Shown here one piece after another: positions 1 through 55,098 of a stretch of DNA of 55,098 nt. Source of the DNA: a virus; IMG/VR virus record IMGVR_UViG_3300021197_000270, positions 1 to 55,098 of that record; one strand, written 5' to 3'. Position 1 is the stretch's first letter, and the number at the start of each line of letters is the position of its first letter. The notes under the pieces were generated by a model. It had not been told where the DNA came from, did not search any database, and was given only the letters and a program-made list of their open reading frames with translations. Both the position numbers and the translations under genes were made by a program.

Positions 1-38
1 TGCATGTTGTCCTATGTGGGTGTAATGTCGTAGGACAT
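1..38 (+). promoter_or_regulatory. Partial early promoter with hairpin operator-like site
   Basis: The window opens with TGCATGTTGTCC followed by TATGTG, matching the element around the -10 of the other rightward early promoters (near 1594, 2756 and 4845). The -35 would lie before the window or across a circular junction. Just downstream, AATGTC-GTAG-GACATT (23-38) is a perfect 6-bp inverted repeat that could be an operator or a leader hairpin. Gene 64-285 follows. Confidence 0.4.
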
Positions 39-63
39 TAACCAGCCAATGGAGGGCTAGACA

Positions 64-285
64 ATGACTAAAACTAAATTTATCCGCGCCGGTGAGTTCA
101 ACAATCTTGAATTGAAAGCGCAACATGACATGGCCAAAGAGATGGTCAAGGCATGGACGCAAACCAAGGCGGATATTGAGGCGGAGGCAATCGCGGCGGA
201 CATTGCATACAAGCAACCGCAAGATTTCAACGTCAAAGCCAAGGCGGCATATGTGCAGACGCGCATGATGTTCACTTGGAAATAA
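64..285 (+). CDS. Small hypothetical early protein (73 aa)
   Basis: I do not recognise this protein. It is 73 residues, mostly alpha-helical by composition (Ala, Lys, Glu and Gln rich), with no membrane segment and no cysteines. The start is supported by ATGGAGG at 50-56, directly upstream. It is the first gene after the leftmost promoter-like element and precedes two further small genes in the same direction, so it is probably an early accessory or host-takeover protein. Function unknown. Confidence 0.7.
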   Translation: MTKTKFIRAGEFNNLELKAQHDMAKEMVKAWTQTKADIEAEAIAADIAYKQPQDFNVKAKAAYVQTRMMFTWK

Positions 286-341
286 ACTACAAGGCGGCGG
301 CATCATGCCGCCGCCGCAACCTAGCCATGGAGGGCTAAACA

Positions 342-587
342 ATGACTAAAGAACGTAAACTACCTTTTGATTGTATTGTCGGGGATATTCCGGAGACAAT
401 CCAAAACCCATTCAGTGGAGATAGCATAACCATTCCGGCGGACGCCGTGGCGGTTTATGACGTAACCATGGGTTATAATCATATCGCTGAAAAATCCGGC
501 AATCCCAAGCATTGGGATATTGTCCGGAAAGGCCTTGATTGGTTCCGGAAGCATGAACCAAAAGCCTATATGGTTCTTCTAGACTAA
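342..587 (+). CDS. Small hypothetical early protein (81 aa)
   Basis: An 81-residue soluble protein with a beta-rich first half and a C-terminal helix containing HWDIVRKGLDWFRKHEPKAY. It is not recognised. The start is supported by CATGGAGGG at 326-334. Its stop overlaps the first base of the next start (TAATG at 585-589), so translation of the following membrane protein is probably coupled to it. No catalytic motif is visible. Likely an early accessory protein. Confidence 0.7.
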   Translation: MTKERKLPFDCIVGDIPETIQNPFSGDSITIPADAVAVYDVTMGYNHIAEKSGNPKHWDIVRKGLDWFRKHEPKAYMVLLD

Positions 588-772
588 TGGTTAGGTTGTT
601 CTTTGTGCTAGCAGGATTATTCCTGCTAGCTACAGCTCATTCACTGTATGGTTTGACCACAGTAATGAGCATGGACGTTGATAGCATTATCAGGCTATCG
701 CTTATCGTACACGCTGGCGCGGCGTTCTATTGCGCTGGCGTCTTGCATCTAATCAAGAGAGGGCAGAGATAA
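587..772 (+). CDS. Small two-helix membrane protein
   Basis: This 61-residue protein has two hydrophobic segments: residues 3-22 (including LFFVLAGLFLLA) and about 39-56 (LSLIVHAGAAFYCAGVL), joined by a short loop and ending in a basic KRGQR tail. It should sit in the host inner membrane. It is coupled to the preceding gene by TAATG and to the next gene by a one-base TAATG overlap (770-774). The role is unknown. Being early rather than beside the endolysin, it is less likely to be the lysis holin than the 3TM protein at 46753. Confidence 0.65.
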   Translation: MVRLFFVLAGLFLLATAHSLYGLTTVMSMDVDSIIRLSLIVHAGAAFYCAGVLHLIKRGQR

Positions 773-981
773 TGAAGTATCAGATAAAGCAATATAACAC
801 GCCTAACCTACCGCGTGATTACTATGTTGCGGATGAAGACGGCAACAAGCGGACGGATCCAACGCCGCATTTAAGAACCGCAGAAATGATGATGCTGGTT
901 CAGCAACAAGTAAATGATGGCAAGTATCGGTCGCACGCGGAATGCGAGGATATTTTCGCGGACATGGCGGAGATGCTATAA
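772..981 (+). CDS. Small hypothetical early protein (69 aa)
   Basis: An in-frame ATG exists at 730, but the start is placed at 772 because AGAGAGGGCAGAG lies directly upstream and the start overlaps the previous stop in TAATG. The product is 69 residues, charged, with a stretch of methionines (EMMMLVQQQV). It is not recognised. It is the last gene of the first early unit; a strong intrinsic terminator begins six bases after the stop. Confidence 0.65.
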   Translation: MKYQIKQYNTPNLPRDYYVADEDGNKRTDPTPHLRTAEMMMLVQQQVNDGKYRSHAECEDIFADMAEML

Positions 982-986
982 CAAGA

Positions 987-1013
987 GGGGCGGAGCAATC
1001 CGCCCCTTTTTTT
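987..1013 (+). terminator. Strong intrinsic terminator
   Basis: A perfect 8-bp stem GGGGCGGA (987-994) and TCCGCCCC (999-1006) with a GCAA loop is followed by seven T. It closes the first early unit. The same GGGGCGG/CCGCCCC core recurs in the hairpin at 10146-10168. Confidence 0.9.
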
Positions 1014-1090
1014 GTGCCTAGATTTTATATGCTATAGTCTTACTCCTATAGCAGAGGGCGGCGCCCATAGTCGCCACCAGTATCACCAGT

Positions 1091-1134
1091 CCCGAACCCG
1101 ACCCGACCCGAATTATAGCGAACCCGACCCGAAC
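1091..1134. repeat. CCCGAA/CCCGA repeat cluster with G-quadruplex potential
   Basis: Intergenic run of CCCGAA and CCCGA units (CCCGAACCCGACCCGACCCG at 1091-1110, then GAACCCGACCCGAAC at 1120-1134). The minus strand reads GGGTCGGGTCGGGTTCGGG, which meets the four-G-tract rule for an intramolecular quadruplex. Related units lie at 2648-2727 and 3547-3730. The stretch from 1014 to 1140 holds no gene that I can see. Confidence 0.75.
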
Positions 1135-1141
1135 ATTTAGT

Positions 1142-1169
1142 TTGTTTTGTGTTTGTTAATGTGTATAAT
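1142..1169 (+). promoter_or_regulatory. Sigma70-type promoter for candidate small RNA / gene at 1255
   Basis: TTGTTT (1142-1147), a 16-bp spacer and a perfect TATAAT (1164-1169). Expected transcription start is about 1176-1177, exactly where an inverted repeat begins. Confidence 0.65.
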
Positions 1170-1176
1170 CATTCTT

Positions 1177-1233
1177 GTAGGGAGTCGCGATGACCGCCGA
1201 CCAGTGATGCGAACAGCTCTCCCTACTCTTTTT
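1177..1233 (+). ncRNA. Candidate structured small RNA or attenuator leader
   Basis: Starting where the 1142-1169 promoter should initiate, GTAGGGAG (1177-1184) pairs perfectly with CTCCCTAC (1219-1226). An inner TCGC/GCGA stem (1185-1188 with 1209-1212) stacks directly on the 5' side. TCTTTTT follows immediately (1227-1233). The layout (promoter, 5' end paired to 3' end, U-tract) fits a roughly 57-nt small RNA or an attenuator upstream of the gene at 1255. The 7-8 bp closing stem recalls a tRNA acceptor, but the element is too short and lacks tRNA arms. Confidence 0.4.
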
Positions 1234-1254
1234 AACCTGTCTATGGAGGACAAA

Positions 1255-1524
1255 ATGGAAGTAACAATAATCGCAGATAACGGACACGCATGGGGCATCG
1301 TATCAGTAGAACAGTTAAAGGCAGCGCGCCTGTCTATTGATGACATTAGCGACTATTCATACAAGACGCCCAATGGTGAGATACTAGCATTGGAGGAAGA
1401 TTGCGATCTTCCAAAGTATTTAAACAAACTGGAGAGTATGGGCACGACATTTAGTCTTCGTGACAATTATATCCCAGACGAAGATCATCCGGATAATCCT
1501 AGAACATGGAACAGGATTAGATAG
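1255..1524 (+). CDS. Small acidic hypothetical protein (89 aa)
   Basis: The start at 1255 is chosen because TATGGAGG sits 5-12 bases upstream; the longer reading from 1147 would cross the promoter and hairpin. The 89-residue product is acidic, with a short beta-rich N-terminus (MEVTIIADNGHAWGIV) and an Asp/Pro-rich C-terminus. It is not recognised. It forms a single-gene unit between the candidate leader RNA and a terminator at 1541-1568, so its expression may be controlled by the leader. Confidence 0.7.
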   Translation: MEVTIIADNGHAWGIVSVEQLKAARLSIDDISDYSYKTPNGEILALEEDCDLPKYLNKLESMGTTFSLRDNYIPDEDHPDNPRTWNRIR

Positions 1525-1540
1525 TTCCTCCATAGGACGG

Positions 1541-1568
1541 AAAGAGCGGCAGAAATGTCGCTCTTTTT
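1541..1568 (+). terminator. Intrinsic terminator
   Basis: AAAGAGCG (1541-1548) pairs with CGCTCTTT (1559-1566), with a 10-nt loop and a T run to 1568. It ends the unit containing the gene at 1255-1524. Confidence 0.8.
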
Positions 1569-1570
1569 GT

Positions 1571-1599
1571 TTGTGTTATGTCTCATGTTGTCTTATAAT
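1571..1599 (+). promoter_or_regulatory. Early promoter with extended CATGTTGTC element
   Basis: TTGTGT (1571-1576), a 17-bp spacer and TATAAT (1594-1599). The spacer ends in CATGTTGTCT, nearly the same as at 2733-2761 and 4822-4850. It drives the genes from 1630. Confidence 0.75.
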
Positions 1600-1629
1600 C
1601 TTATTATGCAATAACCTATGGAGGAATAG

Positions 1630-1845
1630 ATGCATATGAAAGAAATGTTAAAGAACATGGGATTCCATGTAGTCAACACAGGCGGAGGATGCCAAGGATA
1701 TGAATTATCTCTGCCTAATGGTTTATCCATTCTTGTCACAGATGGCGAAGCGCAGATAACAGACGATGTTAATGTGAAGCCTACCATCGTTTTTGAAGAT
1801 GGGGAAAATGGCAAGTATGTAGTTGTTGAAGGGAGTGTTGTCTAA
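1630..1845 (+). CDS. Small hypothetical protein (71 aa)
   Basis: A 71-residue protein of alternating beta strands, with Gly-rich NTGGGCQGYEL near residues 16-26. It is not recognised. The start is preceded by TATGGAGGAATAG, typical of this phage. It overlaps the next gene by one base (TAATG at 1843-1847), so the two are translationally coupled. It is the first gene after the 1571-1599 promoter, hence early. Confidence 0.7.
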   Translation: MHMKEMLKNMGFHVVNTGGGCQGYELSLPNGLSILVTDGEAQITDDVNVKPTIVFEDGENGKYVVVEGSVV

Positions 1846-2069
1846 TGAGCAATGGTTCTTTTGAAGACTACTACAAGAAATTAGTAGGCTGGACAATCAC
1901 AGCCTACCGCGAAGAGGAGGATGAGTTTGGGGGAGACCCAATGCCCATTTTCACTCTTACCAAACCAAAGTTTGCACCATTGGAGATGGTTATCTTGTGT
2001 GACCCTGAAGGCAATGGCGCTGGTTTCGCAGACTACTATCATCCTGAGGAGGAAAAGAAACATGCCTAA
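1845..2069 (+). CDS. Small acidic hypothetical protein (74 aa)
   Basis: A 74-residue acidic protein with the FEDYYKKLVGWTI segment near the N-terminus and a C-terminal HPEEEKKHA tail. It is not recognised. AGGGAG upstream supports the start. Its last eight bases overlap the start of the DUF1281-like gene, and the ribosome site of that gene (GAGGAGG) lies inside this coding sequence, which implies coupled translation. Confidence 0.7.
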   Translation: MSNGSFEDYYKKLVGWTITAYREEEDEFGGDPMPIFTLTKPKFAPLEMVILCDPEGNGAGFADYYHPEEEKKHA

Positions 2070-2520
2070 TTGGTGTCAGAATGTAATCTATGTGTCTCAT
2101 GCAGACAAAAACAAGATGGTGGCGTTGAAAGACGCCATCATCAATGGCGAGATGTGCGACCATATCAAACCCATGCCAGAAGCATTGAAGGATACAACAT
2201 CTCCTTCAGACTCTCCTAATTGGTATGATTGGGCGTGCGATAATTGGGGCACGAAATGGGATGTCTGTTCGCCATGGGATACAGATGAAATCTATAGCGA
2301 TGAGAATGGTGAGACATATGTGTTCAAGTTTGACACAGCATGGTCGCCACCAATCCCTGTATATGATGAGATGATTAAACAGGGATTCAATCTAGTCGCC
2401 AAATATGTGGAGTATGGCATAGGATACCATGGCGAGTATTCCATAGATGGGGATTTCTATCACAATGAAATACAGGATGGGGATGAGATAGACGAACATC
2501 TCCAATCTGAATACGCATAG
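2062..2520 (+). CDS. DUF1281 / Api92-like protein
   Basis: The 152-residue product begins MPNWCQNVIYVSHADKNKM, the signature opening of the DUF1281/Api92-like (YubB ferredoxin-fold) family found in phages and plasmids. The later AWSPPIPVYDEMI and W/Y/D-rich blocks also fit. The family's molecular role is unknown. An in-frame ATG exists at 1921, but the start is placed at 2062, where GAGGAGG lies eight bases upstream and the family signature begins. Last gene of the unit from 1630; two hairpins follow. Confidence 0.85.
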   Translation: MPNWCQNVIYVSHADKNKMVALKDAIINGEMCDHIKPMPEALKDTTSPSDSPNWYDWACDNWGTKWDVCSPWDTDEIYSDENGETYVFKFDTAWSPPIPVYDEMIKQGFNLVAKYVEYGIGYHGEYSIDGDFYHNEIQDGDEIDEHLQSEYA

Positions 2521-2525
2521 GCAGG

Positions 2526-2549
2526 TGGGGCTGGTTGATGCCAGCCCCA
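2526..2549 (+). terminator. Hairpin after DUF1281-like gene
   Basis: TGGGGCTGG (2526-2534) and CCAGCCCCA (2541-2549) form a perfect 9-bp stem with a 6-nt loop, six bases after the stop. The T-run is poor (ATCCTTCTTG). It may be a partial terminator or an mRNA-stabilising hairpin ahead of the stronger one at 2615. Confidence 0.55.
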
Positions 2550-2614
2550 TCCTTCTTGACTCCAGTCACTGACTCGAGTATTTTTTTGTTTCTAGTCCTC
2601 CATACTAGAAGTGG

Positions 2615-2642
2615 CGCCCAGGGCCTAGCCCTGGGCGTTTTT
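2615..2642 (+). terminator. Strong intrinsic terminator
   Basis: CGCCCAGGGC (2615-2624) and GCCCTGGGCG (2628-2637) form a 10-bp stem with loop CTA, followed by TTTTT. It separates the 1630-2520 unit from the next promoter. Confidence 0.9.
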
Positions 2643-2647
2643 ATTTG

Positions 2648-2727
2648 TCCCGAATCCCGAACCCGACTCGAGGCAGCTGCTGCTGCCCGACCTGGTCACC
2701 TGTCCTGGTGAACCCGAACCCGAATCT
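2648..2727. repeat. CCCGAA-type repeat cluster
   Basis: Contains CCCGAATCCCGAACCCGAC near 2649 and GAACCCGAACCCGAATC near 2710, separated by GC-rich small palindromes (CAGCTGCTGCTG, CCTGGTCACC). The CCTGGTG-ACCCGAACCC layout reappears at about 3690-3712. No ORF explains it on this strand. Confidence 0.7.
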
Positions 2728-2732
2728 TTTTG

Positions 2733-2761
2733 TTGTGTTGTGTTGCATGTTGTCCTATAAT
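2733..2761 (+). promoter_or_regulatory. Early promoter with extended GCATGTTGTCC element
   Basis: TTGTGT (2733-2738), a 17-bp spacer ending GCATGTTGTCC, and TATAAT (2756-2761). This is the best copy of the early promoter family and drives the GP88-like gene. Confidence 0.8.
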
Positions 2762-2788
2762 GTTTAAGTAAACTATGGAGGTTACAAA

Positions 2789-3391
2789 ATGCTTAAAATA
2801 TCAAACATGACAGGCAAACTTGCCGGATTCAAAGCGTTGAATACAAACACGCTAACGAATCCATATTGCCAAAAAATGAATGCTGTTGATGATGACAACA
2901 TCATTTGCAAACATTGCTATAGCGTTGAGATGCTGAACGGATTACGCAAAAATTGCGCTCCATCATGGCAACGAAACAGCGACACGCTATCGGGCGGATT
3001 GATTCCCCCGCATATGTTACCGACAATCCTAGACGCATTTTTCAGGTTTTCCGGCCATGGCGAATTAATAAACCTGACTATGCTGGAAAATTTCCACAAC
3101 ATCACGTTACACAATCCGCATTGCTCTTTTGCATTGTGGACAAAGCGCAAGGGCTGGATTCGCAAATTTTACAGCCAGCATGATAAGCCGGCAAACCTGA
3201 TTCTTATCTATAGCAACCCGCGCATTGACGCGGTAATGGACAACCCGCCGGCGTTCTTTGACCGGACATTCAACAACGTATCACCGGACAGTGACGCGCC
3301 ACAAAATTGCACCGGCCAAAAGTGCCGCGATTGCTTGCTATGCTATACGCCAAACAATGGCGTTACTCAAATTGTGGAGGCAGTGAAATGA
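2789..3391 (+). CDS. GP88-like cysteine-cluster protein
   Basis: This 200-residue protein resembles the phage 'gene product 88' family. It has NPYC near residue 27 and a CKHCYS motif near 40-45. A central TMLENFHN and LWTKRKGW region follows, then a C-terminal CTGQKCRDCLLCYT cluster. The paired CxxC motifs suggest a bound metal or iron-sulfur cluster. The reaction is unknown; a radical-SAM-like activity has been suggested by family resemblance, but I cannot demonstrate it. TATGGAGG precedes the start. It overlaps the next gene as ATGA. Confidence 0.7.
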   Translation: MLKISNMTGKLAGFKALNTNTLTNPYCQKMNAVDDDNIICKHCYSVEMLNGLRKNCAPSWQRNSDTLSGGLIPPHMLPTILDAFFRFSGHGELINLTMLENFHNITLHNPHCSFALWTKRKGWIRKFYSQHDKPANLILIYSNPRIDAVMDNPPAFFDRTFNNVSPDSDAPQNCTGQKCRDCLLCYTPNNGVTQIVEAVK

Positions 3392-3531
3392 ACAAAGAAG
3401 ATATCATCATGCATATAAAGCACATTGTCGTTGAACAATGCGAAAAGGAACCGGAAGAGCGGGATATATTCGCAGCCTTCGGCGCCCTGATCGACAAGAT
3501 CGAGGACAGCATAAAGGAGGAGCAGGCCTAG
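3388..3531 (+). CDS. Small acidic helical protein (47 aa)
   Basis: The start is placed at 3388 because GGAGG (3376-3380) lies seven bases upstream; the ATG also overlaps the stop of the GP88-like gene. The 47-residue product is a charged helix-forming protein and is not recognised. Its last codons CAG GCC TAG lie in a 16-bp palindrome, so this gene and the convergent nuclease gene both end in Gln-Ala-stop and overlap by four bases. Confidence 0.6.
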   Translation: MNKEDIIMHIKHIVVEQCEKEPEERDIFAAFGALIDKIEDSIKEEQA

Positions 3532-3546
3532 GCCTGCTTTTCTTTT
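3522..3546. terminator. Palindromic terminator shared by convergent genes
   Basis: GCAGGCCTAGGCCTGC (3522-3537) is a perfect 16-bp palindrome followed by TTTTCTTTT on the plus strand. It contains both stop codons of the convergent genes. The minus strand has a weaker T-tract (TCCTCCTTT). Confidence 0.75.
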
Positions 3547-4046
3547 GCCTCGAGCCCAGGTTGCTGTAACCCTGGTACTGGGGCACCAGTCCCCAGCTGC
3601 TCTTGAGCCGAATCCCCGACTCCCGAACCCCGAAGCTGCTCCAGTACCGATTCTAAGTGCTTGATCCCCGACTCCCGAACCTGGTGCCACAGGTCCTGGT
3701 GACCCGAACCCCGAAACAAGTGCCCCGAACGTAGGCCATTGCGCCCGATTTCAAGGCTCTGGGCGCCCTCAAACAAAATTAGGTCACCCGAAGAGAGGTG
3801 CTTAACCAAGATGAATGACAAGCCGCCATTACGCGAATACGCGGTATTCCACGCTATTTGCTGTGGGGACAGGCGAACAGAATTGTTTTTAGTTGTTTTT
3901 AATTCTATCCAGAATACAAGCCCAGACCATGCAAAATGTACGTCAGGCACGCCGCCACCATGGCGGTTCTCAATCCGTGTTGGATAACAGTTCTTCGGCA
4001 GATTCCTGCGGACGGTGTTCCAAAAGTTCGCCTCCGGTGTCGGCAT
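3528..4046 (-). CDS. PD-(D/E)XK nuclease (VRR-NUC / resolvase-like) with repeat-encoded tail
   Basis: Residues 1-90 form a compact restriction-fold nuclease core. GGGVPDVHF places Asp35, and FWIELKTTK places Glu48 and Lys50 (the D...ExK triad). LSPQQIAWN and GGLSFILV follow, as in phage VRR-NUC and Holliday-junction-resolvase-like proteins. A role in branched-DNA cleavage or packaging fits its position beside the small terminase. Residues from about 93 to the end are Gly/Ser/Arg/Glu-rich and encoded by the CCCGAA repeat, so the repeat has extended the protein. GAGGAG upstream supports the start, giving a 77-base overlap with the terminase gene. Confidence 0.8.
   Translation of the reverse strand: MPTPEANFWNTVRRNLPKNCYPTRIENRHGGGVPDVHFAWSGLVFWIELKTTKNNSVRLSPQQIAWNTAYSRNGGLSFILVKHLSSGDLILFEGAQSLEIGRNGLRSGHLFRGSGHQDLWHQVRESGIKHLESVLEQLRGSGVGDSAQEQLGTGAPVPGLQQPGLEAKEKQA
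3547..3730. repeat. CCCGAA-type repeats inside the nuclease C-terminus
   Basis: Many CCCGAA, CCCCGAA and CCCCGACTCC units lie between 3547 and 3730 with small palindromes (CCTGGTGCCACAGG near 3680). They form the coding sequence of residues about 105-166 of the nuclease in the minus frame. They are the same family as the intergenic clusters near 1091 and 2648. Confidence 0.75.
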
Positions 4047-4548
4047 CAGTTATCTCCTCATACTCGCCTTCGATGAAGGCTTGGGGATATTCTCGCCGGA
4101 GTTGAGATAAACGAGCGGTGATCTCTTCACGCGATAGATCGTCCAACTGATGGATTTGTTCTCGCCTGTCTACGGTCAAGCCACCAAGGGCGGATCGTAT
4201 CTTCTCAGCATTGATCGCGGCTGAGAATTGACCAGCCTCTTCTGCGCCGGACGATAGTTCGTGCAAGCGTTTGAGTTGACCTGTTACGGTCACTCCATAT
4301 CGCCGTTCTCGTTCTTCTCTTAACTCTTGGATATAATCGACTAGCTGGGGGAACTTCTTGCCTGCCAAAAGGTGGCCTGCAATGGACGCAGCACTATTGG
4401 TTGCGTAGCCAGCTTTTCTAGCGCACTCCGCATTGGAGTATATACCTTCAACATAGTAACGAGCGAACTCACGCTGACGGTTCGTCAGTTTTCGTCCAGT
4501 CTCGGCCTCTATGTCATCTGCAAGAATATCTGTCTTCTTGTTACACAT
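3970..4548 (-). CDS. terS: Terminase small subunit (TerS)
   Basis: This 192-residue protein matches the Terminase_2 small-subunit pattern. Residues 20-75 read LTNRQREFARYYVEG, then ARKAGYATNSAA and a pocket ending YIQELREERERRYG, an N-terminal HTH followed by a helical oligomerisation region. TerS recognises packaging sites and regulates TerL. Its acidic C-terminus overlaps the nuclease start by 77 bases. The start codon lies inside two iterons (4539-4556), so TerS could bind its own upstream DNA. It is far from TerL in this linear numbering. Confidence 0.8.
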   Translation of the reverse strand: MCNKKTDILADDIEAETGRKLTNRQREFARYYVEGIYSNAECARKAGYATNSAASIAGHLLAGKKFPQLVDYIQELREERERRYGVTVTGQLKRLHELSSGAEEAGQFSAAINAEKIRSALGGLTVDRREQIHQLDDLSREEITARLSQLRREYPQAFIEGEYEEITDADTGGELLEHRPQESAEELLSNTD

Positions 4549-4820
4549 GTCACACTTCTAACGCAAAAAACGGGGTTTTTGAAGTTTTTTCGTGCCTGTG
4601 GATAACTCATTGTTTTCTGATATGTAGTCTTATAGAGTCTCCAAAGTGTAACAAGTGTAACAAAAAAGCCGGGAAGTGTGCCAAGGTCAAACCCTTGCCA
4701 GCCGTGGATCACAGCGATCCGTGTTACACTTGTCACACTTGTCACACTACATTTGAAACTTTTTCAAAACTTTTTTTCCAGCAAAAAAGGTGTAACAAAT
4801 GTGCCAAATGTGCCAAGTGC
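4539..4820. other. Iteron and DnaA-box block: candidate origin or packaging site
   Basis: This mostly non-coding stretch holds at least eleven copies of a 9-bp unit (AGTGTNACA, or its complement TGTNACACT), in tandem groups. These lie at 4539-4556 (two), 4645-4662 (two), 4675-4683 (one), 4722-4748 (three) and 4791-4817 (three, degenerate TGTGCCAAA form). TGTGGATAA at 4597-4605 is the complement of a perfect DnaA box, TTATCCACA. Long A and T runs (4565-4590, 4758-4789) make it easy to melt. GGATC-ACAGC-GATCC (4706-4720) is an inverted repeat. This is either a replication origin, a TerS binding/packaging site, or both. Confidence 0.6.
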
Positions 4821-4821
4821 A

Positions 4822-4850
4822 TTATGTTGTTGCATGTTGTCCTCTAGTAT
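4822..4850 (+). promoter_or_regulatory. Early promoter with GCATGTTGTCC element
   Basis: TTATGT (4822-4827), a 17-bp spacer containing GCATGTTGTCC, and TAGTAT (4845-4850). The -10 is weaker than in the other copies but the long shared element is intact. It starts the long rightward run from 4886. Confidence 0.65.
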
Positions 4851-4885
4851 GTAATAACAATTAATTATCAGTAATGGAGGACGAT

Positions 4886-5065
4886 ATGCAGGAAGTACAG
4901 GAAAGGATCGTGGTTCAAGGGTCACGCATTGAGTACGCTATTTATTGCGATTGGTGTTGTGGTCATGGGTACGAGCCTACTGAATATATGACGGTTGAGC
5001 CATGTGCCGAGTGCCATGGTTCGGGTTTCAAGTTTCAACATGTAGTGGAGGCGAATAATGGATAA
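4886..5065 (+). CDS. Small DnaJ-type zinc-ribbon protein
   Basis: This 59-residue protein has two CxxCxG-type knuckles, CDWCCGHG and CAECHGSG. They resemble the zinc-binding repeats of DnaJ and of small phage zinc-finger proteins, and one zinc ion is expected. The start at 4886 follows GGAGG with six-base spacing; the upstream ATG at 4874 is part of that ribosome site. First gene of the second early run. It may bind protein or nucleic acid; no partner is visible. Confidence 0.75.
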   Translation: MQEVQERIVVQGSRIEYAIYCDWCCGHGYEPTEYMTVEPCAECHGSGFKFQHVVEANNG

Positions 5066-5330
5066 GGCAACGATGCAAAAACTTATGGATGATGCACGAG
5101 GTGGATACACTCGTGATCAGTTGCAGGATATTTTTGACGAGGTTTGTGATCCAGACAATTGGAAGGATTGCATTCAAGCGGTTATCCCTGCGTCTGATTT
5201 TGATCGTGCCGATAAAGCGGTTTGTTATTTCACCGGAGGCGGTTTGGAGATCGTTAAGCAGTTTCAAAGTGATGGCGAAATTTTTTATGACGTTTTTGGT
5301 CACGGTTATTATGTGCATATAGGAGCATGA
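5058..5330 (+). CDS. Small hypothetical protein (90 aa)
   Basis: A 90-residue soluble acidic protein with a helical N-terminus (MDKATMQKLMDDARGGYTRD) and a beta-rich C-terminal half ending YVHIGA. Not recognised. TGGAGGCGAATA precedes the start, and it overlaps the zinc-ribbon gene by eight bases. Its end overlaps an ATG of the following gene. Part of the coupled early run 4886-7122. Confidence 0.7.
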   Translation: MDKATMQKLMDDARGGYTRDQLQDIFDEVCDPDNWKDCIQAVIPASDFDRADKAVCYFTGGGLEIVKQFQSDGEIFYDVFGHGYYVHIGA

Positions 5331-5332
5331 TT

Positions 5333-5515
5333 ATGGATAAGTTGATTTCAATATCTTTAACCGCGAAGCAGTGGAATGTTTTGGAGGTGGCTCTGGATCG
5401 TTTCATTGAGGATCAGGTTGATGATGGTTCGGATGAGGCGAAGCTCTATGCCGGACATGGGAACATCGTGAAGATTTTAATGCAGAAAGTATTGGAGGAA
5501 GACAATGGGAACTAG
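5333..5515 (+). CDS. Small hypothetical protein (60 aa)
   Basis: The start at 5333 has AGGAG with seven-base spacing; the alternative ATG at 5327 would sit too close to that site. The 60-residue product (MDKLISISLTAKQWNVLEVA at its start) is helical and acidic. The LTxxQWxxLxxAL pattern is common in small phage proteins of unknown role. It overlaps the next gene by 11 bases. Confidence 0.65.
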   Translation: MDKLISISLTAKQWNVLEVALDRFIEDQVDDGSDEAKLYAGHGNIVKILMQKVLEEDNGN

Positions 5516-5948
5516 AGCGATTTACATTTTTGAAGATGAGCATGACCACGTTGGAAGACCAGACGAGGTTTACGTTTACAAGCATTATGACAACTACCCA
5601 GAAGGTGCGGTGGATTTCATTGAGAACGCCAAGGAGTTCGCATGGGAGTTGCCACGGTTTGAGGCTGACGAGTTTGCGGCATCGTTTGTTGCGGCGAACA
5701 AGGATCGGAAGGGTGGCGGCATTCGTTTGGTCAACGCGAGTTTCAAGGATCGTGATGAGATGTTGGAGGCCAATCATTGGTGCGACTATCATTATGTGAT
5801 CTCAAAACATAACAGCCAAGATTTGTGGATTGAGATTTGGGACAGCCGTTATGACATGGATTCGGATGATACGGCTTGGGTTTTGATTGACGAGTTAACG
5901 CATACGGAGATGAAGGAGAAATACGGTGAACGTGCTATCGCTGTTTGA
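5505..5948 (+). CDS. Conserved phage protein of unknown function (147 aa)
   Basis: The protein opens MGTRAIYIFEDEHDHVGRPD and continues VYVYKHYDNYPEGA, ELPRFEADEFAASFVAANK and GGGIRL. This pattern occurs widely among phage and prophage hypothetical proteins. No known catalytic motif is evident. GGAGGAAGACA precedes the start. The coding sequence carries the AAGGAG ribosome site of the methyltransferase, whose GTG start lies 23 bases before this gene's stop. Confidence 0.75.
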   Translation: MGTRAIYIFEDEHDHVGRPDEVYVYKHYDNYPEGAVDFIENAKEFAWELPRFEADEFAASFVAANKDRKGGGIRLVNASFKDRDEMLEANHWCDYHYVISKHNSQDLWIEIWDSRYDMDSDDTAWVLIDELTHTEMKEKYGERAIAV

Positions 5949-7122
5949 CGGAATGTCATGTGGGAGGCTGGCTCTTGAAAGGGCTGGCTTTCCTATCCAC
6001 AACTACTTTGCCAGCGAGATCGACAAGTATGCGATTGAGGTGGCGAGAGCCAACTATCCTGACACGGTGCATCTGGGTGATGTAACCACCGTAACCACAA
6101 AGCATGGTCGTCTTTTTTACGAGGATGAAAACGGTGTTGGGTGTGGCGCGGACATTGATCTGTTGATCGGCGGCTCACCCTGTCAGGGATTTTCGTTTGC
6201 CGGCAAGCAACTCAATTTTGACGATCCGCGTTCCAAACTTTTCTTTGAGTTCGTGCGGCTGTTGAAAGCGTTGAAGCCAAAGTATTTCCTGTTGGAAAAC
6301 GTCAACATGAAGAAAGAATATCAGGACGTTATATCTGACCTTCTGGGATGCAAGCCTATAGACATCAACTCAAACCGTGTAAGCGCGCAGAATCGGCGCC
6401 GTTTGTATTGGACGAACATTCCAGTCAAGTCCTTGCCGGAGAACAAGCATATCTATTTGAAAGACATCTTGGAGGATGGGTTCACGGATCGGGATAAGTC
6501 GCATTGCATAGACGCGAACTACTTCAAAGGCGGCAATCTGAAATCGTATTTTCAGAAGAACCGCCGCCAGCTTGTGTTTGATTTTGACGATCAGACGGAA
6601 GACGGCTTGCAGTTGGCTGGTGAGGCAGACCTAAAGGGTCACGGCTACAATCGCCGCGTCTATCATCCGGATGGCAAGGCGCCAAGTTTGTGTGCGAACT
6701 CTGGCGGCAATCTTGAACCAAAAGTCGTGGTGGTAGGTGAGGCCGAGGGCAATTCGTTTTATCAGGAGCGCAAGGTTTATGATCCGGAGCACAAGAGTCC
6801 AACTCTTACCGGCCAGCGGTCAAGCAACGTGCCAAAGATTCTTCAAGTGCCAAGGGGCAAGAACCAAGGTGGTATAAAAGCGGAGGATGGGAAGGTTCCC
6901 ACGTTGAGCGGATCGTCATGGGAGCATAACAATTTCTTGGCGGTTGATGGTATGAAGTGGCGCAAGTTGACGCCCATTGAATGTGAGCGGTTGCAGACCG
7001 TGCCGGACAACTACACCAACCATGTGTCGAACACCCAGCGTTATCGGATGTTGGGCAACGGCTGGACGATTGACGTAATCTGTCATCTGCTAGGGGGCAT
7101 GAAGGATGCTGTCGATCAGTAA
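5926..7122 (+). CDS. DNA (cytosine-5) methyltransferase
   Basis: 398 residues with canonical C5-methylase motifs. Motif I is SLFDGMSCG (residues 5-13, SAM binding) and motif IV is GGSPCQGFS with catalytic Cys86. ENV at 124-126 is motif VI, NRVSAQNRRRLYW is motif VIII, and the C-terminal MLGNGWTIDV is motif X. The start is GTG with AAGGAG upstream. Between motifs VIII and X (about residues 235-330) lie three related units: VYHPDGKAPSL, VYDPEHKSPTL and AEDGKVPTL, an unusual repeated target-recognition region. No cognate restriction enzyme is in the window, so it is probably an orphan methylase protecting phage DNA from host restriction. Confidence 0.92.
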   Translation: MNVLSLFDGMSCGRLALERAGFPIHNYFASEIDKYAIEVARANYPDTVHLGDVTTVTTKHGRLFYEDENGVGCGADIDLLIGGSPCQGFSFAGKQLNFDDPRSKLFFEFVRLLKALKPKYFLLENVNMKKEYQDVISDLLGCKPIDINSNRVSAQNRRRLYWTNIPVKSLPENKHIYLKDILEDGFTDRDKSHCIDANYFKGGNLKSYFQKNRRQLVFDFDDQTEDGLQLAGEADLKGHGYNRRVYHPDGKAPSLCANSGGNLEPKVVVVGEAEGNSFYQERKVYDPEHKSPTLTGQRSSNVPKILQVPRGKNQGGIKAEDGKVPTLSGSSWEHNNFLAVDGMKWRKLTPIECERLQTVPDNYTNHVSNTQRYRMLGNGWTIDVICHLLGGMKDAVDQ

Positions 7123-7309
7123 GTGTCACAAGTGTGACAAGAAGGCGGACGCAAAGGATGGGAACATCCTCCTTTGCACGGATCATTGGTTTGAAATCTA
7201 CGGAGGTAGAAATGGGAAAAGTAAAAGCATGGGTCATGGACATGGAGGAGGATGCTATCGACATGACCGTGGAAGAGTGGACAACCAAACATGGCGAGAG
7301 CGTGATTGA
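7106..7309 (+). CDS. Small CxxC...CxxH zinc-binding protein
   Basis: The first 35 residues form a convincing zinc knuckle: CHKCDKKADAKDG followed by LLCTDHWFEIY (Cys7, Cys10 and the later Cys-Thr-Asp-His). AAGGATG supports the start inside the methylase gene. Beyond residue 35 the frame overlaps the next gene by 98 bases and becomes Gly/His-rich. The functional part is probably the N-terminal knuckle, and the tail may be incidental. Confidence 0.55.
   Translation: MLSISKCHKCDKKADAKDGNILLCTDHWFEIYGGRNGKSKSMGHGHGGGCYRHDRGRVDNQTWRERD
7122..7139. repeat. Two-copy iteron AGTGTCACA AGTGTGACA
   Basis: Two tandem 9-bp units identical in pattern to those at 4539-4817, placed at the methylase stop codon. 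They may be a secondary binding site for the same protein. Confidence 0.6.
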
Positions 7310-7391
7310 GGTTTACCATGAGGCGCGGCGCAAGTACGCGGGTTTAGTTAACGAAGGACCGGACGGTCCACCGGAGGATGAAGATGAGTAA
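7212..7391 (+). CDS. Small acidic hypothetical protein (59 aa)
   Basis: The start at 7212 is set by CGGAGG five bases upstream. The 59-residue product begins MGKVKAWVMDMEEDAIDMT and ends in an acidic PPEDEDE tail. The pattern of a short helical protein with a C-terminal Asp/Glu run recurs in neighbouring genes (7574 and 7866). It is not recognised. Overlaps the next gene by eight bases. Confidence 0.65.
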   Translation: MGKVKAWVMDMEEDAIDMTVEEWTTKHGESVIEVYHEARRKYAGLVNEGPDGPPEDEDE

Positions 7392-7581
7392 CTATGAGGT
7401 AAGGGTAACACCGCATTTTTCTGGCAAGACGTACAATGTTGATTTGGTGTCTTGGGATAGAAAGGGCAACGGCATGATGGTGGGCAAGGCTTTTGATGTA
7501 TCTCGTCAAGAAGCAGATAAGGAATCAAAGCGCGTTGCTGAGTTATACAACGCCACAATAACGGACAAAGACGATGAGTGA
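7384..7581 (+). CDS. Small hypothetical protein (65 aa)
   Basis: The start at 7384 is chosen over 7378 because GGAGG (7373-7377) is then six bases away. The 65-residue product (MSNYEVRVTPHFSGKTYNVD...) has a beta-strand N-terminal half, a helical second half and an acidic DKDDE end. It is not recognised. It overlaps both neighbours by eight bases within the coupled early run. Confidence 0.65.
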   Translation: MSNYEVRVTPHFSGKTYNVDLVSWDRKGNGMMVGKAFDVSRQEADKESKRVAELYNATITDKDDE

Positions 7582-7873
7582 CATGGACTGGACACTAAGT
7601 TTTCTGTCGTCCGTGGCAGGCCAAATCACAACGTCATCAGGTGAGGGCAGCACGACACGTTTGTTTGCGTGGGGCACGAAGGGCGTTAACGAGGTTTTGC
7701 ATCCGGCGGACTATTGGCTGTTTTACATCGTGGATGATAACGGCAAGCAAGGTGTGAGGATCAAGTCCTTTATCGCGCCGGACTCGGAGTTCTATTCCGT
7801 GATCGGATACTGCAAGTATCACGGCATTCAGTGTGAGATAGATGAGAGTTTACCGGAGGATGATGATGAATAA
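7574..7873 (+). CDS. Small hypothetical protein (99 aa)
   Basis: A 99-residue protein with a Trp/Tyr-rich middle (HPADYWLFYIVDDNGKQG) and an acidic SLPEDDDE tail. It is not recognised. The ribosome site is weak (AAAGACG), suggesting translation by coupling from the upstream gene, whose stop lies eight bases inside this gene. Probably an early accessory protein. Confidence 0.65.
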   Translation: MSDMDWTLSFLSSVAGQITTSSGEGSTTRLFAWGTKGVNEVLHPADYWLFYIVDDNGKQGVRIKSFIAPDSEFYSVIGYCKYHGIQCEIDESLPEDDDE

Positions 7874-8135
7874 ACGAGTGCAAGTTGCCCCACCATGGGT
7901 TCGCGGTTCAATGAGGCATGGGAGTCCGGCGGATCGTGGCTCGGCGGACGCATATTATGGGCGCCGTCCTGCTCCGCATTACGATCAGGTGCAGGAAAAC
8001 GGTTCGATGAAGCGCATCGAGCGCGAGGAGATGACGGATGAGCAAATCCAAGATTACCTCCGCGCCTATGAAAACGAGGATGACCGCAAGGATTGGGGCG
8101 GTCCAGAGCTGGAGGATGATGATGTTGAAACTTGA
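7866..8135 (+). CDS. Phage protein with DRGSADAYYGR motif
   Basis: Three successive ATG codons occur; 7866 is chosen because GGAGG (7855-7859) is six bases upstream. The 89-residue product contains SPADRGSADAYYGRRPAPHY, a short motif found in many otherwise unrelated phage small proteins of unknown role. A helical acidic C-terminus follows (EREEMTDEQIQDYLRAYEN). The gene overlaps its neighbours by 8 and 14 bases. Confidence 0.75.
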   Translation: MNKRVQVAPPWVRGSMRHGSPADRGSADAYYGRRPAPHYDQVQENGSMKRIEREEMTDEQIQDYLRAYENEDDRKDWGGPELEDDDVET

Positions 8136-8574
8136 AATAATTCCAGGATTACGTCCGGAGGATGATGATTTGGATTGGGTTTACAAGATGCGTGACAAGT
8201 GGGCAGACCTTGATGCGAACCGCGAATACCATGAGCAACACCCGCCGCAAGTTGGTGATTTGGTGGTAGTTTTGCACACGGCCTCACATTACGAAATGCA
8301 AAAGCCGCATGTGACAAGAATCAAGGCCATAACCGATAGGGGTCGGATTGTTGTGGATCACGATCATGAGGCATGGGCAGGCAAATCATTCTGGAAGTCG
8401 GGGCAGAATTGCAAGGCTCCGAAGGGACAGTGTTGGTTGGTTCCCGCTGAACTTTACCGAGACATCCCGCTTACTAAAGAAAACGCCCGATTAAAGAGCA
8501 ACGAAGAACGCGAACTTAAAATGCTTGAAAATGGTTACTTGAGAGCCAGAGGCAGAAGGAGGGCATGGCAATGA
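8122..8574 (+). CDS. Hypothetical protein (150 aa)
   Basis: The start at 8122 is the third of three ATG codons and has GGAGG (8111-8115) six bases upstream; the longer frame from 8038 only shadows the previous gene. The 150-residue protein has a beta-rich centre (GDLVVVLHTASHYEMQKPHV, RGRIVVDHDHEAW) suggestive of a small SH3-like or OB-like barrel, and a strongly basic C-terminus ending RARGRRRAWQ. The basic tail hints at nucleic-acid binding. Not assigned to a family. Confidence 0.65.
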   Translation: MLKLEIIPGLRPEDDDLDWVYKMRDKWADLDANREYHEQHPPQVGDLVVVLHTASHYEMQKPHVTRIKAITDRGRIVVDHDHEAWAGKSFWKSGQNCKAPKGQCWLVPAELYRDIPLTKENARLKSNEERELKMLENGYLRARGRRRAWQ

Positions 8575-8750
8575 AGAACGCCGCAGACATGACGGTTGAC
8601 GAGTTCGCGCAAGAACTTAGACGCATCCGCGACAAGGCTTGGTTTATCAAAACCATTGCTGGCACGAGGCAGGATCGCTCATACAAGAACCAGCAGCGCG
8701 GTGATTTTTATGGGAAAGACAACAAGTGTCAGATCAAAAAGAATACCTGA
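8571..8750 (+). CDS. Small hypothetical protein (59 aa)
   Basis: The AAGGAGGG site at 8556-8563 serves an ATG at 8565 or 8571; 8571 gives better spacing. The product starts MKNAADMTVDEFAQELRRIR, a helical motif also seen in other small phage proteins, and ends basic (KCQIKKNT). It is not recognised. It overlaps its neighbours by 4 and 25 bases. Confidence 0.6.
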   Translation: MKNAADMTVDEFAQELRRIRDKAWFIKTIAGTRQDRSYKNQQRGDFYGKDNKCQIKKNT

Positions 8751-8923
8751 TCGCGCAAGACTTCATCGTCCATGGGTCTCACTACTATGTAGTGAAGGCA
8801 AATACCATGGGCGAAGCGATTGCGCTAATTGAGAACGATCCGGACTTGTTACCAGTCGATTACGAGACGAACAAGTTCAAGGTCATTGGCTACACCGAGT
8901 CGGAGGACAACTATGATAGTTAA
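8726..8923 (+). CDS. Small hypothetical protein, GTG start (65 aa)
   Basis: The frame opens with GTG at 8726 and reads SDQKEYLIAQDFIVHGSHYY, then VKANTMGEAIALIENDPDL. The latter resembles a short alpha-beta unit seen in many small phage proteins, in which a strand is followed by an amphipathic helix. The ribosome site is weak (GGGAAAG), so translation is probably coupled to the preceding gene. Function unknown. Confidence 0.55.
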   Translation: MSDQKEYLIAQDFIVHGSHYYVVKANTMGEAIALIENDPDLLPVDYETNKFKVIGYTESEDNYDS

Positions 8924-9101
8924 GTTTCTAACGGTGATACTGATGTGCACCGGAAGCGAATGTAAATGGATTGAAGGTTCATTGCACAATGAAAAATGGC
9001 AGTGCTTGTACGAGATTGCTGAAATGCGGCCTAAATATTACGAAAACAAAACCATGAAATTTGTGGACTGTAAGAGAATAACAACTTATAAACATGGCTA
9101 A
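8913..9101 (+). CDS. Small exported cysteine protein
   Basis: The start at 8913 follows GGAGG (8902-8906). The 62-residue product begins MIVKFLTVILMCTGSECKW, a short hydrophobic signal-like segment, and has four cysteines (12, 17 and two later). That suggests disulfides in the periplasm, or a lipid-modified Cys12 if the segment acts as a lipobox (LMCT is imperfect). Two other genes (11112 and 47139) encode similar tiny exported cysteine proteins. Possibly a superinfection-exclusion factor; this is speculation. Confidence 0.6.
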   Translation: MIVKFLTVILMCTGSECKWIEGSLHNEKWQCLYEIAEMRPKYYENKTMKFVDCKRITTYKHG

Positions 9102-9672
9102 TGATAATAAAATCTTAGATTTCACAATTACTTTGTACTCAAACAAGTTGAAGATTGTGAAGGAGGTGGTCTGTAAGCCCACCGAAGTGGAGAAGGTGAT
9201 TGATGAGTTGGACAAACAAGCCAGCATCCCCAGAAGGGGAGACGGTCACCATGGTTACTACATCGAGGTCGAAGTAAGGAGGCATAAGGATGTATATAGG
9301 AAACCAAACGGTGTTGATAAACGACACCCTAAACCTGCTACGCGGAAAGCTAGTGCGGTTCATTCTGGAGGACGGGGACATGCGGATGATCGCAAACCTC
9401 GTGGCAACAGCGGACGAACTGGGTCTGGAGTACGATCAGGAGTCGATGACGTATCGGGATCGAAAGGGCGAGGAGGCAAGACGCAAGAGCCGAGCGCAAC
9501 TAGCAAAGGAACTAGAGCCAGGACTCAATGCACTGTTCGGGACGGATTACGCAAGACACGACCCGAACCTAAGTCCGGAGGAAAGAGAGCAGATGCTGAA
9601 GGAGGCAAAGCGTCTGGAGGCAAACCGCAAGGCGCGAGAAAAGTATCACGCAAAAAAGAAAGGCAAAGCTAA
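9094..9672 (+). CDS. Uncertain ORF: plausible N-terminus with shadow tail
   Basis: Residues 1-65 look like a real small protein (beta strand DFTITLYSNKLKIVKEVV, then helix EVEKVIDELDKQA). From about residue 66 on, the frame lies under the gene at 9290 and becomes low-complexity Gly/Arg/Lys/Ser, typical of an alternative-frame shadow. Its stop forms TAATG with the ribbon-helix-helix gene at 9672. A natural gene ending near 9290 that lost its stop, or a sequence error, is the simplest explanation. Confidence 0.4.
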   Translation: MANDNKILDFTITLYSNKLKIVKEVVCKPTEVEKVIDELDKQASIPRRGDGHHGYYIEVEVRRHKDVYRKPNGVDKRHPKPATRKASAVHSGGRGHADDRKPRGNSGRTGSGVRSGVDDVSGSKGRGGKTQEPSATSKGTRARTQCTVRDGLRKTRPEPKSGGKRADAEGGKASGGKPQGARKVSRKKERQS

Positions 9673-9703
9673 TGGCAGCAAAGCGCGGAAGACCTCAAGT
9701 TGA
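9290..9703 (+). CDS. Early protein carrying an 18-residue copy of the capsid N-terminus
   Basis: This 137-residue protein has AAGGAGG seven bases before its start. Residues 1-65 are unrecognised (MYIGNQTVLINDTLNLLRGK...). Residues 67-84 read SRAQLAKELEPGLNALFG, identical to residues 4-21 of the major capsid protein at 42798-43709. Twelve of these 18 codons differ and every difference is synonymous, so the peptide is kept by selection in this frame. A basic helical tail follows (EREQMLKEAKRLEANRKARE, then KKKGKAN). It may interact with the capsid assembly machinery or mimic the capsid N-terminus. Confidence 0.8.
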   Translation: MYIGNQTVLINDTLNLLRGKLVRFILEDGDMRMIANLVATADELGLEYDQESMTYRDRKGEEARRKSRAQLAKELEPGLNALFGTDYARHDPNLSPEEREQMLKEAKRLEANRKAREKYHAKKKGKANGSKARKTSS

Positions 9704-9848
9704 GGAGAAGGCGGCTTTTCGTAACGTAGCGGTCCCGATAGAAATCTACGACATGATCCGCAAGTTATCCAAGGCTGAAGAGCGGACGATTGCTAGGCAA
9801 TTAGCTGTTCTGATTAAAGAAGCATACCATCGTAAATTGGAGGTTTGA
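9672..9848 (+). CDS. Ribbon-helix-helix-like small protein (58 aa)
   Basis: The frame opens at ATG 9672 (MAAKRGRPQV) and ends TGA 9846-9848. The pattern FRNVAVPIEIYDMIRKLSKA followed by EERTIARQLAVLIKEAYHR fits a ribbon-helix-helix (Arc/CopG-like) DNA-binding fold: one beta strand, then two helices. The basic KRGRP start could contact the minor groove. It is likely a dimeric repressor acting on phage promoters; the candidate operators are at 23-38 and 12998-13010. Overlaps the previous gene by 32 bases. Confidence 0.7.
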   Translation: MAAKRGRPQVEEKAAFRNVAVPIEIYDMIRKLSKAEERTIARQLAVLIKEAYHRKLEV

Positions 9849-9849
9849 T

Positions 9850-10065
9850 ATGTTTGGTAAGTTTATGAAGATGTTTTTCCCTATGTTTGTTTCGGAACCG
9901 GAACGTGCGCGGGATGAGAAGGGTCGCCTTGTTGGGGACGACAAGAAGACTCCTACGTTTAATGAAGCGTGGGTCGGGGGTCAGGCGCCGGCAAAGAAGG
10001 TTGCACCCAAGCCGCTACCGAAGAAGCGTGGCAGGCCAAAGGGTAGCAAGAATAAGAAAAAATGA
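9850..10065 (+). CDS. Small basic protein with AT-hook
   Basis: 71 residues starting MFGKFMKMFFPMF, an amphipathic or hydrophobic N-terminus, and ending in PKKRGRPKGSKNKKK. That end contains a GRP core flanked by basic residues, as in AT-hook minor-groove binders. GGAGG (9839-9843) gives a good start. It overlaps the following ArfA-like ORF as ATGA. Possibly a nucleoid or DNA-associated factor; the hydrophobic N-terminus may tether it to the membrane. Confidence 0.7.
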   Translation: MFGKFMKMFFPMFVSEPERARDEKGRLVGDDKKTPTFNEAWVGGQAPAKKVAPKPLPKKRGRPKGSKNKKK

Positions 10066-10211
10066 AACGCAATCCGCTGGCACGCAAGATCCGTGAGCCG
10101 AGGTTCAGGAAGCGTGTCGTAAAATCCAAGAAGGTATATACAAGGAAGGGGCGGTCAATCCGCCCCTTTCATATTAAGAAACACCTCTTAGCAAAGCAGA
10201 TTCTTTTATGA
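10062..10211 (+). CDS. ArfA-like ribosome-rescue peptide with internal terminator
   Basis: A 49-codon ORF overlaps the previous stop (ATGA). Residues 11-30 read REPRFRKRVVKSKKVYTRKG. This matches the core of the rescue factor ArfA (xP-x-FRxRV-x3-KK-x-Y-x-RKG), which recruits RF2 to ribosomes stalled on mRNA without a stop codon. A terminator-type hairpin (10146-10168) lies inside the coding sequence, before the stop at 10209. Transcripts should therefore end near codon 35 without a stop, the arrangement known for bacterial arfA. The similarity is short, and a phage-specific basic peptide remains possible. Confidence 0.6.
   Translation: MKRNPLARKIREPRFRKRVVKSKKVYTRKGRSIRPFHIKKHLLAKQILL
10146..10172. 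terminator. Intragenic, bidirectional terminator hairpin
   Basis: AAGGGGCGG (10146-10154) pairs perfectly with CCGCCCCTT (10160-10168) around TCAAT, followed by TTTCATATT. It lies between the convergent 9850-side run and the gene ending at 10174, and inside the ArfA-like ORF. The T-tract is short on both strands. Confidence 0.7.
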
Positions 10212-10407
10212 CTGCTTCAGTATAATTATCCCAACGACCCTGAATGATCTTTCGCTGCACCTCGTTGGCGCTATATAATTGTTTCCAAAGCTCACCGATA
10301 TAATCAACTATCTCAGCGTGGCTTTTGTCTTTTAGGTCTAGTTCAGCTAAAATTCTAAACTGGAAGTTTGTTTCTGGATTATCTAGTTCATGTTGATAAG
10401 CACTCAT
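10174..10407 (-). CDS. Small hypothetical protein (77 aa)
   Basis: A 77-residue helical protein (MSAYQHELDNPETNFQFRIL at the N-terminus) with AAGGAGA just upstream. It is not recognised. It is the last gene of the leftward unit that starts at 12963, and its 3' end is antisense to the final codons of the ArfA-like ORF, with the shared hairpin at 10146-10172 as terminator. Confidence 0.65.
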   Translation of the reverse strand: MSAYQHELDNPETNFQFRILAELDLKDKSHAEIVDYIGELWKQLYSANEVQRKIIQGRWDNYTEAVIKESALLRGVS

Positions 10408-10423
10408 CTCTTTCTCCTTAATG

Positions 10424-10522
10424 TTAGAACAGACTCAGCTGCTCCGGCTCGCGCATGATCTCGTCTATGTCTTTATGCATGATCTCGGTAAACTCACCAG
10501 CCGACCACCATGAAATGATCAT
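10424..10522 (-). CDS. 32-aa peptide ending in a sliding-clamp-binding motif
   Basis: The ATG overlaps the stop of the XF1762-like gene (ATGA). The product opens MIISWWSAGEFTEIMHKD and ends EQLSLF. QLSLF at the extreme C-terminus is the canonical beta-clamp-binding pentapeptide of polymerases and clamp loaders. The WWSAG opening is also the usual start of phage PAPS-reductase-like proteins that follow XF1762 genes in other phages. This may therefore be an internally deleted relic, or a purposeful clamp-binding micropeptide. Confidence 0.5.
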   Translation of the reverse strand: MIISWWSAGEFTEIMHKDIDEIMREPEQLSLF

Positions 10523-10971
10523 GCTTCCCACCTAAACTTCAGCTGCCCATAGATTGGTTGCCACTCCCGACTCCGATTCTTGCGATCCCAGCCCTGCGAG
10601 GTGGGCTTGACCTCCCCGACAATCTTCCAACCGGCGCCTCGAAGCGAGGAGCCAGACTCTTCTTGCAAGGTATATGTCACCATGCGTTGACCACCCATTT
10701 GTTGCCAAATTCGCCAACACCGCCCGTAAAGAAAACTGCACGAGTTTTTGGGTGCGTGATCTACAACGCAAACTCTGGTAACCTCGGCTGTCACCCCATC
10801 GTCTAGCATCCGAGCTACGGGTCTGCCCACAATGGCTACCCCGACAAGTTCGCCTGCATAGGTTGCCCCGATAGCAAACTTACCCCCGCCAGTAGGTTTG
10901 TTGTGGCGGTGAAAGTTATCTACGAACTCGTTCGCCTCACGAATGCTGATCGGTGTTACCGTTAACTTCAC
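10519..10971 (-). CDS. XF1762-family GNAT-like protein
   Basis: Starting at GTG 10971, where GGAGA lies eight bases upstream, the 150-residue product reads MKLTVTPISIREANEFVDN, then HRHNKPTGGGKFAIG, VAIVGRPVARMLDDG, EVTRVCV and TYTLQEESGSSLRGAGW. This is the XF1762 family, an acetyltransferase-like fold widespread in phages. Activity and substrate are unknown. An upstream ATG at 11046 would extend it by 25 residues into the overlapping zinc-ribbon gene and is less likely. Confidence 0.85.
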   Translation of the reverse strand: MKLTVTPISIREANEFVDNFHRHNKPTGGGKFAIGATYAGELVGVAIVGRPVARMLDDGVTAEVTRVCVVDHAPKNSCSFLYGRCWRIWQQMGGQRMVTYTLQEESGSSLRGAGWKIVGEVKPTSQGWDRKNRSREWQPIYGQLKFRWEA

Positions 10972-11128
10972 AAGCCTGTTCTCCGGTGCAACATTCACTG
11001 ATAACCAGATGACATACCGAGCATTGTATGTGCCCATGGACATCAACTGGCGGCATCATCGTCTGGCATCGAGGGCAATGCCCCCGTGCTAATCGTTCTG
11101 CAAAAGTACCGTCACCCTGATCTATCAC
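10937..11128 (-). CDS. Small zinc-ribbon protein, GTG start
   Basis: The GTG start at 11128 has GGAGA six bases upstream. The 63-residue protein contains CPRCQTMM, then CSVCHLVISECC and a further Cys, a typical zinc ribbon. It is probably a nucleic-acid- or protein-binding adaptor. It overlaps the XF1762-like gene by 35 bases and the upstream exported-protein gene by 17, so it lies inside a tightly coupled leftward unit from the helicase. Confidence 0.7.
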   Translation of the reverse strand: MIDQGDGTFAERLARGHCPRCQTMMPPVDVHGHIQCSVCHLVISECCTGEQACEVNGNTDQHS

Positions 11129-11297
11129 GTTTCGTCTCCGCTCTGACGCATACCGCCTCCTGATTTAAAGGCATGTTCTCCCATAGAATCTGACTCGCTG
11201 CCGAGTGACAGTCCTCCATCGTTGGAAACCCCGACAGAACTCTTGTTTCGATTCTGTCCATCTCCACGGCGATCACTAGGACGAGGAGCCATATCAT
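11112..11297 (-). CDS. Small exported or membrane-anchored protein
   Basis: 61 residues beginning MIWLLVLVIAVEMDRIETRV, a hydrophobic signal or anchor segment, followed by a soluble domain with two cysteines (MEDCHSAA and AVCVRAE). GGAGAA precedes the start. The layout of hydrophobic start, Phe, a Cys in a helix, then VCV resembles the small protein at 47139-47366. A periplasmic role is inferred; function unknown. Confidence 0.65.
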   Translation of the reverse strand: MIWLLVLVIAVEMDRIETRVLSGFPTMEDCHSAASQILWENMPLNQEAVCVRAETKRDRSG

Positions 11298-11512
11298 TTC
11301 TCCGCCTGCTTTGTTGTATGAACTGGCCTGTTCTCCGAAAACGAAATGACATTGTCTCTCCCCAATCCTCTAATGAACTTTTCGGCAATATCAGGTGTTA
11401 GACCTGTTAGCTTACCAAACCGATCAACGGCCTGAACAAGTGTCAGACCACCCTTCTTGTAGTCAATCAGCACATCTATGCTGCCTGTGATTTTGGCGTC
11501 AGCTTCAGCCAT
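11294..11512 (-). CDS. Small hypothetical protein (72 aa)
   Basis: 72 residues, mostly helical (MAEADAKITGSIDVLIDYKK, then GGLTLVQAVDRFGKLTGLTP), not recognised. It overlaps the end of the helicase gene by 37 bases and the next gene by four (ATGA). The position immediately after the helicase suggests co-expression and perhaps an accessory role. Confidence 0.65.
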   Translation of the reverse strand: MAEADAKITGSIDVLIDYKKGGLTLVQAVDRFGKLTGLTPDIAEKFIRGLGRDNVISFSENRPVHTTKQAEK

Positions 11513-12963
11513 TCTCTGGCCTCCTCTCCTAATACTCGTGCACCTATATCTATCTTATCACGAAGTGCCTTGACGATCTTCTCGTCAATGGTTCCGTCCG
11601 CAATCAGGTCGATATATGTGACAGGGTTTTTCTGACCTATACGATGACAGCGATCCTCGGACTGGATCCGAGTTTCAAGATTAAAGTCGTTAGCATAGTA
11701 GATCACTGTATTGGCCTCGGTCAGCGTGAGGCCATATCCTGCGGTGGCGGGGTTCGCCACAAAAAATCTTGCAGTTCCGTTCTGGAATCTGTCGATAGCA
11801 ATCTCTCTGTCTTTATCAGACGTATCGCCATAGTACGACACCACCGAGTCTGCGCCATACACCTTGGCTAATTCTGCACGGATGTTGACAATGTCGTAGC
11901 GAAAGCGTGACCAGATGAGAATCTTGCCCGACACCTCCTCGATACAATCCATCATGGCAGACAGTCGTTGAGTCGGCACTTCAAGCATATCACCTTGATC
12001 AGTCTTTATATGCCCCGATAGCACTTGTTGCAGGCGTAACATCTGGGTGATGACTTGCGGCGCCGACACCAGTTTACCGTCATCCAAGAGCGTCATGGCC
12101 TCCTTTTGCAAATCCTTATACATACGCAACTGTTCCATGGTCATCCCGACAGAGCGCACAGTGTAGGTCTTTTCTGGTAGATCCAGACAATCCTTCTTCA
12201 ACACCCGAAAAGTAAACGGATCAATCTTTCTTGTTAACTCTTCCAAGTTTTTGTAGCCAAGAACCTGTTGGAAGCTATGCGCGCCCATGCTGCGCTTCTG
12301 TAAGACGGCGTAGCGGCCTTGGAATGCATAAAAGGAATCATAGCCAAGGATTTCAGGGTCAAGGAACTGGAACTGCGCGAACAAATCCATTGGGGACTTT
12401 GTTACAGGTGAGCCTGTCAACAGCCTTCTATACTTGAAGTTGCCTGCAATCTTGAGTAAGGACTTGGTGCGTTTGGCTTTGTGGTTTTTGATGGTTGTCG
12501 ATTCATCAATGGCTATAAGGCCAAATCGCCCGAACTTTTTAGCCATCCATTCCCCAGCCACCTTGCCCTTGGCTGACGAGAACGCCTCCACGTTCATGAC
12601 GAATATCTTCACACCTGGCTCTCTACTAGAGAAGAACTCCCGAACCTGTTCCCGATAAGCCTTACCCTGATTTGCCTGCCAGTGGCAGACGGTATGTGGA
12701 ACCTCGTCCGAAAAATGTTGCGGAATCTCTTTGTTGATCCAATTACGATACACGCCTTTTGGGGCAATGATTAATGCGAACTCGACACGATCTAGAGGGT
12801 AGGTCGATTGCGACCCAAGATAGGCAATACTGTCGATCAAAACCTTTGATTTACCAGTGCCCATCTCCATAAAGAACCCAAACGATTCTTTGTCAACACT
12901 ACGATCCAACGCCTCTACTTGGTGTGCATACGGTTTCGTTTTGAATTTGTAGTTGACTTCCAT
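11476..12963 (-). CDS. SNF2-type SF2 helicase / ATPase
   Basis: 495 residues with SNF2-family motifs. Walker A is MEMGTGKSK (residues 32-40), motif Ia is IIAPKGVYRNW, motif II is AIDES (151-155, a DES variant of DEAH) and motif III is LLTGSPVTKSP. The C-terminal lobe contains ILIWSRFRYDI, FFVANPATAGYGLTL and SEDRCHRIGQ (motif VI arginine finger). Such proteins translocate on double-stranded DNA and in phages assist replication or restart. AGGAGGACATAG precedes the ATG. It is the first gene of the leftward unit controlled by the promoter at 12986-13014. Confidence 0.92.
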   Translation of the reverse strand: MEVNYKFKTKPYAHQVEALDRSVDKESFGFFMEMGTGKSKVLIDSIAYLGSQSTYPLDRVEFALIIAPKGVYRNWINKEIPQHFSDEVPHTVCHWQANQGKAYREQVREFFSSREPGVKIFVMNVEAFSSAKGKVAGEWMAKKFGRFGLIAIDESTTIKNHKAKRTKSLLKIAGNFKYRRLLTGSPVTKSPMDLFAQFQFLDPEILGYDSFYAFQGRYAVLQKRSMGAHSFQQVLGYKNLEELTRKIDPFTFRVLKKDCLDLPEKTYTVRSVGMTMEQLRMYKDLQKEAMTLLDDGKLVSAPQVITQMLRLQQVLSGHIKTDQGDMLEVPTQRLSAMMDCIEEVSGKILIWSRFRYDIVNIRAELAKVYGADSVVSYYGDTSDKDREIAIDRFQNGTARFFVANPATAGYGLTLTEANTVIYYANDFNLETRIQSEDRCHRIGQKNPVTYIDLIADGTIDEKIVKALRDKIDIGARVLGEEAREWLKLTPKSQAA

Positions 12964-12985
12964 CTATGTCCTCCTATATGGTCTG

Positions 12986-13014
12986 AACATAGGGTGCCGG
13001 AACGGTTCCGTCAA
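12986..13014 (-). promoter_or_regulatory. Leftward promoter of the helicase unit
   Basis: On the minus strand, TTGACG (13009-13014) and TATGTT (12986-12991) are separated by 17 bases. The leader before the helicase ATG contains the AGGAGG site. It lies in the 81-bp gap between divergent modules. Confidence 0.7.
12998..13010. promoter_or_regulatory. Operator-like inverted repeat in the promoter spacer
   Basis: CGGAAC-G-GTTCCG is a perfect 6-bp-arm inverted repeat overlapping the -35 and spacer of the leftward promoter. A dimeric regulator bound here would block it. Candidate binders are the ribbon-helix-helix protein at 9672 and the AlpA-like protein at 16000. Confidence 0.5.
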
Positions 13015-13044
13015 CCCACTTAACCTGAAGAGGATGTACTTGCT

Positions 13045-13617
13045 ATGCAGCAGAGTGAAACAATCTTTGATGAAGAGATGTTCGCAGATGCAGACACGCT
13101 ATCCGGCGTTGATGCAGATGGGGGCAAACAGTTATCCGGTTTAGTCCGCCGGCTTAATGAGAAACAAGAACAAATTGACGAGACTGAAAAGTATCTCAAA
13201 GGACTCAAAGCAGAAAAACAGCGGATTGCGTTTGAACAGATACCTATGCTCATGGATGAGATGGGTATTGAGCGTGTGGATGTGGACGGTGCTACCGTGA
13301 CACTGAAGCCGTTCGTGTCGGCCTCGATCCCTGCTGACCGGAAGCAGGAGGCTTTTAATTGGCTCCGAGAACATGGTCTGGATGACATCATAAAGAACGA
13401 CATCATTGTGTCGTTTGGTCGTGGGCAAGACAACCAAGCCGGGGACGTTATGTACGACCTTGAGCAAAAAGGTTTTCACCCAGAACAGAAGACTCATATC
13501 CATTCGATGACCCTCAAGGCGTTCATTCGTGAACAAGTAGAGAAGGGCAAGCCGATAGATCTGGATATGTTTGGAGCCTATGTAGCAAGAACTGCTGAAG
13601 TAAAGAGGAAGAAATAA
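13045..13617 (+). CDS. Coiled-coil protein of the replication module
   Basis: A 190-residue protein with a strong predicted coiled coil at about residues 28-65 (LVRRLNEKQEQIDETEKYL then KGLKAEKQRIAFEQIPML). An alpha-beta domain follows (IERVDVDGATVTLKPFVSAS, WLREHGLDDIIKNDIIVSFG). The same arrangement occurs in podoviral early proteins of unknown role. It is coupled to the SSB-like gene by TAATG, so it likely works with single-stranded DNA or recombination intermediates. The ribosome site AAGAGG is 11 bases upstream. Confidence 0.65.
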   Translation: MQQSETIFDEEMFADADTLSGVDADGGKQLSGLVRRLNEKQEQIDETEKYLKGLKAEKQRIAFEQIPMLMDEMGIERVDVDGATVTLKPFVSASIPADRKQEAFNWLREHGLDDIIKNDIIVSFGRGQDNQAGDVMYDLEQKGFHPEQKTHIHSMTLKAFIREQVEKGKPIDLDMFGAYVARTAEVKRKK

Positions 13618-14438
13618 TGGCTAATCAAGTAGCAAAAAAAGAAGAGGCTGGTCTGCCAGCCGAAATGATGGACGATATTTTTGACACCGCTGGCGAGGGT
13701 ACAACCTATGAAGCTAGTGAGTTGCAGATTCCATTTGTGCGTGTAGCGCAGGGAACGTCCCCACAACTCAAGAAAAGCGATATGAAGTATATTGCTGATC
13801 TGCGCCAAGGCGACATCTTCAACACCGTATCCAACGAGATCTGGGACGGCGAGAAGGGCATTACCGTTATCCCATGCTACCAAGTGACTACTTATCCAGA
13901 GTTTGTCGCTGGTGATCAAGGTGGGGGCTTTGTCGGGGTACGAGCACCGGACGATCCGGATTTGTCCCAGACTACGCGGGTAGGTGCAAAGGAATATCTG
14001 CCCAACGGTAACGAGGTTATCAAAAGCGATCAGCACTTCTGCCTTATCTTAGGCGAAGACGGTATGTACGAGCCTGCCATTGTGGACTTTAAGTCCACCG
14101 GTTTGAAAGTTAGCCGCCGCTGGAAGACCCAGATTGCCATGCAGAAGGTAAAGCATCCAAAGACTGGTGAAATGAAGACACCGGCTTTGTTTGCTACCAT
14201 GTGGAAGATGACAGTGGTGGAGGAATCCAAGACTGTCGATGGTGAGTTGCGTACTTGGTACAACTGGTCGATTGAGAAGGTCGGCCTTGTACAGGATAAG
14301 GCTTTGTTCAACGAAGCAAAGCTGTTCCGCGAACAAGTCATGAAGGGTGAGGCTAAAGCCCAACAGGAAGAGACACCAATGGCGTCTGCGACTCCTGTGG
14401 ACAATACGCCTGTAGAGGATGACGACATCCCATTCTAG
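13617..14438 (+). CDS. ssb: Single-stranded DNA-binding protein
   Basis: A 273-residue protein whose C-terminus is VEDDDIPF, the acidic tip that cellular SSBs use to recruit partners; E. coli SSB also ends DDDIPF. The body (SELQIPFVRVAQGTSPQLKK, GDIFNTVSNEIWDGEKGITV, TLFATMWKM-type strands and aromatic residues) is beta-rich, as expected for an OB-like phage SSB, and a linker rich in Gln, Ala and Pro precedes the tip. It coats ssDNA during replication. A terminator with a UUCG loop follows, so it may be made in excess over the primase. Confidence 0.75.
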   Translation: MANQVAKKEEAGLPAEMMDDIFDTAGEGTTYEASELQIPFVRVAQGTSPQLKKSDMKYIADLRQGDIFNTVSNEIWDGEKGITVIPCYQVTTYPEFVAGDQGGGFVGVRAPDDPDLSQTTRVGAKEYLPNGNEVIKSDQHFCLILGEDGMYEPAIVDFKSTGLKVSRRWKTQIAMQKVKHPKTGEMKTPALFATMWKMTVVEESKTVDGELRTWYNWSIEKVGLVQDKALFNEAKLFREQVMKGEAKAQQEETPMASATPVDNTPVEDDDIPF

Positions 14439-14444
14439 TGACTA

Positions 14445-14471
14445 GGGGGAGGTTCGCCTCCCCCCTTTTTT
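14445..14471 (+). terminator. Intra-operon terminator with UUCG tetraloop
   Basis: GGGGGAGG (14445-14452), TTCG loop, CCTCCCCC (14457-14464), then CTTTTTT. Only 13 bases separate it from the primase ATG and no promoter fits between. The primase and everything downstream to the polymerase therefore depend on read-through, giving graded expression below the SSB. Confidence 0.88.
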
Positions 14472-14483
14472 GCGGAGCGAGTA

Positions 14484-16016
14484 ATGAGTTTAGTTGATCG
14501 TTTCGCTGCGGCCTTTGAAGGCTCCAGCGTAGCACACGGTCAAACAACAGTAGGTGACGTTAGGAAGAACGGAAAAACAGAGGCAAAAAGTTTCATCGTC
14601 CGAGAGCCGCTGGTCAAGACCTTGGTAGCGGCTCATTTGAAGGGCGAACATGGAGTCGGATCAATACCGATTAATGATCAGAACATGTGCAAGTTTGGCG
14701 CATTGGATATCGACACATACCCAGTCGATCATGCTGCAATCTTGAAGAAGTGCCGCCGTTTTAAACTACCGCTAGTTGTTTGCCGCTCAAAATCAGGTGG
14801 GGCGCATCTCTTTCTGTTTATGCAGGATTGGATTAGCGCAACGGACATGCGCGATCATCTTACGGAGTTCGCAGCGGTGCTTGGCTATGGGGGATGCGAG
14901 GTCTTTCCAAAGCAGAGCAAAATTCTGGCCGAGCGTGGGGATGTCGGCAACTTTATTAATCTGCCGTATTTTGATTCGGAGAATACATTACGTTATGCGT
15001 TTAATAATAAGGGCGAGGATCTGCCGCTTGAGGGGTTTCTTGATCAGGTAGACAAGGTCAAATGCACCTTGGAAGATTTGCGGAAGCTGGAGTTTGCCAG
15101 TGACGATGACGAGTTGCGGGAGATGCCGCCATGCTTGCGGATTATGTTTGCAACCTCGGTGCCGGACGGAACCAGAAACAAGGTCATGTTTCATGCGGCG
15201 GTGACCGCCAAGATGATGCATCCGGACTCGTGGGAGACCACGCTGGAGAAGTGGAACCAGAAGTATTGCAAGCCGTCTCTGCCGGCCAACGAGATCGTGA
15301 CGATCCAGCAACAGCATAAGAAGAAGGATTATGGCTATCTGTGTAAGGAAGAACCGATGGGTAGCCACTGCGATAAGGCCGCTTGTCGCCAAGCCAAGTT
15401 TGGCGTGGGCAAGAATGGCTCGATGCCAGGAATCACAGGTCTGACAATCCAGAAGTCGGAGCCAAGACTCTACTTCCTAGATGTAGATGGTAAAAGGCTG
15501 GAGTTGTCCACCGAACAGTTGCAGATGCCCTTGCAGTTCCAACGTGCATGTATGGAGCAGCTGGATGTTATGCCACCGATTATGAAGGCGCCGGACTGGC
15601 AGGAGTATGTAAACCGAATGCTTGAGACGGCAACACATATTGAGGTGCCAAAAGAACTGACAATCAAAGGTCAGTTTGAAGAATTGCTAGAGGTGTACTG
15701 CACGAGCCGGATTAGAGCCAAGTCACCACAAGAGATGATGCTTGGTAAGCCTTGGACAGAGAGTGACATGACAATGTTCACGCTCAAAGGTTTGACAGAG
15801 TTTTTGCGGAACCGTGGGTTTAGAGAACTGCGCCGTCCGCAGATCCAACAAAGATTGAAAGACTTGAACGGTGGGCACGAGTGTAACTCGGTCTACAAGT
15901 TCAAAGACGAAGATACAGGTCAATGGAAGAATCTTCGCGTCTGGCATGTGCCGGAGTTTGACAGCAATGAAATCGACCTACCAATAGAGGAGAACGTAAA
16001 TGACATACCATTCTGA
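14484..16016 (+). CDS. AEP (TOTE-type) DNA primase
   Basis: 510 residues. The first third is an archaeo-eukaryotic primase domain of the TOTE kind: FGALDIDTYP gives catalytic Asp75/Asp77, SKSGGAHLFLFM gives the SGGxH nucleotide-binding motif (His108), and CEVFPKQ (138-144) and GNFINLPYF follow. A CKEE...HCDKAAC cluster (about residues 290-310) may bind zinc. The C-terminal part is helical and primase-helicase-like without a visible Walker A. The protein ends VNDIPF, an SSB-like tip. CGGAG supports the start. Confidence 0.85.
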   Translation: MSLVDRFAAAFEGSSVAHGQTTVGDVRKNGKTEAKSFIVREPLVKTLVAAHLKGEHGVGSIPINDQNMCKFGALDIDTYPVDHAAILKKCRRFKLPLVVCRSKSGGAHLFLFMQDWISATDMRDHLTEFAAVLGYGGCEVFPKQSKILAERGDVGNFINLPYFDSENTLRYAFNNKGEDLPLEGFLDQVDKVKCTLEDLRKLEFASDDDELREMPPCLRIMFATSVPDGTRNKVMFHAAVTAKMMHPDSWETTLEKWNQKYCKPSLPANEIVTIQQQHKKKDYGYLCKEEPMGSHCDKAACRQAKFGVGKNGSMPGITGLTIQKSEPRLYFLDVDGKRLELSTEQLQMPLQFQRACMEQLDVMPPIMKAPDWQEYVNRMLETATHIEVPKELTIKGQFEELLEVYCTSRIRAKSPQEMMLGKPWTESDMTMFTLKGLTEFLRNRGFRELRRPQIQQRLKDLNGGHECNSVYKFKDEDTGQWKNLRVWHVPEFDSNEIDLPIEENVNDIPF

Positions 16017-16218
16017 TGAACGGTATCTCAAAGTGGGTGAAGTGGTCGCTTGGTTGGGTGTGGCAAGATCTACCGTGTACAGATGGGTAGACGAAGGTCA
16101 CTTTCCTAAACCGGTTGTGCTTGGTCCTGAGAAGGAAAAGAACAGTACAACAAGGTGGCTACGCACAGAGGTTGAGCAATGGCTCGAGTCTCGTCCACGC
16201 GAGAAGACCGATGGCTGA
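16000..16218 (+). CDS. AlpA / excisionase-like HTH protein
   Basis: 72 residues with a winged-helix AlpA/MerR-type signature: YLKVGEVVAWLGVARSTVYR, then WVDEGHFPKPVVLG and TRWLRTEVEQWLESR. Such proteins bind DNA as excisionases or regulators. No integrase is in the window, so transcriptional control is the likelier role. GAGGAGAACG precedes the start. It overlaps the primase by 17 bases and the SF1 helicase by eight. Confidence 0.82.
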   Translation: MTYHSDERYLKVGEVVAWLGVARSTVYRWVDEGHFPKPVVLGPEKEKNSTTRWLRTEVEQWLESRPREKTDG

Positions 16219-17731
16219 TGAAACCCTGATCTTCGGACCACCGGGTTGCGGTAAGACACACACGATGATTGAGATCGTGCGGAAGGAGTTAGCGCAAGGC
16301 ACTCCGCCGGACAGGATTGGTTTCGTATCGTTCTCTCGCAAGTCGATCCAAGAAGCTAGAGAGCGCGTAGGGGCGGAGTTACAGCTTACCGAAAAAGATG
16401 TTCCGTGGTTCAAGACACTGCATTCGATAGGCTTTAACTGGCTGGGCATGGATAAAAAAGAGACGATCCAACCTTCAGACTTCCGTAAGCTGGGTGACGT
16501 ATTAGGCATGGCCTTTGATAAGGGCACTGCCGAGGCCATGGAAGAGGGCATGGTTCCTTTGTCTATGAAGGAGGGCAACCGCTATCTGGAAGTAATCAGT
16601 AGATCCAAGCTGCGCTGTATTTCCATGGAACAGGAGTACAATGACCGTGGGGATTACAATCTGCATTGGTCGATGCTCAAGCGCGTGAATCAGGTATATG
16701 TCGCCTATAAGTCAGACGCTGGGAAGTACGACTACACCGACATGATTGAACTGTTCGTCCGTCAGGGCACTGGCCCCATGCTTGAGGTTTTGATTGTCGA
16801 TGAGGCGCAGGATCTGACACCGCTACAGTGGAAGCAAGTGGCGATACTGAAAGAAAGAGCCAGCCGCGTGTACTACGCGGGGGACGATGACCAGTGCATC
16901 CACCGCTGGAACGGCGTGAATCTGCATAGCTTTATGAACGCTTGCGATAACAAGACCGTATTAAATAAGAGCTACCGTGTGCCGGGCAGCGTGTACAAGC
17001 TGGCAAACCAACTGGTCAACCGGATTAACGTCCGCCAGAAGAAAGACTGGCAACCTAGGGATGAAGACGGCAACGTGGATTTTCACATGAATTGGTATGA
17101 TGTGAATATTGATGAAGGTTCGTGGACGATTATGGCTAGAACCAACAAAGCCTTGAACTCAATTCACCATTCTTTACGCGAAGACGGCTATTTGTTTGAA
17201 CGATTTGGTCATTCCATGATCTCGCTTGAACTCCTTGAAGCCATGAGCATTTGGGAGCGGCTGGCAAAAGGCGAGACGGCAAGCGTTGGTGATATAAAAA
17301 AGCTCTACGGTTTCATGCCCAAGCAGGGCGACAGAGCATTGCTCAAACGTGCGGCGACAAAGACCTTTGATGCAGTAGATCCACAAGGCTACCACAACTA
17401 TGACAACTTAGTGGCTGAACATGGCTTGCTTGTTAATCAAGATGCAAGGCCGGAGGTCGTGGTCAACATGTCTCTTGAGGACATACGCTACATGGGCGCC
17501 GTGCGCCGGAGGGGTGAGGATCTGACCAAGCCGCGCATCAATCTATCTACTATACACCGCATGAAGGGCGGCGAGGACGACAACGTCTTGTTGTTGACCG
17601 ACTCGTCATACCCTGCGGTCAACGCTCCAGATCAGGACGATGAACATCGTGTGTTCTATACCGCAGTGACCAGAGCACGGAACAATCTGCATATTGTCGA
17701 TTCCCACGCAAAATATAGGTATGTGATATGA
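16211..17731 (+). CDS. UvrD/Rep-type SF1 DNA helicase
   Basis: 506 residues from the ATG at 16211 (the upstream frame from 16115 shadows the HTH gene). Motifs in order: Walker A FGPPGCGKT (residues 8-16); IGFVSFSRKS (Ia); LIVDEAQDLTPLQW (II); YYAGDDDQCIHRWNG (III); NKSYRVPGSVY (IV); STIHRMKGGEDDNVLLL (V); FYTAVTRARNNLHIV (VI). This is a complete 3'-5' SF1A helicase core, somewhat shorter than UvrD. It presumably unwinds the replication fork ahead of the phage polymerase. Confidence 0.93.
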   Translation: MADETLIFGPPGCGKTHTMIEIVRKELAQGTPPDRIGFVSFSRKSIQEARERVGAELQLTEKDVPWFKTLHSIGFNWLGMDKKETIQPSDFRKLGDVLGMAFDKGTAEAMEEGMVPLSMKEGNRYLEVISRSKLRCISMEQEYNDRGDYNLHWSMLKRVNQVYVAYKSDAGKYDYTDMIELFVRQGTGPMLEVLIVDEAQDLTPLQWKQVAILKERASRVYYAGDDDQCIHRWNGVNLHSFMNACDNKTVLNKSYRVPGSVYKLANQLVNRINVRQKKDWQPRDEDGNVDFHMNWYDVNIDEGSWTIMARTNKALNSIHHSLREDGYLFERFGHSMISLELLEAMSIWERLAKGETASVGDIKKLYGFMPKQGDRALLKRAATKTFDAVDPQGYHNYDNLVAEHGLLVNQDARPEVVVNMSLEDIRYMGAVRRRGEDLTKPRINLSTIHRMKGGEDDNVLLLTDSSYPAVNAPDQDDEHRVFYTAVTRARNNLHIVDSHAKYRYVI

Positions 17732-17997
17732 AAAGAGATAAGCTACTTGATACCGCCAAGGACTTGGTCAATGGGCCAAGAGCCGAGGATTATGGTGACG
17801 CATACGAGAACCATGAGCGCGTAGCGCAACTCTGGTCTGTGATTCTCAAACAGGACATATCGGTTTCTCAAGTTTATCAGTGTCTTACGGCGCTAAAACT
17901 TGCTAGACTGATTGTAACGCCAACGCATCAGGATTCGTGGGTGGATATCGCTGGATACGCCAGCCTCGGAGGAGAGATAGATGGCAAAGGAAAGTAG
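17728..17997 (+). CDS. DUF6378-family phage protein
   Basis: 89 residues matching the DUF6378 pattern: LLDTAKDLVNGPRAEDYGDA, NHERVAQLWSVIL, VYQCLTALKLARL and HQDSWVDIAGYASLGGEI. The family is common in phage replication or nucleotide clusters and resembles all-alpha nucleotide-handling folds, but its activity is unproven. It overlaps the helicase by four bases (ATGA) and the polymerase by 17. Confidence 0.85.
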   Translation: MKRDKLLDTAKDLVNGPRAEDYGDAYENHERVAQLWSVILKQDISVSQVYQCLTALKLARLIVTPTHQDSWVDIAGYASLGGEIDGKGK

Positions 17998-19879
17998 TCA
18001 GATCAGCTTCCTGCATCGCATGGATCTGGACACCATCGAGAAGGATTGGGTGCCGCCGGAGGTGTTCCCTGATCTGCGAAACAGCCAGTTCATTGCTATC
18101 GACCTTGAGACCAGTGATCCAAACCTGACAACCCTTGGTCCTGGCTGGGCGCGTAGTGACGGCTTCATTGTAGGCGTGGCTATCGCTGCTGGCGATTTTG
18201 TTGGCTACTATCCTATTGCACATGAGGGTGGGGGCAACATCCCGCAAAACAAGGTCATGAAGTGGTTAGCTGACCAGCTTGCTACGCCCAACATCCCAAA
18301 GGTTATGCATAACGCCACCTACGATGCCGGCTGGCTCCGGTGGGCAGGGGTCAAGATCCAAGGCACGATCATCGACACCATGGTGGCCGCGCCGCTACTC
18401 AACGAGAACCGGTTTAGTTACAGCCTCAACAATCTGGCAAGGGATTACCTGAACGAGCGCAAGGACGAGAAGACTCTTCGTGCAGCGGCTAACGATCATG
18501 GCTTTGATCCCAAGGGCGAAATGTGGCGCCTTAACTCACGGTTCGTGGGGGCGTATGCCGAGAAGGACGCCGAACTAACATTGAAGCTGTGGAACATGAT
18601 GCGTGTGGATCTGGAGAAGCAGAGCCTCATGGACGTATTCAATCTGGAAACTTCTCTGTTGCCGGTGATGCTGGACATGCGCGAGAAGGGCGTGAAGGTA
18701 AACACTGACGGCGCCGAGGCGGCAAAGACAAAGCTAATCGGACTCAAGAAAGATCTGGTTGCAGACATTAAGCATGAGACAGGCATAAGCGTAGAACCGT
18801 GGGTAGCCAGAAGCGTTGCCGCCGTCTTTGATCATCACGGCTTGTACTACAACAGAACAGAGAATAACGGTCAGCCGTCCTTTACCAAAGCGTTCTTGCA
18901 AGCTAGTCCTCATCCTATCGCGGCAAAGATCTTGCGCTTGCGTGAACTAGACAAGGCCAGCAATACCTTCATCGACAACATCCTCAAGTTCTCTCACAAG
19001 GGCCGGATACATTGCGAGTTTCATCAGCTTCGTTCGGACGATGGCGGCACCGTTACTGGACGTTTCTCCTCAAGTAACCCAAACCTCCAGCAGATTCCAG
19101 CGCGTGATCCAGAGATCAAGGCCATGATCCGAGGTCTGTTTGTGCCGGACGAAGGATGCAAGTGGGGCAGCTTTGACTACTCGAGTCAGGAGCCGAGACT
19201 CTTGGTGCACTACTGTGCGTCTCTGGCACCCAAGGATCGTCATCCGTCTATTGATGATGTTGTGTCGGAGTATCACAAAGGTGATGCCGACTTCCATCAG
19301 ATGGTTGCAGACTTAGCGGAGATTACCAGAAAGCAGGCCAAGACGGTCAATCTGGGCATCATGTATGGCATGGGCGTGGGCAAACTATCTCACACCATGG
19401 ACATATCCAAGGATGAAGCCAAGAAACTGTTGGCGCAGTACCATAAGAAGGTTCCGTTTGTTAAGGACTTGGCAGACATGGTGTCGCTACGAGCCAGCAA
19501 CAACGGACAGATTCGCACGATGTCGGGACGGCTTTGTCGCTTTGATATGTGGGAGCCTAAGACATTTGGCTATAACAAGCCTATGAAGCGCGAGGAGGCC
19601 GAGAAAGAGTACGGGCCTATGTTGAGGCGTGCATTTACTTACAAGGCACTCAACAGACTTATACAAGGCTCTGCGGCAGACCAGACCAAGGTTGCCATGG
19701 CAGAGTGCTACAAGGAAGGTTTGGTGCCGCTCCTGACAGTGCATGACGAACTTTGCTTCAACGTAGAGACCGAGAAGCAAGCGTCAAGAATTACGGAGAT
19801 CATGGAGACAAGCACGGAACTCAAGGTGCCGAGCAAGGTCGATCAGGAGTTGGGCAACAACTGGGGTGAGGTTGGCTAG
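17981..19879 (+). CDS. polA: DNA polymerase, family A, with 3'-5' exonuclease
   Basis: 632 residues. Exonuclease motifs: AIDLETSDPN (Asp41, Glu43), HNATYDAGWLRWAG (110-123) and AYAEKDAEL (Asp196). Polymerase motifs: A, GSFDYSSQEPRL (Asp399); B, RKQAKTVNLGIMYG (Arg450, Lys454, Leu458, Tyr462); C, LTVHDEL (Asp589). It lacks the 5'-nuclease domain, like other phage family-A enzymes. The residue matching E. coli Phe762 is Leu458. GGAGGAGAG precedes the ATG. Its stop overlaps the convergent endolysin stop in CTAG. Confidence 0.96.
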   Translation: MAKESSQISFLHRMDLDTIEKDWVPPEVFPDLRNSQFIAIDLETSDPNLTTLGPGWARSDGFIVGVAIAAGDFVGYYPIAHEGGGNIPQNKVMKWLADQLATPNIPKVMHNATYDAGWLRWAGVKIQGTIIDTMVAAPLLNENRFSYSLNNLARDYLNERKDEKTLRAAANDHGFDPKGEMWRLNSRFVGAYAEKDAELTLKLWNMMRVDLEKQSLMDVFNLETSLLPVMLDMREKGVKVNTDGAEAAKTKLIGLKKDLVADIKHETGISVEPWVARSVAAVFDHHGLYYNRTENNGQPSFTKAFLQASPHPIAAKILRLRELDKASNTFIDNILKFSHKGRIHCEFHQLRSDDGGTVTGRFSSSNPNLQQIPARDPEIKAMIRGLFVPDEGCKWGSFDYSSQEPRLLVHYCASLAPKDRHPSIDDVVSEYHKGDADFHQMVADLAEITRKQAKTVNLGIMYGMGVGKLSHTMDISKDEAKKLLAQYHKKVPFVKDLADMVSLRASNNGQIRTMSGRLCRFDMWEPKTFGYNKPMKREEAEKEYGPMLRRAFTYKALNRLIQGSAADQTKVAMAECYKEGLVPLLTVHDELCFNVETEKQASRITEIMETSTELKVPSKVDQELGNNWGEVG

Positions 19880-20322
19880 TCTGCCAATGCCCTCATGCGT
19901 GCTACCAAACGCTTGGCGCGGTTGGTTACTTGATCGTACCAGCGGCTGTCTACCATCTCGTCAGCTGCGCGGTTCCAGTCTTGTGCATCAACACCGGCCT
20001 TCATGCCTTTGAACTTGGATAGGCGAGGCCGTCCCATGTTAAACATCATATTAGCTATAATATGCTGACACTCTTCGGGTAAGTCATCAAAGTTTTCGTA
20101 CAAAACGCGGCACTCGTCCAACGTGACGGCAATGTCTAAGTTAAACATCTGACGCACACGTTCTTCATCTACAGGCGTGCCTACGGGCTGACCGTGCTCT
20201 GGATCGTTTTCTACCACGAGATGCCCAATCCCACAGGTAGGTAGGCCGAGGTGGTCTAAGTAAATTTCAAACTTACAGCCCTCGTCCTCGGCTATCTCTT
20301 CGCGTAGTTTGTCTTTGTTCAT
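19876..20322 (-). CDS. Endolysin, T4-type lysozyme (GH24-like)
   Basis: 148 residues. LREEIAEDEGCKFEIYLDHL and GLPTCGIGHLV give the lysozyme triad Glu14, Asp23 and Thr29, spaced as in T4 lysozyme (Glu11, Asp20, Thr26). CQHIIANMMFNMGRPRLSKF matches the second lobe. It hydrolyses peptidoglycan to release virions. No signal peptide is visible, so a holin is needed; the candidate is at 46753. It is the last gene of the long leftward late run, four bases overlapping the 1034-aa gene. Confidence 0.92.
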   Translation of the reverse strand: MNKDKLREEIAEDEGCKFEIYLDHLGLPTCGIGHLVVENDPEHGQPVGTPVDEERVRQMFNLDIAVTLDECRVLYENFDDLPEECQHIIANMMFNMGRPRLSKFKGMKAGVDAQDWNRAADEMVDSRWYDQVTNRAKRLVARMRALAD

Positions 20323-23300
20323 GGGGTTGTCCTTCCAATGGACTGCGCCAGAGCCTGTGTCGCAGGGTCAGGCAGCAAGATTGGTGATACTTGTCCAGCG
20401 GTTCCGGCTCCACCCGGCATTACGTTTGGCGCTTGTGTCATGGTTATAGGTTGAAAAACATTTGGTCCTTGTTGCGTTTGTTGCGCCTCTTGTGCTTGTA
20501 CTTGCGCTTCTTGTTGTGCCTCTTCTGACTGCACGGTGGGCGTGACACTAGGCAAAGCGCGGTCACTTCTTGGAGCCGTCTGTCCGATTCCCTCATACAT
20601 GATTTCAAACGCACGACCAACACGGTCAAATTCCTCACCAGTGCCCGGCCTGACGCCCTTTGGTCTGGAGATTGTTTTCAAAAACGTATTACTTCGCAAA
20701 GCACGAGACATAAGGAACAGTCCGCCAGCGGTGCCGATAACGCCCATCGGGCCTGATAGAAACGCCGCCAGACTCAAAGATCCTGCGATTGTAGCAGGAG
20801 CAAGACCACCCAATCCTTTGATTGGCTTGTTAGAAACAATCTCTGACTCTTTTGCTAATTTACGCAACAACGGCCCAGCCTCACCAAACATGGCATCAAT
20901 GGTCTCATCACCATAATCGGCAAGTTGTTTTGACAACTGCGTTGAGAAAGAACCATCAACAACAGATTCCGTAAGTTCTTTAGCTGTCATTCCTTCTTTG
21001 CCCAAGTTGCCAACTATACGCTCCATAGCAAGTTGTCGAACTTGATCCATAGTGTCTTCGCCTAATTCACGTTCAGCCTGCTTTATGAATGCAGCACCGT
21101 TTTTACGGAAGATTAGACTTACAACTTTTTCTGGGTCACCATCAGCAACAGCTTTGCTCAAGCCTTTGGCTAAAGCGTTATCTGCCGCAGAGTTTGTGGT
21201 GCGCGTTAGACGGCTGATTAAATTAACTTGTTCTGCAATCGGTTGACCCGCAACCAATGCAAGTTCGCGATCCGTAATTTTGGCTCCACTAGAACCAAGA
21301 TCTCTTAATGCAGTCATCAAAGGTTTATACTGTTTCCCGAACAAAACTTCGCCCGTGCTACCCAGTTTGCTTATCTCTTCTGCAATTGCACTAGGGTTAG
21401 CCGTTCCAAACACGTTTCTGTTTTGTCTGGACACACGTTCAAGAAAGTTACGCGCCATTGAGTTTCTTACAGCCTCAGAGACTTCAACTCCAGCACCTCG
21501 AGCACCGGCAACCTCTTGAGCAAACCGTTTGGTCTCTTCAAATTTACGCATGAGTCCAGACTTCAACGGGTCTTCGTCAGGCAGGCCTTTCACAAGTTGA
21601 GCGTCTTGAGCATTCATACCCCGCGCCAAAAACTCATCAAAAGTTTTCGGTGCATCTACGGCGGCTCGCCCACCTGGCACTACTGACTTAAAGAATTTTT
21701 TTAACGTGTCGCCTCTGTTGGGCGCCAGTAAGACTCCGCCTGGATCAAACAACTCTTCAACATCAAGCTCACCGTCTTTGTACTTACGAAAGATCTCGGC
21801 TGTCTTGGCGTCTCTAAAACGTCCAACACCCTTGCCATAAAACTTGTTCGCCTTTTCAAGCAAATCCAAACCATCTTTTGCTTGAGCATCTGCCTTACCA
21901 GTAAATCTTCCGTCTGGCCGGCGTCCTTGTCCTATGTTTCTACGGATCTGTAACGCAGCGTCCGTATATGAACGATCAATCGCGCCTAGCAATTCACCAA
22001 TGAACTTACGATTCTGTGTGCCAACAAGGCTAGGGTCATAACCAGCCTCACGAAGAGCGGTGCGTATGCCATTCATTTCTGACACGGTGGCATTACGAAA
22101 ACCATTGCCCTCTTTAAACTTCAGGATGAATTTGCCGAGGCCAGAGCCAGCAAGGTCGAAGGCCGGGTTGTCCTTTTGCAACCGTTCAAAGGCTTGCACA
22201 AGTTTGGCTGTGGGCAAGACTTTAGAGTTACCCAAAAGTTCACTTGCCTTACCGTACAAAACGTCTGTGTCTTCATCAAAAATACGTTTAGAGATTTCTA
22301 TCTGACGAGCGATCTTTGATCCGTTTAAAGGCTTGCTGTCACCAAACATACCAATTATGTCATCAATACCTTGATCAACAAGGTTAACTAAATCGGCTTC
22401 AGCTTGCTTTAAGACATCATCTGGGTTGCCATAGATCCTAATCAAATCGCGGTCTATAAGTTCCAGAATCTTTTCTTTGTCCGTGGCTTTGCCTTTGTAA
22501 CCTGCCGCCTTCATATTTGAAGCTAGTTTTTCTGCTACAAAATCTGCATTTGCTCGAGCCGCTTTCTGGTTTGGAAAGACGCCTTCGTAAATTGCTTGTA
22601 AACGACCAAGAATTGGTGATTCATTTACCGCGCGAACGGTGGGTTTACCGCCTTGACTAATGACCTCACGAGCCACTTTTCTGGCCTCGTTGGCCGACTG
22701 AGACCCGCTACCTTTGGCAAGGTAGCCAAACAGTGATGTTATACCTCTGGCAGCACCTTCACCAAGACCGCCAGTGATAAACTCTCTTTTCATTCCGCTG
22801 TAAAGATCATCTTGATTCTCGCGGCGCAATCCTTCTTCCGTTTCTTGATATTCGTCAAACAAGTATCCTAATGTTGATGCGGCACCTACAGTAAGCGCAG
22901 CGCCTACCCATCCAAGTGGACTGGCAAGAACAGAAGCTGCGGTTGCCGCAAGTAACGGGCCGCGAGTTTCACCGTAAAAATCAACGAAATCGTTCTTTGT
23001 GAAGCCACGCTTTTCATCAATTGCAAGAAGACCTTCGCCTTTGATGTCATACCGAGCCTTGATGTCATCAGGCAACAAGTCTCGATCCAAAAGAAACTCG
23101 CCTTCAGAATCAATTTGCACAGCCTCATCAGGTATACCAAGACCTTGAAGTCGAGCACGCCTCTCTGCTTCGTTGTCACCTTTAGCAAAGTTAAGACGAA
23201 AATCAACGTCCTGAACACCAGTGTCGTAATCAATTTTACGCGCTGGAAGTTCTGGTTCCACAGGGCCAGTGTCTTGATCAACGGCTTGATCAACGGCTTG

Positions 23301-23423
23301 AGCGGCAGGCTGCTCAGAAAAAAACGTGTTAATGATTGCCTGTTGTTCTTCGTCAGTGGGGTTGTCGCCTGCGATACGAACTTGTTGCACACCACTTGGA
23401 GTTCTTATCTTTATAACACCCAT
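20319..23423 (-). CDS. Large putative internal virion / DNA-ejection protein
   Basis: 1034 residues. The start MGVIKIRTPSGVQQVRIAGD is a beta-rich head; residues about 150-190 form a hydrophobic segment (AATAASVLASPLGWVGAAL), and a second lies near 900-930 (LSLAAFLSGPMGVIGTAGGL). Most of the middle is helical and charged, and the last 80 residues are Gln/Ala/Pro-rich. Size and place among the tail genes, with no tape-measure gene present, suggest an ejection protein that spans the envelope. No enzymatic motif is seen. Assignment to a family is uncertain. Confidence 0.65.
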   Translation of the reverse strand: MGVIKIRTPSGVQQVRIAGDNPTDEEQQAIINTFFSEQPAAQAVDQAVDQDTGPVEPELPARKIDYDTGVQDVDFRLNFAKGDNEAERRARLQGLGIPDEAVQIDSEGEFLLDRDLLPDDIKARYDIKGEGLLAIDEKRGFTKNDFVDFYGETRGPLLAATAASVLASPLGWVGAALTVGAASTLGYLFDEYQETEEGLRRENQDDLYSGMKREFITGGLGEGAARGITSLFGYLAKGSGSQSANEARKVAREVISQGGKPTVRAVNESPILGRLQAIYEGVFPNQKAARANADFVAEKLASNMKAAGYKGKATDKEKILELIDRDLIRIYGNPDDVLKQAEADLVNLVDQGIDDIIGMFGDSKPLNGSKIARQIEISKRIFDEDTDVLYGKASELLGNSKVLPTAKLVQAFERLQKDNPAFDLAGSGLGKFILKFKEGNGFRNATVSEMNGIRTALREAGYDPSLVGTQNRKFIGELLGAIDRSYTDAALQIRRNIGQGRRPDGRFTGKADAQAKDGLDLLEKANKFYGKGVGRFRDAKTAEIFRKYKDGELDVEELFDPGGVLLAPNRGDTLKKFFKSVVPGGRAAVDAPKTFDEFLARGMNAQDAQLVKGLPDEDPLKSGLMRKFEETKRFAQEVAGARGAGVEVSEAVRNSMARNFLERVSRQNRNVFGTANPSAIAEEISKLGSTGEVLFGKQYKPLMTALRDLGSSGAKITDRELALVAGQPIAEQVNLISRLTRTTNSAADNALAKGLSKAVADGDPEKVVSLIFRKNGAAFIKQAERELGEDTMDQVRQLAMERIVGNLGKEGMTAKELTESVVDGSFSTQLSKQLADYGDETIDAMFGEAGPLLRKLAKESEIVSNKPIKGLGGLAPATIAGSLSLAAFLSGPMGVIGTAGGLFLMSRALRSNTFLKTISRPKGVRPGTGEEFDRVGRAFEIMYEGIGQTAPRSDRALPSVTPTVQSEEAQQEAQVQAQEAQQTQQGPNVFQPITMTQAPNVMPGGAGTAGQVSPILLPDPATQALAQSIGRTTP

Positions 23424-25862
23424 TTAAGAACCTCCTAATGCCACTACATCCCAAATACCGTCATCAGCCTTTTCAAGTCGCCCTCCAGCGAAACTAGGAG
23501 CGGTAGTCTTTGCTTCTTGTAGACTACCAATCTGGTAGCCAACTTCTGCGCCTATTCTAGCGTAGTTCTTAGAAGCATCCTCCGCTCTGTTGCGGATGAT
23601 TCCTTGAACTCTTCTTAACGCATCAATGGCTTGGCCTTTATTCGTAAACGTATTTTTCCAACTACCTAAATTCATGGTGTCGGTGCTTTTGTCATATACC
23701 GCATCAGCAAAACCTAACGACCTAGCAACTTGCTCACGTTCTTGGTTTGAAATCATTTTGCCACCCTCATTCAAAATAATTCGGGCTGACTGCAATGCAA
23801 TGATTCTGTTTAAGTTTTCAAACTCGCTTGCTGCACTGACCACACCATACTCAAGACCTGCTGCGCTAAGAACACCCTGCATGGGTGTGCCTTCAGTAGC
23901 TCCTCTTGCCGAGTCAGCAAGTTTTCCAAGAAGACCCGGTGTGCCTAATGCACCATCCTCTGCAAGTTTTATAGCGTCTTCAAGTGCATTGTCTGTACGA
24001 GCCATGGCTTCAAGATCTTGCACATAACCAGCCGTTGCGGCTGTCCACTCATTAACACCGCCAGCTAACTGAGGTTTGAGGCCAAGTGCAAGACCTTCAC
24101 GAGTGGGGTATACGAGGTTAACACTAACATTTTGGTTAAGATCTTTTTTAACTGTCTTGGTCATATAGTAGTCGTCAAGACCCTTCTTACTACCTGACGC
24201 CGTTACTTTAGCTTTTGCTAATTCATTCGCATCATCAAGTTGTTGTCTATACACGGCACCAGAAACCAAAGGAACCCCACCCATGGCATCAAATGCTTTA
24301 TCGTTCAAACGAAGATGCGTGCCTTTGAGAATCTTTCTACCATCTGGAGCGGTGAAGTCGGCAGCGGCATAATAAGAGTTCTTTGAGAACCCTCTCGTCC
24401 GATCTGCTTCTTGTCTTTGAATCACATATTTTGAAGCAAGAAGATCTGTCTCTCGTTGAAACGCCTTTCGCTTGTCCGCCTCTTTAATAAAGTTTGGAAG
24501 CGTCTTTTTCATACCATCAGCAATATTTTCTAATGCACTTCCGCTTTTACCACTAGCGATAGTAAATCCCATCAAAGCAATATTGAGTCCCATTGTTGAT
24601 GGGTCAGAATCATACTTTGGAAGAAGTTTGAGAAACTCAGCTTTTAAGTCTTCTGCGGAGCCGGTGCCTGTTTCAACAGCCGTTTGAATCTCAGATTTAG
24701 CTGAATCTTGTTCAGGCACACCCTGTGCCGCATTAGCCGCCTTGGCTTGAGCTACAATATCAGGGAAGTTTTCTGGCTTTGGTTGCGGCACTGTTATGTC
24801 AGCGGCAGGATCTGTGTCTGTGCGTTGTTCCACAGTTGACCCTGTAGGACTGGTGTCGTCAGTAGTCGCGGTCGCGGTCTCTGTTTCAGTCTCCGAATCA
24901 TCAGGAAACGCGCCTTCAGGAGTGCCGTCATCATACCGAGAGCCAGCAAGAATATCACCGTCATCAGGACTCGGACCAAGTTGATCTTGTTGTCTGCGGT
25001 CTTCAGATTCTAATGTTCTTTGTTGCTGTTGGGCGGCATTAATCAACTGTTGAATGTCGTCAGTAGGTCCGGCGCTAACTGCCCCTGTAGTTGGATCGAC
25101 ATCAACCGTACCGCCTGCTGCGGTTATTGCTCGGGCGCGATCTATGTCCCTTTGACGAGCGGCAAGTTCACCATCAGGAATAGGCCCAGCGGCTTGTCTT
25201 GGGCCTTGAAACATACCACGAGGAGCCGATGGAGTTGGAATTTGTGAAGCTCTTTGCTGTCGCAATATTGCATCATCATAACTCTTCGGAGCTGGATTAA
25301 TATTTAAAGTTGACAAGAACTTGTCCGTTGGCTCTACAGATCCTAAACGGCCACCAACGGTGCTAGTATCTCCACTGTCAGACATAAACGGAGACAGCGC
25401 CAAAGAACTTAACATTCCTTGCCCCGTGCCTAAAAGACTTGCTCCACCTCTAACTACGTCAGAAGCAAGAGTGTCTCCAAGATAATCTTCTACACCTTGT
25501 GTTGCGTCCAGAGCCTGTTGCCCACCAGCTACAGCCTGAAGTTGCGCCCTTTCAAGAACACTTAAACTTCCAATGCCCCCTTCTTTGGCTCTTCTCGCAA
25601 TATCTATGAGTCCCGCTGTGTATGGATCTGAGGCAGTGCCTGGAGAAAAATATTGTTGACCACTTCTAGTGGTAAAAGTTTGTACACCCGTAGGAGGAAC
25701 CACTTGTCCGCTTGCCGTTACATTTCTAGGACCAGTTGGACTATGAGAATGTCCCACTGGCCCACCAGCGTGAAACTTCTGCACGCTAGTTATACCCGCT
25801 GACCGATTCAAAGCGTTACGAGCGTTACGCGGCTTGAACATTTTGCGGTTATATACGCTCAT
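23424..25862 (-). CDS. Large putative internal virion protein
   Basis: 812 residues beginning MSVYNRKMFKPRNARNALNR, a basic opening typical of marine phage structural proteins, followed by FHAGGPVGHSHSP. A long Ser/Thr/Asp/Gly-rich disordered section covers about residues 200-370. The C-terminal half is helical (LAKAKVTASGSKKG, EQVARSLGFADAVY). It is probably packaged with DNA and ejected. Shares one base (TAATG) with the upstream gene. Confidence 0.65.
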   Translation of the reverse strand: MSVYNRKMFKPRNARNALNRSAGITSVQKFHAGGPVGHSHSPTGPRNVTASGQVVPPTGVQTFTTRSGQQYFSPGTASDPYTAGLIDIARRAKEGGIGSLSVLERAQLQAVAGGQQALDATQGVEDYLGDTLASDVVRGGASLLGTGQGMLSSLALSPFMSDSGDTSTVGGRLGSVEPTDKFLSTLNINPAPKSYDDAILRQQRASQIPTPSAPRGMFQGPRQAAGPIPDGELAARQRDIDRARAITAAGGTVDVDPTTGAVSAGPTDDIQQLINAAQQQQRTLESEDRRQQDQLGPSPDDGDILAGSRYDDGTPEGAFPDDSETETETATATTDDTSPTGSTVEQRTDTDPAADITVPQPKPENFPDIVAQAKAANAAQGVPEQDSAKSEIQTAVETGTGSAEDLKAEFLKLLPKYDSDPSTMGLNIALMGFTIASGKSGSALENIADGMKKTLPNFIKEADKRKAFQRETDLLASKYVIQRQEADRTRGFSKNSYYAAADFTAPDGRKILKGTHLRLNDKAFDAMGGVPLVSGAVYRQQLDDANELAKAKVTASGSKKGLDDYYMTKTVKKDLNQNVSVNLVYPTREGLALGLKPQLAGGVNEWTAATAGYVQDLEAMARTDNALEDAIKLAEDGALGTPGLLGKLADSARGATEGTPMQGVLSAAGLEYGVVSAASEFENLNRIIALQSARIILNEGGKMISNQEREQVARSLGFADAVYDKSTDTMNLGSWKNTFTNKGQAIDALRRVQGIIRNRAEDASKNYARIGAEVGYQIGSLQEAKTTAPSFAGGRLEKADDGIWDVVALGGS

Positions 25863-26755
25863 TATTTTGTACCACCCAGTCCAAGCATGTTACCTAGCCC
25901 ACCAAAGATGCCGCCAGAGCCAAACGCTCCAGCCTGTTGAAGACCCGCCACGCCCATACCAAGGCCAGCAACTTGTGACAACATGCTAGGTGACGGCGCT
26001 GTACGACTGGTCAGTGTGCTTGTGGTGGTAGGCACGCCACGGAAGATATCAGACATAAAGCCGATACGTTGGTAAGGCTCAAACTGCCGCTCAAGGCTCG
26101 TGGCGCGTTGTGCCTCAAGTTCTGCTTGCTGTTGCTGTTGCTCTTGACCACCAAGCTGAGACAAGATGCCGATGTCTCGTTGTTGTGCCCCTTGTGCCGA
26201 TTCGCCCATAGCAGCCTGTTGCAGTCCTAGCTTGCCAAACAGTTCTGCCCCTTGCTGTGCTCGATCTTGAGCCGACTCAAATGCTTGCGCGCGAAGTTGC
26301 CCTGACTGCCTAGCAAAGGCGTCCGCCGTGTTGCGCTGTAGTTCTTGCTCTGCAATAGCCTGACGAGATCCGCCAAATGCGCCGGCCTGTACCGCAGCTG
26401 ATCCAATGCGCTGACGCTCCATGTCTGCTTGACGCTGTAGATCTGCAAGACTCTGATCTAGAACCTGATCCGTGTATGGGGACATATATTGTTGGAAAGC
26501 ACCCGGCTGTAACGCCGCTACGCCCTGACCAAGGGTCGCGGCGCCGGCTTGCATCATAGGCTGATATGCGCCGATGCCAGATACTCCAAGCTGGATGGCT
26601 TGCTGTTGTGCCGGCGTCATGCCAGCTACTTGATATGCAGGAATCGTGGTTGGCTGATTCGCCATCGTAGAGGTGCTGGCAAGCAGGTCTTTCAGGAAGG
26701 TTTCCTGATACTCCGGTAATACCTGTACCTGTTCGGTGCGGACTGTATCGACCAT
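25862..26755 (-). CDS. Internal virion protein, Gln/Ala-rich
   Basis: 297 residues containing QQYMSPYTDQVLDQSLADLQ and SAAVQAGAFGGSRQAIAEQE, a pattern that recurs in many podoviral virion proteins. It has long amphipathic helices rich in Gln and Ala, and a Gly-rich C-terminus (GGIFGGLGNMLGLGG) that could insert in membranes. It likely belongs to the ejection complex with the flanking genes. Translation is coupled to both neighbours (one-base overlaps). Confidence 0.75.
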   Translation of the reverse strand: MVDTVRTEQVQVLPEYQETFLKDLLASTSTMANQPTTIPAYQVAGMTPAQQQAIQLGVSGIGAYQPMMQAGAATLGQGVAALQPGAFQQYMSPYTDQVLDQSLADLQRQADMERQRIGSAAVQAGAFGGSRQAIAEQELQRNTADAFARQSGQLRAQAFESAQDRAQQGAELFGKLGLQQAAMGESAQGAQQRDIGILSQLGGQEQQQQQAELEAQRATSLERQFEPYQRIGFMSDIFRGVPTTTSTLTSRTAPSPSMLSQVAGLGMGVAGLQQAGAFGSGGIFGGLGNMLGLGGTK

Positions 26756-27555
26756 TATGCCATCCTCTCAAAATTGTCCATCATGGCGTACATCCGTTTT
26801 GCGCCTAGCTTTGTGTCTCCGTTACCCGCGCCTTTAACAGCGTTTTTAGTCATGACAAACTCTTCGTCCGAAAGCCTAGCCTCCTGAACCTTTTTGCCAT
26901 TCTGATATATGCCAGCCTTGATGCTGTCCGATGTGCCGGTGCCCGGTCCTTCGATCAAACCGCCGTTCATCAAGGATATGATACCGCCGGTAGCCATAGC
27001 CATGGACCGTTCTTTACGTTGCTTGATAGCCTCTTCAAGCTCCTCTGCCGTGTCGTACTTGATGTCTGTAACAGTGTCTACAAACAATCCAGCAATTGGC
27101 GTGCCTTTGTAGTCGGGTCGAGATTCAAGTTCCGTGGGGCCACTATCTGTAACATCTTCCTCACCAACACCAGCCATGCTCAACAAAGAACTACCAAGCA
27201 CTACGTCACCAACCCCGATGCCAGAGCCAAGAATCCCGCTCTTTGCTGCCTCGTTAGCTACAACCTGTTTCGTTGCCTGATCTGCCAAAACCTTTTGAGT
27301 GGCTGCATCCGTAGCCGCCTGCCCAGCCGCAGACTGCACTGCGGCACCTGGTCCTACGCCTAGTGCGCCAAGGCCAGCCGATGCGCCGCCGCCAATGATG
27401 GCGTTCTTGATAGCGTCTTTAGCATCACCACCAGCTACAAGAGTCCCGATTCCTGAACCAAGAGCCGAGTTTAGCGCAACACTACCGGCGGGACCAAAGT
27501 AAGCGCCGGCTATCCCGCCTATGACTGGTAACAATGATTTTAAACTAAGACCCAT
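26755..27555 (-). CDS. Glycine-zipper virion protein
   Basis: 266 residues. The first 110 are glycine- and alanine-rich (LLPVIGGIAGAYFGPAGSVA and a later GGGASAGLGALGVGPGAA), typical of glycine-zipper membrane-inserting segments. The C-terminus has EGPGTGTSDSIKAGIY, then DEEFVMTKNAVKGAGNGDTK and AKRMYAMMDNFE, a cap domain seen at the end of many marine phage virion proteins. It probably helps form the ejection channel. Confidence 0.75.
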   Translation of the reverse strand: MGLSLKSLLPVIGGIAGAYFGPAGSVALNSALGSGIGTLVAGGDAKDAIKNAIIGGGASAGLGALGVGPGAAVQSAAGQAATDAATQKVLADQATKQVVANEAAKSGILGSGIGVGDVVLGSSLLSMAGVGEEDVTDSGPTELESRPDYKGTPIAGLFVDTVTDIKYDTAEELEEAIKQRKERSMAMATGGIISLMNGGLIEGPGTGTSDSIKAGIYQNGKKVQEARLSDEEFVMTKNAVKGAGNGDTKLGAKRMYAMMDNFERMA

Positions 27556-27564
27556 AACACACCT

Positions 27565-27852
27565 TTAGGACACTGCCACTGTAACAGAACCAACCGCAGT
27601 TGTCCCTACATTAGTGGTAGCAAAGATATCGTCCGCCTGAACGATCTTCAAGAACCCCGCATCCGCTATATACATATCACCCGTATCAAGAGATGTTGCG
27701 CTACCCATCTGGCTTATGCCTTGGAAGTTAACGTCTGCATCTCTTACCTCATCAATCAAAAACTCCAATGCCCGTGCCAGTTGATTTATGTAAACCGGAT
27801 CATATTCGTTCGGCGCGACAGGCAGAATCGGACGTACAACCTTTTTCGTCAT
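27565..27852 (-). CDS. Small virion-associated protein (95 aa)
   Basis: 95 residues (MTKKVVRPILPVAPNEYDPV at the start, then QLARALEFLIDEVRDADVNF) with a short helical pairing region and a Gly/Thr/Val-rich beta C-terminus. Similar short proteins follow the large tail protein in marine podoviruses. Role unknown; it overlaps the large upstream gene by four bases, so stoichiometric expression is expected. Confidence 0.65.
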   Translation of the reverse strand: MTKKVVRPILPVAPNEYDPVYINQLARALEFLIDEVRDADVNFQGISQMGSATSLDTGDMYIADAGFLKIVQADDIFATTNVGTTAVGSVTVAVS

Positions 27853-29717
27853 CTTCTGCCATCCGGTCTCACATCTATTCTAGGGGCACCAAGACGCCAT
27901 CGGACGCCGGTTGCCGTGTTTTCTACGCGAATGGACATCTGTCTGCCTCGAGCGCGAAGGTCGATCTTGTCCGTGTATTGCTCTACAGGAGAAGTCGCTG
28001 TCCGTATTGCCGAGTCCGAAGGTGATTCTGTGAAGTTGTCGCCGCCAAAGTCTCTGCTACGAATCGTGAACAAGGCCGCAGGATTAGATGCATCAGAACC
28101 AGTAAAGCTCAAGTCTGGCAAGATGCGGTTGAGCAACATGAACTGTTGACCATCGCCTATGTCAAAATCCGAGGATTCCACGAAGGCGTTGATGGCTACG
28201 GCACTGCCTGTGCTGTAGTCGTCCAAGCCGTTCTCATGATCATACAAATACAGATCTGTGCCGGTGCCCTGCGGGAAACTACGAAGACCAGACGCTCTGT
28301 CGTTCCAAGCGGTGCGAACCAACGTGCCGTAGTACCAGACCTGTTGGCCGTAGTTGTAGACCACATACCGGTCAATCTCGGTTGAGCCGGACGAACAATA
28401 GTACCACCAGATCTCCGTCTGACTGGCGATTGATCCGGCGTGGAACTTGAACGACTGCTGGTTGTTCATGTCGTTGAAGACATAGTCTCGCACGGTGCAC
28501 GGTATGGCTTGCGTGCGTCCATCGTACAGATAGAAGTTCTCTTGACCCATCCAGAAAACAACGTCATTTACAGCAAGCGCGGTATTGGGGCCAGCAATAC
28601 GAGTGTTGTCAGCAAGCATGGACACACCAAACGTAAACGGCGGTCCAAGAAACTGCATTGAGTAGAGCGACTGATCGGTAAACACCAAGATCTGACGGCT
28701 TGTCTGAACGGCGGTAATGATCTCGCTGCCTTTCGACAAACGCAAATCACCAGCCGTATTGGTTGCCGTAGGCGTGAAATCAGTCAGGGACTCCTGACTA
28801 CCAAAGCGTATAAGCAAAGGATCTTGGGTGCTAGTGCCGATGATATTTGCGCCAAACGCAATTACATGCCGGTCAACGTCAGATACCAGAACCTTACGGG
28901 CAATGGTCGGTGTGTCACTAGCGCCGGTCAGTGACGATAGTTCCACGGCTCGTGTGCTGGTGCCGCCGGTAGCGTCCCAATAGAATATTGACCCATTCAT
29001 GACGTTAAAGACTAGATCTTCACCAAAGTTGTCTGCCGCCCAAAGACGTAGTGTCTGACCGGCAAGTGCACCAGAAGCTGAACCCCATTCAAAACGACCC
29101 CATGTGCCTGCGCCCCAACCTGTGCCAAGAATCGTGGTTGTTATGCCGATGTTGATCTGAAAAGCGGCTGTGCCAGAGGATCCGCCACCCGCCGTGCTGC
29201 CAGATGTAGCAGAACCAGCGGTGGTAATCGTAAAAGTGGTGGTGGTTGGTACACTTGTAATCTTGTGTTCAATGTTTAACTGCGCGGCAGTAATCCCGTC
29301 TGTAGTCGTAAGACTAGCAAGCGTAACAAAATCGCCAGTGTTTGCACCGTGTGCAGATTGTGTGGTTACGGTGACCACGCCACTACCCGCTCCACCCGTT
29401 GTGTTTACGGGGTTTGATCCAAGACTAACAGTAGATCGGATCGGGGTGATGTCGTTAAAGACACCAGAATCTTCAAGAAAGACCTTTTGCTCTGTGCCTA
29501 CAAACAACAGATTGGCCGAAGCCAATGTAACGAAGTCATATATCTTACGAGCTATACCGGTAAACTTGTTGTTTGACACACGAACCCAGCCGCCTATGCG
29601 CTCGACATAGCCGTTACGATAACGAATTTTATCTCCGTCAAACCAGCCACCCTCATTAGAGTAGTTTGTGCCCTCTCTATTGATGCCTGGTTTAAATTGC
29701 AGTTTGCTGAGAGGCAA
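27849..29717 (-). CDS. Large tail / head-completion protein
   Basis: 622 residues starting MPLSKLQFKPGINREGTNYS, then DGDKIRYRNGYVERIGGWVR, a typical opening of large podoviral tail or head-stabilisation (P22 gp10-like) proteins. The body is beta-rich with Thr/Gly linkers (about residues 100-190) and propeller-like WxxxxG repeats. LNRILPDLSFTGSDA and RARGRQMSIRVENTATG lie near the end. It is expected at the tail hub. Function by family resemblance only. Confidence 0.72.
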   Translation of the reverse strand: MPLSKLQFKPGINREGTNYSNEGGWFDGDKIRYRNGYVERIGGWVRVSNNKFTGIARKIYDFVTLASANLLFVGTEQKVFLEDSGVFNDITPIRSTVSLGSNPVNTTGGAGSGVVTVTTQSAHGANTGDFVTLASLTTTDGITAAQLNIEHKITSVPTTTTFTITTAGSATSGSTAGGGSSGTAAFQINIGITTTILGTGWGAGTWGRFEWGSASGALAGQTLRLWAADNFGEDLVFNVMNGSIFYWDATGGTSTRAVELSSLTGASDTPTIARKVLVSDVDRHVIAFGANIIGTSTQDPLLIRFGSQESLTDFTPTATNTAGDLRLSKGSEIITAVQTSRQILVFTDQSLYSMQFLGPPFTFGVSMLADNTRIAGPNTALAVNDVVFWMGQENFYLYDGRTQAIPCTVRDYVFNDMNNQQSFKFHAGSIASQTEIWWYYCSSGSTEIDRYVVYNYGQQVWYYGTLVRTAWNDRASGLRSFPQGTGTDLYLYDHENGLDDYSTGSAVAINAFVESSDFDIGDGQQFMLLNRILPDLSFTGSDASNPAALFTIRSRDFGGDNFTESPSDSAIRTATSPVEQYTDKIDLRARGRQMSIRVENTATGVRWRLGAPRIDVRPDGRR

Positions 29718-29726
29718 AACAGACTC

Positions 29727-29939
29727 CTATGTGCCAGTAGCGATTTCTTCACTTTTGATAGATTGGATGAGTTTGTTAGTGAACATGTTTTGTGCAGCTT
29801 GTACTTGGTCAAGTTCAAAACTAATTTTCGCGGCTTTTTCTTGGCATGAACGAATCTGACTAATCATATATGTCTGTTGATCGTCTAAGTCTTCAGCACT
29901 GTATTCTTTGCCATCAATAGTAATTACGTTTTGTGTCAC
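29727..29939 (-). CDS. DUF6447-like small protein
   Basis: 70 residues opening MTQNVITIDGKEYSAEDLDD, the hallmark start of the DUF6447 family of marine phage proteins, then a heptad-patterned helix (ISFELDQVQAAQNMFTNKLI) likely to form a coiled coil. It sits between fibre and tail-hub genes; a chaperone or trimerisation helper for fibres is possible but unproven. Confidence 0.75.
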   Translation of the reverse strand: MTQNVITIDGKEYSAEDLDDQQTYMISQIRSCQEKAAKISFELDQVQAAQNMFTNKLIQSIKSEEIATGT

Positions 29940-29973
29940 TTTTTACCCCTTCTGACTATGTGAACTAAATCCA

Positions 29974-31557
29974 TCAGCCTATTTTTACAGCAACGGTGTG
30001 TTGACTGCTGCCTAATTTCCACACCTTGCCAATCGCTACAGAATATTGTTCAAATGTAGGCGAGGTGACTGCTGCTGCTTCAATGCCGCCATCTGACGTT
30101 GCTTGCGCCACAACAAAGTCACCAACTTTAGTAGTGCCAGTAATGGTGCAGGGAACCTGCCCACTAAACGCTATGCGGTCTACTTTCTGCCTCGCAGCCT
30201 CTAGCGCATCGCCTTCCAATGTTGTCTGATTACCATCAGCGTCAGTTGAAGCAATACTCCACACATCACCTCCAACATATGACGGGTCTGTTGATTTAAT
30301 TACAAAGCTGTGAGCATTAGCAAATACGTCAGTTAGCTTGCCATTTGCGTCAACCCCGCACACTGCACCTTTTGCAATAGTGCCTACACCATCAGCCTTA
30401 ATCATGTATTCAGCGTAGTCAGCACCAGATGCGTTGACTGTTCCACCAGCGTTAATCGCTCTATCTGTAGTATTCATACCTCGCACTTTGAGAGTGGCAT
30501 TTGCTGCGTTTGGTGCTTTACCACCTTCATTGGCGTTAAACACGCCAAAGTATTCAGTCGGAGATGTATCAGCAATTCTAATAGCTTGCAGCGCAGTTGT
30601 GTTTCCACACTGAATGTCTAAAACACCAGTGCCGGGGTCACGCCCGATGCCAACCTTATCTTCTCCAGCATTGACAGTTAGCATGTTAGCGTTGCCGTTG
30701 CTCTCAACACGGAAGTCTATGTCTGCGCTGCCATCATTAAATGATAATGTGCTGGCGTCATAATTTATTATGCTGGTTAAAGCCCCAGCTTTTATAGAGA
30801 AGATATCAAACGCCGCATCTTCAGTGCCATCGGACGCATCAATAATAAAGTTCCGCCACCGTGTTCCAACCGTGTTTTCAGCAGCATCGTTGTTAAAGTT
30901 GAATGTCAACTCACCAATGGCATCGTTGTCGGCAGGGCTTCCTGATGCTCTGGTCATCACAAGATTTGGACCAGTGTTAGCATCCGCATCCGTTGATGTA
31001 AGTGTTAGATTGTTAGAGTTGTCAGAGGTGGTAATTGTGGAAGCGGCAGTTGCGGCAAACCCGCCTGTGATGTCCACGCCTGTGCTGCTAGTTTCGATAC
31101 GTTTTGTATTATTGTTATAAAGTTCAACAGCACCATCATCTGTCAGCTTTGCAAGTGTTTCGCCGCCATCTCCAGAATAAAACTCAATGTTTGTGCCGCG
31201 TATTTCTAGGTTGCCCGTGCCTGTATCTTCCAACTTAGTTTTAGAACCGTTATGGCTAATTTTGAAATCGTCATCTGCGCCAAATATAAGAGCAGCATTG
31301 TCATTAAACTTTAGGTCATCTGTACCAGTAGGCACGAAACACACTGTAGTATCAGCATCATTCTTGATAACAACGTCACTGGTGCTACCCTGTCCTGTGA
31401 GGATAAGTCCTTCTGCGCTGGTAAAGCCAATAGCCGCATCATCGCCAGCAGCGGTATCACCTGCGGGTTCAACCGTGCCGGTAGACGTTACATTACCTGA
31501 AACGCTCAAATCAGACAGGGTCGTGATGTTTTTTGGTTCTTTACCTAGATATGGCAT
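29974..31557 (-). CDS. Tail fibre / spike protein A
   Basis: 527 residues. N-terminus MPYLGKEPKNITTLSDLSVS is a common fibre attachment start. Repeated beta units contain FKISHNGSKTKLEDTGTGNL, SSTDADANTGPNLVM and DFRVESNGNANMLTVNAGED. The last 150 residues (SGADYAEYMIKADGVGTIAK, then SFVIKSTDPSYVGGDVW) resemble C-terminal intramolecular-chaperone domains of fibres. It probably binds the host surface. Several modules are shared with the fibre at 33078. Upstream AGGAACAGGT is the ribosome site. Confidence 0.82.
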   Translation of the reverse strand: MPYLGKEPKNITTLSDLSVSGNVTSTGTVEPAGDTAAGDDAAIGFTSAEGLILTGQGSTSDVVIKNDADTTVCFVPTGTDDLKFNDNAALIFGADDDFKISHNGSKTKLEDTGTGNLEIRGTNIEFYSGDGGETLAKLTDDGAVELYNNNTKRIETSSTGVDITGGFAATAASTITTSDNSNNLTLTSTDADANTGPNLVMTRASGSPADNDAIGELTFNFNNDAAENTVGTRWRNFIIDASDGTEDAAFDIFSIKAGALTSIINYDASTLSFNDGSADIDFRVESNGNANMLTVNAGEDKVGIGRDPGTGVLDIQCGNTTALQAIRIADTSPTEYFGVFNANEGGKAPNAANATLKVRGMNTTDRAINAGGTVNASGADYAEYMIKADGVGTIAKGAVCGVDANGKLTDVFANAHSFVIKSTDPSYVGGDVWSIASTDADGNQTTLEGDALEAARQKVDRIAFSGQVPCTITGTTKVGDFVVAQATSDGGIEAAAVTSPTFEQYSVAIGKVWKLGSSQHTVAVKIG

Positions 31558-31567
31558 ACCTGTTCCT

Positions 31568-31846
31568 CTATACTTCTTGTGCGTCTATCATGGTTTGATA
31601 CGCAGTCTTCACAGCATCACTCCACACAGCGTTGCAGATAGCTTGCACTTCAGTGCTTTCGCCGCTGATGTCTGTGTCAGCCCACGAACCGCTTGCTTTT
31701 GTGCTGGGTTGCAACGCATGACGATGAAAGCTACGGCTAATCTCTACGCCGTCACGCTTGATGATGGTTGCAGTGCGTACTTGTACAGCTTTGTAGTCGC
31801 CAACTACCTCAATCTTGTCTTGTACTGTTTCTTCTGTAAGTGCCAT
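31568..31846 (-). CDS. Small conserved fibre-cluster protein (92 aa)
   Basis: 92 residues (MALTEETVQDKIEVVGDYKA, then VQVRTATIIKRDGVEISRSF) ending QTMIDAQEV. This small protein type is frequent next to fibre genes in marine phages. It may be a fibre-assembly factor. Its last codons have a vestigial duplicate upstream of the other fibre gene (33038-33069), pointing to duplication of the gene-fibre junction. Confidence 0.75.
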   Translation of the reverse strand: MALTEETVQDKIEVVGDYKAVQVRTATIIKRDGVEISRSFHRHALQPSTKASGSWADTDISGESTEVQAICNAVWSDAVKTAYQTMIDAQEV

Positions 31847-31903
31847 TTTTATCTCCTATGGTTGGACTGTCCGCCCCCAGCATTTACTAGAGGTATAAAG
31901 TTA

Positions 31904-33037
31904 TTAATTTACGTCATAATGACCGAACCATCGCCAGCCACCATTCAAAGCCATTGTGTTTCCGGCAACAGACCCGCCGTCTTGAAATTTATAAACGCCT
32001 ATAACAGTGCCGTTATTAAAAATAACACCTGTAACGTGGATGTTGTTTGAAACACCTCCAGTGTAACTAATAAGCGCACCCGATGACGGAACAGCATTTT
32101 TTGAAGTAAAAGGCAAACCGCCAATGTAAAGATGGCTGCTATTTCCCGTAATCGAATTGCCGTCTAATTCAAATTCAAAGAAAACCCTGTTGCCAACTTT
32201 TGTGTAACGGCCAGTCTGAATTGAATATGTCGCAGAATCAGTGCCTTGCGTGTAGGATGGCGTAAACGTACCCTCCTCATAATCGTCAAGAAGTTCACTT
32301 GTCATGCCACTAGCGTCACTGGTTGCAGCAAAACTAATGCCGTGACCGCTTGCCACCACAAGGTCACCGTCAGTCAAAGTTAGTCCATTACTAAGTGTTG
32401 CGGCACCATTATCAGACATATCCAAGTCAAGAGCAGTTATTATTGAACCACCATCATTACCCTGAAACTTTATGTCTCCGTCAGATATAGGGTTTTTAAT
32501 TCTGGAATTGTTGCCATCCTTGTCAATTTCAAGAAACGTAGTGCCGCCATCTGCAAGAATTATATCTGCGCCATCAGCGTCGAGAGTAATATCTCCCGCC
32601 ACGTCTATCGTTAAATCCCCAGAACTAAGGTCAATCTCCGTGCCGTCAATAGTGATGTTGTCTACAACCACTCCAGCATTTGCAGTTACTACACCAGTGA
32701 GTGCAGTAGTGCCGGTAACACTAAGATTACCACCCACAGAAAAGTCACTATCTACATCGCCACTAAACACACTAAACGTGTCGTAAACAATGATCTCTAC
32801 CTGATCGTTGGCTGTTAGTGCTGTCAAACCAGCAATCGTATTAGCTGTATTGGTGTTGTAGTCAGTGCCAGCAACCAGTGCCACACCATTGACCGATACG
32901 TCTACAAAGTTGCCATCAGTAAAGGTAAGCGTACCACCAGTGGTCATGCTGCCAGATATTGAGGTTTCACTCCCGCTGGCAGTAAGGTAATACCTAGCCC
33001 TAGTGGCCTGTGATGGGGTTTTACCTATGTATGGCAT
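31904..33037 (-). CDS. Tail fibre protein B
   Basis: 377 residues opening MPYIGKTPSQATRARYYLTA and SGSETSISGSMTTGGTLTFT, a fibre N-terminal domain of marine phages. Middle: SVGGNLSVTGTTALTGVV and IDLSSGDLTIDVAGDITLDA. The C-terminal receptor-like domain begins at SGMTSELLDDYEEGTFTPSY and has a jelly-roll-like beta pattern. That domain is paralogous to the C-terminus of the fibre at 33078. Likely host recognition. Confidence 0.8.
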   Translation of the reverse strand: MPYIGKTPSQATRARYYLTASGSETSISGSMTTGGTLTFTDGNFVDVSVNGVALVAGTDYNTNTANTIAGLTALTANDQVEIIVYDTFSVFSGDVDSDFSVGGNLSVTGTTALTGVVTANAGVVVDNITIDGTEIDLSSGDLTIDVAGDITLDADGADIILADGGTTFLEIDKDGNNSRIKNPISDGDIKFQGNDGGSIITALDLDMSDNGAATLSNGLTLTDGDLVVASGHGISFAATSDASGMTSELLDDYEEGTFTPSYTQGTDSATYSIQTGRYTKVGNRVFFEFELDGNSITGNSSHLYIGGLPFTSKNAVPSSGALISYTGGVSNNIHVTGVIFNNGTVIGVYKFQDGGSVAGNTMALNGGWRWFGHYDVN

Positions 33038-33069
33038 ACCTGTTCCTTTATGCTTCTTGTGCGTCTATC
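33038..33069 (-). pseudogene. Vestige of a duplicated small fibre-cluster gene
   Basis: Between the two fibre genes the minus strand reads ATAGACGCACAAGAAGCATAA then AGGAACAGGT. This is the last codons (IDAQEA-stop) plus ribosome site matching the end of the 31568-31846 gene (IDAQEV-stop) and its junction with the fibre at 31557. Everything upstream of it is missing. Confidence 0.6.
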
Positions 33070-33077
33070 CGATGGGG

Positions 33078-34283
33078 TTAAGTTGCTGTACGGTAACAAC
33101 CAGCAATGTGAAAATCGTTTTGACCATTTACCCCTGTTGCATTTCCAACCAAAGCGTTACCATCTCCTTTAAATAACTTGACTTGGTTAGTGTTTTCACC
33201 GATTTGCATATATATGCCGGTATCGACATTGTAAAAGTTGTTGTTAAACGTGACCCAAGCACCGCCCATCTGATGATTCATTGTGCTATTTTGGTCTGAA
33301 GAAAATGGAAGATTGTCAATTTTAATTTGATTGCCGTCTGTAGACGCTGCACCGTTTGTTATGTCCAACTCAATTACAAAGAATACAAAATTACCTATCT
33401 TCGTATAAACTCCGTTTTGGTCGCCGTAGCCTGAACCAGAAAGACCACCAGTGAAAGATGGTGTGAACGTGCCTTCTTCGTAATCATCCAGCAGTTCACT
33501 TGTCATGCCACTGACATTTCCGGCTGCGCTGAAATCAATGCCGTGACCGCTTGTGCCAATCACAAGGTCGCCATCGCTAACAGTAACATCTTTATTTGTT
33601 CCAAGAACAAGCACATTAGCAGGAGAACCAGCGGACGCAGAAGTAGCGAGTGTAATCGGTTCAACCGCAAGCGTTCTAATCTTCATACCGCCAGCATCAG
33701 ACATCTGAATGTCACAACCTGTGTTGGTTGTGCTGTTGTGTTGGAATAATATTTGAGTGCCGTGAGATGCGTCAGCGTTATCTAGAAGGAGTGTTCCGAA
33801 ATCTCCACCAACCACAGATAATTTGTTTGCGGGGCTGTTAGTCCCAATACCAACTTTATCATTACCCGCATCAACAAACAGCATGTTGGCGTTGCCGTTG
33901 CTTTCGACACGGAAGTCACTATCTATACTATCTTCGTTTATAACAACTTCGCCGGGCAACATTTCTATTCTGCTACGAGATGACCCAGCAACGATTGTTA
34001 GTAATTCTAGTTCGCCATCTTCAGTGCCGTCTGTTACATCGTTTGCTTTTGCACTGATTTGTGCCGCCGATACAAAATCGCTACCTGCACTATTATCAAA
34101 TTTAAACTGAATTAACCCTGCATTATCGCCGTCAGCAGGACTACCCGAATCTCTTTGTAGCAACAAAACAGGGCCAGAGTTTGCATCAGCGTCCGTTGAC
34201 GAAAGGGTAAGCTGTGCAGTGTTGTCGGCAGTCGTAATCGTTACACCAGATAACAGGTCTGCTATTTCTTGTGCTCGGGACAT
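33078..34283 (-). CDS. Tail fibre protein C
   Basis: 401 residues starting MSRAQEIADLLSGVTITTAD. It shares SSTDADANSGP and DFRVESNGNANML modules with the fibre at 29974, and the C-terminal SGMTSELLDDYEEGTFTPSF domain with the fibre at 31904. It is thus a chimera of its neighbours. The VGIGTNSPANKLSVVGG segment is a typical fibre shaft unit. Expected at the tail tip; shares one base with the next gene. Confidence 0.8.
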   Translation of the reverse strand: MSRAQEIADLLSGVTITTADNTAQLTLSSTDADANSGPVLLLQRDSGSPADGDNAGLIQFKFDNSAGSDFVSAAQISAKANDVTDGTEDGELELLTIVAGSSRSRIEMLPGEVVINEDSIDSDFRVESNGNANMLFVDAGNDKVGIGTNSPANKLSVVGGDFGTLLLDNADASHGTQILFQHNSTTNTGCDIQMSDAGGMKIRTLAVEPITLATSASAGSPANVLVLGTNKDVTVSDGDLVIGTSGHGIDFSAAGNVSGMTSELLDDYEEGTFTPSFTGGLSGSGYGDQNGVYTKIGNFVFFVIELDITNGAASTDGNQIKIDNLPFSSDQNSTMNHQMGGAWVTFNNNFYNVDTGIYMQIGENTNQVKLFKGDGNALVGNATGVNGQNDFHIAGCYRTAT

Positions 34284-34612
34284 TAGGTGATCTCCATGAT
34301 ACTCGCTACAGTGTCTAGACTGTTAGCAACGCTAGACTGCACAATCAGGCTATGACCCGTTTCCATGACAATCTTGTTCCCAGACATATATTCAAAGCTG
34401 GATCCAACAGGTATTGGAATGTCTTTAGCCAAGAACACCATATCACCAGCGTTCAACTTGATATCTGCTGTGATTTGAGATGATCCGGTGTTTGCCAGCG
34501 TCAGACCAATAATAACTGTAGTGGTAGAGCTTGGCGCGGTGTAAACAGCCATGTCTGAATTGGCACTGCTGTTTGCACCATTAAACACCTTGTTTTTGAA
34601 GGTATTAGCCAT
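34283..34612 (-). CDS. Small virion protein (109 aa)
   Basis: 109 residues, beta-rich (MANTFKNKVFNGANSSANSD, then VYTAPSSTTTVIIGLTLANT), a type often found among marine phage tail and fibre genes. An Ig-like or jelly-roll fold is likely. It may decorate the tail or help assembly. No catalytic features. Confidence 0.7.
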   Translation of the reverse strand: MANTFKNKVFNGANSSANSDMAVYTAPSSTTTVIIGLTLANTGSSQITADIKLNAGDMVFLAKDIPIPVGSSFEYMSGNKIVMETGHSLIVQSSVANSLDTVASIMEIT

Positions 34613-34621
34613 GATCTACCC

Positions 34622-35074
34622 CTATCCTACATCGTCAAGCAAAGCACATACGATGACCTCTGCGGTGGATGCAGACGAGATAGCGTGAACATCAGCCACG
34701 GTGGCGTTTGGCAACCTTGCCGCAAAAGCCTCGCTCGGCCCTATGGTTACGCCGTCCGCTGCACTAGAAGACGCTGTTCCAGCATCAAACACCACATAAA
34801 TGCTACGACTGTTTGAATCTACATTTTTGATAAACAAGAACTTGACCTTGTCTCCTGTAGCAACTGCGGTTGGCGCAGTATCATCATCTACAGCGGTATA
34901 GTCGGTATAAGCACCAGCAATTAGGTCAGTGCTTGAATTAGACACACTGGTCTTCTTGTAATACCACTTATCATTTGCATCAACAGGTGTGACAGTCATA
35001 CTAGCCGAGAAAGTCTTGGCAATCTCGTCTGGCAAAACTGTTGCCTGTATTGTTACGGAAGCATCATTTGCCAT
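34622..35074 (-). CDS. Virion-associated protein (150 aa)
   Basis: 150 residues, Ala/Thr/Asp/Val-rich beta protein (MANDASVTIQATVLPDEIAK, then NDKWYYKKTSVSNSSTDLIA). Similar proteins sit between fibre genes in marine phages. Its exact role is unknown; part of the contiguous late structural run with 9-14-base gaps. Confidence 0.65.
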   Translation of the reverse strand: MANDASVTIQATVLPDEIAKTFSASMTVTPVDANDKWYYKKTSVSNSSTDLIAGAYTDYTAVDDDTAPTAVATGDKVKFLFIKNVDSNSRSIYVVFDAGTASSSAADGVTIGPSEAFAARLPNATVADVHAISSASTAEVIVCALLDDVG

Positions 35075-35086
35075 TTTGTACTCCTA

Positions 35087-35599
35087 TCATCCGAGGGCGA
35101 TTGCTAAAGCTGTGGATTGATCAGCCACATCTGGGTTGTCGGCTACGTTAAAAGATGAAGCAACCGCTGTAACCGCTGCGCCTGAACCAGCCCCATCACA
35201 AAACACAATATCGGTCTTACCGTTTGGTATCGACACAGTGGCTCCGCTACCTTGCTGAATCGTTGCGCTGCGACTGCCAGATAAAGAGTTTTTAATAACA
35301 AAAAATTTACTAGCGGTATTAGGGGCAATCGTCACCACGTTAACACCACCTAGATCAGAACCGCTGTCTTTTATGTTTATGACAGAGAACATCCCCGTCT
35401 GAACATTGCTTTGTCCAGAGGTAGGAGAAGCTGCTCGTATGGTAAGATCAGTTGTAAGATCAGACGCTGTCAGATCCGCTGCGCCCGTTACTCGGTCAAA
35501 AATATCAAAGTTAAAATTGGTAACATCGCCCCAACTACCAGACAATTCACCTGTAGCCGGCTTTTCTATACCAAGATTTGTACTAAATGAACTTGCCAT
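35087..35599 (-). CDS. Tail-fibre-like protein with ELSGSWGDVTN start
   Basis: 170 residues. The opening SSFSTNLGIEKPATGELSGS and WGDVTNFNFDIFDRV is a recurrent N-terminal attachment module of marine phage fibres. The remainder is beta-rich. No receptor domain follows, so it may be an adaptor to which a longer fibre binds. Confidence 0.75.
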   Translation of the reverse strand: MASSFSTNLGIEKPATGELSGSWGDVTNFNFDIFDRVTGAADLTASDLTTDLTIRAASPTSGQSNVQTGMFSVINIKDSGSDLGGVNVVTIAPNTASKFFVIKNSLSGSRSATIQQGSGATVSIPNGKTDIVFCDGAGSGAAVTAVASSFNVADNPDVADQSTALAIALG

Positions 35600-35608
35600 G
35601 CATTGCTC

Positions 35609-36298
35609 CTACGCCGCTTTCTCTGTCCAATTTGGAGTCTGCGAGGGTGTTTCGTCAGACCAGGAAGGGGATGCTGCTGTAATATCCGTCCAACTTGGAG
35701 TCTGGCTAGGCACAATACTCGTGTAGACTAGGACTATACCAGCATTTCCTGTCGCTGTAACCCCCGTAACAGAATACTTGGATTCTAGGGTAACAGCGCC
35801 CGTTGCTCCCGTGCCAACAACACCTGTAGCAGACAACAATGAAGATGCCGTTACAGTTTCTGAACCTAGCGCACTGGTGCCCACATTGCCTGTAACAGCA
35901 ACCAACGCTCCAGCGGTAACTGATTCGTCACCAAAGCTAACGGTGGCCGTAACGCCTACACCCGCTACATTAGCCGCACAATTGGTCTGTTCATCACCAA
36001 CTGCGGTAGTACCTATAACATTTGTGGGGGATACAAGAGCGGTGCCAGTAACAGTCTCAGAACCAACAGCACCCGTTGCAGATGAACCGGTTGAAGCGAC
36101 TAAGGCAGAACCGGTAACAGTTTCAGAACCTAAAGCGGTGGTTCCAACGACACCCGTGACAGTAACTAATGCTCCAGCGGTAACAGTCTCAGATCCGAGA
36201 GCGGTAGTACCCGCAACACCAGTAACAACAACAGGTATTGCTTGGTTCCAAGTAAGCTGGCCCCAAGTACCTCGACCCCAACCCGTAATATTTGCCAC
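35609..36298 (-). CDS. Tandem 22-residue-repeat virion protein
   Basis: 229 residues: a short opening (ITGWGRGTWGQLTWNQA) then about seven repeats of 22 residues with consensus VTGxxGTTALGSETVTxGAL, ending in PSWTDITAASPSWSDETPSQ and PNWTEKAA. The repeats should form a regular beta structure exposed on the virion. The copies differ in Ala/Val/Ser positions. This is probably a tail or capsid surface protein that varies by repeat number. A long antisense frame here is only a mirror of the repeats. Confidence 0.75.
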   Translation of the reverse strand: MANITGWGRGTWGQLTWNQAIPVVVTGVAGTTALGSETVTAGALVTVTGVVGTTALGSETVTGSALVASTGSSATGAVGSETVTGTALVSPTNVIGTTAVGDEQTNCAANVAGVGVTATVSFGDESVTAGALVAVTGNVGTSALGSETVTASSLLSATGVVGTGATGAVTLESKYSVTGVTATGNAGIVLVYTSIVPSQTPSWTDITAASPSWSDETPSQTPNWTEKAA

Positions 36299-36310
36299 GA
36301 TGCTACTCCA

Positions 36311-36763
36311 TTACGCTATGCGGATAATGGCATTACTCGCATCGGCTGTTGGGAACTGAACGGTGAAAGTACCAGAAGTAGACGTTTTATTAGATGTGAA
36401 GTCCAAAACACAAACAGCTTTGTCACTGTTAGTGTCATTGTAGATCAAAGCGCCCATTGCTGTAATTGTAGCCGTAGTAAAGCTGATATCAGCAAAATCA
36501 GTAAAAGCCGTAGTGCCGGAAGTGCTTGGTGCCACTTTCGTAAGAGCACCACCGCCTGCGGTGTATGATCCGCTGTTTGCGACCTCACCGGTTGTGGTGT
36601 AGGCGGTTGTAGCTGCGCCAAGAGTGGCTGTGGTGCTTGATTTGCCGCCGCCGCCTTCTGCGTACAAGGCCAACTTAAAAGCGTTGCCGTTTGTTGCGAA
36701 ATTATGCGTACCCAGCAACAACTCTTGTTTGAATGCGGTACACATTGCTTGTGCAATTGCCAT
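36311..36763 (-). CDS. Conserved virion protein (150 aa)
   Basis: 150 residues beginning MAIAQAMCTAFKQELLLGTH, then FKLALYAEG, ATLGAATTAYTTTGEV and YTAGGGAL. This pattern defines a widespread small virion protein of marine tailed phages. Beta-sandwich composition. It may be a minor tail or head protein. Coupled to the next gene by a one-base overlap. Confidence 0.78.
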   Translation of the reverse strand: MAIAQAMCTAFKQELLLGTHNFATNGNAFKLALYAEGGGGKSSTTATLGAATTAYTTTGEVANSGSYTAGGGALTKVAPSTSGTTAFTDFADISFTTATITAMGALIYNDTNSDKAVCVLDFTSNKTSTSGTFTVQFPTADASNAIIRIA

Positions 36764-37050
36764 TACAGTCTCCCTATAGCATCAGCTAATTCGTGCTGAC
36801 CAGCTTCACGAACTTTCGCGCAAATAGTAGCACGTTCTTCTCTTCTAGCCAACTCCACATAATATTGTACTAAATTTCGTACTCGATCCTTGAACGCTTC
36901 GGCCTGAAGACGAATCGGTTCTGGTGCCTCATCCGATATATATATGATCTTGTTCGCCGCCATATCGGCTATCTGATCGTTAGACAAACCACCGTTATCT
37001 GACGTAATTACGTCCACGGCGCCTACAGATCCCATGCTTATATCAAACAT
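36763..37050 (-). CDS. Small helical protein (95 aa)
   Basis: The start is placed at 37050 (MFDISMGSVGAVDV), seven bases after GGGAGG; the longer frame from 37104 lies inside the upstream gene. The 95-residue product is helical and charged (QAEAFKDRVRNLVQYYVELA) and likely oligomerises. It is not recognised. Overlaps the upstream Rossmann-like gene by eight bases. Confidence 0.65.
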   Translation of the reverse strand: MFDISMGSVGAVDVITSDNGGLSNDQIADMAANKIIYISDEAPEPIRLQAEAFKDRVRNLVQYYVELARREERATICAKVREAGQHELADAIGRL

Positions 37051-37720
37051 TGTCATGCCTCCCAAAAATAACTGGCTCTGATTCCACTGGTTCAGGAGGA
37101 TCAAACTCTGATTGTTTGGTTATCAATAGACTTCCGTCTTGGACGGTTTGAACCAACGGGTCGTCTAGCCGGTGATATCCATACAACTTCTCATTGTCTG
37201 GGACGTTGGTGTCCAAAAGACTTGATCTATGCGCGACTTCTATCTTAATACCCTTCGACACGGCAATAGCGCACCAGAACTCAACGCAGGCTCTTCCTGA
37301 CTCAGCCATACTTACATTCTTGTATGTATAGTCTATGCCATACAAACAAATCTTACTGACCTTCGCCCAAATCGCATAAGCAACAGCATAGGCCACCGTG
37401 TTATTGAAGTAACAAAACCCCAACTCAGTCGCCACTTCTTTGAGCGGATAAAGCTCTAAGTGTTTGACTCGCTTGTCTAACTGACACGTTACTATCGGTT
37501 TTTTGTTGGTTTTCAGGAACTCACGAGCAACACCAGTTTGAGATCCGGCATTCTCAGAGTCTAAAAACCTAGACACTGGGTCCATCATGAAGGTCTTATC
37601 AACGTGAATTATTGCGCCGATACAGTTGATGCCCCATATCTCGTCAAACTCTTGAGAGGCGACTCGAGCAGATATGTAATCAGCATAGCTGCCTCCAAGC
37701 CCAACAATAGCAATCTTCAT
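37043..37720 (-). CDS. Rossmann-like protein (225 aa)
   Basis: 225 residues starting MKIAIVGLGGSYADYISARV, a nucleotide-binding-like Rossmann beta-alpha start, then FDEIWGINCIGAII and a later ICLYGIDYTYKNVSMAESGR motif. Related proteins occur in marine phage structural clusters. The fold recalls DUF115-type sugar or pterin-linked enzymes, but no active site can be assigned. It sits between head-tail adaptor and virion genes, and may modify virion proteins. Confidence 0.65.
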   Translation of the reverse strand: MKIAIVGLGGSYADYISARVASQEFDEIWGINCIGAIIHVDKTFMMDPVSRFLDSENAGSQTGVAREFLKTNKKPIVTCQLDKRVKHLELYPLKEVATELGFCYFNNTVAYAVAYAIWAKVSKICLYGIDYTYKNVSMAESGRACVEFWCAIAVSKGIKIEVAHRSSLLDTNVPDNEKLYGYHRLDDPLVQTVQDGSLLITKQSEFDPPEPVESEPVIFGRHDNV

Positions 37721-38571
37721 GTTCTAACTCTTCTTACCAACCCATCCCTATATGCGTCAGCGTTTTCTCTGGCTTCAGCGTAGTCCTTCAACCTAATCAA
37801 AGACTCGGAGAATCTGTCGCCGTACATCTTCATGACATCCGGCTCACCCTTCATGTAGGTGTACGCTTCAACCAAACTGCCATAGAGCATTGCATTTGGA
37901 GCGTTTTCACTAAGCCATGTCTGTGTGGTATCGGAACTGGTAGATACAACTGTGCCGGTGGCACCGCTAGTACCGCCAGTTACCGTTTCGCCTACTGTGA
38001 AGTCCGTGCTTGGAATAATAATTGTCAGTGTCGATGAAGCACCACCCGAAGAGATGGTTGTCGTTGCACCGCTAGTACCGCCAGTTATTGTCTCTGTGTC
38101 TTGAAAAGTGCCACTAACGCTACTTAAAGTTAAAACGAACGTACTAACCGTTAGACTGGTTGGTCGATAGTAATAATGCAATTCAGCCGTAAACGCTGCA
38201 TTAGGCGTGGGCGCTAATAAAAAATTGTTTGAATCAAACAATGCATAGTATTTTGGCGTTCCGGTTGCTGTAGTGCTTGGACTGTACTCTTGCAAAAAGT
38301 TCACATCCTTGTGCATCAAGAACTCTCTGTTGCCAGAGTTGACAATAGAAAGACTGAACGAAGCAAGATAATCATCAGGTACAGCTAAAAACTGATTCCC
38401 AGAAGATGTGCTTCCATTGACGTTCTTACGAAAGAAATCTAGATCTACGCTTTTGAATATGCGCTCTTCTGCGGTGGAGATAAAATCAGATAAATGAGAA
38501 ACAAAAGTAGATTCTTGGTTCTCTGTGTAATCTTTTATAGAGTTTTTTAACTCTGTATAAGTATATGTCAT
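37717..38571 (-). CDS. Head-tail adaptor (P22 gp4-like) with inserted beta domain
   Basis: 284 residues. The adaptor core is split. The N-part is MTYTYTELKNSIKDYTENQE, then FLAVPDDYLASFSLSI and TGTPKYYALFDSNNFLLAPT; the C-part is TWLSENAPNAMLYGSLVEAY and KMYGDRFSESLIRLKDYAEA. Between them (about residues 142-218) is a Thr/Gly/Ser-rich insertion with two copies of ETxTGGTSGAT, probably a small Ig-like decoration domain. It connects portal and tail. Overlaps its neighbours by four bases. Confidence 0.8.
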   Translation of the reverse strand: MTYTYTELKNSIKDYTENQESTFVSHLSDFISTAEERIFKSVDLDFFRKNVNGSTSSGNQFLAVPDDYLASFSLSIVNSGNREFLMHKDVNFLQEYSPSTTATGTPKYYALFDSNNFLLAPTPNAAFTAELHYYYRPTSLTVSTFVLTLSSVSGTFQDTETITGGTSGATTTISSGGASSTLTIIIPSTDFTVGETVTGGTSGATGTVVSTSSDTTQTWLSENAPNAMLYGSLVEAYTYMKGEPDVMKMYGDRFSESLIRLKDYAEARENADAYRDGLVRRVRT

Positions 38572-38882
38572 GACACACTCACCGTGACCTCCCCTACAAT
38601 TGCTTTAGCCCTAGGGGTTTCCGTAAACACTAGGTTCACCAAATCAAAGATAGGAATCTGTACGGTCTCTGGAATAATATTGCGAGTGTCTGGACGAGGA
38701 TCCCGCAAAGCCTGGGGATCCGCAACAACGCGCCTTGGTTCTAGCTGTGGGTGCTTTTCTTCAAACTCGTCAATCCCAACAAGCAAACCGTTCCATTCTT
38801 TACGCATATCGCGCAAGCGATACCGAAAGCCAGAACGATCCGATATACCGTATGCATTTTTTCCTGAAGCGTACCTAGCCAT
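38568..38882 (-). CDS. Conserved structural-cluster protein (104 aa)
   Basis: 104 residues opening MARYASGKNAYGISDRSGFR, then YRLRDMRKEWNGLLVGIDEF. Basic N-terminus and a beta C-terminus (FDLVNLVFTETPRAKAIVGE). This short protein commonly lies between two adaptor genes in marine podoviruses. It may link the portal ring and tail. Shares one base with the upstream gene and four with the downstream one. Confidence 0.7.
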   Translation of the reverse strand: MARYASGKNAYGISDRSGFRYRLRDMRKEWNGLLVGIDEFEEKHPQLEPRRVVADPQALRDPRPDTRNIIPETVQIPIFDLVNLVFTETPRAKAIVGEVTVSVS

Positions 38883-39550
38883 TACACCCTCAAATATTGA
38901 ATACTAGGTTGGAGTTTCAATGACACTCTATCTTCGTCCTCGTCAGCAGCTCTTTGGAACTCTTCCTCATATACCACTTTCAGAAGCTGAATCCTATCGG
39001 GCGCCTTCTTCATAGCCGTATAATACGCTAGACCAGCTACCATGCACGGCAAAAAGCGAAAGGGTGCATCTGTTGTGTTTTGAAGAGTATCCGCATCCTG
39101 TATTCGATTGACGTAGTAAAACACCAATGTATCTGTTGAATCATTGGGAGTAGGCCACAAGGTTATTGTCGGTGTTGTTTGTCTGTCGAAGAAAAACTGG
39201 GTTGGCCTGCCAGTGGTTGTCTTGTTCGTTAGATTTAGGTAGTCGCCCCTTGAGATCTTTGTTAAGGGCAGGTCCACACTACTGCTATCTCTAACAACAA
39301 CTTCTAAAAGATCTGCAAAGTTGGAAGTCAAAGTATAAGTAGCAGTGCCGGATGTTAGAGCTTGCGTGGCTTGATTCACCGTCCAAAGATTAAGACCTCG
39401 ATTAGCCCAATCGGCAAACATGAGATTAAGAGAACGCCTAGCAGTCTTTGCATCGTAACCGGTGCGAACCTCAAGGCCACACCGCTCATACGCTTCCTCA
39501 ATAATCTCACCTACATCAAGGTCAAAATCTCTGGAATTGGAAGTTGCCAT
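38882..39550 (-). CDS. Head-tail connector / tail accessory protein
   Basis: 222 residues: FDLDVGEIIEEAYERCGLEV, TARRSLNLMFADWANRGLNL, VYYVNRI-type strands and RFLPCMVAGLAYYTAMKKAP. The pattern matches P22 gp4 / T7 gp11-type connectors widely found in marine phages. It would bind beneath the portal. Located immediately upstream (in map terms) of the split adaptor, as in related phages. Confidence 0.78.
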   Translation of the reverse strand: MATSNSRDFDLDVGEIIEEAYERCGLEVRTGYDAKTARRSLNLMFADWANRGLNLWTVNQATQALTSGTATYTLTSNFADLLEVVVRDSSSVDLPLTKISRGDYLNLTNKTTTGRPTQFFFDRQTTPTITLWPTPNDSTDTLVFYYVNRIQDADTLQNTTDAPFRFLPCMVAGLAYYTAMKKAPDRIQLLKVVYEEEFQRAADEDEDRVSLKLQPSIQYLRV

Positions 39551-39556
39551 ATCACA

Positions 39557-39706
39557 CTATCTCTTTGCTTTGACTCGTCCGCCACCACGGAATCCGGCCT
39601 TTTTCTTTTTAGCAACCATGCCGCCGCCGCGCATCATCTTCTTGCCGGTGACTGCGCCGCCGCCGCGCATCATCTTTTTCTTCATCCGTTTCATTGCACC
39701 TGCCAT
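39557..39706 (-). CDS. Small Lys/Gly-rich basic protein (49 aa)
   Basis: Sequence MAGAMKRMKKKMMRGGGAVT, then GKKMMRGGGMVAKKKKAGFR and GGGRVKAKR, with a twice-repeated KKMMRGGGxV unit. AGGAGATT precedes the ATG at 39706. Similar tiny basic proteins are frequent in marine phages and could bind DNA during packaging. It overlaps the upstream gene by 16 bases. Confidence 0.7.
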   Translation of the reverse strand: MAGAMKRMKKKMMRGGGAVTGKKMMRGGGMVAKKKKAGFRGGGRVKAKR

Positions 39707-40242
39707 TTTAATCTCCTGTAATAGTCTTGCCGTTGCTGATATAAAGAAGAACCATCATAGTAATCTTCACAAGTGCTATAATACCCCTTCTCTCTAAGCT
39801 GATTTGAAGCCTCTTGCAGCTTGCTTAGTCGCTGCAAAAATATCATGGCATAAGGCTCCTCATCAGTCATCTCTATTTCATCGTCAAGCAAGTCGTTATC
39901 TTCTGCCTCTGGATGAAATCCCATTAGAAACATGTCTTTAGTAGAAAACACACCCTCTGCAATATCTTTGTTCATATCATCCAAAAAGGCATACATGTCG
40001 TCTAATTCTGGGTAGCAATGATCCACTAATATAATCACATCCTTTGAGTCATCCCAATCTTCTATAGACAGATACAGAATATCCCAATCTTCAGTGTCCT
40101 TAAAAACAAAACCTACTTTATCCTCTAACCAAGCCTTTTTTGCGTATGGACAGGCAGGCAGACCGTTATAGTTTTCATTTGTCTTCTCTAAAACAGAGGC
40201 AGACCATCTACGCAACTCTTTAATTACGCTCTCTTCAATCAA
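39691..40242 (-). CDS. Hypothetical acidic protein with GLPACPYAKKAW motif
   Basis: 183 residues, acidic, opening MIEESVIKELRRWSASVLEK, then NYNGLPACPYAKKAWLEDKV and a DxDDLLDDEIEM-type acidic stretch. A C-terminal Tyr/Asp/Gln-rich end follows. The GLPACPYAxxAW motif recurs in marine phage hypothetical proteins. Function unknown. Located among basic small proteins, so an acidic partner is possible. Confidence 0.65.
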   Translation of the reverse strand: MIEESVIKELRRWSASVLEKTNENYNGLPACPYAKKAWLEDKVGFVFKDTEDWDILYLSIEDWDDSKDVIILVDHCYPELDDMYAFLDDMNKDIAEGVFSTKDMFLMGFHPEAEDNDLLDDEIEMTDEEPYAMIFLQRLSKLQEASNQLREKGYYSTCEDYYDGSSLYQQRQDYYRRLKWQVQ

Positions 40243-40521
40243 TTACTTTTTCTTTCTTCGTACAGCCTTAACGCGCCTAGGCTTACCGGCAGGCTGTCCC
40301 AAACGCTTCTTCTGGGCAATACGAGACTTCTTTTCTTTGGAAGACAGTTCTTTGGTTGTCTTCGGCGTTTTGGAAGAAACCCGCTTTGACGGGCGACAAT
40401 AAGGGACACCACGTTTTTCTCCTTTCTTCCGGCCACATTTCTTGCCGGTACGAACATCCTTCCAGTCCTCTTTAAACCAACGCTTGAGAGCCAGACCTTC
40501 TTTGGTTTTTCTAACTGCCAT
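40243..40521 (-). CDS. DUF5872-like basic protein
   Basis: 92 residues: LALKRWFKEDWKDVRTGKKC, then YCRPSKRVSSKTPKTTKELS and a Lys/Arg-rich tail (KPRRVKAVRRKKK). The RWFKEDWxD...CG...CRPSKRVSxKTPKT pattern matches DUF5872. It is likely a DNA-binding or DNA-condensing virion protein. Stop and next gene are directly adjacent (40242/40243). Confidence 0.82.
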   Translation of the reverse strand: MAVRKTKEGLALKRWFKEDWKDVRTGKKCGRKKGEKRGVPYCRPSKRVSSKTPKTTKELSSKEKKSRIAQKKRLGQPAGKPRRVKAVRRKKK

Positions 40522-40542
40522 CAGGACTGCTCCACTGCACCC

Positions 40543-40728
40543 TTAGTTCTCTTCCTTCGCCTCGGCAAGACCTTTCCGCAACCACGCGCTACGGCTGTCC
40601 CCTCTATCTTCTTGCCTCGAAACTTCCGCTTGGGCCTTGTTACTTGAGGTCTCATCAATAGGTCTTACCTTTGCGTTTAGAAGAGCCACTCTTTCTTTTA
40701 GACTTCTTATTCTTTCCTCCAGTTCCAT
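40543..40728 (-). CDS. Small coiled-coil protein (61 aa)
   Basis: 61 residues (MELEERIRSLKERVALLNAK at the start), a clear heptad-type helix followed by a charged tail (LRKGLAEAKEEN). GGAG lies eight bases upstream. It overlaps the preceding basic-protein gene by 74 bases, long for this phage, but both frames look protein-like. Unknown role. Confidence 0.55.
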   Translation of the reverse strand: MELEERIRSLKERVALLNAKVRPIDETSSNKAQAEVSRQEDRGDSRSAWLRKGLAEAKEEN

Positions 40729-40873
40729 AATTAGCCGCTCCTACTTTTCTACATTTCGCAATGGCCCCTGATGCATATGCGCTTGGAAAAACCTTGTAGC
40801 GTGCTTTAACTTTTTTATAACAAGCGTCTTTAGGCATCTTTTTCCCTCCCGGCTTACTAATCTGTTTACTCAT
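40655..40873 (-). CDS. Small basic cysteine protein of marine phages (72 aa)
   Basis: Start placed at 40873 (MSKQISKPGGKKMPKDACYK), because the longer frame from 40948 shadows the XhlA-like gene. Core KKVKARYKVFPSAYASGAIA and KCRKVGAANYGTGGK is a conserved small protein of marine phages and cyanophages. The tail is Lys/Ser/Arg-rich. It is probably a DNA-binding or capsid-filling protein; function unproven. Confidence 0.75.
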   Translation of the reverse strand: MSKQISKPGGKKMPKDACYKKVKARYKVFPSAYASGAIAKCRKVGAANYGTGGKNKKSKRKSGSSKRKGKTY

Positions 40874-40893
40874 CCGTGCTCTGTTTATAGCCA

Positions 40894-41052
40894 CTACAAA
40901 AACCTGTTCGCCAAAGCTGTAGCAACGATCAACGCAGCTATACCCCAAAGACGCACATCAAGCCTGTCCAACTGACGTTGAATCTCAGCATATCGCTTGT
41001 CGCACGACTCCTCGTGCTTTTCCAATTGACGCAAAACTTCTTCGGGGGTCAT
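40894..41052 (-). CDS. XhlA-like coiled-coil membrane protein (52 aa)
   Basis: 52 residues: MTPEEVLRQLEKHEESCDKR, YAEIQRQLDRLDVRLW, then a hydrophobic GIAALIVATALA segment and a short tail. A short coiled coil followed by one C-terminal membrane helix is the layout of XhlA-type holin-associated proteins. The start forms TAATG with the upstream stop at 41052. It may take part in lysis timing or tether proteins to the inner membrane. Confidence 0.65.
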   Translation of the reverse strand: MTPEEVLRQLEKHEESCDKRYAEIQRQLDRLDVRLWGIAALIVATALANRFL

Positions 41053-41336
41053 TAGCACTTCCATCGTTTACGAGCCTGTCTTAGACGGCTGTTCGGATCT
41101 TTTGCCGCCTTGGGAAACTTCTTCATCTGACCGGCAGATCTTGCACAAAACGACTTACGCCGCTTTGCTGCTTTACTGCCCTTCTTAACCTTCCCTGTAA
41201 CCGCTGTTTTTAACTTGCTTCCAGGGTTTTCTTTTCGATAACGAGCAACACCCGCCTTAGTCATACCCGCGCCAGATTTAGTAGAGCGAAAGTATTTCTT
41301 GGTCTTCGGAGGTTGCTTGTCACGCTTCCTAGGCAT
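41052..41336 (-). CDS. DUF6321-like basic protein
   Basis: 94 residues: GMTKAGVARYRKENPGSKLK, TAVTGKVKKGSKAAKRRKSF, then CARSAGQMKKFPKAAKDPNS and RLRQARKRWKC. This is the DUF6321 signature, a small, strongly basic phage protein with conserved Cys residues. It probably binds nucleic acid within the virion. Coupled upstream by an eight-base overlap. Confidence 0.85.
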   Translation of the reverse strand: MPRKRDKQPPKTKKYFRSTKSGAGMTKAGVARYRKENPGSKLKTAVTGKVKKGSKAAKRRKSFCARSAGQMKKFPKAAKDPNSRLRQARKRWKC

Positions 41337-41931
41337 GGAAGAAAGTCATCATATCAATTGTTGCAACCGTATATGAAACAGACATCCCGTCCTCAAACAG
41401 AACGCCCTGTTCAGGGATTGTCCTATCCAAGGTTGTGTTGTCTGTACCGATTGTTCTGGACTTGAATATAGTTGTCCCACTTTCCGGAGTGCCGTTGATG
41501 TAGTTGATAACACCCGCCGTACCACCAGAAACAATCGAGAAACCTTTGAGTCGTATTCTGTTGCTTCCTTGAATGGCTTCAGCGCACAGCGTCCCAGATC
41601 CAACCTTAATATTTGCTGCATACTTTGCAGAACACTCAACAGCACTCACTGTTAAAAACAGTTTCGTGCCTGCCACCGCCTCTGCACTACCAGTGGACGT
41701 TATCACTTCTGTCATGGCATTGCCAAAAACATCGGTGCCGGTGATTGTACAAGTCTTAGCGTTGTCACCAGTGCCTGTGGTGGTGACAATGACGTTTCTC
41801 GCACCGCCTCCAAGAAAGGTGGTGTTTGCCATGGTTGCACTTGTGTCTGGTCTTGCTGCCGTTACGAGACGATCATCGTCTGAAGCATTCTCATCACTGA
41901 TGAACTTTGCGGTGATGTTTGAACCCGCCAT
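41329..41931 (-). CDS. Virion protein, beta-rich (200 aa)
   Basis: 200 residues (MAGSNITAKFISDENASDDD, then TTFLGGGARNVIVTTTGTGD and KFLFLT-type strands) rich in Thr, Gly and Ala. Similar proteins follow the capsid cluster in marine phages, and could be head decoration or tail proteins. It is preceded on the same strand by a terminator at 41944-41973, so expression may depend on read-through. Confidence 0.65.
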   Translation of the reverse strand: MAGSNITAKFISDENASDDDRLVTAARPDTSATMANTTFLGGGARNVIVTTTGTGDNAKTCTITGTDVFGNAMTEVITSTGSAEAVAGTKLFLTVSAVECSAKYAANIKVGSGTLCAEAIQGSNRIRLKGFSIVSGGTAGVINYINGTPESGTTIFKSRTIGTDNTTLDRTIPEQGVLFEDGMSVSYTVATIDMMTFFHA

Positions 41932-41943
41932 TTTAAACTCCTT

Positions 41944-41973
41944 TATAAAAGGAGAGGGGTTTTACCCCCTCTC
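41944..41973 (-). terminator. Leftward intrinsic terminator
   Basis: GAGAGGGG (41952-41959) and CCCCTCTC (41966-41973) form a perfect 8-bp stem; the minus-strand RNA continues CCUUUUAUAA. It separates the 41978-42604 gene from the 41329-41931 gene. Confidence 0.7.
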
Positions 41974-41977
41974 ATTG

Positions 41978-42604
41978 TTAGGCTTCGTAGCCCATCAGCT
42001 CAATAAAGAGTTTACCAGCAGTGTAGTCCGCGTCTGTCGCCGCACCTGTTGTTAGATACAAAAACTGATCAGCGGCAGGAACAGCCGAGAAATAAACCTT
42101 GCTTCCAAGAGTTGCGTCACCCGCGTTAACAAGAAGTGTTTCTGTCAAATCACCAATTGCCCCGTCCTCAACACCTGTACCCTCTGTGGCAGAGTGGATA
42201 TTGATGTCGGGGTCGCCGCCAGCCGGAGCCTCAAAACATTCCATGCTACCCGTCAGGATTGTACCGTTTTTAGCAGCAGTGATCTGACCAATGTGACAAA
42301 CAAGTGCTGTACCGTTTACACCAATGATGTCGCCAGAGCCTGTTGAACGCAGACCTGTAAGATCAATAAGAATACGAGTGGTGATGATGCCGCCCATACG
42401 CTGAACTGCGCTGCGGTAGATAGTGCCGGAGCCGGTTGTGATACCCGTGCCGGCCTCTACAGCCATCGTGTTAGCATCAAAAGAAGATACACCAGTTGAA
42501 CTGATGCTTGAGAGAGTTGTAAACGCGCCTGTGGTTGCGTTCTCACTTACAGAGGTAAAGCCGCCCTTTGAGCGCACTGCACCTGAAAAGGTAGTAGTAG
42601 CCAT
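41978..42604 (-). CDS. Conserved head-cluster protein (208 aa)
   Basis: 208 residues starting MATTTFSGAVRSKGGFTSVS, then FTTLSSISSTGVSSFDANTM and ITTRILIDLTGLRSTGSGDI. This is a conserved marine phage protein next to the major capsid gene, beta-rich and probably a capsid decoration or stabilisation protein. It lies just past two tandem terminators after the capsid gene and before another, so it may have its own promoter in 42605-42671, though I found no convincing one. Confidence 0.72.
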   Translation of the reverse strand: MATTTFSGAVRSKGGFTSVSENATTGAFTTLSSISSTGVSSFDANTMAVEAGTGITTGSGTIYRSAVQRMGGIITTRILIDLTGLRSTGSGDIIGVNGTALVCHIGQITAAKNGTILTGSMECFEAPAGGDPDINIHSATEGTGVEDGAIGDLTETLLVNAGDATLGSKVYFSAVPAADQFLYLTTGAATDADYTAGKLFIELMGYEA

Positions 42605-42671
42605 GTAATTCTCCTGTCGTGGCTAGTGTCAGATCCACATTAGATCTGTCAGGGTATAAACACCATACACG

Positions 42672-42701
42672 AAAAAAAGCGAAGCCGCAATTGGCGGCTC
42701 C
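42672..42701 (-). terminator. Second tandem terminator after major capsid gene
   Basis: The minus-strand RNA forms an 8-bp stem (GGAGCCGC with GCGGCUUC, one G-U) around CAATT, then GCUUUUUUU. The tract maps to 42672-42678. Confidence 0.8.
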
Positions 42702-42746
42702 GAGTTTAGGGAGGAACTACATTAGTAAGGTCTATATAGGCTAACA

Positions 42747-42776
42747 GAAAAAAGGGCGACTGTGAAGCCGCCCTTT
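42747..42776 (-). terminator. First terminator after major capsid gene
   Basis: The minus-strand RNA pairs AAAGGGCG (42769-42776) with CGCCCUUU (42751-42758) and continues in a U run. It lies 22 bases after the capsid stop and limits transcription past the most abundant protein. Confidence 0.85.
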
Positions 42777-42797
42777 CATCCTAGCTCTTAACTAGGG

Positions 42798-43709
42798 TTA
42801 TGCGCCTGGTGAACCAAACACGCAACGTGGGTCTGAGAAGCCGAAGCTGTAACGCTCACGAGCCTTGAACCGCATGTTGCCGGTGTCGAAGTCTGCTTCC
42901 ATCTGTGTAGACAGAGGCACACGCTCAAAGTGGAGGAATCCACGAGGAGCATCAGTCATGATGAAGAACGCATCTGAATCCGTCAGGAAGTCGTTGACGG
43001 CATAACCGTCAGGCAACATACCCATCGAACGAATTGCGTTAACATCGTTGTCTGCTGTGCCGACACGAAGATTTGAAACCATCAAACGCTCTGCCACAAA
43101 CTGTAGCTGGCGAGGAACGATGAGCTTCATGCCACGAAGAGCAACCTTCAGACCACGCTCGTCAACAAATCCAGCAATGCTGATCAGAGCATCCTCAAGG
43201 GATGTCTCATTCAGATCAGCGGCAGTGCTAGGCTCGTTATTGAACGTGCTACCGTTGGTCAGCGGGTGTGATGCGTCACAGAGTGCAACACCGTCACCGC
43301 CAGCAAATGCACCAGCCGAAAATGCGTTGTTTAGAACGCTGGCTGCTTTTACCTGCTTTGTGTGAGCCATTGAACGGGCAAGAGCACGAGTGTAGCGCGA
43401 AGACAGACGATCATAGAGATTGTCTTCCACGGCTTCTTCTGTGATCGAAAATGCCAGAGCAATGGTTTCGTGGTTGTACCGAGCGGTAAATGCTTCATTG
43501 GCGTCATCAAAACTGATGGCAGAACCTTCATCCTTAGTAGGAGCGGCTCCAAACCCGGAAAGCATGACCTCTTCCTCAAATGATCTATCTGAGGACTCAG
43601 TGGTGTAGATTTCTGCGTGCTGGTTCTCGTACCTGTCATACTCCATTCCAAATAGAGCATTGAGGCCTGGTTCCAGTTCTTTCGCTAGTTGTGCGCGAGA
43701 AATAGCCAT
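42798..43709 (-). CDS. Major capsid protein
   Basis: 303 residues, HK97-fold type by pattern: N-arm MAISRAQLAKELEPGLNALF, then TESSDRSFEEEVMLSGFGAA, AISFDDANEAFTARYNHETI, then ALAFSITEEAVEDNLYDRLS and helical YTRALARSMAHTKQVKAASV. QMEADFDTGNMRFKARERYS near the end fits the P-domain. The N-arm peptide (residues 4-21) is duplicated in the early gene at 9290. The scaffold and decoration genes precede it and a double terminator follows. Confidence 0.85.
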   Translation of the reverse strand: MAISRAQLAKELEPGLNALFGMEYDRYENQHAEIYTTESSDRSFEEEVMLSGFGAAPTKDEGSAISFDDANEAFTARYNHETIALAFSITEEAVEDNLYDRLSSRYTRALARSMAHTKQVKAASVLNNAFSAGAFAGGDGVALCDASHPLTNGSTFNNEPSTAADLNETSLEDALISIAGFVDERGLKVALRGMKLIVPRQLQFVAERLMVSNLRVGTADNDVNAIRSMGMLPDGYAVNDFLTDSDAFFIMTDAPRGFLHFERVPLSTQMEADFDTGNMRFKARERYSFGFSDPRCVFGSPGA

Positions 43710-43721
43710 TGATCAGCCTCC

Positions 43722-44366
43722 TTATACGCCAGTCGTAGAAACAGTGGCCGCTGCAATGGAGCCTGTCGGCGCATTGAAGTGGTTGTTTATACGAACGATT
43801 AACGGGATACCAGCAGCAGTGAAGTCTGCGTTTTCTGGGTCGTCAAGAACGCCCATAATACGCAAAGCTAACGTGTTGGTGGTAGCGATAGTATTCAAAT
43901 CCGCAGTAGCAGAGGAAATACCTGTGGTGGTAGAACCGCTATTACCTGTTGCAAATGCAATGTTTGCGAACACCGCTGCGCGGATTTCTGCTTCGGTGTT
44001 AGCCGCAGAAACTACGTTTGATGTTGCAATCGTAAACAATTGCGAAGGATTGTCATACAAAAAGGCTTTAACGGGGAAATTAGAATCCGCGCCAGAACCA
44101 GGCCAGAAGTTAGAACGAACTACTTCTCCAGTGGTAGAACTGACATATTCACATCCGTTAAACACACCCACGATGGCTACGTTACCGCCAGCGGCAGCTT
44201 GTAGATCATCAATCACACCAGCAGCAAGCGGGATAACCGCCATACCTTGGAAGATTGGGTTTGAGTTATCGGACGCGATTCTATACTCAGTCGTACCAGT
44301 GGAATTAGGTGCTGAACCCAGCATCCCATACGGCCTTAGACCGAAACTTCCATTGGTGTTTGCCAT
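43722..44366 (-). CDS. Putative capsid decoration protein
   Basis: 214 residues: MANTNGSFGLRPYGMLGSAP, then TEYRIASDNSNPIFQGMAVI and NVAIVGVFNGCEYVSSTTGE. This protein type usually sits immediately upstream of the capsid gene in marine phages, and is beta-rich. It probably cements or decorates the capsid. A good GGAG site precedes the start and the gap to the capsid gene is 12 bases. Confidence 0.75.
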   Translation of the reverse strand: MANTNGSFGLRPYGMLGSAPNSTGTTEYRIASDNSNPIFQGMAVIPLAAGVIDDLQAAAGGNVAIVGVFNGCEYVSSTTGEVVRSNFWPGSGADSNFPVKAFLYDNPSQLFTIATSNVVSAANTEAEIRAAVFANIAFATGNSGSTTTGISSATADLNTIATTNTLALRIMGVLDDPENADFTAAGIPLIVRINNHFNAPTGSIAAATVSTTGV

Positions 44367-44394
44367 GAGAATAACTCCTTATCTCATACTATGG

Positions 44395-44856
44395 TTACTT
44401 GGAACCGCCTTTGCGGCCTCCAAAACTTACACGACTTTGCCTCTCATTAGTGATTGGCATTGAAGGATGTTGTTCCTTCATTAAGTCCTGGTCCACAGCA
44501 GTCATTTGTTCGCGTGTCCGATCACGGTAATATTCGGTTCTTTCCTGCGCTGTTTCTTCAGGGATCCTTGCTAACATCAATCCACCGTTTCCAATAACAC
44601 CTGCATGATCCCCGTCTTGGATGACGGCGAAATCAGATCCGGAATACTCATCGGCTCTGACAGGTTCCCATCCTTCGCGAAGTTTCGCATGGACGTTCAT
44701 CTTGTCATCTTCACCTCTGAGAGCCGTTCTGATCCAACGATGTCTGTATCCATCGGGTGCATCAGGCGATTCTAGACGGTTGGGCGGTGCCCAAGGCTTT
44801 CTGCGCGTTGCTTTTTCGCGGGTCTGCGTTGACCGTGGTTGTCTGTCATCACTCAT
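44395..44856 (-). CDS. Conserved head-cluster protein (153 aa)
   Basis: 153 residues, basic Arg/Pro-rich start (MSDDRQPRSTQTREKATRRK), then RLESPDAPDGYRHRWIRTAL, EGWEPVRADEYSGSDFAVIQ and GGLMLARIPEETAQERTEYY. A helical C-terminus follows. It is conserved next to scaffold genes in marine phages. A role in assembly or as a scaffold co-factor is inferred from position. Confidence 0.72.
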   Translation of the reverse strand: MSDDRQPRSTQTREKATRRKPWAPPNRLESPDAPDGYRHRWIRTALRGEDDKMNVHAKLREGWEPVRADEYSGSDFAVIQDGDHAGVIGNGGLMLARIPEETAQERTEYYRDRTREQMTAVDQDLMKEQHPSMPITNERQSRVSFGGRKGGSK

Positions 44857-44859
44857 TGC

Positions 44860-45741
44860 TTAGTCCTTCACATACTTAGCGTATTCTTCAAGAGGAACAC
44901 CAAGTTTTTTAGCCATAGCCACTTGTGATGGTGACAACTTGACAGTCCTGCGCCCCTGCTTGTTGCTGCGGGATGCGGAAGTAGAAGCCGAGGCGACCCT
45001 TGTACTTCCCCCGTTTTGTTTCGCCCCTAGTTCGTTTGGAAAACGATCTTTGAGACGACTGTTCAATTGATCATAGTATTCATCTTCGGTTCCGTCAAAC
45101 CCTTCCGCAGTAAGATTGTTGTGAATAACAATCGCAGCCTGCGTCATAATCTCATCTTCGCCAAACCATTCGTTCCGTTCAGCCCACTTTTCAGCCTTGG
45201 GATCTGGTTTAGCTGCCGGAGCCGGAGCCTGTTGTTGAATCTCTGTGGCGTTAGCCGCCGGAGCCTGTTGCTCCTGACGTTGTTTAGCTAAACGAAAACG
45301 CTCTTGTTCTATGGAAATCTTTGACAGTGCCTGTTGCGCGTCAAACATGGCGTCAACGTCACCTCGATCATGCGCGTCTTTGTACGCACGTTTTGCGGTG
45401 TCCAGTTGTGAGTCAATACGACTGCCATATTCACTAAGATAACCCTGATCAAGATTGCTCAACTTGTTTTTAAGTTGTTCATTCTCGTTCTTCAGCGTTT
45501 CTGCAAGCCGAGCCGCTTCTTCCTTGTCACGCTCGGCGTAACGATACTTCTCGGTTAGCTTCTTAATCCGTTTCTGTACGCCCTTGCTATAATTGTCTAG
45601 CTCATCAGGTTCTTCCACAGAGACTTCCGGCTGATCGGAATCAGATAAGTCTAAGGACTCCTGAACTGGAGCACCTTTCTGATCGTCACCAACAGTAACT
45701 TCTACTTCTTCCTCAACAACCTGTGCTTCAGCTTCTGCCAT
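44860..45741 (-). CDS. Capsid scaffold protein
   Basis: About 293 residues from the third of three ATG codons (GGGAG upstream). Acidic N-terminus, a long coiled coil (KGVQKRIKKLTEKYRYAERD, then AARLAETLKNENEQLKNKLS), a Gln/Ala/Pro-rich linker and a C-terminal basic/helical capsid-binding end (RTVKLSPSQVAMAKKLGVPL). Length, charge and position directly before the capsid genes fit a T7 gp9-like scaffold. It should be absent from mature virions. Confidence 0.85.
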   Translation of the reverse strand: MAEAEAQVVEEEVEVTVGDDQKGAPVQESLDLSDSDQPEVSVEEPDELDNYSKGVQKRIKKLTEKYRYAERDKEEAARLAETLKNENEQLKNKLSNLDQGYLSEYGSRIDSQLDTAKRAYKDAHDRGDVDAMFDAQQALSKISIEQERFRLAKQRQEQQAPAANATEIQQQAPAPAAKPDPKAEKWAERNEWFGEDEIMTQAAIVIHNNLTAEGFDGTEDEYYDQLNSRLKDRFPNELGAKQNGGSTRVASASTSASRSNKQGRRTVKLSPSQVAMAKKLGVPLEEYAKYVKD

Positions 45742-45751
45742 CATCATCTCC

Positions 45752-46219
45752 CTAAACCTGTTTCACATCATCAGGCTCAAGGATAGTGGCGATCACTTCG
45801 TCATCGTTAATGATGCGAACCTCGCCGCCGTCAATCTTGAACCTAGAACCGGCATACCGACCGATGCAAACCCATTGTCCTTCTTCACACCAAGGCTCTG
45901 GGTTGTCGCCAAACTTGTTGGGATCCTGATACGCCAACGGGCCTAGCTTGAGAACATAAGCCACCACCGTAGCCAGTGCTTCACGCTCACGCGCCTCGTT
46001 AGGAATGATGATTCCGCCGTCTGTCTTCAGCTTGCCTTGATATGGCATAACCAAAAGCCGCCAACCAGTAGGTTGCGGCAGGCGTTCTTTTAAAGATTTG
46101 TCTATAAGGTTGGGGTCTAGAACTCGTGCCTCGGCCTCTACATACGCAGACTCTGCTGAAACTGGCTCTTTTACCTTTGATTTTGCGATATGATCAGGAA
46201 CGTATAATGTCTTCGCCAT
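45752..46219 (-). CDS. GroES-like co-chaperonin (Cpn10)
   Basis: 155 residues. GWRLLVMPYQGKLKTDGGII, then IPNEAREREALATVVAYVLK, EEGQWVCIGRYAGSRFKIDG and VRIINDDEVIATI match the Cpn10 fold: N-terminal strand, mobile loop (about residues 62-72), roof and C-terminal strand. An N-terminal extension of about 45 residues is unusual. It probably pairs with host GroEL to fold the capsid protein, as T4 gp31 does. It lies just upstream of the scaffold and capsid genes. Confidence 0.9.
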   Translation of the reverse strand: MAKTLYVPDHIAKSKVKEPVSAESAYVEAEARVLDPNLIDKSLKERLPQPTGWRLLVMPYQGKLKTDGGIIIPNEAREREALATVVAYVLKLGPLAYQDPNKFGDNPEPWCEEGQWVCIGRYAGSRFKIDGGEVRIINDDEVIATILEPDDVKQV

Positions 46220-46403
46220 CGTCTAAATTTCTCTCCAGCAGGGTTTTGATCTCTTCCTTGGCGTAGACAAGTCCCTGTACTTCTCCCACCAACCGCTGGT
46301 ATTGCTCAAAGTTCTGAACACCACCAGATGTTAACATGTCAGCGATTTGCTCCTCTCGCTGACTCAACAAGCTATAAACATATTTTGCGAAGTCTGCAAC
46401 ATC
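46194..46403 (-). CDS. Small helical protein of the head cluster (about 69 aa)
   Basis: Start uncertain. MDVADFAKYVYSLLSQREEQ at 46403 matches how related marine phage proteins start; a GTG at 46442 would add 13 residues, and neither has a clear ribosome site. The rest reads MLTSGGVQNFEQYQRLVGEV and YAKEEIKTLLERNLDDGED. Helical and acidic; overlaps the GroES-like gene by 26 bases. Function unknown. Confidence 0.65.
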   Translation of the reverse strand, partial: DVADFAKYVYSLLSQREEQIADMLTSGGVQNFEQYQRLVGEVQGLVYAKEEIKTLLERNLDDGEDIIRS

Positions 46404-46413
46404 CATCGTACAA

Positions 46414-46743
46414 TTAAAATGTGCCGCTAAACTTTTTGCCACGAACTACGGCGCCGCATCCACGAGCCATACCAGAGGCATCTACACTCATTCCTTTGCG
46501 GAATGTCTTTACGTCCTCTTTGAAACGGTCAGATTCTGCAATCTCTCGCACATCGTCATCGCCAAACTCAATAAGTTCGTCAAGTTCGATAATCCTTGGC
46601 TCTTTACCTTTAACTTCGCCGCCTGTCGAGAAGCTAACAATGCCACCAGATGCTTTACGCAGTTCTTTGAAATCTTCGCCGGTAATCTTGTCACGAGGCT
46701 CTGCTACACGAGCTATCTTCATCTGTTTATCTGTTAGTGGCAT
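46414..46743 (-). CDS. Hypothetical head-cluster protein (109 aa)
   Basis: 109 residues (MPLTDKQMKIARVAEPRDKI, then TGEDFKELRKASGGIVSFST) ending MARGCGAVVRGKKFSGTF. The end RGCGxxxRGKKFSGTF, like the xFKGTF end of the protein at 50847, recurs in marine phage head clusters. Function unknown; it lies between the holin-like and co-chaperonin genes. Confidence 0.65.
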   Translation of the reverse strand: MPLTDKQMKIARVAEPRDKITGEDFKELRKASGGIVSFSTGGEVKGKEPRIIELDELIEFGDDDVREIAESDRFKEDVKTFRKGMSVDASGMARGCGAVVRGKKFSGTF

Positions 46744-46752
46744 AATGTTCTC

Positions 46753-47139
46753 CTACTTCTTTCCAAAAAACTTCGTGGCGGATCTGACGCCAAAGCTGGC
46801 GGCAACGATAACTCCGAGTGTATATTGATACCAGTCCGGCATCACTTGTAATGCAGCAAAGCCCTCGGCAACGATTGTTCTGCCCCACTCCCCAGCAAAA
46901 GCTAGGATCAATGGAATCGAGAACAAAATTGTTAGCCACTCATCCTTCCAGGACGATTGGCTACCCTTCGCCATCAACTTTTCCCAGTCAGCCGTTGACG
47001 TAGCGGCGGACACCATGACCTTGGCTTCGGCTTCCGCCTTGGCTTTGGCAACAGCCGATTTACCGCGCTGCTCTTCGGTTTTTGAGTCCATCCATGACCC
47101 AACTAAGCCGGAAATAGGTCCAATCAAAGCCTGTAACAT
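46753..47139 (-). CDS. Putative holin (3TM, GTA-release type)
   Basis: 128 residues. An N-terminal segment (MLQALIGPISGLVGSWMD), an Ala/Lys helix, then WKDEWLTILFSIPLILAFAG, FAALQVMPDWYQYTLGVIVA and ASFGVRSATKFFGKK. The DEWL...PLILAFAGEWG...MPDWY...ASFG pattern is that of the three-TM holin family known from gene-transfer-agent release. It would permit escape of the endolysin encoded at 19876. Shares one base with the upstream gene. Confidence 0.82.
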   Translation of the reverse strand: MLQALIGPISGLVGSWMDSKTEEQRGKSAVAKAKAEAEAKVMVSAATSTADWEKLMAKGSQSSWKDEWLTILFSIPLILAFAGEWGRTIVAEGFAALQVMPDWYQYTLGVIVAASFGVRSATKFFGKK

Positions 47140-47366
47140 CAGTACACTTTCACTTGTTCTGCATCCACTTGTCTGGGTACGCAGTATGCCGTTACTCTGT
47201 CCTTCGCGTCAAGGTATTGAGAATACTGGTAGTTGCCGTACCTTTTTGACACCTGTGAGGCAAAGTAGTTACATTCTGTAACAGAGTAGAAATACATGTT
47301 GCCGGACTCTAGCTTGCGAAAGTCTCCTGTGCCCAAGTATACCAGCAACAAGAAGGCATCTATCAT
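47139..47366 (-). CDS. Small exported cysteine protein (75 aa)
   Basis: 75 residues beginning with a hydrophobic MIDAFLLLVYLG segment, then YSVTECNYFASQVSKRYGN and VTAYCVPRQVDAEQ; two cysteines may form a disulfide. Same layout as the small exported protein at 11112. It sits between two membrane-protein genes of the lysis-like cluster, so a spanin-like or envelope role is possible. Confidence 0.6.
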   Translation of the reverse strand: MIDAFLLLVYLGTGDFRKLESGNMYFYSVTECNYFASQVSKRYGNYQYSQYLDAKDRVTAYCVPRQVDAEQVKVY

Positions 47367-47680
47367 TTACGGCTCATCCACGCTGTGGTGCCCATATACG
47401 CGCCAACGATACCGGCGCCACTAATATAAAACAGATTGCTTATTTCACTAAGTGCCTCAATACGCTCAACAGATACCCACGGCGTAAACATCGCTATTGT
47501 GAAAACACCCATACCTATCAAAGTGTATCGCGCCATCCGCAGTTGAGCCAAACTCTTACGCAGATCACGTTCTGTTTCTCGTATTTCCTTGGCGTGTTCC
47601 AGTTCCTCGTCAGTTATCTCCCCATCCCCGTCAAGGTCATACTTGGCGTACTCAGTGTCATCTTGAAACTTCTTGCTCAT
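47363..47680 (-). CDS. EF-hand protein with two membrane helices
   Basis: 105 residues. KYDLDGDGEITDEELEHAKE is a canonical EF-hand loop (Asp-x-Asp-x-Asp-Gly...Glu), followed by two hydrophobic segments (TLIGMGVFTIAMFTPW and ISGAGIVGAYMGTTAW). A calcium-binding domain facing the cytoplasm or periplasm beside the holin suggests a regulated membrane pore or anti-holin, but this is inference. Overlaps both neighbours by four bases. Confidence 0.8.
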   Translation of the reverse strand: MSKKFQDDTEYAKYDLDGDGEITDEELEHAKEIRETERDLRKSLAQLRMARYTLIGMGVFTIAMFTPWVSVERIEALSEISNLFYISGAGIVGAYMGTTAWMSRK

Positions 47681-48372
47681 TTCTGACTCTCTCGCACGGC
47701 TTTGAGCGTCTCCTGAACAGTCATCTCTTTCTTGGCGTTAGGATCGTATTTGCATTGATACTCCGATGGAATAAACTCCATGTACTCAAAGATTTGAGAT
47801 TCAATCGTATTGTTCTGACCTCGAAAAATACAAACAACTTGTTTGTTTTGCAGTTTTTCGCACTTTACCTTGCGACAGGTCGTCATTTGATCAGCCGCAC
47901 TTGCTGCCTTACCCTGTAAAAACATCACAAAGAATGTAAGAGCCGCTGCACCGAAGCCGATCATCACAATCCAAGCTACTATCTCAACAAACTTCTGACG
48001 CCGTTCGCGTTGTTTGTATAATGTTTCTTGTCTGCGTTTCCGGATCTGGCCCTCCATACGGACCAACTCTTCCCATTTTGACCTACCCATAGTCAGGCCA
48101 ATCCACTGCTGAAGCTCGTATCTCTGCTGTTGAGCCTTTTGCTTGTTGGCAAAAGTCATTATGGCCTCTTGCTCAACGCTTTGACCACCAAACAACTTTT
48201 TAAATATTGGGGGATTCTTGGCCTCTTTCTCCATCTGATCCAGATCAGAAAGCGCACCCATCCAACGCGAAAGATCGGTAGCCATCGACTCGATGTCCCG
48301 TCCTATCGCAAATCCTTTTTTCAATGCTCCGAACGCCGCCGAAGCAGTAGCCATTGCTGTTACTGGATCCAA
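47677..48372 (-). CDS. Membrane protein with coiled coil and periplasmic-type cysteines
   Basis: 231 residues: an N-terminal helical part with a Gln/Arg-rich coiled coil (QLQQWIGLTMGRSKW-type and QIRKRRQETLYKQRERRQKF), one membrane helix (VEIVAWIVMIGFGAAALTFF) and a C-terminal part with four cysteines (TTCRKVKCEKLQNKQVVCIF, then YQC). A Cys-rich periplasmic domain in front of holin-like genes recalls spanin-type systems. Conserved in marine phages next to the portal. Function unproven. Confidence 0.65.
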   Translation of the reverse strand: MDPVTAMATASAAFGALKKGFAIGRDIESMATDLSRWMGALSDLDQMEKEAKNPPIFKKLFGGQSVEQEAIMTFANKQKAQQQRYELQQWIGLTMGRSKWEELVRMEGQIRKRRQETLYKQRERRQKFVEIVAWIVMIGFGAAALTFFVMFLQGKAASAADQMTTCRKVKCEKLQNKQVVCIFRGQNNTIESQIFEYMEFIPSEYQCKYDPNAKKEMTVQETLKAVRESQK

Positions 48373-50847
48373 TTACCTATTACGCATCGCCAACTCACGC
48401 TGGGTCTGGATGCGTTCCCTATTCACATCTGCCCTGTCTTCTGCGATCTCCTCTTGGAGTTCGATTCGCGCTGCGTCAGTTGTAGCTCGCTGTTGGAGCT
48501 TCTGGCGTTCAAGTGCAAGTTCAGCCGCGTCCTGTTGTGCTCTACGTTCGGACTCGGATGCCTTGATAGCAAGTTCCTGCTGCCGGATTGCTACAAGAGG
48601 ATCTTGTTGCCCGTCCGGCGGTGCAAGCATTTGAATGACCTCTTGAGTAAATTGTGACTCTAGTTTTGCAACCTCGGCCTCAACTACCTCTTCGGTTATT
48701 CCAGATGCTGCTTGCATTTGTTGTTGCGCCATCATTGGATCTACGGCTCCCATCTGAGCCGCCATTGCCATTTGTTGCGCCTGCGCCTGCTGTTGTTGGA
48801 CTTGTGCCATTACAGTCAGGCGTGCCTTCATGGATATGTGGTCCTGAAGATGCCCCATAAATATAGCATAAATGTTGGGTGATGTCGAAACCAAAGGCAG
48901 TTTCATAAACGTCACATGCGTCATGATATGTGCATCATGGTCTTGCTGTTGGAACGCCGTCAGCAGTTCGCCCTGCATCCCCTTTGCATTCTCAATGCTA
49001 GGACTTGTAGGCTGTGGCTCTTTTTTGGCCGGCAGAATCTCATCAATGTTCTGGACCTCAAGAGCCTGATACATACGCTTGTATGCCTCATGCAGATTGT
49101 GAATACCGGGGTTGGATTGCGCCAACTGAAGCTGTGTTTGCGCCAACGTCACCCGTTGTGCCATCGAAAAGATGTTCGGATCCGATACTGGAAGTACATC
49201 CACGCGGCCATCAAAGTCTTGTGCTTTGATTTCGGAAGGTGCTCCGGCTACCTCATACGGATAATTTGGAGGGAGATTTTCCGCAAAGATTCTGGCGAGG
49301 AGCCGGAACTCTGTTTTCTGTGCATAGTGCAAGCGTTTGTGAATGGCCGACATGACCTTCATACCGCGCTCAAGCAGTGCCACAGTTGTGCCTACAGGCA
49401 TATCTCCGCTTTGGCTTTCACCAATCTGCTGATCGGCAATTGACACAAACCGGCGCCCACCTTCAATCAATGACGCCAGTAGCTGCGCCAACGTACCAGA
49501 CGGTTCTTTGAACGGAAGCGGAATAATGGAGTTACGAATGTCACCACCAGGCGCATCAATGTCCCTGAACTCACCGGGCGAGAGCGGCTCGTCATCGTTA
49601 CGGATCCGAATGCCGCGCGCCTTGAAGCCAGACGGCAAGTTCGCCAGCGTGCCGGCATCAATCAACTGACGCAAAATGCTGGTGGTCGCACGACCCAAGC
49701 CACCAATCATGTGTATCAGGCCGAAGCCATAGAAACCCAGACCTGGTAAAAACTTGTAATGCACGAAGTATTGCCGCTTACGCTTCAGAGAATCTTCCTG
49801 ATCGTAGTTGCGGGTAATAGACAGAATCTCCCCAGATCCATGATCAAGCGTTACGATATACGGCAGCTTGATTCCCGTTGGCTCTCCTAACGGACTCATG
49901 TCTTCAAAGCCTTCTAAGTCCATTTCAACGTGCATCTCCAATATGGTATGCACATCGTCTGTATATCCTTTGCTGACACCCTCTAACTCGTCCACCTTGT
50001 CATGAACGGAATTGTCACCCTCGTCACTCGTGGACACCTCTACATCACGGTAGATGCCTGCAACTTGCATCTTACGGACTTGATTCTCGTCCATACGCAA
50101 TACATGCGTTACACGCGGTGCTGTGTTCAGATCGGTAGCCGAATATGGCACGACCAGATCCTCTGACGGTACAAACGCAGATACCGCACGATTTCTGGTA
50201 GGATCGAAGTATACTTTCTTGAACGTAGAACCAGAGAGCGGCAGATAGAACAGCATCTGATCCGTATCAGGATCAAACTCCTCCATGATCTCAGTAACCT
50301 GATAGTTCATGAAGTTCTTGACGCGGCTGGCTTGTGCCTCTTTTTCCATAGTCTTGGAACCCAAGACTTGCGTCTTGACCGGACCACCGGCTGGCAGAAG
50401 TTCTTTGTATGCCTGTGCTTGGAACTGGGTTACGGACTCGGCAATCAGCGGATGTGTTACGCCGGACGCGCCATCAAACGGCTGCGTGCGCTCCTGATAC
50501 TTGATACCAAGAAGATCCAGACCCTTGGTGTAGGCTTCCTGCCACTCTTCGCGTGACTCCATGTCTTCTTCATACAGACCGCGCAAATCGCTGGATATCT
50601 CACCCAGATCACCATCATCCATGATTTCTGCAAGATTGGCGTTGTGATCATACTGTTGAGCCTCAACCTCCATGCCCTCTTGAGCACCGCCCATAAGAGC
50701 CTGAACAATTGCGCCGCCATCTACATCTTGTAGAATCTCTGCGCCACCAGCAAAATCTTCTATCTGTGGGATATCCACCTCGACACCCTGCGGTGGTTCA
50801 ATGCCAGAGTCTGTCAAACTGCCCATGGGTTGTGGAGGTAATGCCAT
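48373..50847 (-). CDS. Portal protein
   Basis: 824 residues. The region QEAYTKGLDLLGIKYQERTQ, PFDGASGVTHPLIAESVTQF and QAQAYKELLPAGGPVKTQVL is characteristic of large podoviral portals, as is the stem with FYGFGLIHMIGGLGRATTSI and LRQLIDAGTLANLPSGFKAR. The last 150 residues form a Gln/Ala/Glu-rich barrel or coiled coil (QQQQAQAQQMAMAAQMG). It forms the dodecameric ring for DNA packaging and ejection. Follows TerL and one small gene, as expected. Confidence 0.88.
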   Translation of the reverse strand: MALPPQPMGSLTDSGIEPPQGVEVDIPQIEDFAGGAEILQDVDGGAIVQALMGGAQEGMEVEAQQYDHNANLAEIMDDGDLGEISSDLRGLYEEDMESREEWQEAYTKGLDLLGIKYQERTQPFDGASGVTHPLIAESVTQFQAQAYKELLPAGGPVKTQVLGSKTMEKEAQASRVKNFMNYQVTEIMEEFDPDTDQMLFYLPLSGSTFKKVYFDPTRNRAVSAFVPSEDLVVPYSATDLNTAPRVTHVLRMDENQVRKMQVAGIYRDVEVSTSDEGDNSVHDKVDELEGVSKGYTDDVHTILEMHVEMDLEGFEDMSPLGEPTGIKLPYIVTLDHGSGEILSITRNYDQEDSLKRKRQYFVHYKFLPGLGFYGFGLIHMIGGLGRATTSILRQLIDAGTLANLPSGFKARGIRIRNDDEPLSPGEFRDIDAPGGDIRNSIIPLPFKEPSGTLAQLLASLIEGGRRFVSIADQQIGESQSGDMPVGTTVALLERGMKVMSAIHKRLHYAQKTEFRLLARIFAENLPPNYPYEVAGAPSEIKAQDFDGRVDVLPVSDPNIFSMAQRVTLAQTQLQLAQSNPGIHNLHEAYKRMYQALEVQNIDEILPAKKEPQPTSPSIENAKGMQGELLTAFQQQDHDAHIMTHVTFMKLPLVSTSPNIYAIFMGHLQDHISMKARLTVMAQVQQQQAQAQQMAMAAQMGAVDPMMAQQQMQAASGITEEVVEAEVAKLESQFTQEVIQMLAPPDGQQDPLVAIRQQELAIKASESERRAQQDAAELALERQKLQQRATTDAARIELQEEIAEDRADVNRERIQTQRELAMRNR

Positions 50848-51128
50848 TAAAAGGTTCCTTTGAAATTACTTACAGAAACTCTGCCGCCGTTGCGGAAGCC
50901 TTGCTCCTTCTTTACGCGCTCAATGGCCGCGTTTAACGATTCAGATCCTTTGACCGAACCACCTTTCTTATAACTCTTACCCGGTAAAGGAGTCTTCGGA
51001 TAGAAGCCAAGTTCCAACTCAAACTCAAAGTCTAGAATGTCAGCGACCCTATCAGCATCATAACCAAGCCGCTCTAACTGACGTTTGCGATTAGAGCGTG
51101 CCTTGGGAGTGTTAAACTTGCTGGACAT
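50847..51128 (-). CDS. Small basic protein between TerL and portal (93 aa)
   Basis: 93 residues from the ATG at 51128, which overlaps the TerL stop as TAATG; GGGAG is upstream. MSSKFNTPKARSNRKRQLER, LGYDADRVADILDFEFELEL, then a Gly/Lys-rich end (GRVSVSNFKGTF). Similar small proteins sit between TerL and portal in marine phages. It could bind DNA or the terminase. Confidence 0.75.
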   Translation of the reverse strand: MSSKFNTPKARSNRKRQLERLGYDADRVADILDFEFELELGFYPKTPLPGKSYKKGGSVKGSESLNAAIERVKKEQGFRNGGRVSVSNFKGTF

Positions 51129-52588
51129 TAGTAATACTCCCGTTTCCTTGGATACCAATCTGAACCATCGCTCTCGCCCTCGAGTTCGATGAAGCCACCC
51201 TGCCGGAAACGTATCAAAGCCATCGTCATGCTATCGACAAAGTCATCATGCTCCCCATGCGGAAAAGCAAGACACTCCTCAATAACCTCTTCCGAAAACT
51301 TCTGTTCCGGTGCCCACACCATCCCCGCCTCAAACAGCGGTGCTACCGTATGCATACGAGTGATCTTATCACGACCTTTGCTTGGTGTATAGTTCATGAC
51401 CGGAATGCCGGCTGCACGAAGCTCGTCCGTCAATGGTTGCCCTGACGCTTTCGCCTCAATAATAACCATGTCAGGTTCCCAATATTCGTGCTCCTCTGCC
51501 GCCACGGCCTTGAGTTCGGGGAAATTCCAACGACCACGGCGAGCATCCATAAGTATGACATTATCGGCGCCAGTGTCTTCATTCGTGAATACCCCCCATG
51601 TCGTAATAGCCGAGTAGTCGGCAGTCTCTTTCTTGCTGAACGCCGTGTCATACGACTGAATGATGTAGTTTACCTTCGGGATGTCCTCCTTTTCCCACAT
51701 CTGCCACCATTCCTTCTTGACGATGGCGCCTTCTTCGGCAGTCGGGTTCTGCTGCCACTGCGCGTTCCACTTTGCCACAGGCAGTGATGCCTTGACCTTG
51801 ATCAGATCGTCCTTGCCCCAGAACTCCGGCCACAAAGGTTTGTCGGACGGCAGTATGGCAGGGAACTCTACAACCTCCCACTCGTCCGCCAGCGTATCCG
51901 AGCCTTGCATCTTGATAACCTGACCCGTCAGATCCTTCATCCCCCACCGCGTCATGACGATGATGATTGAACCACCCGGTTGCAAACGCTGACGAGGTCC
52001 AGACGTATACCACTCAAATGCGTTGTCAAACGCCGTACTGGACAGTGCGTCCTGCTCCGAGTGTGGATCGTCAATGATCAACAAATCCGCACCGCGACCC
52101 GTCATTGCCGCGCCCACGCCTGCCGCAAAGTATTCGCCGCCTGCCGATGTCCCCCAACGGCCAGCCGCCTTATCGTCCGCCTTCAATCCCGTGTCAGGAA
52201 AAATGGTGTGATAATCAGGCGTGTCAATCAAATCACGAACCTTACGACCAAACCTGACCGCAAGTTCCGTGTTATGCGTTGCCTGAATAATCTTTAGCTT
52301 CGGATTGCGGCCCAAGAACCAAGCAGGCATCAGATATGACGCAAACTCGGACTTAGAATGACGCGGCGGCATGTTGACAATGAGACGCTTTAACTCGCCC
52401 CTTGCTACACGCTCGAGCTTCTCCGCAATCACGCGGTGGTGTTTACCCTCAATAAACCCATCATACACATGGTGAACAAAGGGCATGAACTGATCACGCG
52501 CTTTTTCACGGATCTGGAGCCTTACCTGCTGGTTCTGAAGGGCATAGATTTCCTTGAGGGCTTCCTCTGGAATCGTTTCTAGATTCAT
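51128..52588 (-). CDS. terL: Terminase large subunit (TerL)
   Basis: 486 residues. The ATPase includes LIVNMPPRHSKSEFASYLMP (Walker A-like, residues about 69-88) and ADLLIIDDPHSEQDALSSTA (Walker B). IIVMTRWGMKD is the coupling motif. The nuclease domain contains YIIQSYDTAFSKKETADYSA (first catalytic Asp), VIIEAKASGQPLTDELRAAG and FPHGEHDDFVDSMTMALIRF (final acidic motif). It is complete and probably powers headful or cos packaging. TerS maps near the opposite end (3970). Confidence 0.95.
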   Translation of the reverse strand: MNLETIPEEALKEIYALQNQQVRLQIREKARDQFMPFVHHVYDGFIEGKHHRVIAEKLERVARGELKRLIVNMPPRHSKSEFASYLMPAWFLGRNPKLKIIQATHNTELAVRFGRKVRDLIDTPDYHTIFPDTGLKADDKAAGRWGTSAGGEYFAAGVGAAMTGRGADLLIIDDPHSEQDALSSTAFDNAFEWYTSGPRQRLQPGGSIIIVMTRWGMKDLTGQVIKMQGSDTLADEWEVVEFPAILPSDKPLWPEFWGKDDLIKVKASLPVAKWNAQWQQNPTAEEGAIVKKEWWQMWEKEDIPKVNYIIQSYDTAFSKKETADYSAITTWGVFTNEDTGADNVILMDARRGRWNFPELKAVAAEEHEYWEPDMVIIEAKASGQPLTDELRAAGIPVMNYTPSKGRDKITRMHTVAPLFEAGMVWAPEQKFSEEVIEECLAFPHGEHDDFVDSMTMALIRFRQGGFIELEGESDGSDWYPRKREYY

Positions 52589-54577
52589 CTAGACCTGCCT
52601 ACCGAGCGCCGCTCCCGTTGGTGAAAGTCCCTGAATGCCCTGTGTCGGTTGTGGTGGATTGATTCCAACCGGTGGTGATGCATAAGGCTGCAAGACAAAC
52701 GGATTGATCTGTCCAACCTGTGTGGCCTGTGTCGCCGGCGTAAACAATGTCGGCAGACCAGTGGTCGGATTGATTACGAAGTCTGAACCAGGTGGATCTG
52801 GCTGTTGAATCAAATCATCTACGGGCTGACATACACCGTCACGCATCTGATACCCTTCAGGACACGGATCTGCCGTAGCCTGCTGCATCTGCTGACCGCC
52901 GTCACCACCCGTATCCGCTGGTGGATTGACCAGATTGGCAAATGGACCATCGTAGTTCGGATCCGGCATCCCAGAGTAAGTAACCATGCCAAAGCGGTTC
53001 ATGTTCAATGTGCCACGACCCGCCTGCGCTCCACTGATGGCGCCTGTCTCAGGATCCATGGTGCCGCCAAGCGAAAGCAACTGACCAGACTGGAACGCCG
53101 CCGTATCCTGCGCGGATGGCGCGTCACCGCCAAACAAGTTGGTAACGCCGCCTGATATGCCAGCAAGAGTCTGACCTGGAATGTTGCCCTCAAAAGGCTG
53201 ATCCGGTGTGCCGCGAAAATCACGATATACGTCAGCATAGAAGTCTTGAGCCGGAGTTCCCGCCGCAGCCTGCGCTCCCATCGGACCCGTAGGCGTGACA
53301 CCCGCTTGTTGAGTAGGCGTGCGAGAAGACGCCGCCGCCGCCGCTTGAATGCTCTGTTCAAGAGGCGAGAGTTCACGCTGGCCCAGACCAAGGTTGCTAC
53401 CCAAGCCTTCAAAAACACTTGAAACGGGAGCCGTAGTTACCGGAACCCGTGTCTGATTCACACCATCAAATCCAAAAGCTAATGCTGAATCCATAGCATC
53501 GGCAGTTGTCACATCAGTGCCTGTCACACCCCCTGTGACGGTTCTATCCAACTCCTGACCTGGGAAGTTAAGAGTAAAATCAATATTTTCAGGATTAGTG
53601 GAACGATCTACCAACTGTGGAGGTCCAGCCGCTCCAGCCTGACCCGTGGTCATGAAGTTCTGTGCCGCCGCCTGCTGTTGCCGCTGTGCCTGCAAATCAC
53701 GAACCGTGCCACCGGGTGTTGGTAGTGAACCAATCCCTGCCGAAGGACTTTGATCCGTGATCATTCCTGCATCAGCCGTAGCCATACGCGCCATGTTAGC
53801 CGGAGAAGTGCCTAGAACATTGGCCGCAGTTGCCTGCGAAGCAGACGCAATGCCCAAAGTATTCTGAATAGCCGAAAGCGCCTGTGCGCGTAAATCCATC
53901 TCCTGTTGCGCTCGAGCACGTTGAGCCTCTTGCCCCGCTGCCGGATCAAGATCAGTCTCACTAAAAATATCAATAAGATCCGGACCCTGAAGAGCACCGG
54001 TAACAGGATTCACAGTCCTACCCTGCATCGCCGCTTGAGCCGCACGTTGCCGAGAAACAGTGATGTTTTCTGCCGCCGCTTGATCAGGCGTCAAATTCGC
54101 AATGCGTGCAGTTTCAGGGTCCGTGAAGCCGGTGCCTGCCGGTTGCGTTATATCACCAATGCGTGGTGCTGCACCAGACATGCCTTGTGTGAAAGCAAGC
54201 TCGTCATCCAGACCCAACGCAGCAGGAGGCTGATCAATACGAGGAGCGCCAGCCAATCTGCCGGCAGCAGCCGCACGTTCTACTGCCGCTTGCTCCTTTT
54301 GAGCAACACTCGCCGCTAAATTCTGCGCGCTACGCGATAACGGATTGCCAGTCTGCGCCGCAAACTGCTGTTGCGCCATAGACCTTTCAAAGTCGTTGCC
54401 GGAAGTCACAACACTCTGCGTGCCATCACGATTGGTGGATGTTACAGGATTGCCGCTACTGTCAGTAACCGTGCCGGATCTTGCCGCCGCTTGCTCACGA
54501 GCACGCATTTCATTCGGATTAGAACGATCTGGAACATCGCTGCCAGCATCATTGCCGCTGTCTGTGCTTTCACCCAT
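52589..54577 (-). CDS. Large disordered Ala/Gln/Gly-rich protein
   Basis: 662 residues of low complexity, with repeated helical Ala/Gln blocks (QAAMQGRTVNPVTGAL, EQAAVERAAAAGRLAGAP). Pro/Gly linkers and a single CPEGYQMRDGVCQPVDD motif near residue 575 complete it; the latter is a small two-Cys module seen in marine phage structural proteins. Position between the HlyC-like gene and TerL suggests a virion or packaging-linked scaffold. No enzymatic domain is visible. Confidence 0.6.
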   Translation of the reverse strand: MGESTDSGNDAGSDVPDRSNPNEMRAREQAAARSGTVTDSSGNPVTSTNRDGTQSVVTSGNDFERSMAQQQFAAQTGNPLSRSAQNLAASVAQKEQAAVERAAAAGRLAGAPRIDQPPAALGLDDELAFTQGMSGAAPRIGDITQPAGTGFTDPETARIANLTPDQAAAENITVSRQRAAQAAMQGRTVNPVTGALQGPDLIDIFSETDLDPAAGQEAQRARAQQEMDLRAQALSAIQNTLGIASASQATAANVLGTSPANMARMATADAGMITDQSPSAGIGSLPTPGGTVRDLQAQRQQQAAAQNFMTTGQAGAAGPPQLVDRSTNPENIDFTLNFPGQELDRTVTGGVTGTDVTTADAMDSALAFGFDGVNQTRVPVTTAPVSSVFEGLGSNLGLGQRELSPLEQSIQAAAAASSRTPTQQAGVTPTGPMGAQAAAGTPAQDFYADVYRDFRGTPDQPFEGNIPGQTLAGISGGVTNLFGGDAPSAQDTAAFQSGQLLSLGGTMDPETGAISGAQAGRGTLNMNRFGMVTYSGMPDPNYDGPFANLVNPPADTGGDGGQQMQQATADPCPEGYQMRDGVCQPVDDLIQQPDPPGSDFVINPTTGLPTLFTPATQATQVGQINPFVLQPYASPPVGINPPQPTQGIQGLSPTGAALGRQV

Positions 54578-54986
54578 GCTTCAATCTCCAAGCATTACCC
54601 TGTCTACCATCAGGACGTTTCCAATACGCCACCTCATGATCGGTAACATCACTGAGGAACTGACGCATGTCTCTCGCAATATATAATACACTATCAACCG
54701 CCACCATGTCCATGACCCACAATTGATCGCCGCCAGTCCGTGCAAAAACATCACGACCACTGTACTTGCGCGTCTCCCCCTCCTCAAAAGTCATGTAACA
54801 CCATGTGCAAAAACCAACCAACGACCCGTCCCGCATGTAATATCGCACACGACCATGCTCAATCGCAGGAATGAAGCGGTAGCCAAGATCCCTGATCCGT
54901 TGGTCCCTGTACCACGGCGCACTGTCCAGTAACACACACATCCGACCAAACATCTCAAACGATTTTATATCAGAATTTTTTTCCAC
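54570..54986 (-). CDS. HlyC-like lysine acyltransferase
   Basis: 138 residues from GTG 54986, chosen because AAAGGAG (54996-55002) lies upstream; a TTG start at 55016 would add ten residues. RDLGYRFIPAIEHGRVRYYM, DGSLVGFCTWCYMTFEEGE, FARTGGDQLWVMDMVAVDS and MRQFLSDVTDHEVAYWKRPD follow the plan of RTX-toxin-activating acyltransferases (HlyC family). Asp in LWVMD matches the catalytic Asp of HlyC, but the usual His in SPLH is replaced (SAPWYRD). No RTX target gene is visible. It may acylate a virion or host protein, or be inactive. Confidence 0.7.
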   Translation of the reverse strand: MEKNSDIKSFEMFGRMCVLLDSAPWYRDQRIRDLGYRFIPAIEHGRVRYYMRDGSLVGFCTWCYMTFEEGETRKYSGRDVFARTGGDQLWVMDMVAVDSVLYIARDMRQFLSDVTDHEVAYWKRPDGRQGNAWRLKHG

Positions 54987-55098
54987 GCCCAGGGACTCCT
55001 TTAGGCATTCGTACAATTAATTTGTGGATCTTGCAACTTGAACCTTGGTCGAACAGAAAAACACGGGAATGAATCTACCCAACAAGGGCGGGTGGGTG

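What the first reader, a model, noticed from the sequence alone, without database searches (positions are those of the whole stretch)
9488..9541. Early protein carries an exact 18-residue copy of the major capsid N-terminus
SRAQLAKELEPGLNALFG occurs as residues 67-84 of the early gene at 9290-9703 and as residues 4-21 of the capsid protein (DNA 43647-43700, minus strand). Twelve of 18 codons differ and all differences are synonymous, so the match is not recent recombination but conserved as protein. An early product displaying the capsid N-arm could bind the scaffold, portal or capsid to time assembly, or compete with a host factor that targets the capsid arm.
Basis: partly seen in the sequence, partly recalled or inferred. 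Interest (0 to 1): 0.85.

Follow-up and report, generated by a model that had tools for sequence, protein, structure and literature searches.

The report
Capsid docking peptide grafted onto non-capsid proteins
A marine phage carries, in a small non-capsid protein, the same 18-residue arm that its capsid protein uses during head building, and related phages carry this arm on at least five other, unrelated proteins, which suggests a reusable address tag for the growing virus head.

Summary
Twelve of 18 codons differ, all synonymously. The peptide is the near-invariant N-arm of this capsid family. Outside capsids it is not limited to one gene. Searches of IMG/VR found it on six apparently unrelated architectures (window type; DUF6378 plus Cys/His; HTH plus DUF6378; Zn ribbon; Myb-like HTH plus TM helix; winged HTH), at different loci, in one phage lineage. 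Each record searched had at most one tagged non-capsid protein, and untagged orthologues exist. In the window family the tag evolves at pN/pS 0.03, against 0.24 for the core. No cellular homologue was found. I read it as a portable docking motif: the passenger binds the capsid arm's partner, most likely the scaffolding protein, and is taken into procapsids, as T4 internal proteins are by their capsid-targeting sequence. Partner and outcome are inferred, not shown. Part of the codon divergence may come from a second ORF (9094-9672) kept open in another frame through the gene.

The parts
9290..9703 (+). Tagged 137-aa protein: conserved helical core (residues ~1-60), capsid N-arm copy, basic Lys/Arg tail
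   Evidence: predicted helices 3-22, 28-43, 58-86, 96-123; no Pfam or PHROG family
9488..9541 (+). 18-residue copy of the capsid N-arm (SRAQLAKELEPGLNALFG)
42798..43709 (-). Major capsid protein, HK97 fold, Mu gpT-like
   Evidence: Pfam Phage_capsid_4 1.7e-11 and Mu-like_gpT 1.3e-5; model matches HK97-fold capsids; 67-70% identity over full length to HTVC023P and DSL-LC04 capsids
43647..43700 (-). Capsid N-arm, residues 4-21, near-invariant in 53 aligned capsids; predicted helix 5-20 at low confidence
44860..45747 (-). Putative scaffolding protein (acidic/coiled, between portal and capsid genes)
   Evidence: position and composition; PHROG 28737 of unknown function; no PDB relative by sequence
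44863..44940 (-). Conserved C-terminal motif of the putative scaffold (KLSPSQVAMAKKLGVPLEEYAKYVKD), proposed partner of the N-arm
   Evidence: conserved in most of 191 distinct homologues; motif type associated with capsid residue 23; binding itself inferred
9094..9672 (+). Upstream ORF that stays open in a different frame through the tagged gene (192 aa)
   Evidence: open far into the tagged gene in all 12 relatives examined; no stop where 9-11 are expected in the window; substitution rates
17728..17997 (+). Untagged DUF6378-like protein; in relatives the DUF6378 gene next to DNA polymerase carries the tag (types B and D)
45752..46219 (-). GroES-like co-chaperonin next to the scaffold gene
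   Evidence: Pfam Cpn10 3.1e-9, PHROG 3188

Best explanation
The peptide is the N-terminal arm of the capsid protein, a short helical docking motif, that has been grafted onto unrelated non-capsid proteins in this phage lineage. The tagged protein should bind whatever binds the capsid arm while the head is being built, most likely the C-terminal motif of the scaffolding protein. It would then be carried into the procapsid as a minor passenger, as T4 internal proteins are by their capsid-targeting sequence. The passengers look basic or DNA-binding and may protect or condition the DNA, or act in the next host. Shown: identity, conservation as protein, modularity, several architectures at several loci, no cellular homologue. 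Inferred: scaffold as partner, entry into procapsids, passenger function.
For: Six tagged architectures at different loci. Eight records hold one tagged non-capsid protein together with a capsid gene bearing the same arm (window, G006, G007, G009, G013, G043, G072, G096; the capsid gene of G013 is cut by the contig end). Tag pN/pS 0.03 vs 0.24 for the core. On a DNA-polymerase tree tagged and untagged genomes interleave and the tag is on different genes in different clades. Papers: the capsid N-arm is a scaffold-binding site in 80alpha (PMC5644958), SPP1 (PMC6813328) and P22 (PMC9965877). Scaffold C-terminal type goes with capsid residue 23: type 1, 102 Glu and 0 other; type 2, 3 Glu and 12 other (not corrected for kinship). 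T4 internal proteins are diverse proteins that share only a capsid-targeting sequence (PMC3012670).
Against: No binding or virion data exist. The tag is internal or near the C-terminus, whereas the capsid arm is N-terminal. Many complete relatives have no second copy (HTVC023P, HTVC027P, DSL-LC04, Pag-Yong1, CRP-901, CRP-902, 023Pt_psg01), so the function is dispensable or done otherwise. Orthologues without the tag exist (L016, L017; L524, whose polymerase is identical to that of tagged G097). If the gene is truly early, its product would have to last until scaffold is made. The scaffold assignment rests on position and composition. The six architectures were grouped by eye and by Pfam/PHROG hits, not by an all-against-all homology test; B and D share the DUF6378 domain but carry the tag on opposite sides of it.
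Confidence: 0.45

Rival explanations
1. Regulator or timer: the tagged protein occupies scaffold (or another partner of the capsid arm) so that assembly waits until capsid protein outcompetes it, or it is a DNA-binding regulator that senses capsid or scaffold levels through the tag.
For: Types D, E and F carry HTH-like, Myb-like or winged-HTH stretches (only type F reaches a Pfam cut-off, HTH_5); the window gene lies in the replication region; at most one copy per record.
Against: Passengers differ widely and many relatives do without. A low-copy competitor against very abundant capsid protein would need much tighter binding, and the core peptide is the same.
Confidence: 0.2
2. Decoy: a host protein (defence sensor, protease or chaperone) recognises the capsid arm, and the tagged protein, made first, occupies or disables it.
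For: The capsid arm is nearly invariant, hence a good target; tagged and untagged relatives interleave, as counter-defence genes often do.
Against: No host protein is known; cellular genomes hold the peptide only in phage capsid genes plus two short spurious frames, which says nothing on a binder. A recognised peptide on an early protein would more naturally trigger a sensor than block it.
Confidence: 0.15
3. Chaperone or folding tag: the peptide is recognised by the phage GroES-like protein or a host chaperone, and tagged proteins share the capsid's folding route.
For: A GroES-like gene lies beside the scaffold gene in the window, HTVC023P, CRP-901 and QDWS535.
Against: Co-chaperonins are not known to bind a specific substrate peptide (own knowledge); small helical passengers should not need it.
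Confidence: 0.08
4. Recombination debris or a selfish in-frame insert: the N-arm coding stretch was copied into other genes and is tolerated.
For: It sits at linkers and is present or absent among orthologues.
Against: Synonymous changes near 0.43 per site with pN of 0.013 and no DNA-level similarity to a donor speak against neutral drift or recent copying for the window family. Selection has to act on the peptide.
Confidence: 0.05

Closest known systems
Capsid-targeting sequence of T4 internal proteins
   Same: A short shared peptide on otherwise diverse, often basic proteins of one phage group; the proteins are recruited through the scaffolding core (PMC3012670).
   Different: The T4 sequence lies at the N-terminus of the passengers and is removed by the head protease (own knowledge); here the tag is internal or C-terminal, equals the capsid protein's own arm, and I recognised no head protease among the late proteins scanned.
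SaPI1 CpmB / 80alpha scaffold (scaffold-mimicking satellite protein)
   Same: A non-capsid protein copies one side of the capsid-scaffold interface (PMC5644958).
   Different: CpmB copies the scaffold side and belongs to a satellite; here the capsid side is copied and the carrier is the phage itself.
N-arm helices of P22, SPP1 and 80alpha capsid proteins
   Same: N-terminal helix of an HK97-fold capsid protein, docking site for the scaffold.
   Different: In those phages no second copy of the arm on another protein is reported in what I read.
Cargo-loading peptides of encapsulins
   Same: Short linear peptide that brings unrelated proteins inside an HK97-fold shell (own knowledge).
   Different: Encapsulin peptides bind the shell protein; here the peptide is a copy of part of the shell protein.

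Membership tests
T4-type capsid-targeting sequence | Same peptide on several unrelated proteins of one phage group | tested here: met
   Six architectures
T4-type capsid-targeting sequence | Peptide at the extreme N-terminus of the passenger | tested here: not met
   Residues 67-84 of 137 in the window; far inside the 210-300-residue type B proteins; near the end of the type C protein
T4-type capsid-targeting sequence | Removal by a head maturation protease | tested here: inconclusive
   No separate protease family recognised in the late proteins scanned; a divergent protease is not excluded
T4-type capsid-targeting sequence | Passenger found inside the head | not testable with these tools
   Needs virion or procapsid proteomics
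Mu gpT-like HK97-fold capsid N-arm (the peptide itself) | N-terminal helical arm of an HK97-fold capsid protein, conserved across the family | tested here: met
   Invariant columns R5 Q7 L8 E11-G21 Y24 in 53 capsids (most were gathered by the core peptide itself); divergent arms keep P and Y and mostly P-G, e.g. KALWPGINAWYGKEY; predicted helix 5-20 at low pLDDT; HK97-fold matches
Scaffold-binding motif | Binds the scaffold C-terminus | not testable with these tools
   Only the association of scaffold type with arm residue 23 and precedent in other phages
Any known family for the tagged protein of the window | Match to a known protein family or fold | tested here: not met
   No Pfam or PHROG hit; no significant fold match

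The most novel reading that the evidence does not exclude
Phages of this marine lineage use their own capsid arm as a transferable address: whichever non-capsid protein carries it is taken into the assembling head (or controls it), and the tag moves from gene to gene so that each phage delivers one, different, tagged effector.
Probability: 0.4. Interest if true: 0.85.

Novelty: new variant of a known kind. Interest (0 to 1): 0.72.

Why it matters
It would be a natural capsid-loading or assembly-control code made from the capsid protein's own arm. With it, virion-delivered or assembly-linked proteins could be found in uncultured phages by scanning for a second copy of the capsid arm. It also gives a direct handle on how the arm and the scaffold recognise each other, and a ready-made tag for loading proteins into such heads.

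Tried and rejected
Chance match: E 2.6e-10 within the genome. Recent gene conversion: no capsid DNA closer than 49 of 54 bases to any tag. Host motif copied by the phage: a scan of one genome for each of 84,980 bacterial and archaeal species found the exact 10-residue core only in phage capsid genes plus two short spurious frames. Second copies in distant relatives with divergent arms: none found in QDWS535, Caulobacter phage RW, Pag-Yong1, CRP-901/902 and others. A shared RNA element: the Mu-gpT-DE RNA lies after the capsid gene only, not near tagged genes. Fold of the tagged protein: no significant PDB match. A clamp-binding motif reading of LNALF was considered and dropped because the key glutamine is missing (own knowledge). 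Scaffold against PDB sequences: no relative. Three IMG/VR hits that first looked like 94-98-aa tagged ORFs are capsid genes split by a group I intron. A first regex for scaffold type 2 missed all cases and was mended. The first dN/dS run included loci picked by the exact tag; it was repeated without them.

Full report
What is there. The window is a 55,098-base virus record. ORF 9290-9703(+) encodes 137 residues; residues 67-84 are SRAQLAKELEPGLNALFG. The capsid gene 42798-43709(-) encodes the same 18 residues at positions 4-21. Twelve codons and 14 of 54 bases differ, all synonymously. Likeness continues for several residues (TDYARH/MEYDRY). A search of the genome with the capsid N-terminus finds just these two places, the second at E=2.6e-10.

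The capsid side. The capsid protein matches Phage_capsid_4 and Mu-like gpT and is 67-70% identical over its full length to the capsid proteins of HTVC023P and DSL-LC04. Its model resembles HK97-fold capsids. In 53 aligned relatives nearly the whole arm, R-x-Q-L-x-x-ELEPGLNALFG-x-x-Y, is invariant; most of these were gathered by a pattern for the core peptide, so the invariance of LEPGLNALFG itself is partly built in. In distant relatives found by whole-protein search the arm becomes KALWPGINAWYGKEY-like. AlphaFold2 gives a low-confidence helix at residues 5-20. In P22, SPP1 and 80alpha such N-terminal helices dock the scaffold in the procapsid (PMC9965877, PMC6813328, PMC5644958). The putative scaffold (44860-45747, -) ends in a motif that most homologues keep. 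Two motif types occur; type 1 goes with Glu at capsid residue 23 (102 of 102), type 2 mostly not (12 of 15). This is an association that kinship, and in part the choice of search patterns, could also produce.

The tagged gene and its relatives. A scan of IMG/VR gave 16 homologues of the early protein (a seventeenth hit, L019, shares the tag only). Thirteen keep the tag, L013 has a decayed one, and L016 and L017 end without it. In 12 sequences that keep it (window included), tag pS/pN is 0.433/0.013 (ratio 0.03) against 0.317/0.076 (0.24) for the core; the lowest ratio of any 17-codon stretch of the core is 0.10. These sequences were required to have the core peptide, which lowers pN for the tag somewhat; the three homologues without an intact tag are reported above.

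The tag is modular. DNA patterns for LEPGLNALFG, chosen in part to avoid capsid genes, and the tag profile found the peptide on six architectures: A, the window type; B, DUF6378 plus acidic linker, tag and a Cys/His tail; C, a small Zn-ribbon-like protein with the tag near its end (one contig); D, a helix-turn-helix-like stretch, tag, then DUF6378; E, Myb-like repeats, tag, C-terminal TM helix; F, an amphipathic N-terminus, tag, winged HTH. I judged them unrelated, apart from the DUF6378 domain that B and D share, from their sequences and from Pfam/PHROG hits; no all-against-all homology test was run. They lie at different loci: A beside the helicase gene, B and D at the DUF6378 gene next to DNA polymerase (untagged in the window, 17728-17997), E downstream of the polymerase, F and C elsewhere. 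No record searched had more than one tagged non-capsid protein, and eight records hold one together with a capsid gene. Many complete relatives have only the capsid copy. On a DNA-polymerase tree, B, E and A/D fall in separate places among untagged genomes; some records called untagged are incomplete. L524 lacks the tag although its polymerase is identical to that of tagged G097. In type B some tags read LEPGLNELFG, so the core is not absolutely fixed.

Not host-derived. The one scan of genome contigs (one genome for each of 84,980 species) returned 43 stretches: 41 are phage capsid genes in draft genomes and two are short spurious frames.

A caveat on the codons. The upstream ORF 9094 stays open in a second frame through the tagged gene in the window, and runs far into or through it in all 12 relatives examined. 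With the phage's codon usage 9-11 stops are expected in the window and 0 of 3000 simulations were free of stops; even with the gene's own skewed codon usage the chance is about 0.005. In that frame pN is about as high as or higher than pS, so the extension is kept open but its residues are loosely held. T-ending codons are 10% in the tagged gene against 24-31% elsewhere. The synonymous differences between the two copies may therefore partly reflect this constraint and should not be read as a clock.

Reading. Selection keeps a capsid docking helix on unrelated proteins, at most one per genome seen, in a lineage with scaffold-type head genes. The simplest account is that the tag binds what the capsid arm binds, most likely scaffold, and so brings the passenger into procapsids. 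The nearest known logic is the T4 capsid-targeting sequence, where diverse internal proteins share only the targeting peptide (PMC3012670). A regulator that competes for scaffold and a decoy for a host factor remain open. I put about 0.8 on a functional docking motif, 0.45 on the scaffold/cargo form of it, and 0.2 and 0.15 on regulator and decoy. No experiment or multimer model could be run here, and I found no report of such a tag in the few literature searches made.

Noticed in passing
window 9094-9672 (+): A 192-aa ORF overlaps nearly the whole tagged gene in another frame and its counterpart runs far into the gene in all 12 relatives examined although many stops are expected; a candidate overprinted gene with a basic Ser/Gly/Arg-rich extension.
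   Followed up: partly
window 42602-42654 (-): Rfam Mu-gpT-DE RNA (RF03012, 66 bits) just downstream of the capsid gene, overlapping the start of the next gene.
   Followed up: partly
L334 12775-12991 (-), L335 2780-2996 (+), L351 7000-7220 (+): A group I intron (RF00028) interrupts the capsid gene in relatives; L334 and L351 have the other scaffold type.
   Followed up: partly
window 45752-46219 (-); also HTVC023P, CRP-901, QDWS535: A GroES-like gene lies next to the putative scaffold gene in each of these phages.
   Followed up: no
window 10519-11046 (-) and 5926-7122 (+): Mom-like DNA modification protein (PHROG 1384, 1.5e-40) and a DNA methyltransferase.
   Followed up: no
window 9850-10065 (+): Small protein beginning MFGKFMKMFFP with an AT-hook-like KKRGRPKGSKNKKK end; its start resembles the amphipathic start MLGRIFKSIFG of type F tagged proteins.
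   Followed up: no
L011 and L142 (record G009): Helicase, polymerase and capsid genes are broken by frameshifts, probably a low-accuracy assembly.
   Followed up: no

What the first reader, a model, noticed from the sequence alone, without database searches (positions are those of the whole stretch)
10062..10211. ArfA-like ribosome-rescue ORF with a terminator hairpin inside the coding sequence
The 49-codon ORF contains REPRFRKRVVKSKKVYTRKG, which follows the ArfA core pattern, and a 9-bp hairpin with a short T-tract (10146-10172) precedes its stop. Cellular arfA genes use just this trick: the mRNA ends without a stop codon, so the factor accumulates only when trans-translation is overwhelmed. 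A phage copy would protect translation during host mRNA decay. If real, this is an unusual phage ribosome-rescue system.
Basis: partly seen in the sequence, partly recalled or inferred. Interest (0 to 1): 0.83.

Follow-up and report, generated by a model that had tools for sequence, protein, structure and literature searches.

The report
Phage ribosome-rescue gene without usable stop
A virus of bacteria, related to the abundant SAR11 phages, carries a tiny relative of the bacterial ribosome-rescue protein ArfA, and a transcription-stop hairpin sits before its stop codon, so the messenger RNA probably ends without a stop signal; this arrangement recurs with unrelated hairpins in many phages, which suggests that phages carry their own self-regulated ribosome rescue.

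Summary
ORF 10062-10211 encodes a conserved core of about 30 codons (purifying selection, median pN/pS 0.30) homologous to E. coli ArfA. ArfA is the only significant PDB family with the phage profile (E 1.3e-4), and profile-profile comparison with cellular ArfA gives E 1.3e-6. It is not a Pfam ArfA (PF03889) member: the window ORF gets no hit, and three residues of KKGKGSY are missing. It belongs to PHROG_20887, whose members match both PF03889 and DUF7230 (unknown function). An 11-bp hairpin (10144-10170, -22 kcal/mol, z about -6) begins inside the YxRK codons and precedes any stop. Where family members have a terminator, it lies before the stop in 23 of 26, against 0 of 23 for other ORFs in the same loci, with about 12 hairpin types (phiN3, Atu_ph07, Acinetobacter phage Morttis). 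Cellular ArfA genes place the hairpin at the same codon. The phage is related to HTVC023P-type pelagiphages; HTVC027P gp30 was already called ArfA. Best reading: a phage ArfA-like rescue factor made from non-stop mRNA and held down by host trans-translation. Rescue activity and RNA 3' end are inferred, not shown. I found no report of the non-stop design in phages.

The parts
10062..10211 (+). ORF of 49 codons encoding the ArfA-like peptide; mechanical stop TGA at 10209-10211
   Evidence: PHROG_20887 E 8.9e-8
10062..10151 (+). Conserved core MKRNPLARKIREPRFRKRVVKSKKVYTRKG (residues 1-30), aligned to E. coli ArfA 11-44
   Evidence: purifying selection
10144..10170 (+). 11-bp hairpin GGAAGGGGCGG-TCAAT-CCGCCCCTTTC, starting inside the YTRK codons and before any in-frame stop; predicted terminator and/or RNase III site
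10167..10175 (+). Short interrupted T-tract TTTCATATT; predicted RNA 3' end about 10172-10175, giving a non-stop peptide of about 37-38 residues (inferred)
   Evidence: sequence; stronger T-tracts in sister loci L032, L033
9850..10065 (+). Upstream small gene (71 aa, ends KKRGRPKGSKNKKK); its TGA stop overlaps the arfA-like ATG (ATGA), suggesting translational coupling; the same sequence context is in L001 and L002
10174..10407 (-). Convergent ORF (77 aa) whose stop codon (TTA on + strand, 10174-10176) abuts the hairpin; the ORF tail after the hairpin is antisense to it
987..1013 (+). Internal comparison: near-identical hairpin GGGGCGG-AGCAAT-CCGCCCC followed by 7 T, placed after the TAA (979-981) of another phage gene, i.e. 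this phage uses the same hairpin as an ordinary terminator elsewhere

Best explanation
The ORF is a phage-borne ArfA-like ribosome-rescue factor of minimal size. Shown by sequence: a conserved 30-codon core homologous to the functional core of ArfA, followed at once by a strong hairpin that comes before any stop codon. Inferred: transcription ends at the hairpin (or RNase III cuts it), so the mRNA has no stop codon and ribosomes stall at its end. When host tmRNA-SmpB is free, the peptide is tagged and degraded. [quoted passage not shown] The peptide would thus be made only when the cell needs it. Probability: ArfA homology about 0.9; non-stop mRNA about 0.8; ArfA/RF2-type rescue activity about 0.7.
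For: Profile of 16 phage members against PDB: the six E. coli ArfA entries are the only significant hits, E 1.3e-4 to 4.4e-4; with the window ORF alone they are also the only hits at all (E 0.5-1.2). hhalign of 57 phage members against 9 cellular ArfA: probability 90.6, E 1.3e-6, aligned end to end with one 3-residue gap. Composition control: E. coli ArfA scores 24.2 bits, best of 3000 shuffles 8.3; 49 of 57 phage members exceed the 99th percentile of their own shuffles with the cellular profile. Pfam on the 57 members: 16 hit ArfA (best 3.1e-4), 25 hit DUF7230. Bridges with a full K-[RK]-G-[KR]-G-S motif: Cr30 passes the PF03889 cut-off; HTVC027P gp30 has KKGRGSFKR. Non-stop architecture: family 23 before stop, 1 straddling, 2 after; 627 control ORFs in the same loci 0, 2, 21, Fisher 7e-11, and 4e-7 when counted by about 12 hairpin types. 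In 5 of 8 cellular ArfA genes the stem starts 1-6 nt before the end of the YxR[KE] codons, as in the window (5 nt before). Conservation stops at the hairpin: after identical hairpins the tails differ completely. A G-C to C-G double change keeps the stem in L032 and L033. The predicted product of 37-38 aa reaches past the residue equivalent to Asn47, the shortest active E. coli ArfA (PMC5378476). E. coli arfA is known to be regulated this way (PMC3989581).
Against: Window ORF itself: no Pfam or NCBIfam hit at E up to 10. The GKG of KKGKGSY is missing, and of the RF2-contact patch Leu19-Leu24-Phe25 only Phe is kept at the aligned position (Lys9, Arg14, Phe15). The diverse profile A2 gives only E 0.014 in PDB. 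The T-tract at 10167-10175 is weak. About two thirds or more of family members have no in-frame terminator by the strict test; many marine ones carry an ordinary stop, including HTVC027P gp30. No RNA 3' ends and no activity data exist here.
Confidence: 0.72

Rival explanations
1. ArfA homology is right, but the hairpin is only a shared terminator between two convergent gene sets; the missing stop is incidental and has no regulatory meaning.
For: The hairpin does lie between convergent genes, and the stop codon of the minus-strand ORF abuts it. Many relatives have a normal stop and no hairpin, so non-stop design is not required for function.
Against: Stop loss is seen with about 12 different hairpins across the family, 23 to 2, while other ORFs of the same loci show 0 to 21. 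In phiN3 the next genes run in the same direction yet the terminator is still in frame before the stop. The position at the YxRK codon equals that in cellular arfA.
Confidence: 0.14
2. The peptide binds ribosomes through its ArfA-like tail but acts against the host, for example plugging the mRNA channel or blocking tmRNA-SmpB, rather than rescuing.
For: The RF2-contact half is the less conserved half and the basic tail is nearly invariant (K-S-K-K, Y, R, K); GKG is missing.
Against: N-terminal positions are also conserved (N, P, A in 90% or more), the region that folds on RF2 in ArfA; bridging members keep both halves. The non-stop design fits a conditional rescue factor, not a dominant inhibitor.
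Confidence: 0.09
3. A small phage nucleic-acid-binding basic peptide, unrelated to ArfA, similar by lysine and arginine content only.
For: The ORF is very basic and short; the upstream genes encode GRP-type basic ends.
Against: Shuffles of equal composition do not reproduce the match; ArfA stands alone among 177,635 PDB sequences; the register, the tail motif and the non-stop architecture all coincide.
Confidence: 0.04
4. Spurious ORF: the hairpin is real, the coding sequence is not.
For: In several phage records the gene is unannotated.
Against: Purifying selection on the core (median pN/pS 0.30) across 110 distinct loci.
Confidence: 0.01

Closest known systems
ArfA (YhdL) of E. coli and other Proteobacteria, PF03889
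   Same: Homologous core (E. coli residues 11-44 align with window residues 2-31), basic YxRK tail, hairpin inside the ORF at the same codon, size of predicted product.
   Different: Lacks three residues of KKGKGSY; scores below detection with PF03889; only about 30 conserved residues; carried by phages.
DUF7230 (PF23876), family of unknown function
   Same: 25 of 57 family members match it, Acinetobacter T4-like phage members far above its cut-off (51.7 against 27 bits).
   Different: The window ORF itself gets no match; the family has no assigned function. The continuum seen here suggests that DUF7230 is ArfA-like.
PHROG_20887 (and PHROG_2701), unknown function
   Same: Window ORF E 8.9e-8; all 57 members match PHROG_20887.
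   Different: Only a sequence cluster; no function or gene architecture recorded.
HTVC027P gp30, pelagiphage ArfA (PMC12753301); Citromicrobium phage RXM g10 (PMC8953757)
   Same: Phage ArfA annotations; HTVC027P is a relative of this phage (TerL 58.8% identity) and gp30 shares the NPVAKExRTPKY half; gp30 was reported highly expressed at 3 h and 12-15 h.
   Different: gp30 has a near-classical KKGRGSFKR tail and an ordinary stop; no non-stop mRNA is mentioned in the passages found.
BrfA of Bacillus subtilis and ArfT of Francisella
   Same: RF-recruiting rescue factors; brfA also has a terminator before its stop codon (PMC8012679).
   Different: No sequence match was seen in any search here; not tested profile to profile.

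Membership tests
ArfA (PF03889) | Pfam PF03889 score at or above the gathering cut-off (25.5 bits) | tested here: not met
   Window ORF: no hit at E up to 10. Relatives: 16 of 57 weak hits, best E 3.1e-4; Cr30 does pass with 28.9 bits.
ArfA (PF03889) | Homology over the functional core | tested here: met
   Profile against PDB E 1.3e-4; hhalign E 1.3e-6; shuffle control.
ArfA (PF03889) | KKGKGSY motif | tested here: not met
   SKKVY in the window, three residues shorter; HTVC027P gp30 and Cr30 keep K-[RK]-G-[KR]-G-S.
ArfA (PF03889) | Basic C-terminal tail for the mRNA channel, at least to the E. coli Asn47 equivalent | tested here: met
   YTRKGRSIRPFH; predicted end at residue 37-38, Asn47 equivalent is residue 34 (alignment; limit from PMC5378476).
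ArfA (PF03889) | Hydrophobic RF2-contact patch (Leu19, Leu24, Phe25 in E. coli) | tested here: inconclusive
   Phe25 equals Phe15; Leu24 is Arg14 and Leu19 is Lys9 in the window; several relatives have Leu at the Leu24 position (PMC5378476).
ArfA (PF03889) | Non-stop mRNA made by a hairpin inside the ORF | tested here: met
   By sequence only: hairpin before stop, recurrent in the family, same position as in cellular arfA. RNA ends not measured.
ArfA (PF03889) | RF2-dependent peptide release on ribosomes stalled on truncated mRNA | not testable with these tools
   Needs biochemistry or complementation.
ArfA (PF03889) | Tagging and degradation by tmRNA, accumulation without it | not testable with these tools
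   Needs expression in hosts with and without tmRNA.
DUF7230 (PF23876) | Pfam PF23876 score at or above cut-off (27 bits) | tested here: not met
   No hit for the window ORF; relatives hit.
PHROG_20887 | Profile match | tested here: met
   E 8.9e-8 over residues 2-29.

The most novel reading that the evidence does not exclude
Phages of SAR11-like bacteria, Rhizobiales, Caulobacter and Acinetobacter carry a distinct, minimal, mostly GKG-less ArfA lineage (PHROG_20887/DUF7230) whose non-stop mRNA works as a sensor of trans-translation load during infection. It gives ribosome rescue of a second kind to hosts that mostly lack ArfA (a survey found arfA in 0 of 2,376 alphaproteobacterial genomes, PMC11633108), possibly as a defence against host RNases and mRNA-cutting toxins.
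Probability: 0.35. Interest if true: 0.85.

Novelty: new variant of a known kind. Interest (0 to 1): 0.7.

Why it matters
If true, phages bring their own ribosome-rescue factor and have kept, or repeatedly re-evolved, the same unusual stop-less mRNA that bacteria use to make the factor respond to trans-translation load. It would give a function to DUF7230 and PHROG_20887, now 'unknown', in about a hundred sequenced phages. It would put ArfA-type rescue into Alphaproteobacteria and their phages, where a survey reports none. It is directly testable: one 37-residue peptide in an E. coli strain that cannot live without ArfA or tmRNA.

Tried and rejected
Pfam, NCBIfam and tblastn against known phages with the window ORF alone gave nothing; only the family profile or a consensus peptide finds the relatives. 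PF03889 search of the window record: none. Plasmid collection: none. A classical-ArfA query against phages found nothing by tblastn, although HTVC027P and Cr30 do carry such genes: tblastn is too weak for peptides this short, so absences from it mean little. A looser terminator definition gave many doubtful long stems; replaced by a stricter one with controls. A chance hairpin was rejected by shuffles. Composition-driven similarity was rejected. Structure prediction was not run: ArfA-type peptides order only on the ribosome with RF2, so a lone model would not discriminate. No tree was built: 28 columns carry too little signal.

Full report
What is there. The window is a 55,098-base virus record of a tailed phage (DNA polymerase A, primase, terminase). 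Its terminase is closest to the phage 023Pt_psg01 (60.6%), pelagiphage HTVC027P (58.8%) and lake phage DSL-LC04, i.e. HTVC023P-type pelagiphages and relatives, but its G+C of 0.487 leaves the host open. ORF 10062-10211 encodes MKRNPLARKIREPRFRKRVVKSKKVYTRKGRSIRPFHIKKHLLAKQILL*. Its ATG overlaps the stop of the gene before it (ATGA). An 11-bp hairpin spans 10144-10170 (-22.2 kcal/mol, z -5.9), before any in-frame stop and against the stop codon of a convergent ORF.

Is it a gene, and where does it end? 24 close viral loci were found with the ORF and 80 loci with the profile (a few of them the same); with phage records and bacterial genomes there are 110 distinct loci. The core of 28 codons is under purifying selection: pN/pS 0-0.47 against the window, median 0.30 over 247 pairs. 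Conservation stops at the hairpin. In the window group the hairpin is the same, but the residues after it are unrelated: IKKHLLAKQILL (window), YASHLNFSCP (L001), YVNDPALSVV... (L003), IRRASAVRAGA (L005). So the part encoded after the hairpin is not a conserved protein.

Is it ArfA? The window ORF alone gives no Pfam or NCBIfam match, but its only PDB matches, weak ones, are ArfA. The profile of 16 members matches E. coli ArfA with E 1.3e-4 and nothing else significantly. Profile against profile with 9 cellular ArfA: E 1.3e-6, aligned from N to YxRK with a single gap where the phage lacks GKG. Of 57 members, 16 match PF03889 and 25 match DUF7230; all 57 match PHROG_20887. Intermediates exist: Caulobacter phage Cr30 (KPRKGKGSFTRKGK) and two bacterial-genome members, L134 and L136, pass the PF03889 cut-off; HTVC027P gp30 joins the phage-type N-terminal half to a KKGRGSFKR tail. 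I conclude homology with ArfA, in a sister subfamily that is not PF03889 as defined.

Is the hairpin meaningful? A strict terminator definition (at least 7 pairs, at most -13 kcal/mol, at least 5 T in 8) was applied to the family and to 627 mechanical ORFs of at least 120 codons in the same loci. Family: 23 before the stop, 1 straddling, 2 after. Controls: 0, 2, 21. Fisher 7e-11 over members, 4e-7 over about 12 hairpin types; members are related, so the second number is the fairer one, and the grouping into types was made by eye. The hairpin types are unrelated in sequence (e.g. GTCAAGG/CCTTGAC in L010, GGTCGGAGG/CCTCCGACC in L021, TCGCCGGG/CCCGGCGA in phiN3, AAAGGACC/GGTCCTTT in Morttis), so the arrangement was kept or regained many times. 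Positive control: in 5 of 8 PF03889-type cellular genes tested the stem begins 1-6 nt before the end of the YxR[KE] codons, all before the stop; the window stem begins 5 nt before the end of YTRK. The same phage uses a near-identical hairpin with 7 T after the TAA of another gene at 987-1013. The window's own T-tract is weak; in sister loci L032 and L033 it is long, and there the stem is kept by a G-C to C-G exchange.

How it most likely works. In E. coli, arfA mRNA is cut by RNase III or terminated at a stem-loop inside the ORF, the product is tagged by tmRNA and degraded, and truncated active ArfA accumulates only when trans-translation is overwhelmed (PMC3989581). ArfA is active when cut at Asn47 but not when shorter, and its tail sits in the empty mRNA channel while its N-terminal part holds RF2 (PMC5378476). 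The phage product predicted from RNA ending near 10172-10175 has 37-38 residues; the Asn47 equivalent is residue 34, so all of the needed tail is made. These steps are inferred from anatomy and homology; none was measured. Open points: only Phe of the Leu19-Leu24-Phe25 RF2 patch is kept in the window, and GKG is missing.

What is known. ArfA has been named in two phages: HTVC027P gp30, highly expressed early and late in infection (PMC12753301), and Citromicrobium phage RXM g10 (PMC8953757). Neither passage read mentions a non-stop mRNA, and I found no paper on DUF7230. The other phage members found here were 'hypothetical protein' or unannotated. A survey reports arfA in 0 of 2,376 alphaproteobacterial genomes and none in Caulobacter crescentus (PMC11633108); here 20 of 289 genomes sampled from the class of a Pelagibacteraceae genome match the phage-type profile, some with in-frame terminators. 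Whether those are prophage or resident genes was not settled.

Limits. More than two thirds of members show no in-frame terminator by the strict test, many with ordinary stops, so the non-stop design is one of two states of this family.

Noticed in passing
window 10519-11046 (-): Mom-like DNA modification gene downstream, convergent to the ArfA-like gene (PHROG_1384 E 1.5e-40, Pfam Mom above cut-off).
   Followed up: no
window 5926-7122 (+): DNA methyltransferase-like protein of 398 aa (PHROG_116 E 6.1e-76).
   Followed up: no
L113, L123, L111, L118, L121 (Acinetobacter T4-like phages): In close relatives the same terminator lies before, across or after the stop codon (Morttis before, Tonic straddling, Ac42, Acj9 and 133 at or after): a natural series for testing whether the non-stop state matters.
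   Followed up: partly
L131, L135, L136, L137, L139, L148 (genomes of the class of a Pelagibacteraceae genome): Bacterial-genome relatives of the phage-type family; five (L135, L136, L137, L139, L148) have in-frame terminators by the scan, L131 by eye; L136 is a hybrid KKGRKVYTRK. A survey reports no ArfA in Alphaproteobacteria (PMC11633108).
   Followed up: partly
L161 30923-31039 (HTVC023P): A family-like ORF (KKNLIAKLLRLPILRMRIIKNKKKYNRKK) lies in another frame inside annotated gp46; overlapping gene or chance in A+T-rich sequence is undecided.
   Followed up: no
L114, L109, L116 (Rhizobium phage P10VF, Ochrobactrum ORM_20, Agrobacterium Atu_ph07): The gene is missed in annotation, probably because the ORF runs past its functional end or is very short.
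   Followed up: no
window 9850-10065 and 9672-9848 (+): The two genes before it carry GRPKGSK or KRGRPQ basic AT-hook-like ends; the earlier one is RHH-like (PF07878 E 1.1e-5, just below its cut-off).
   Followed up: no
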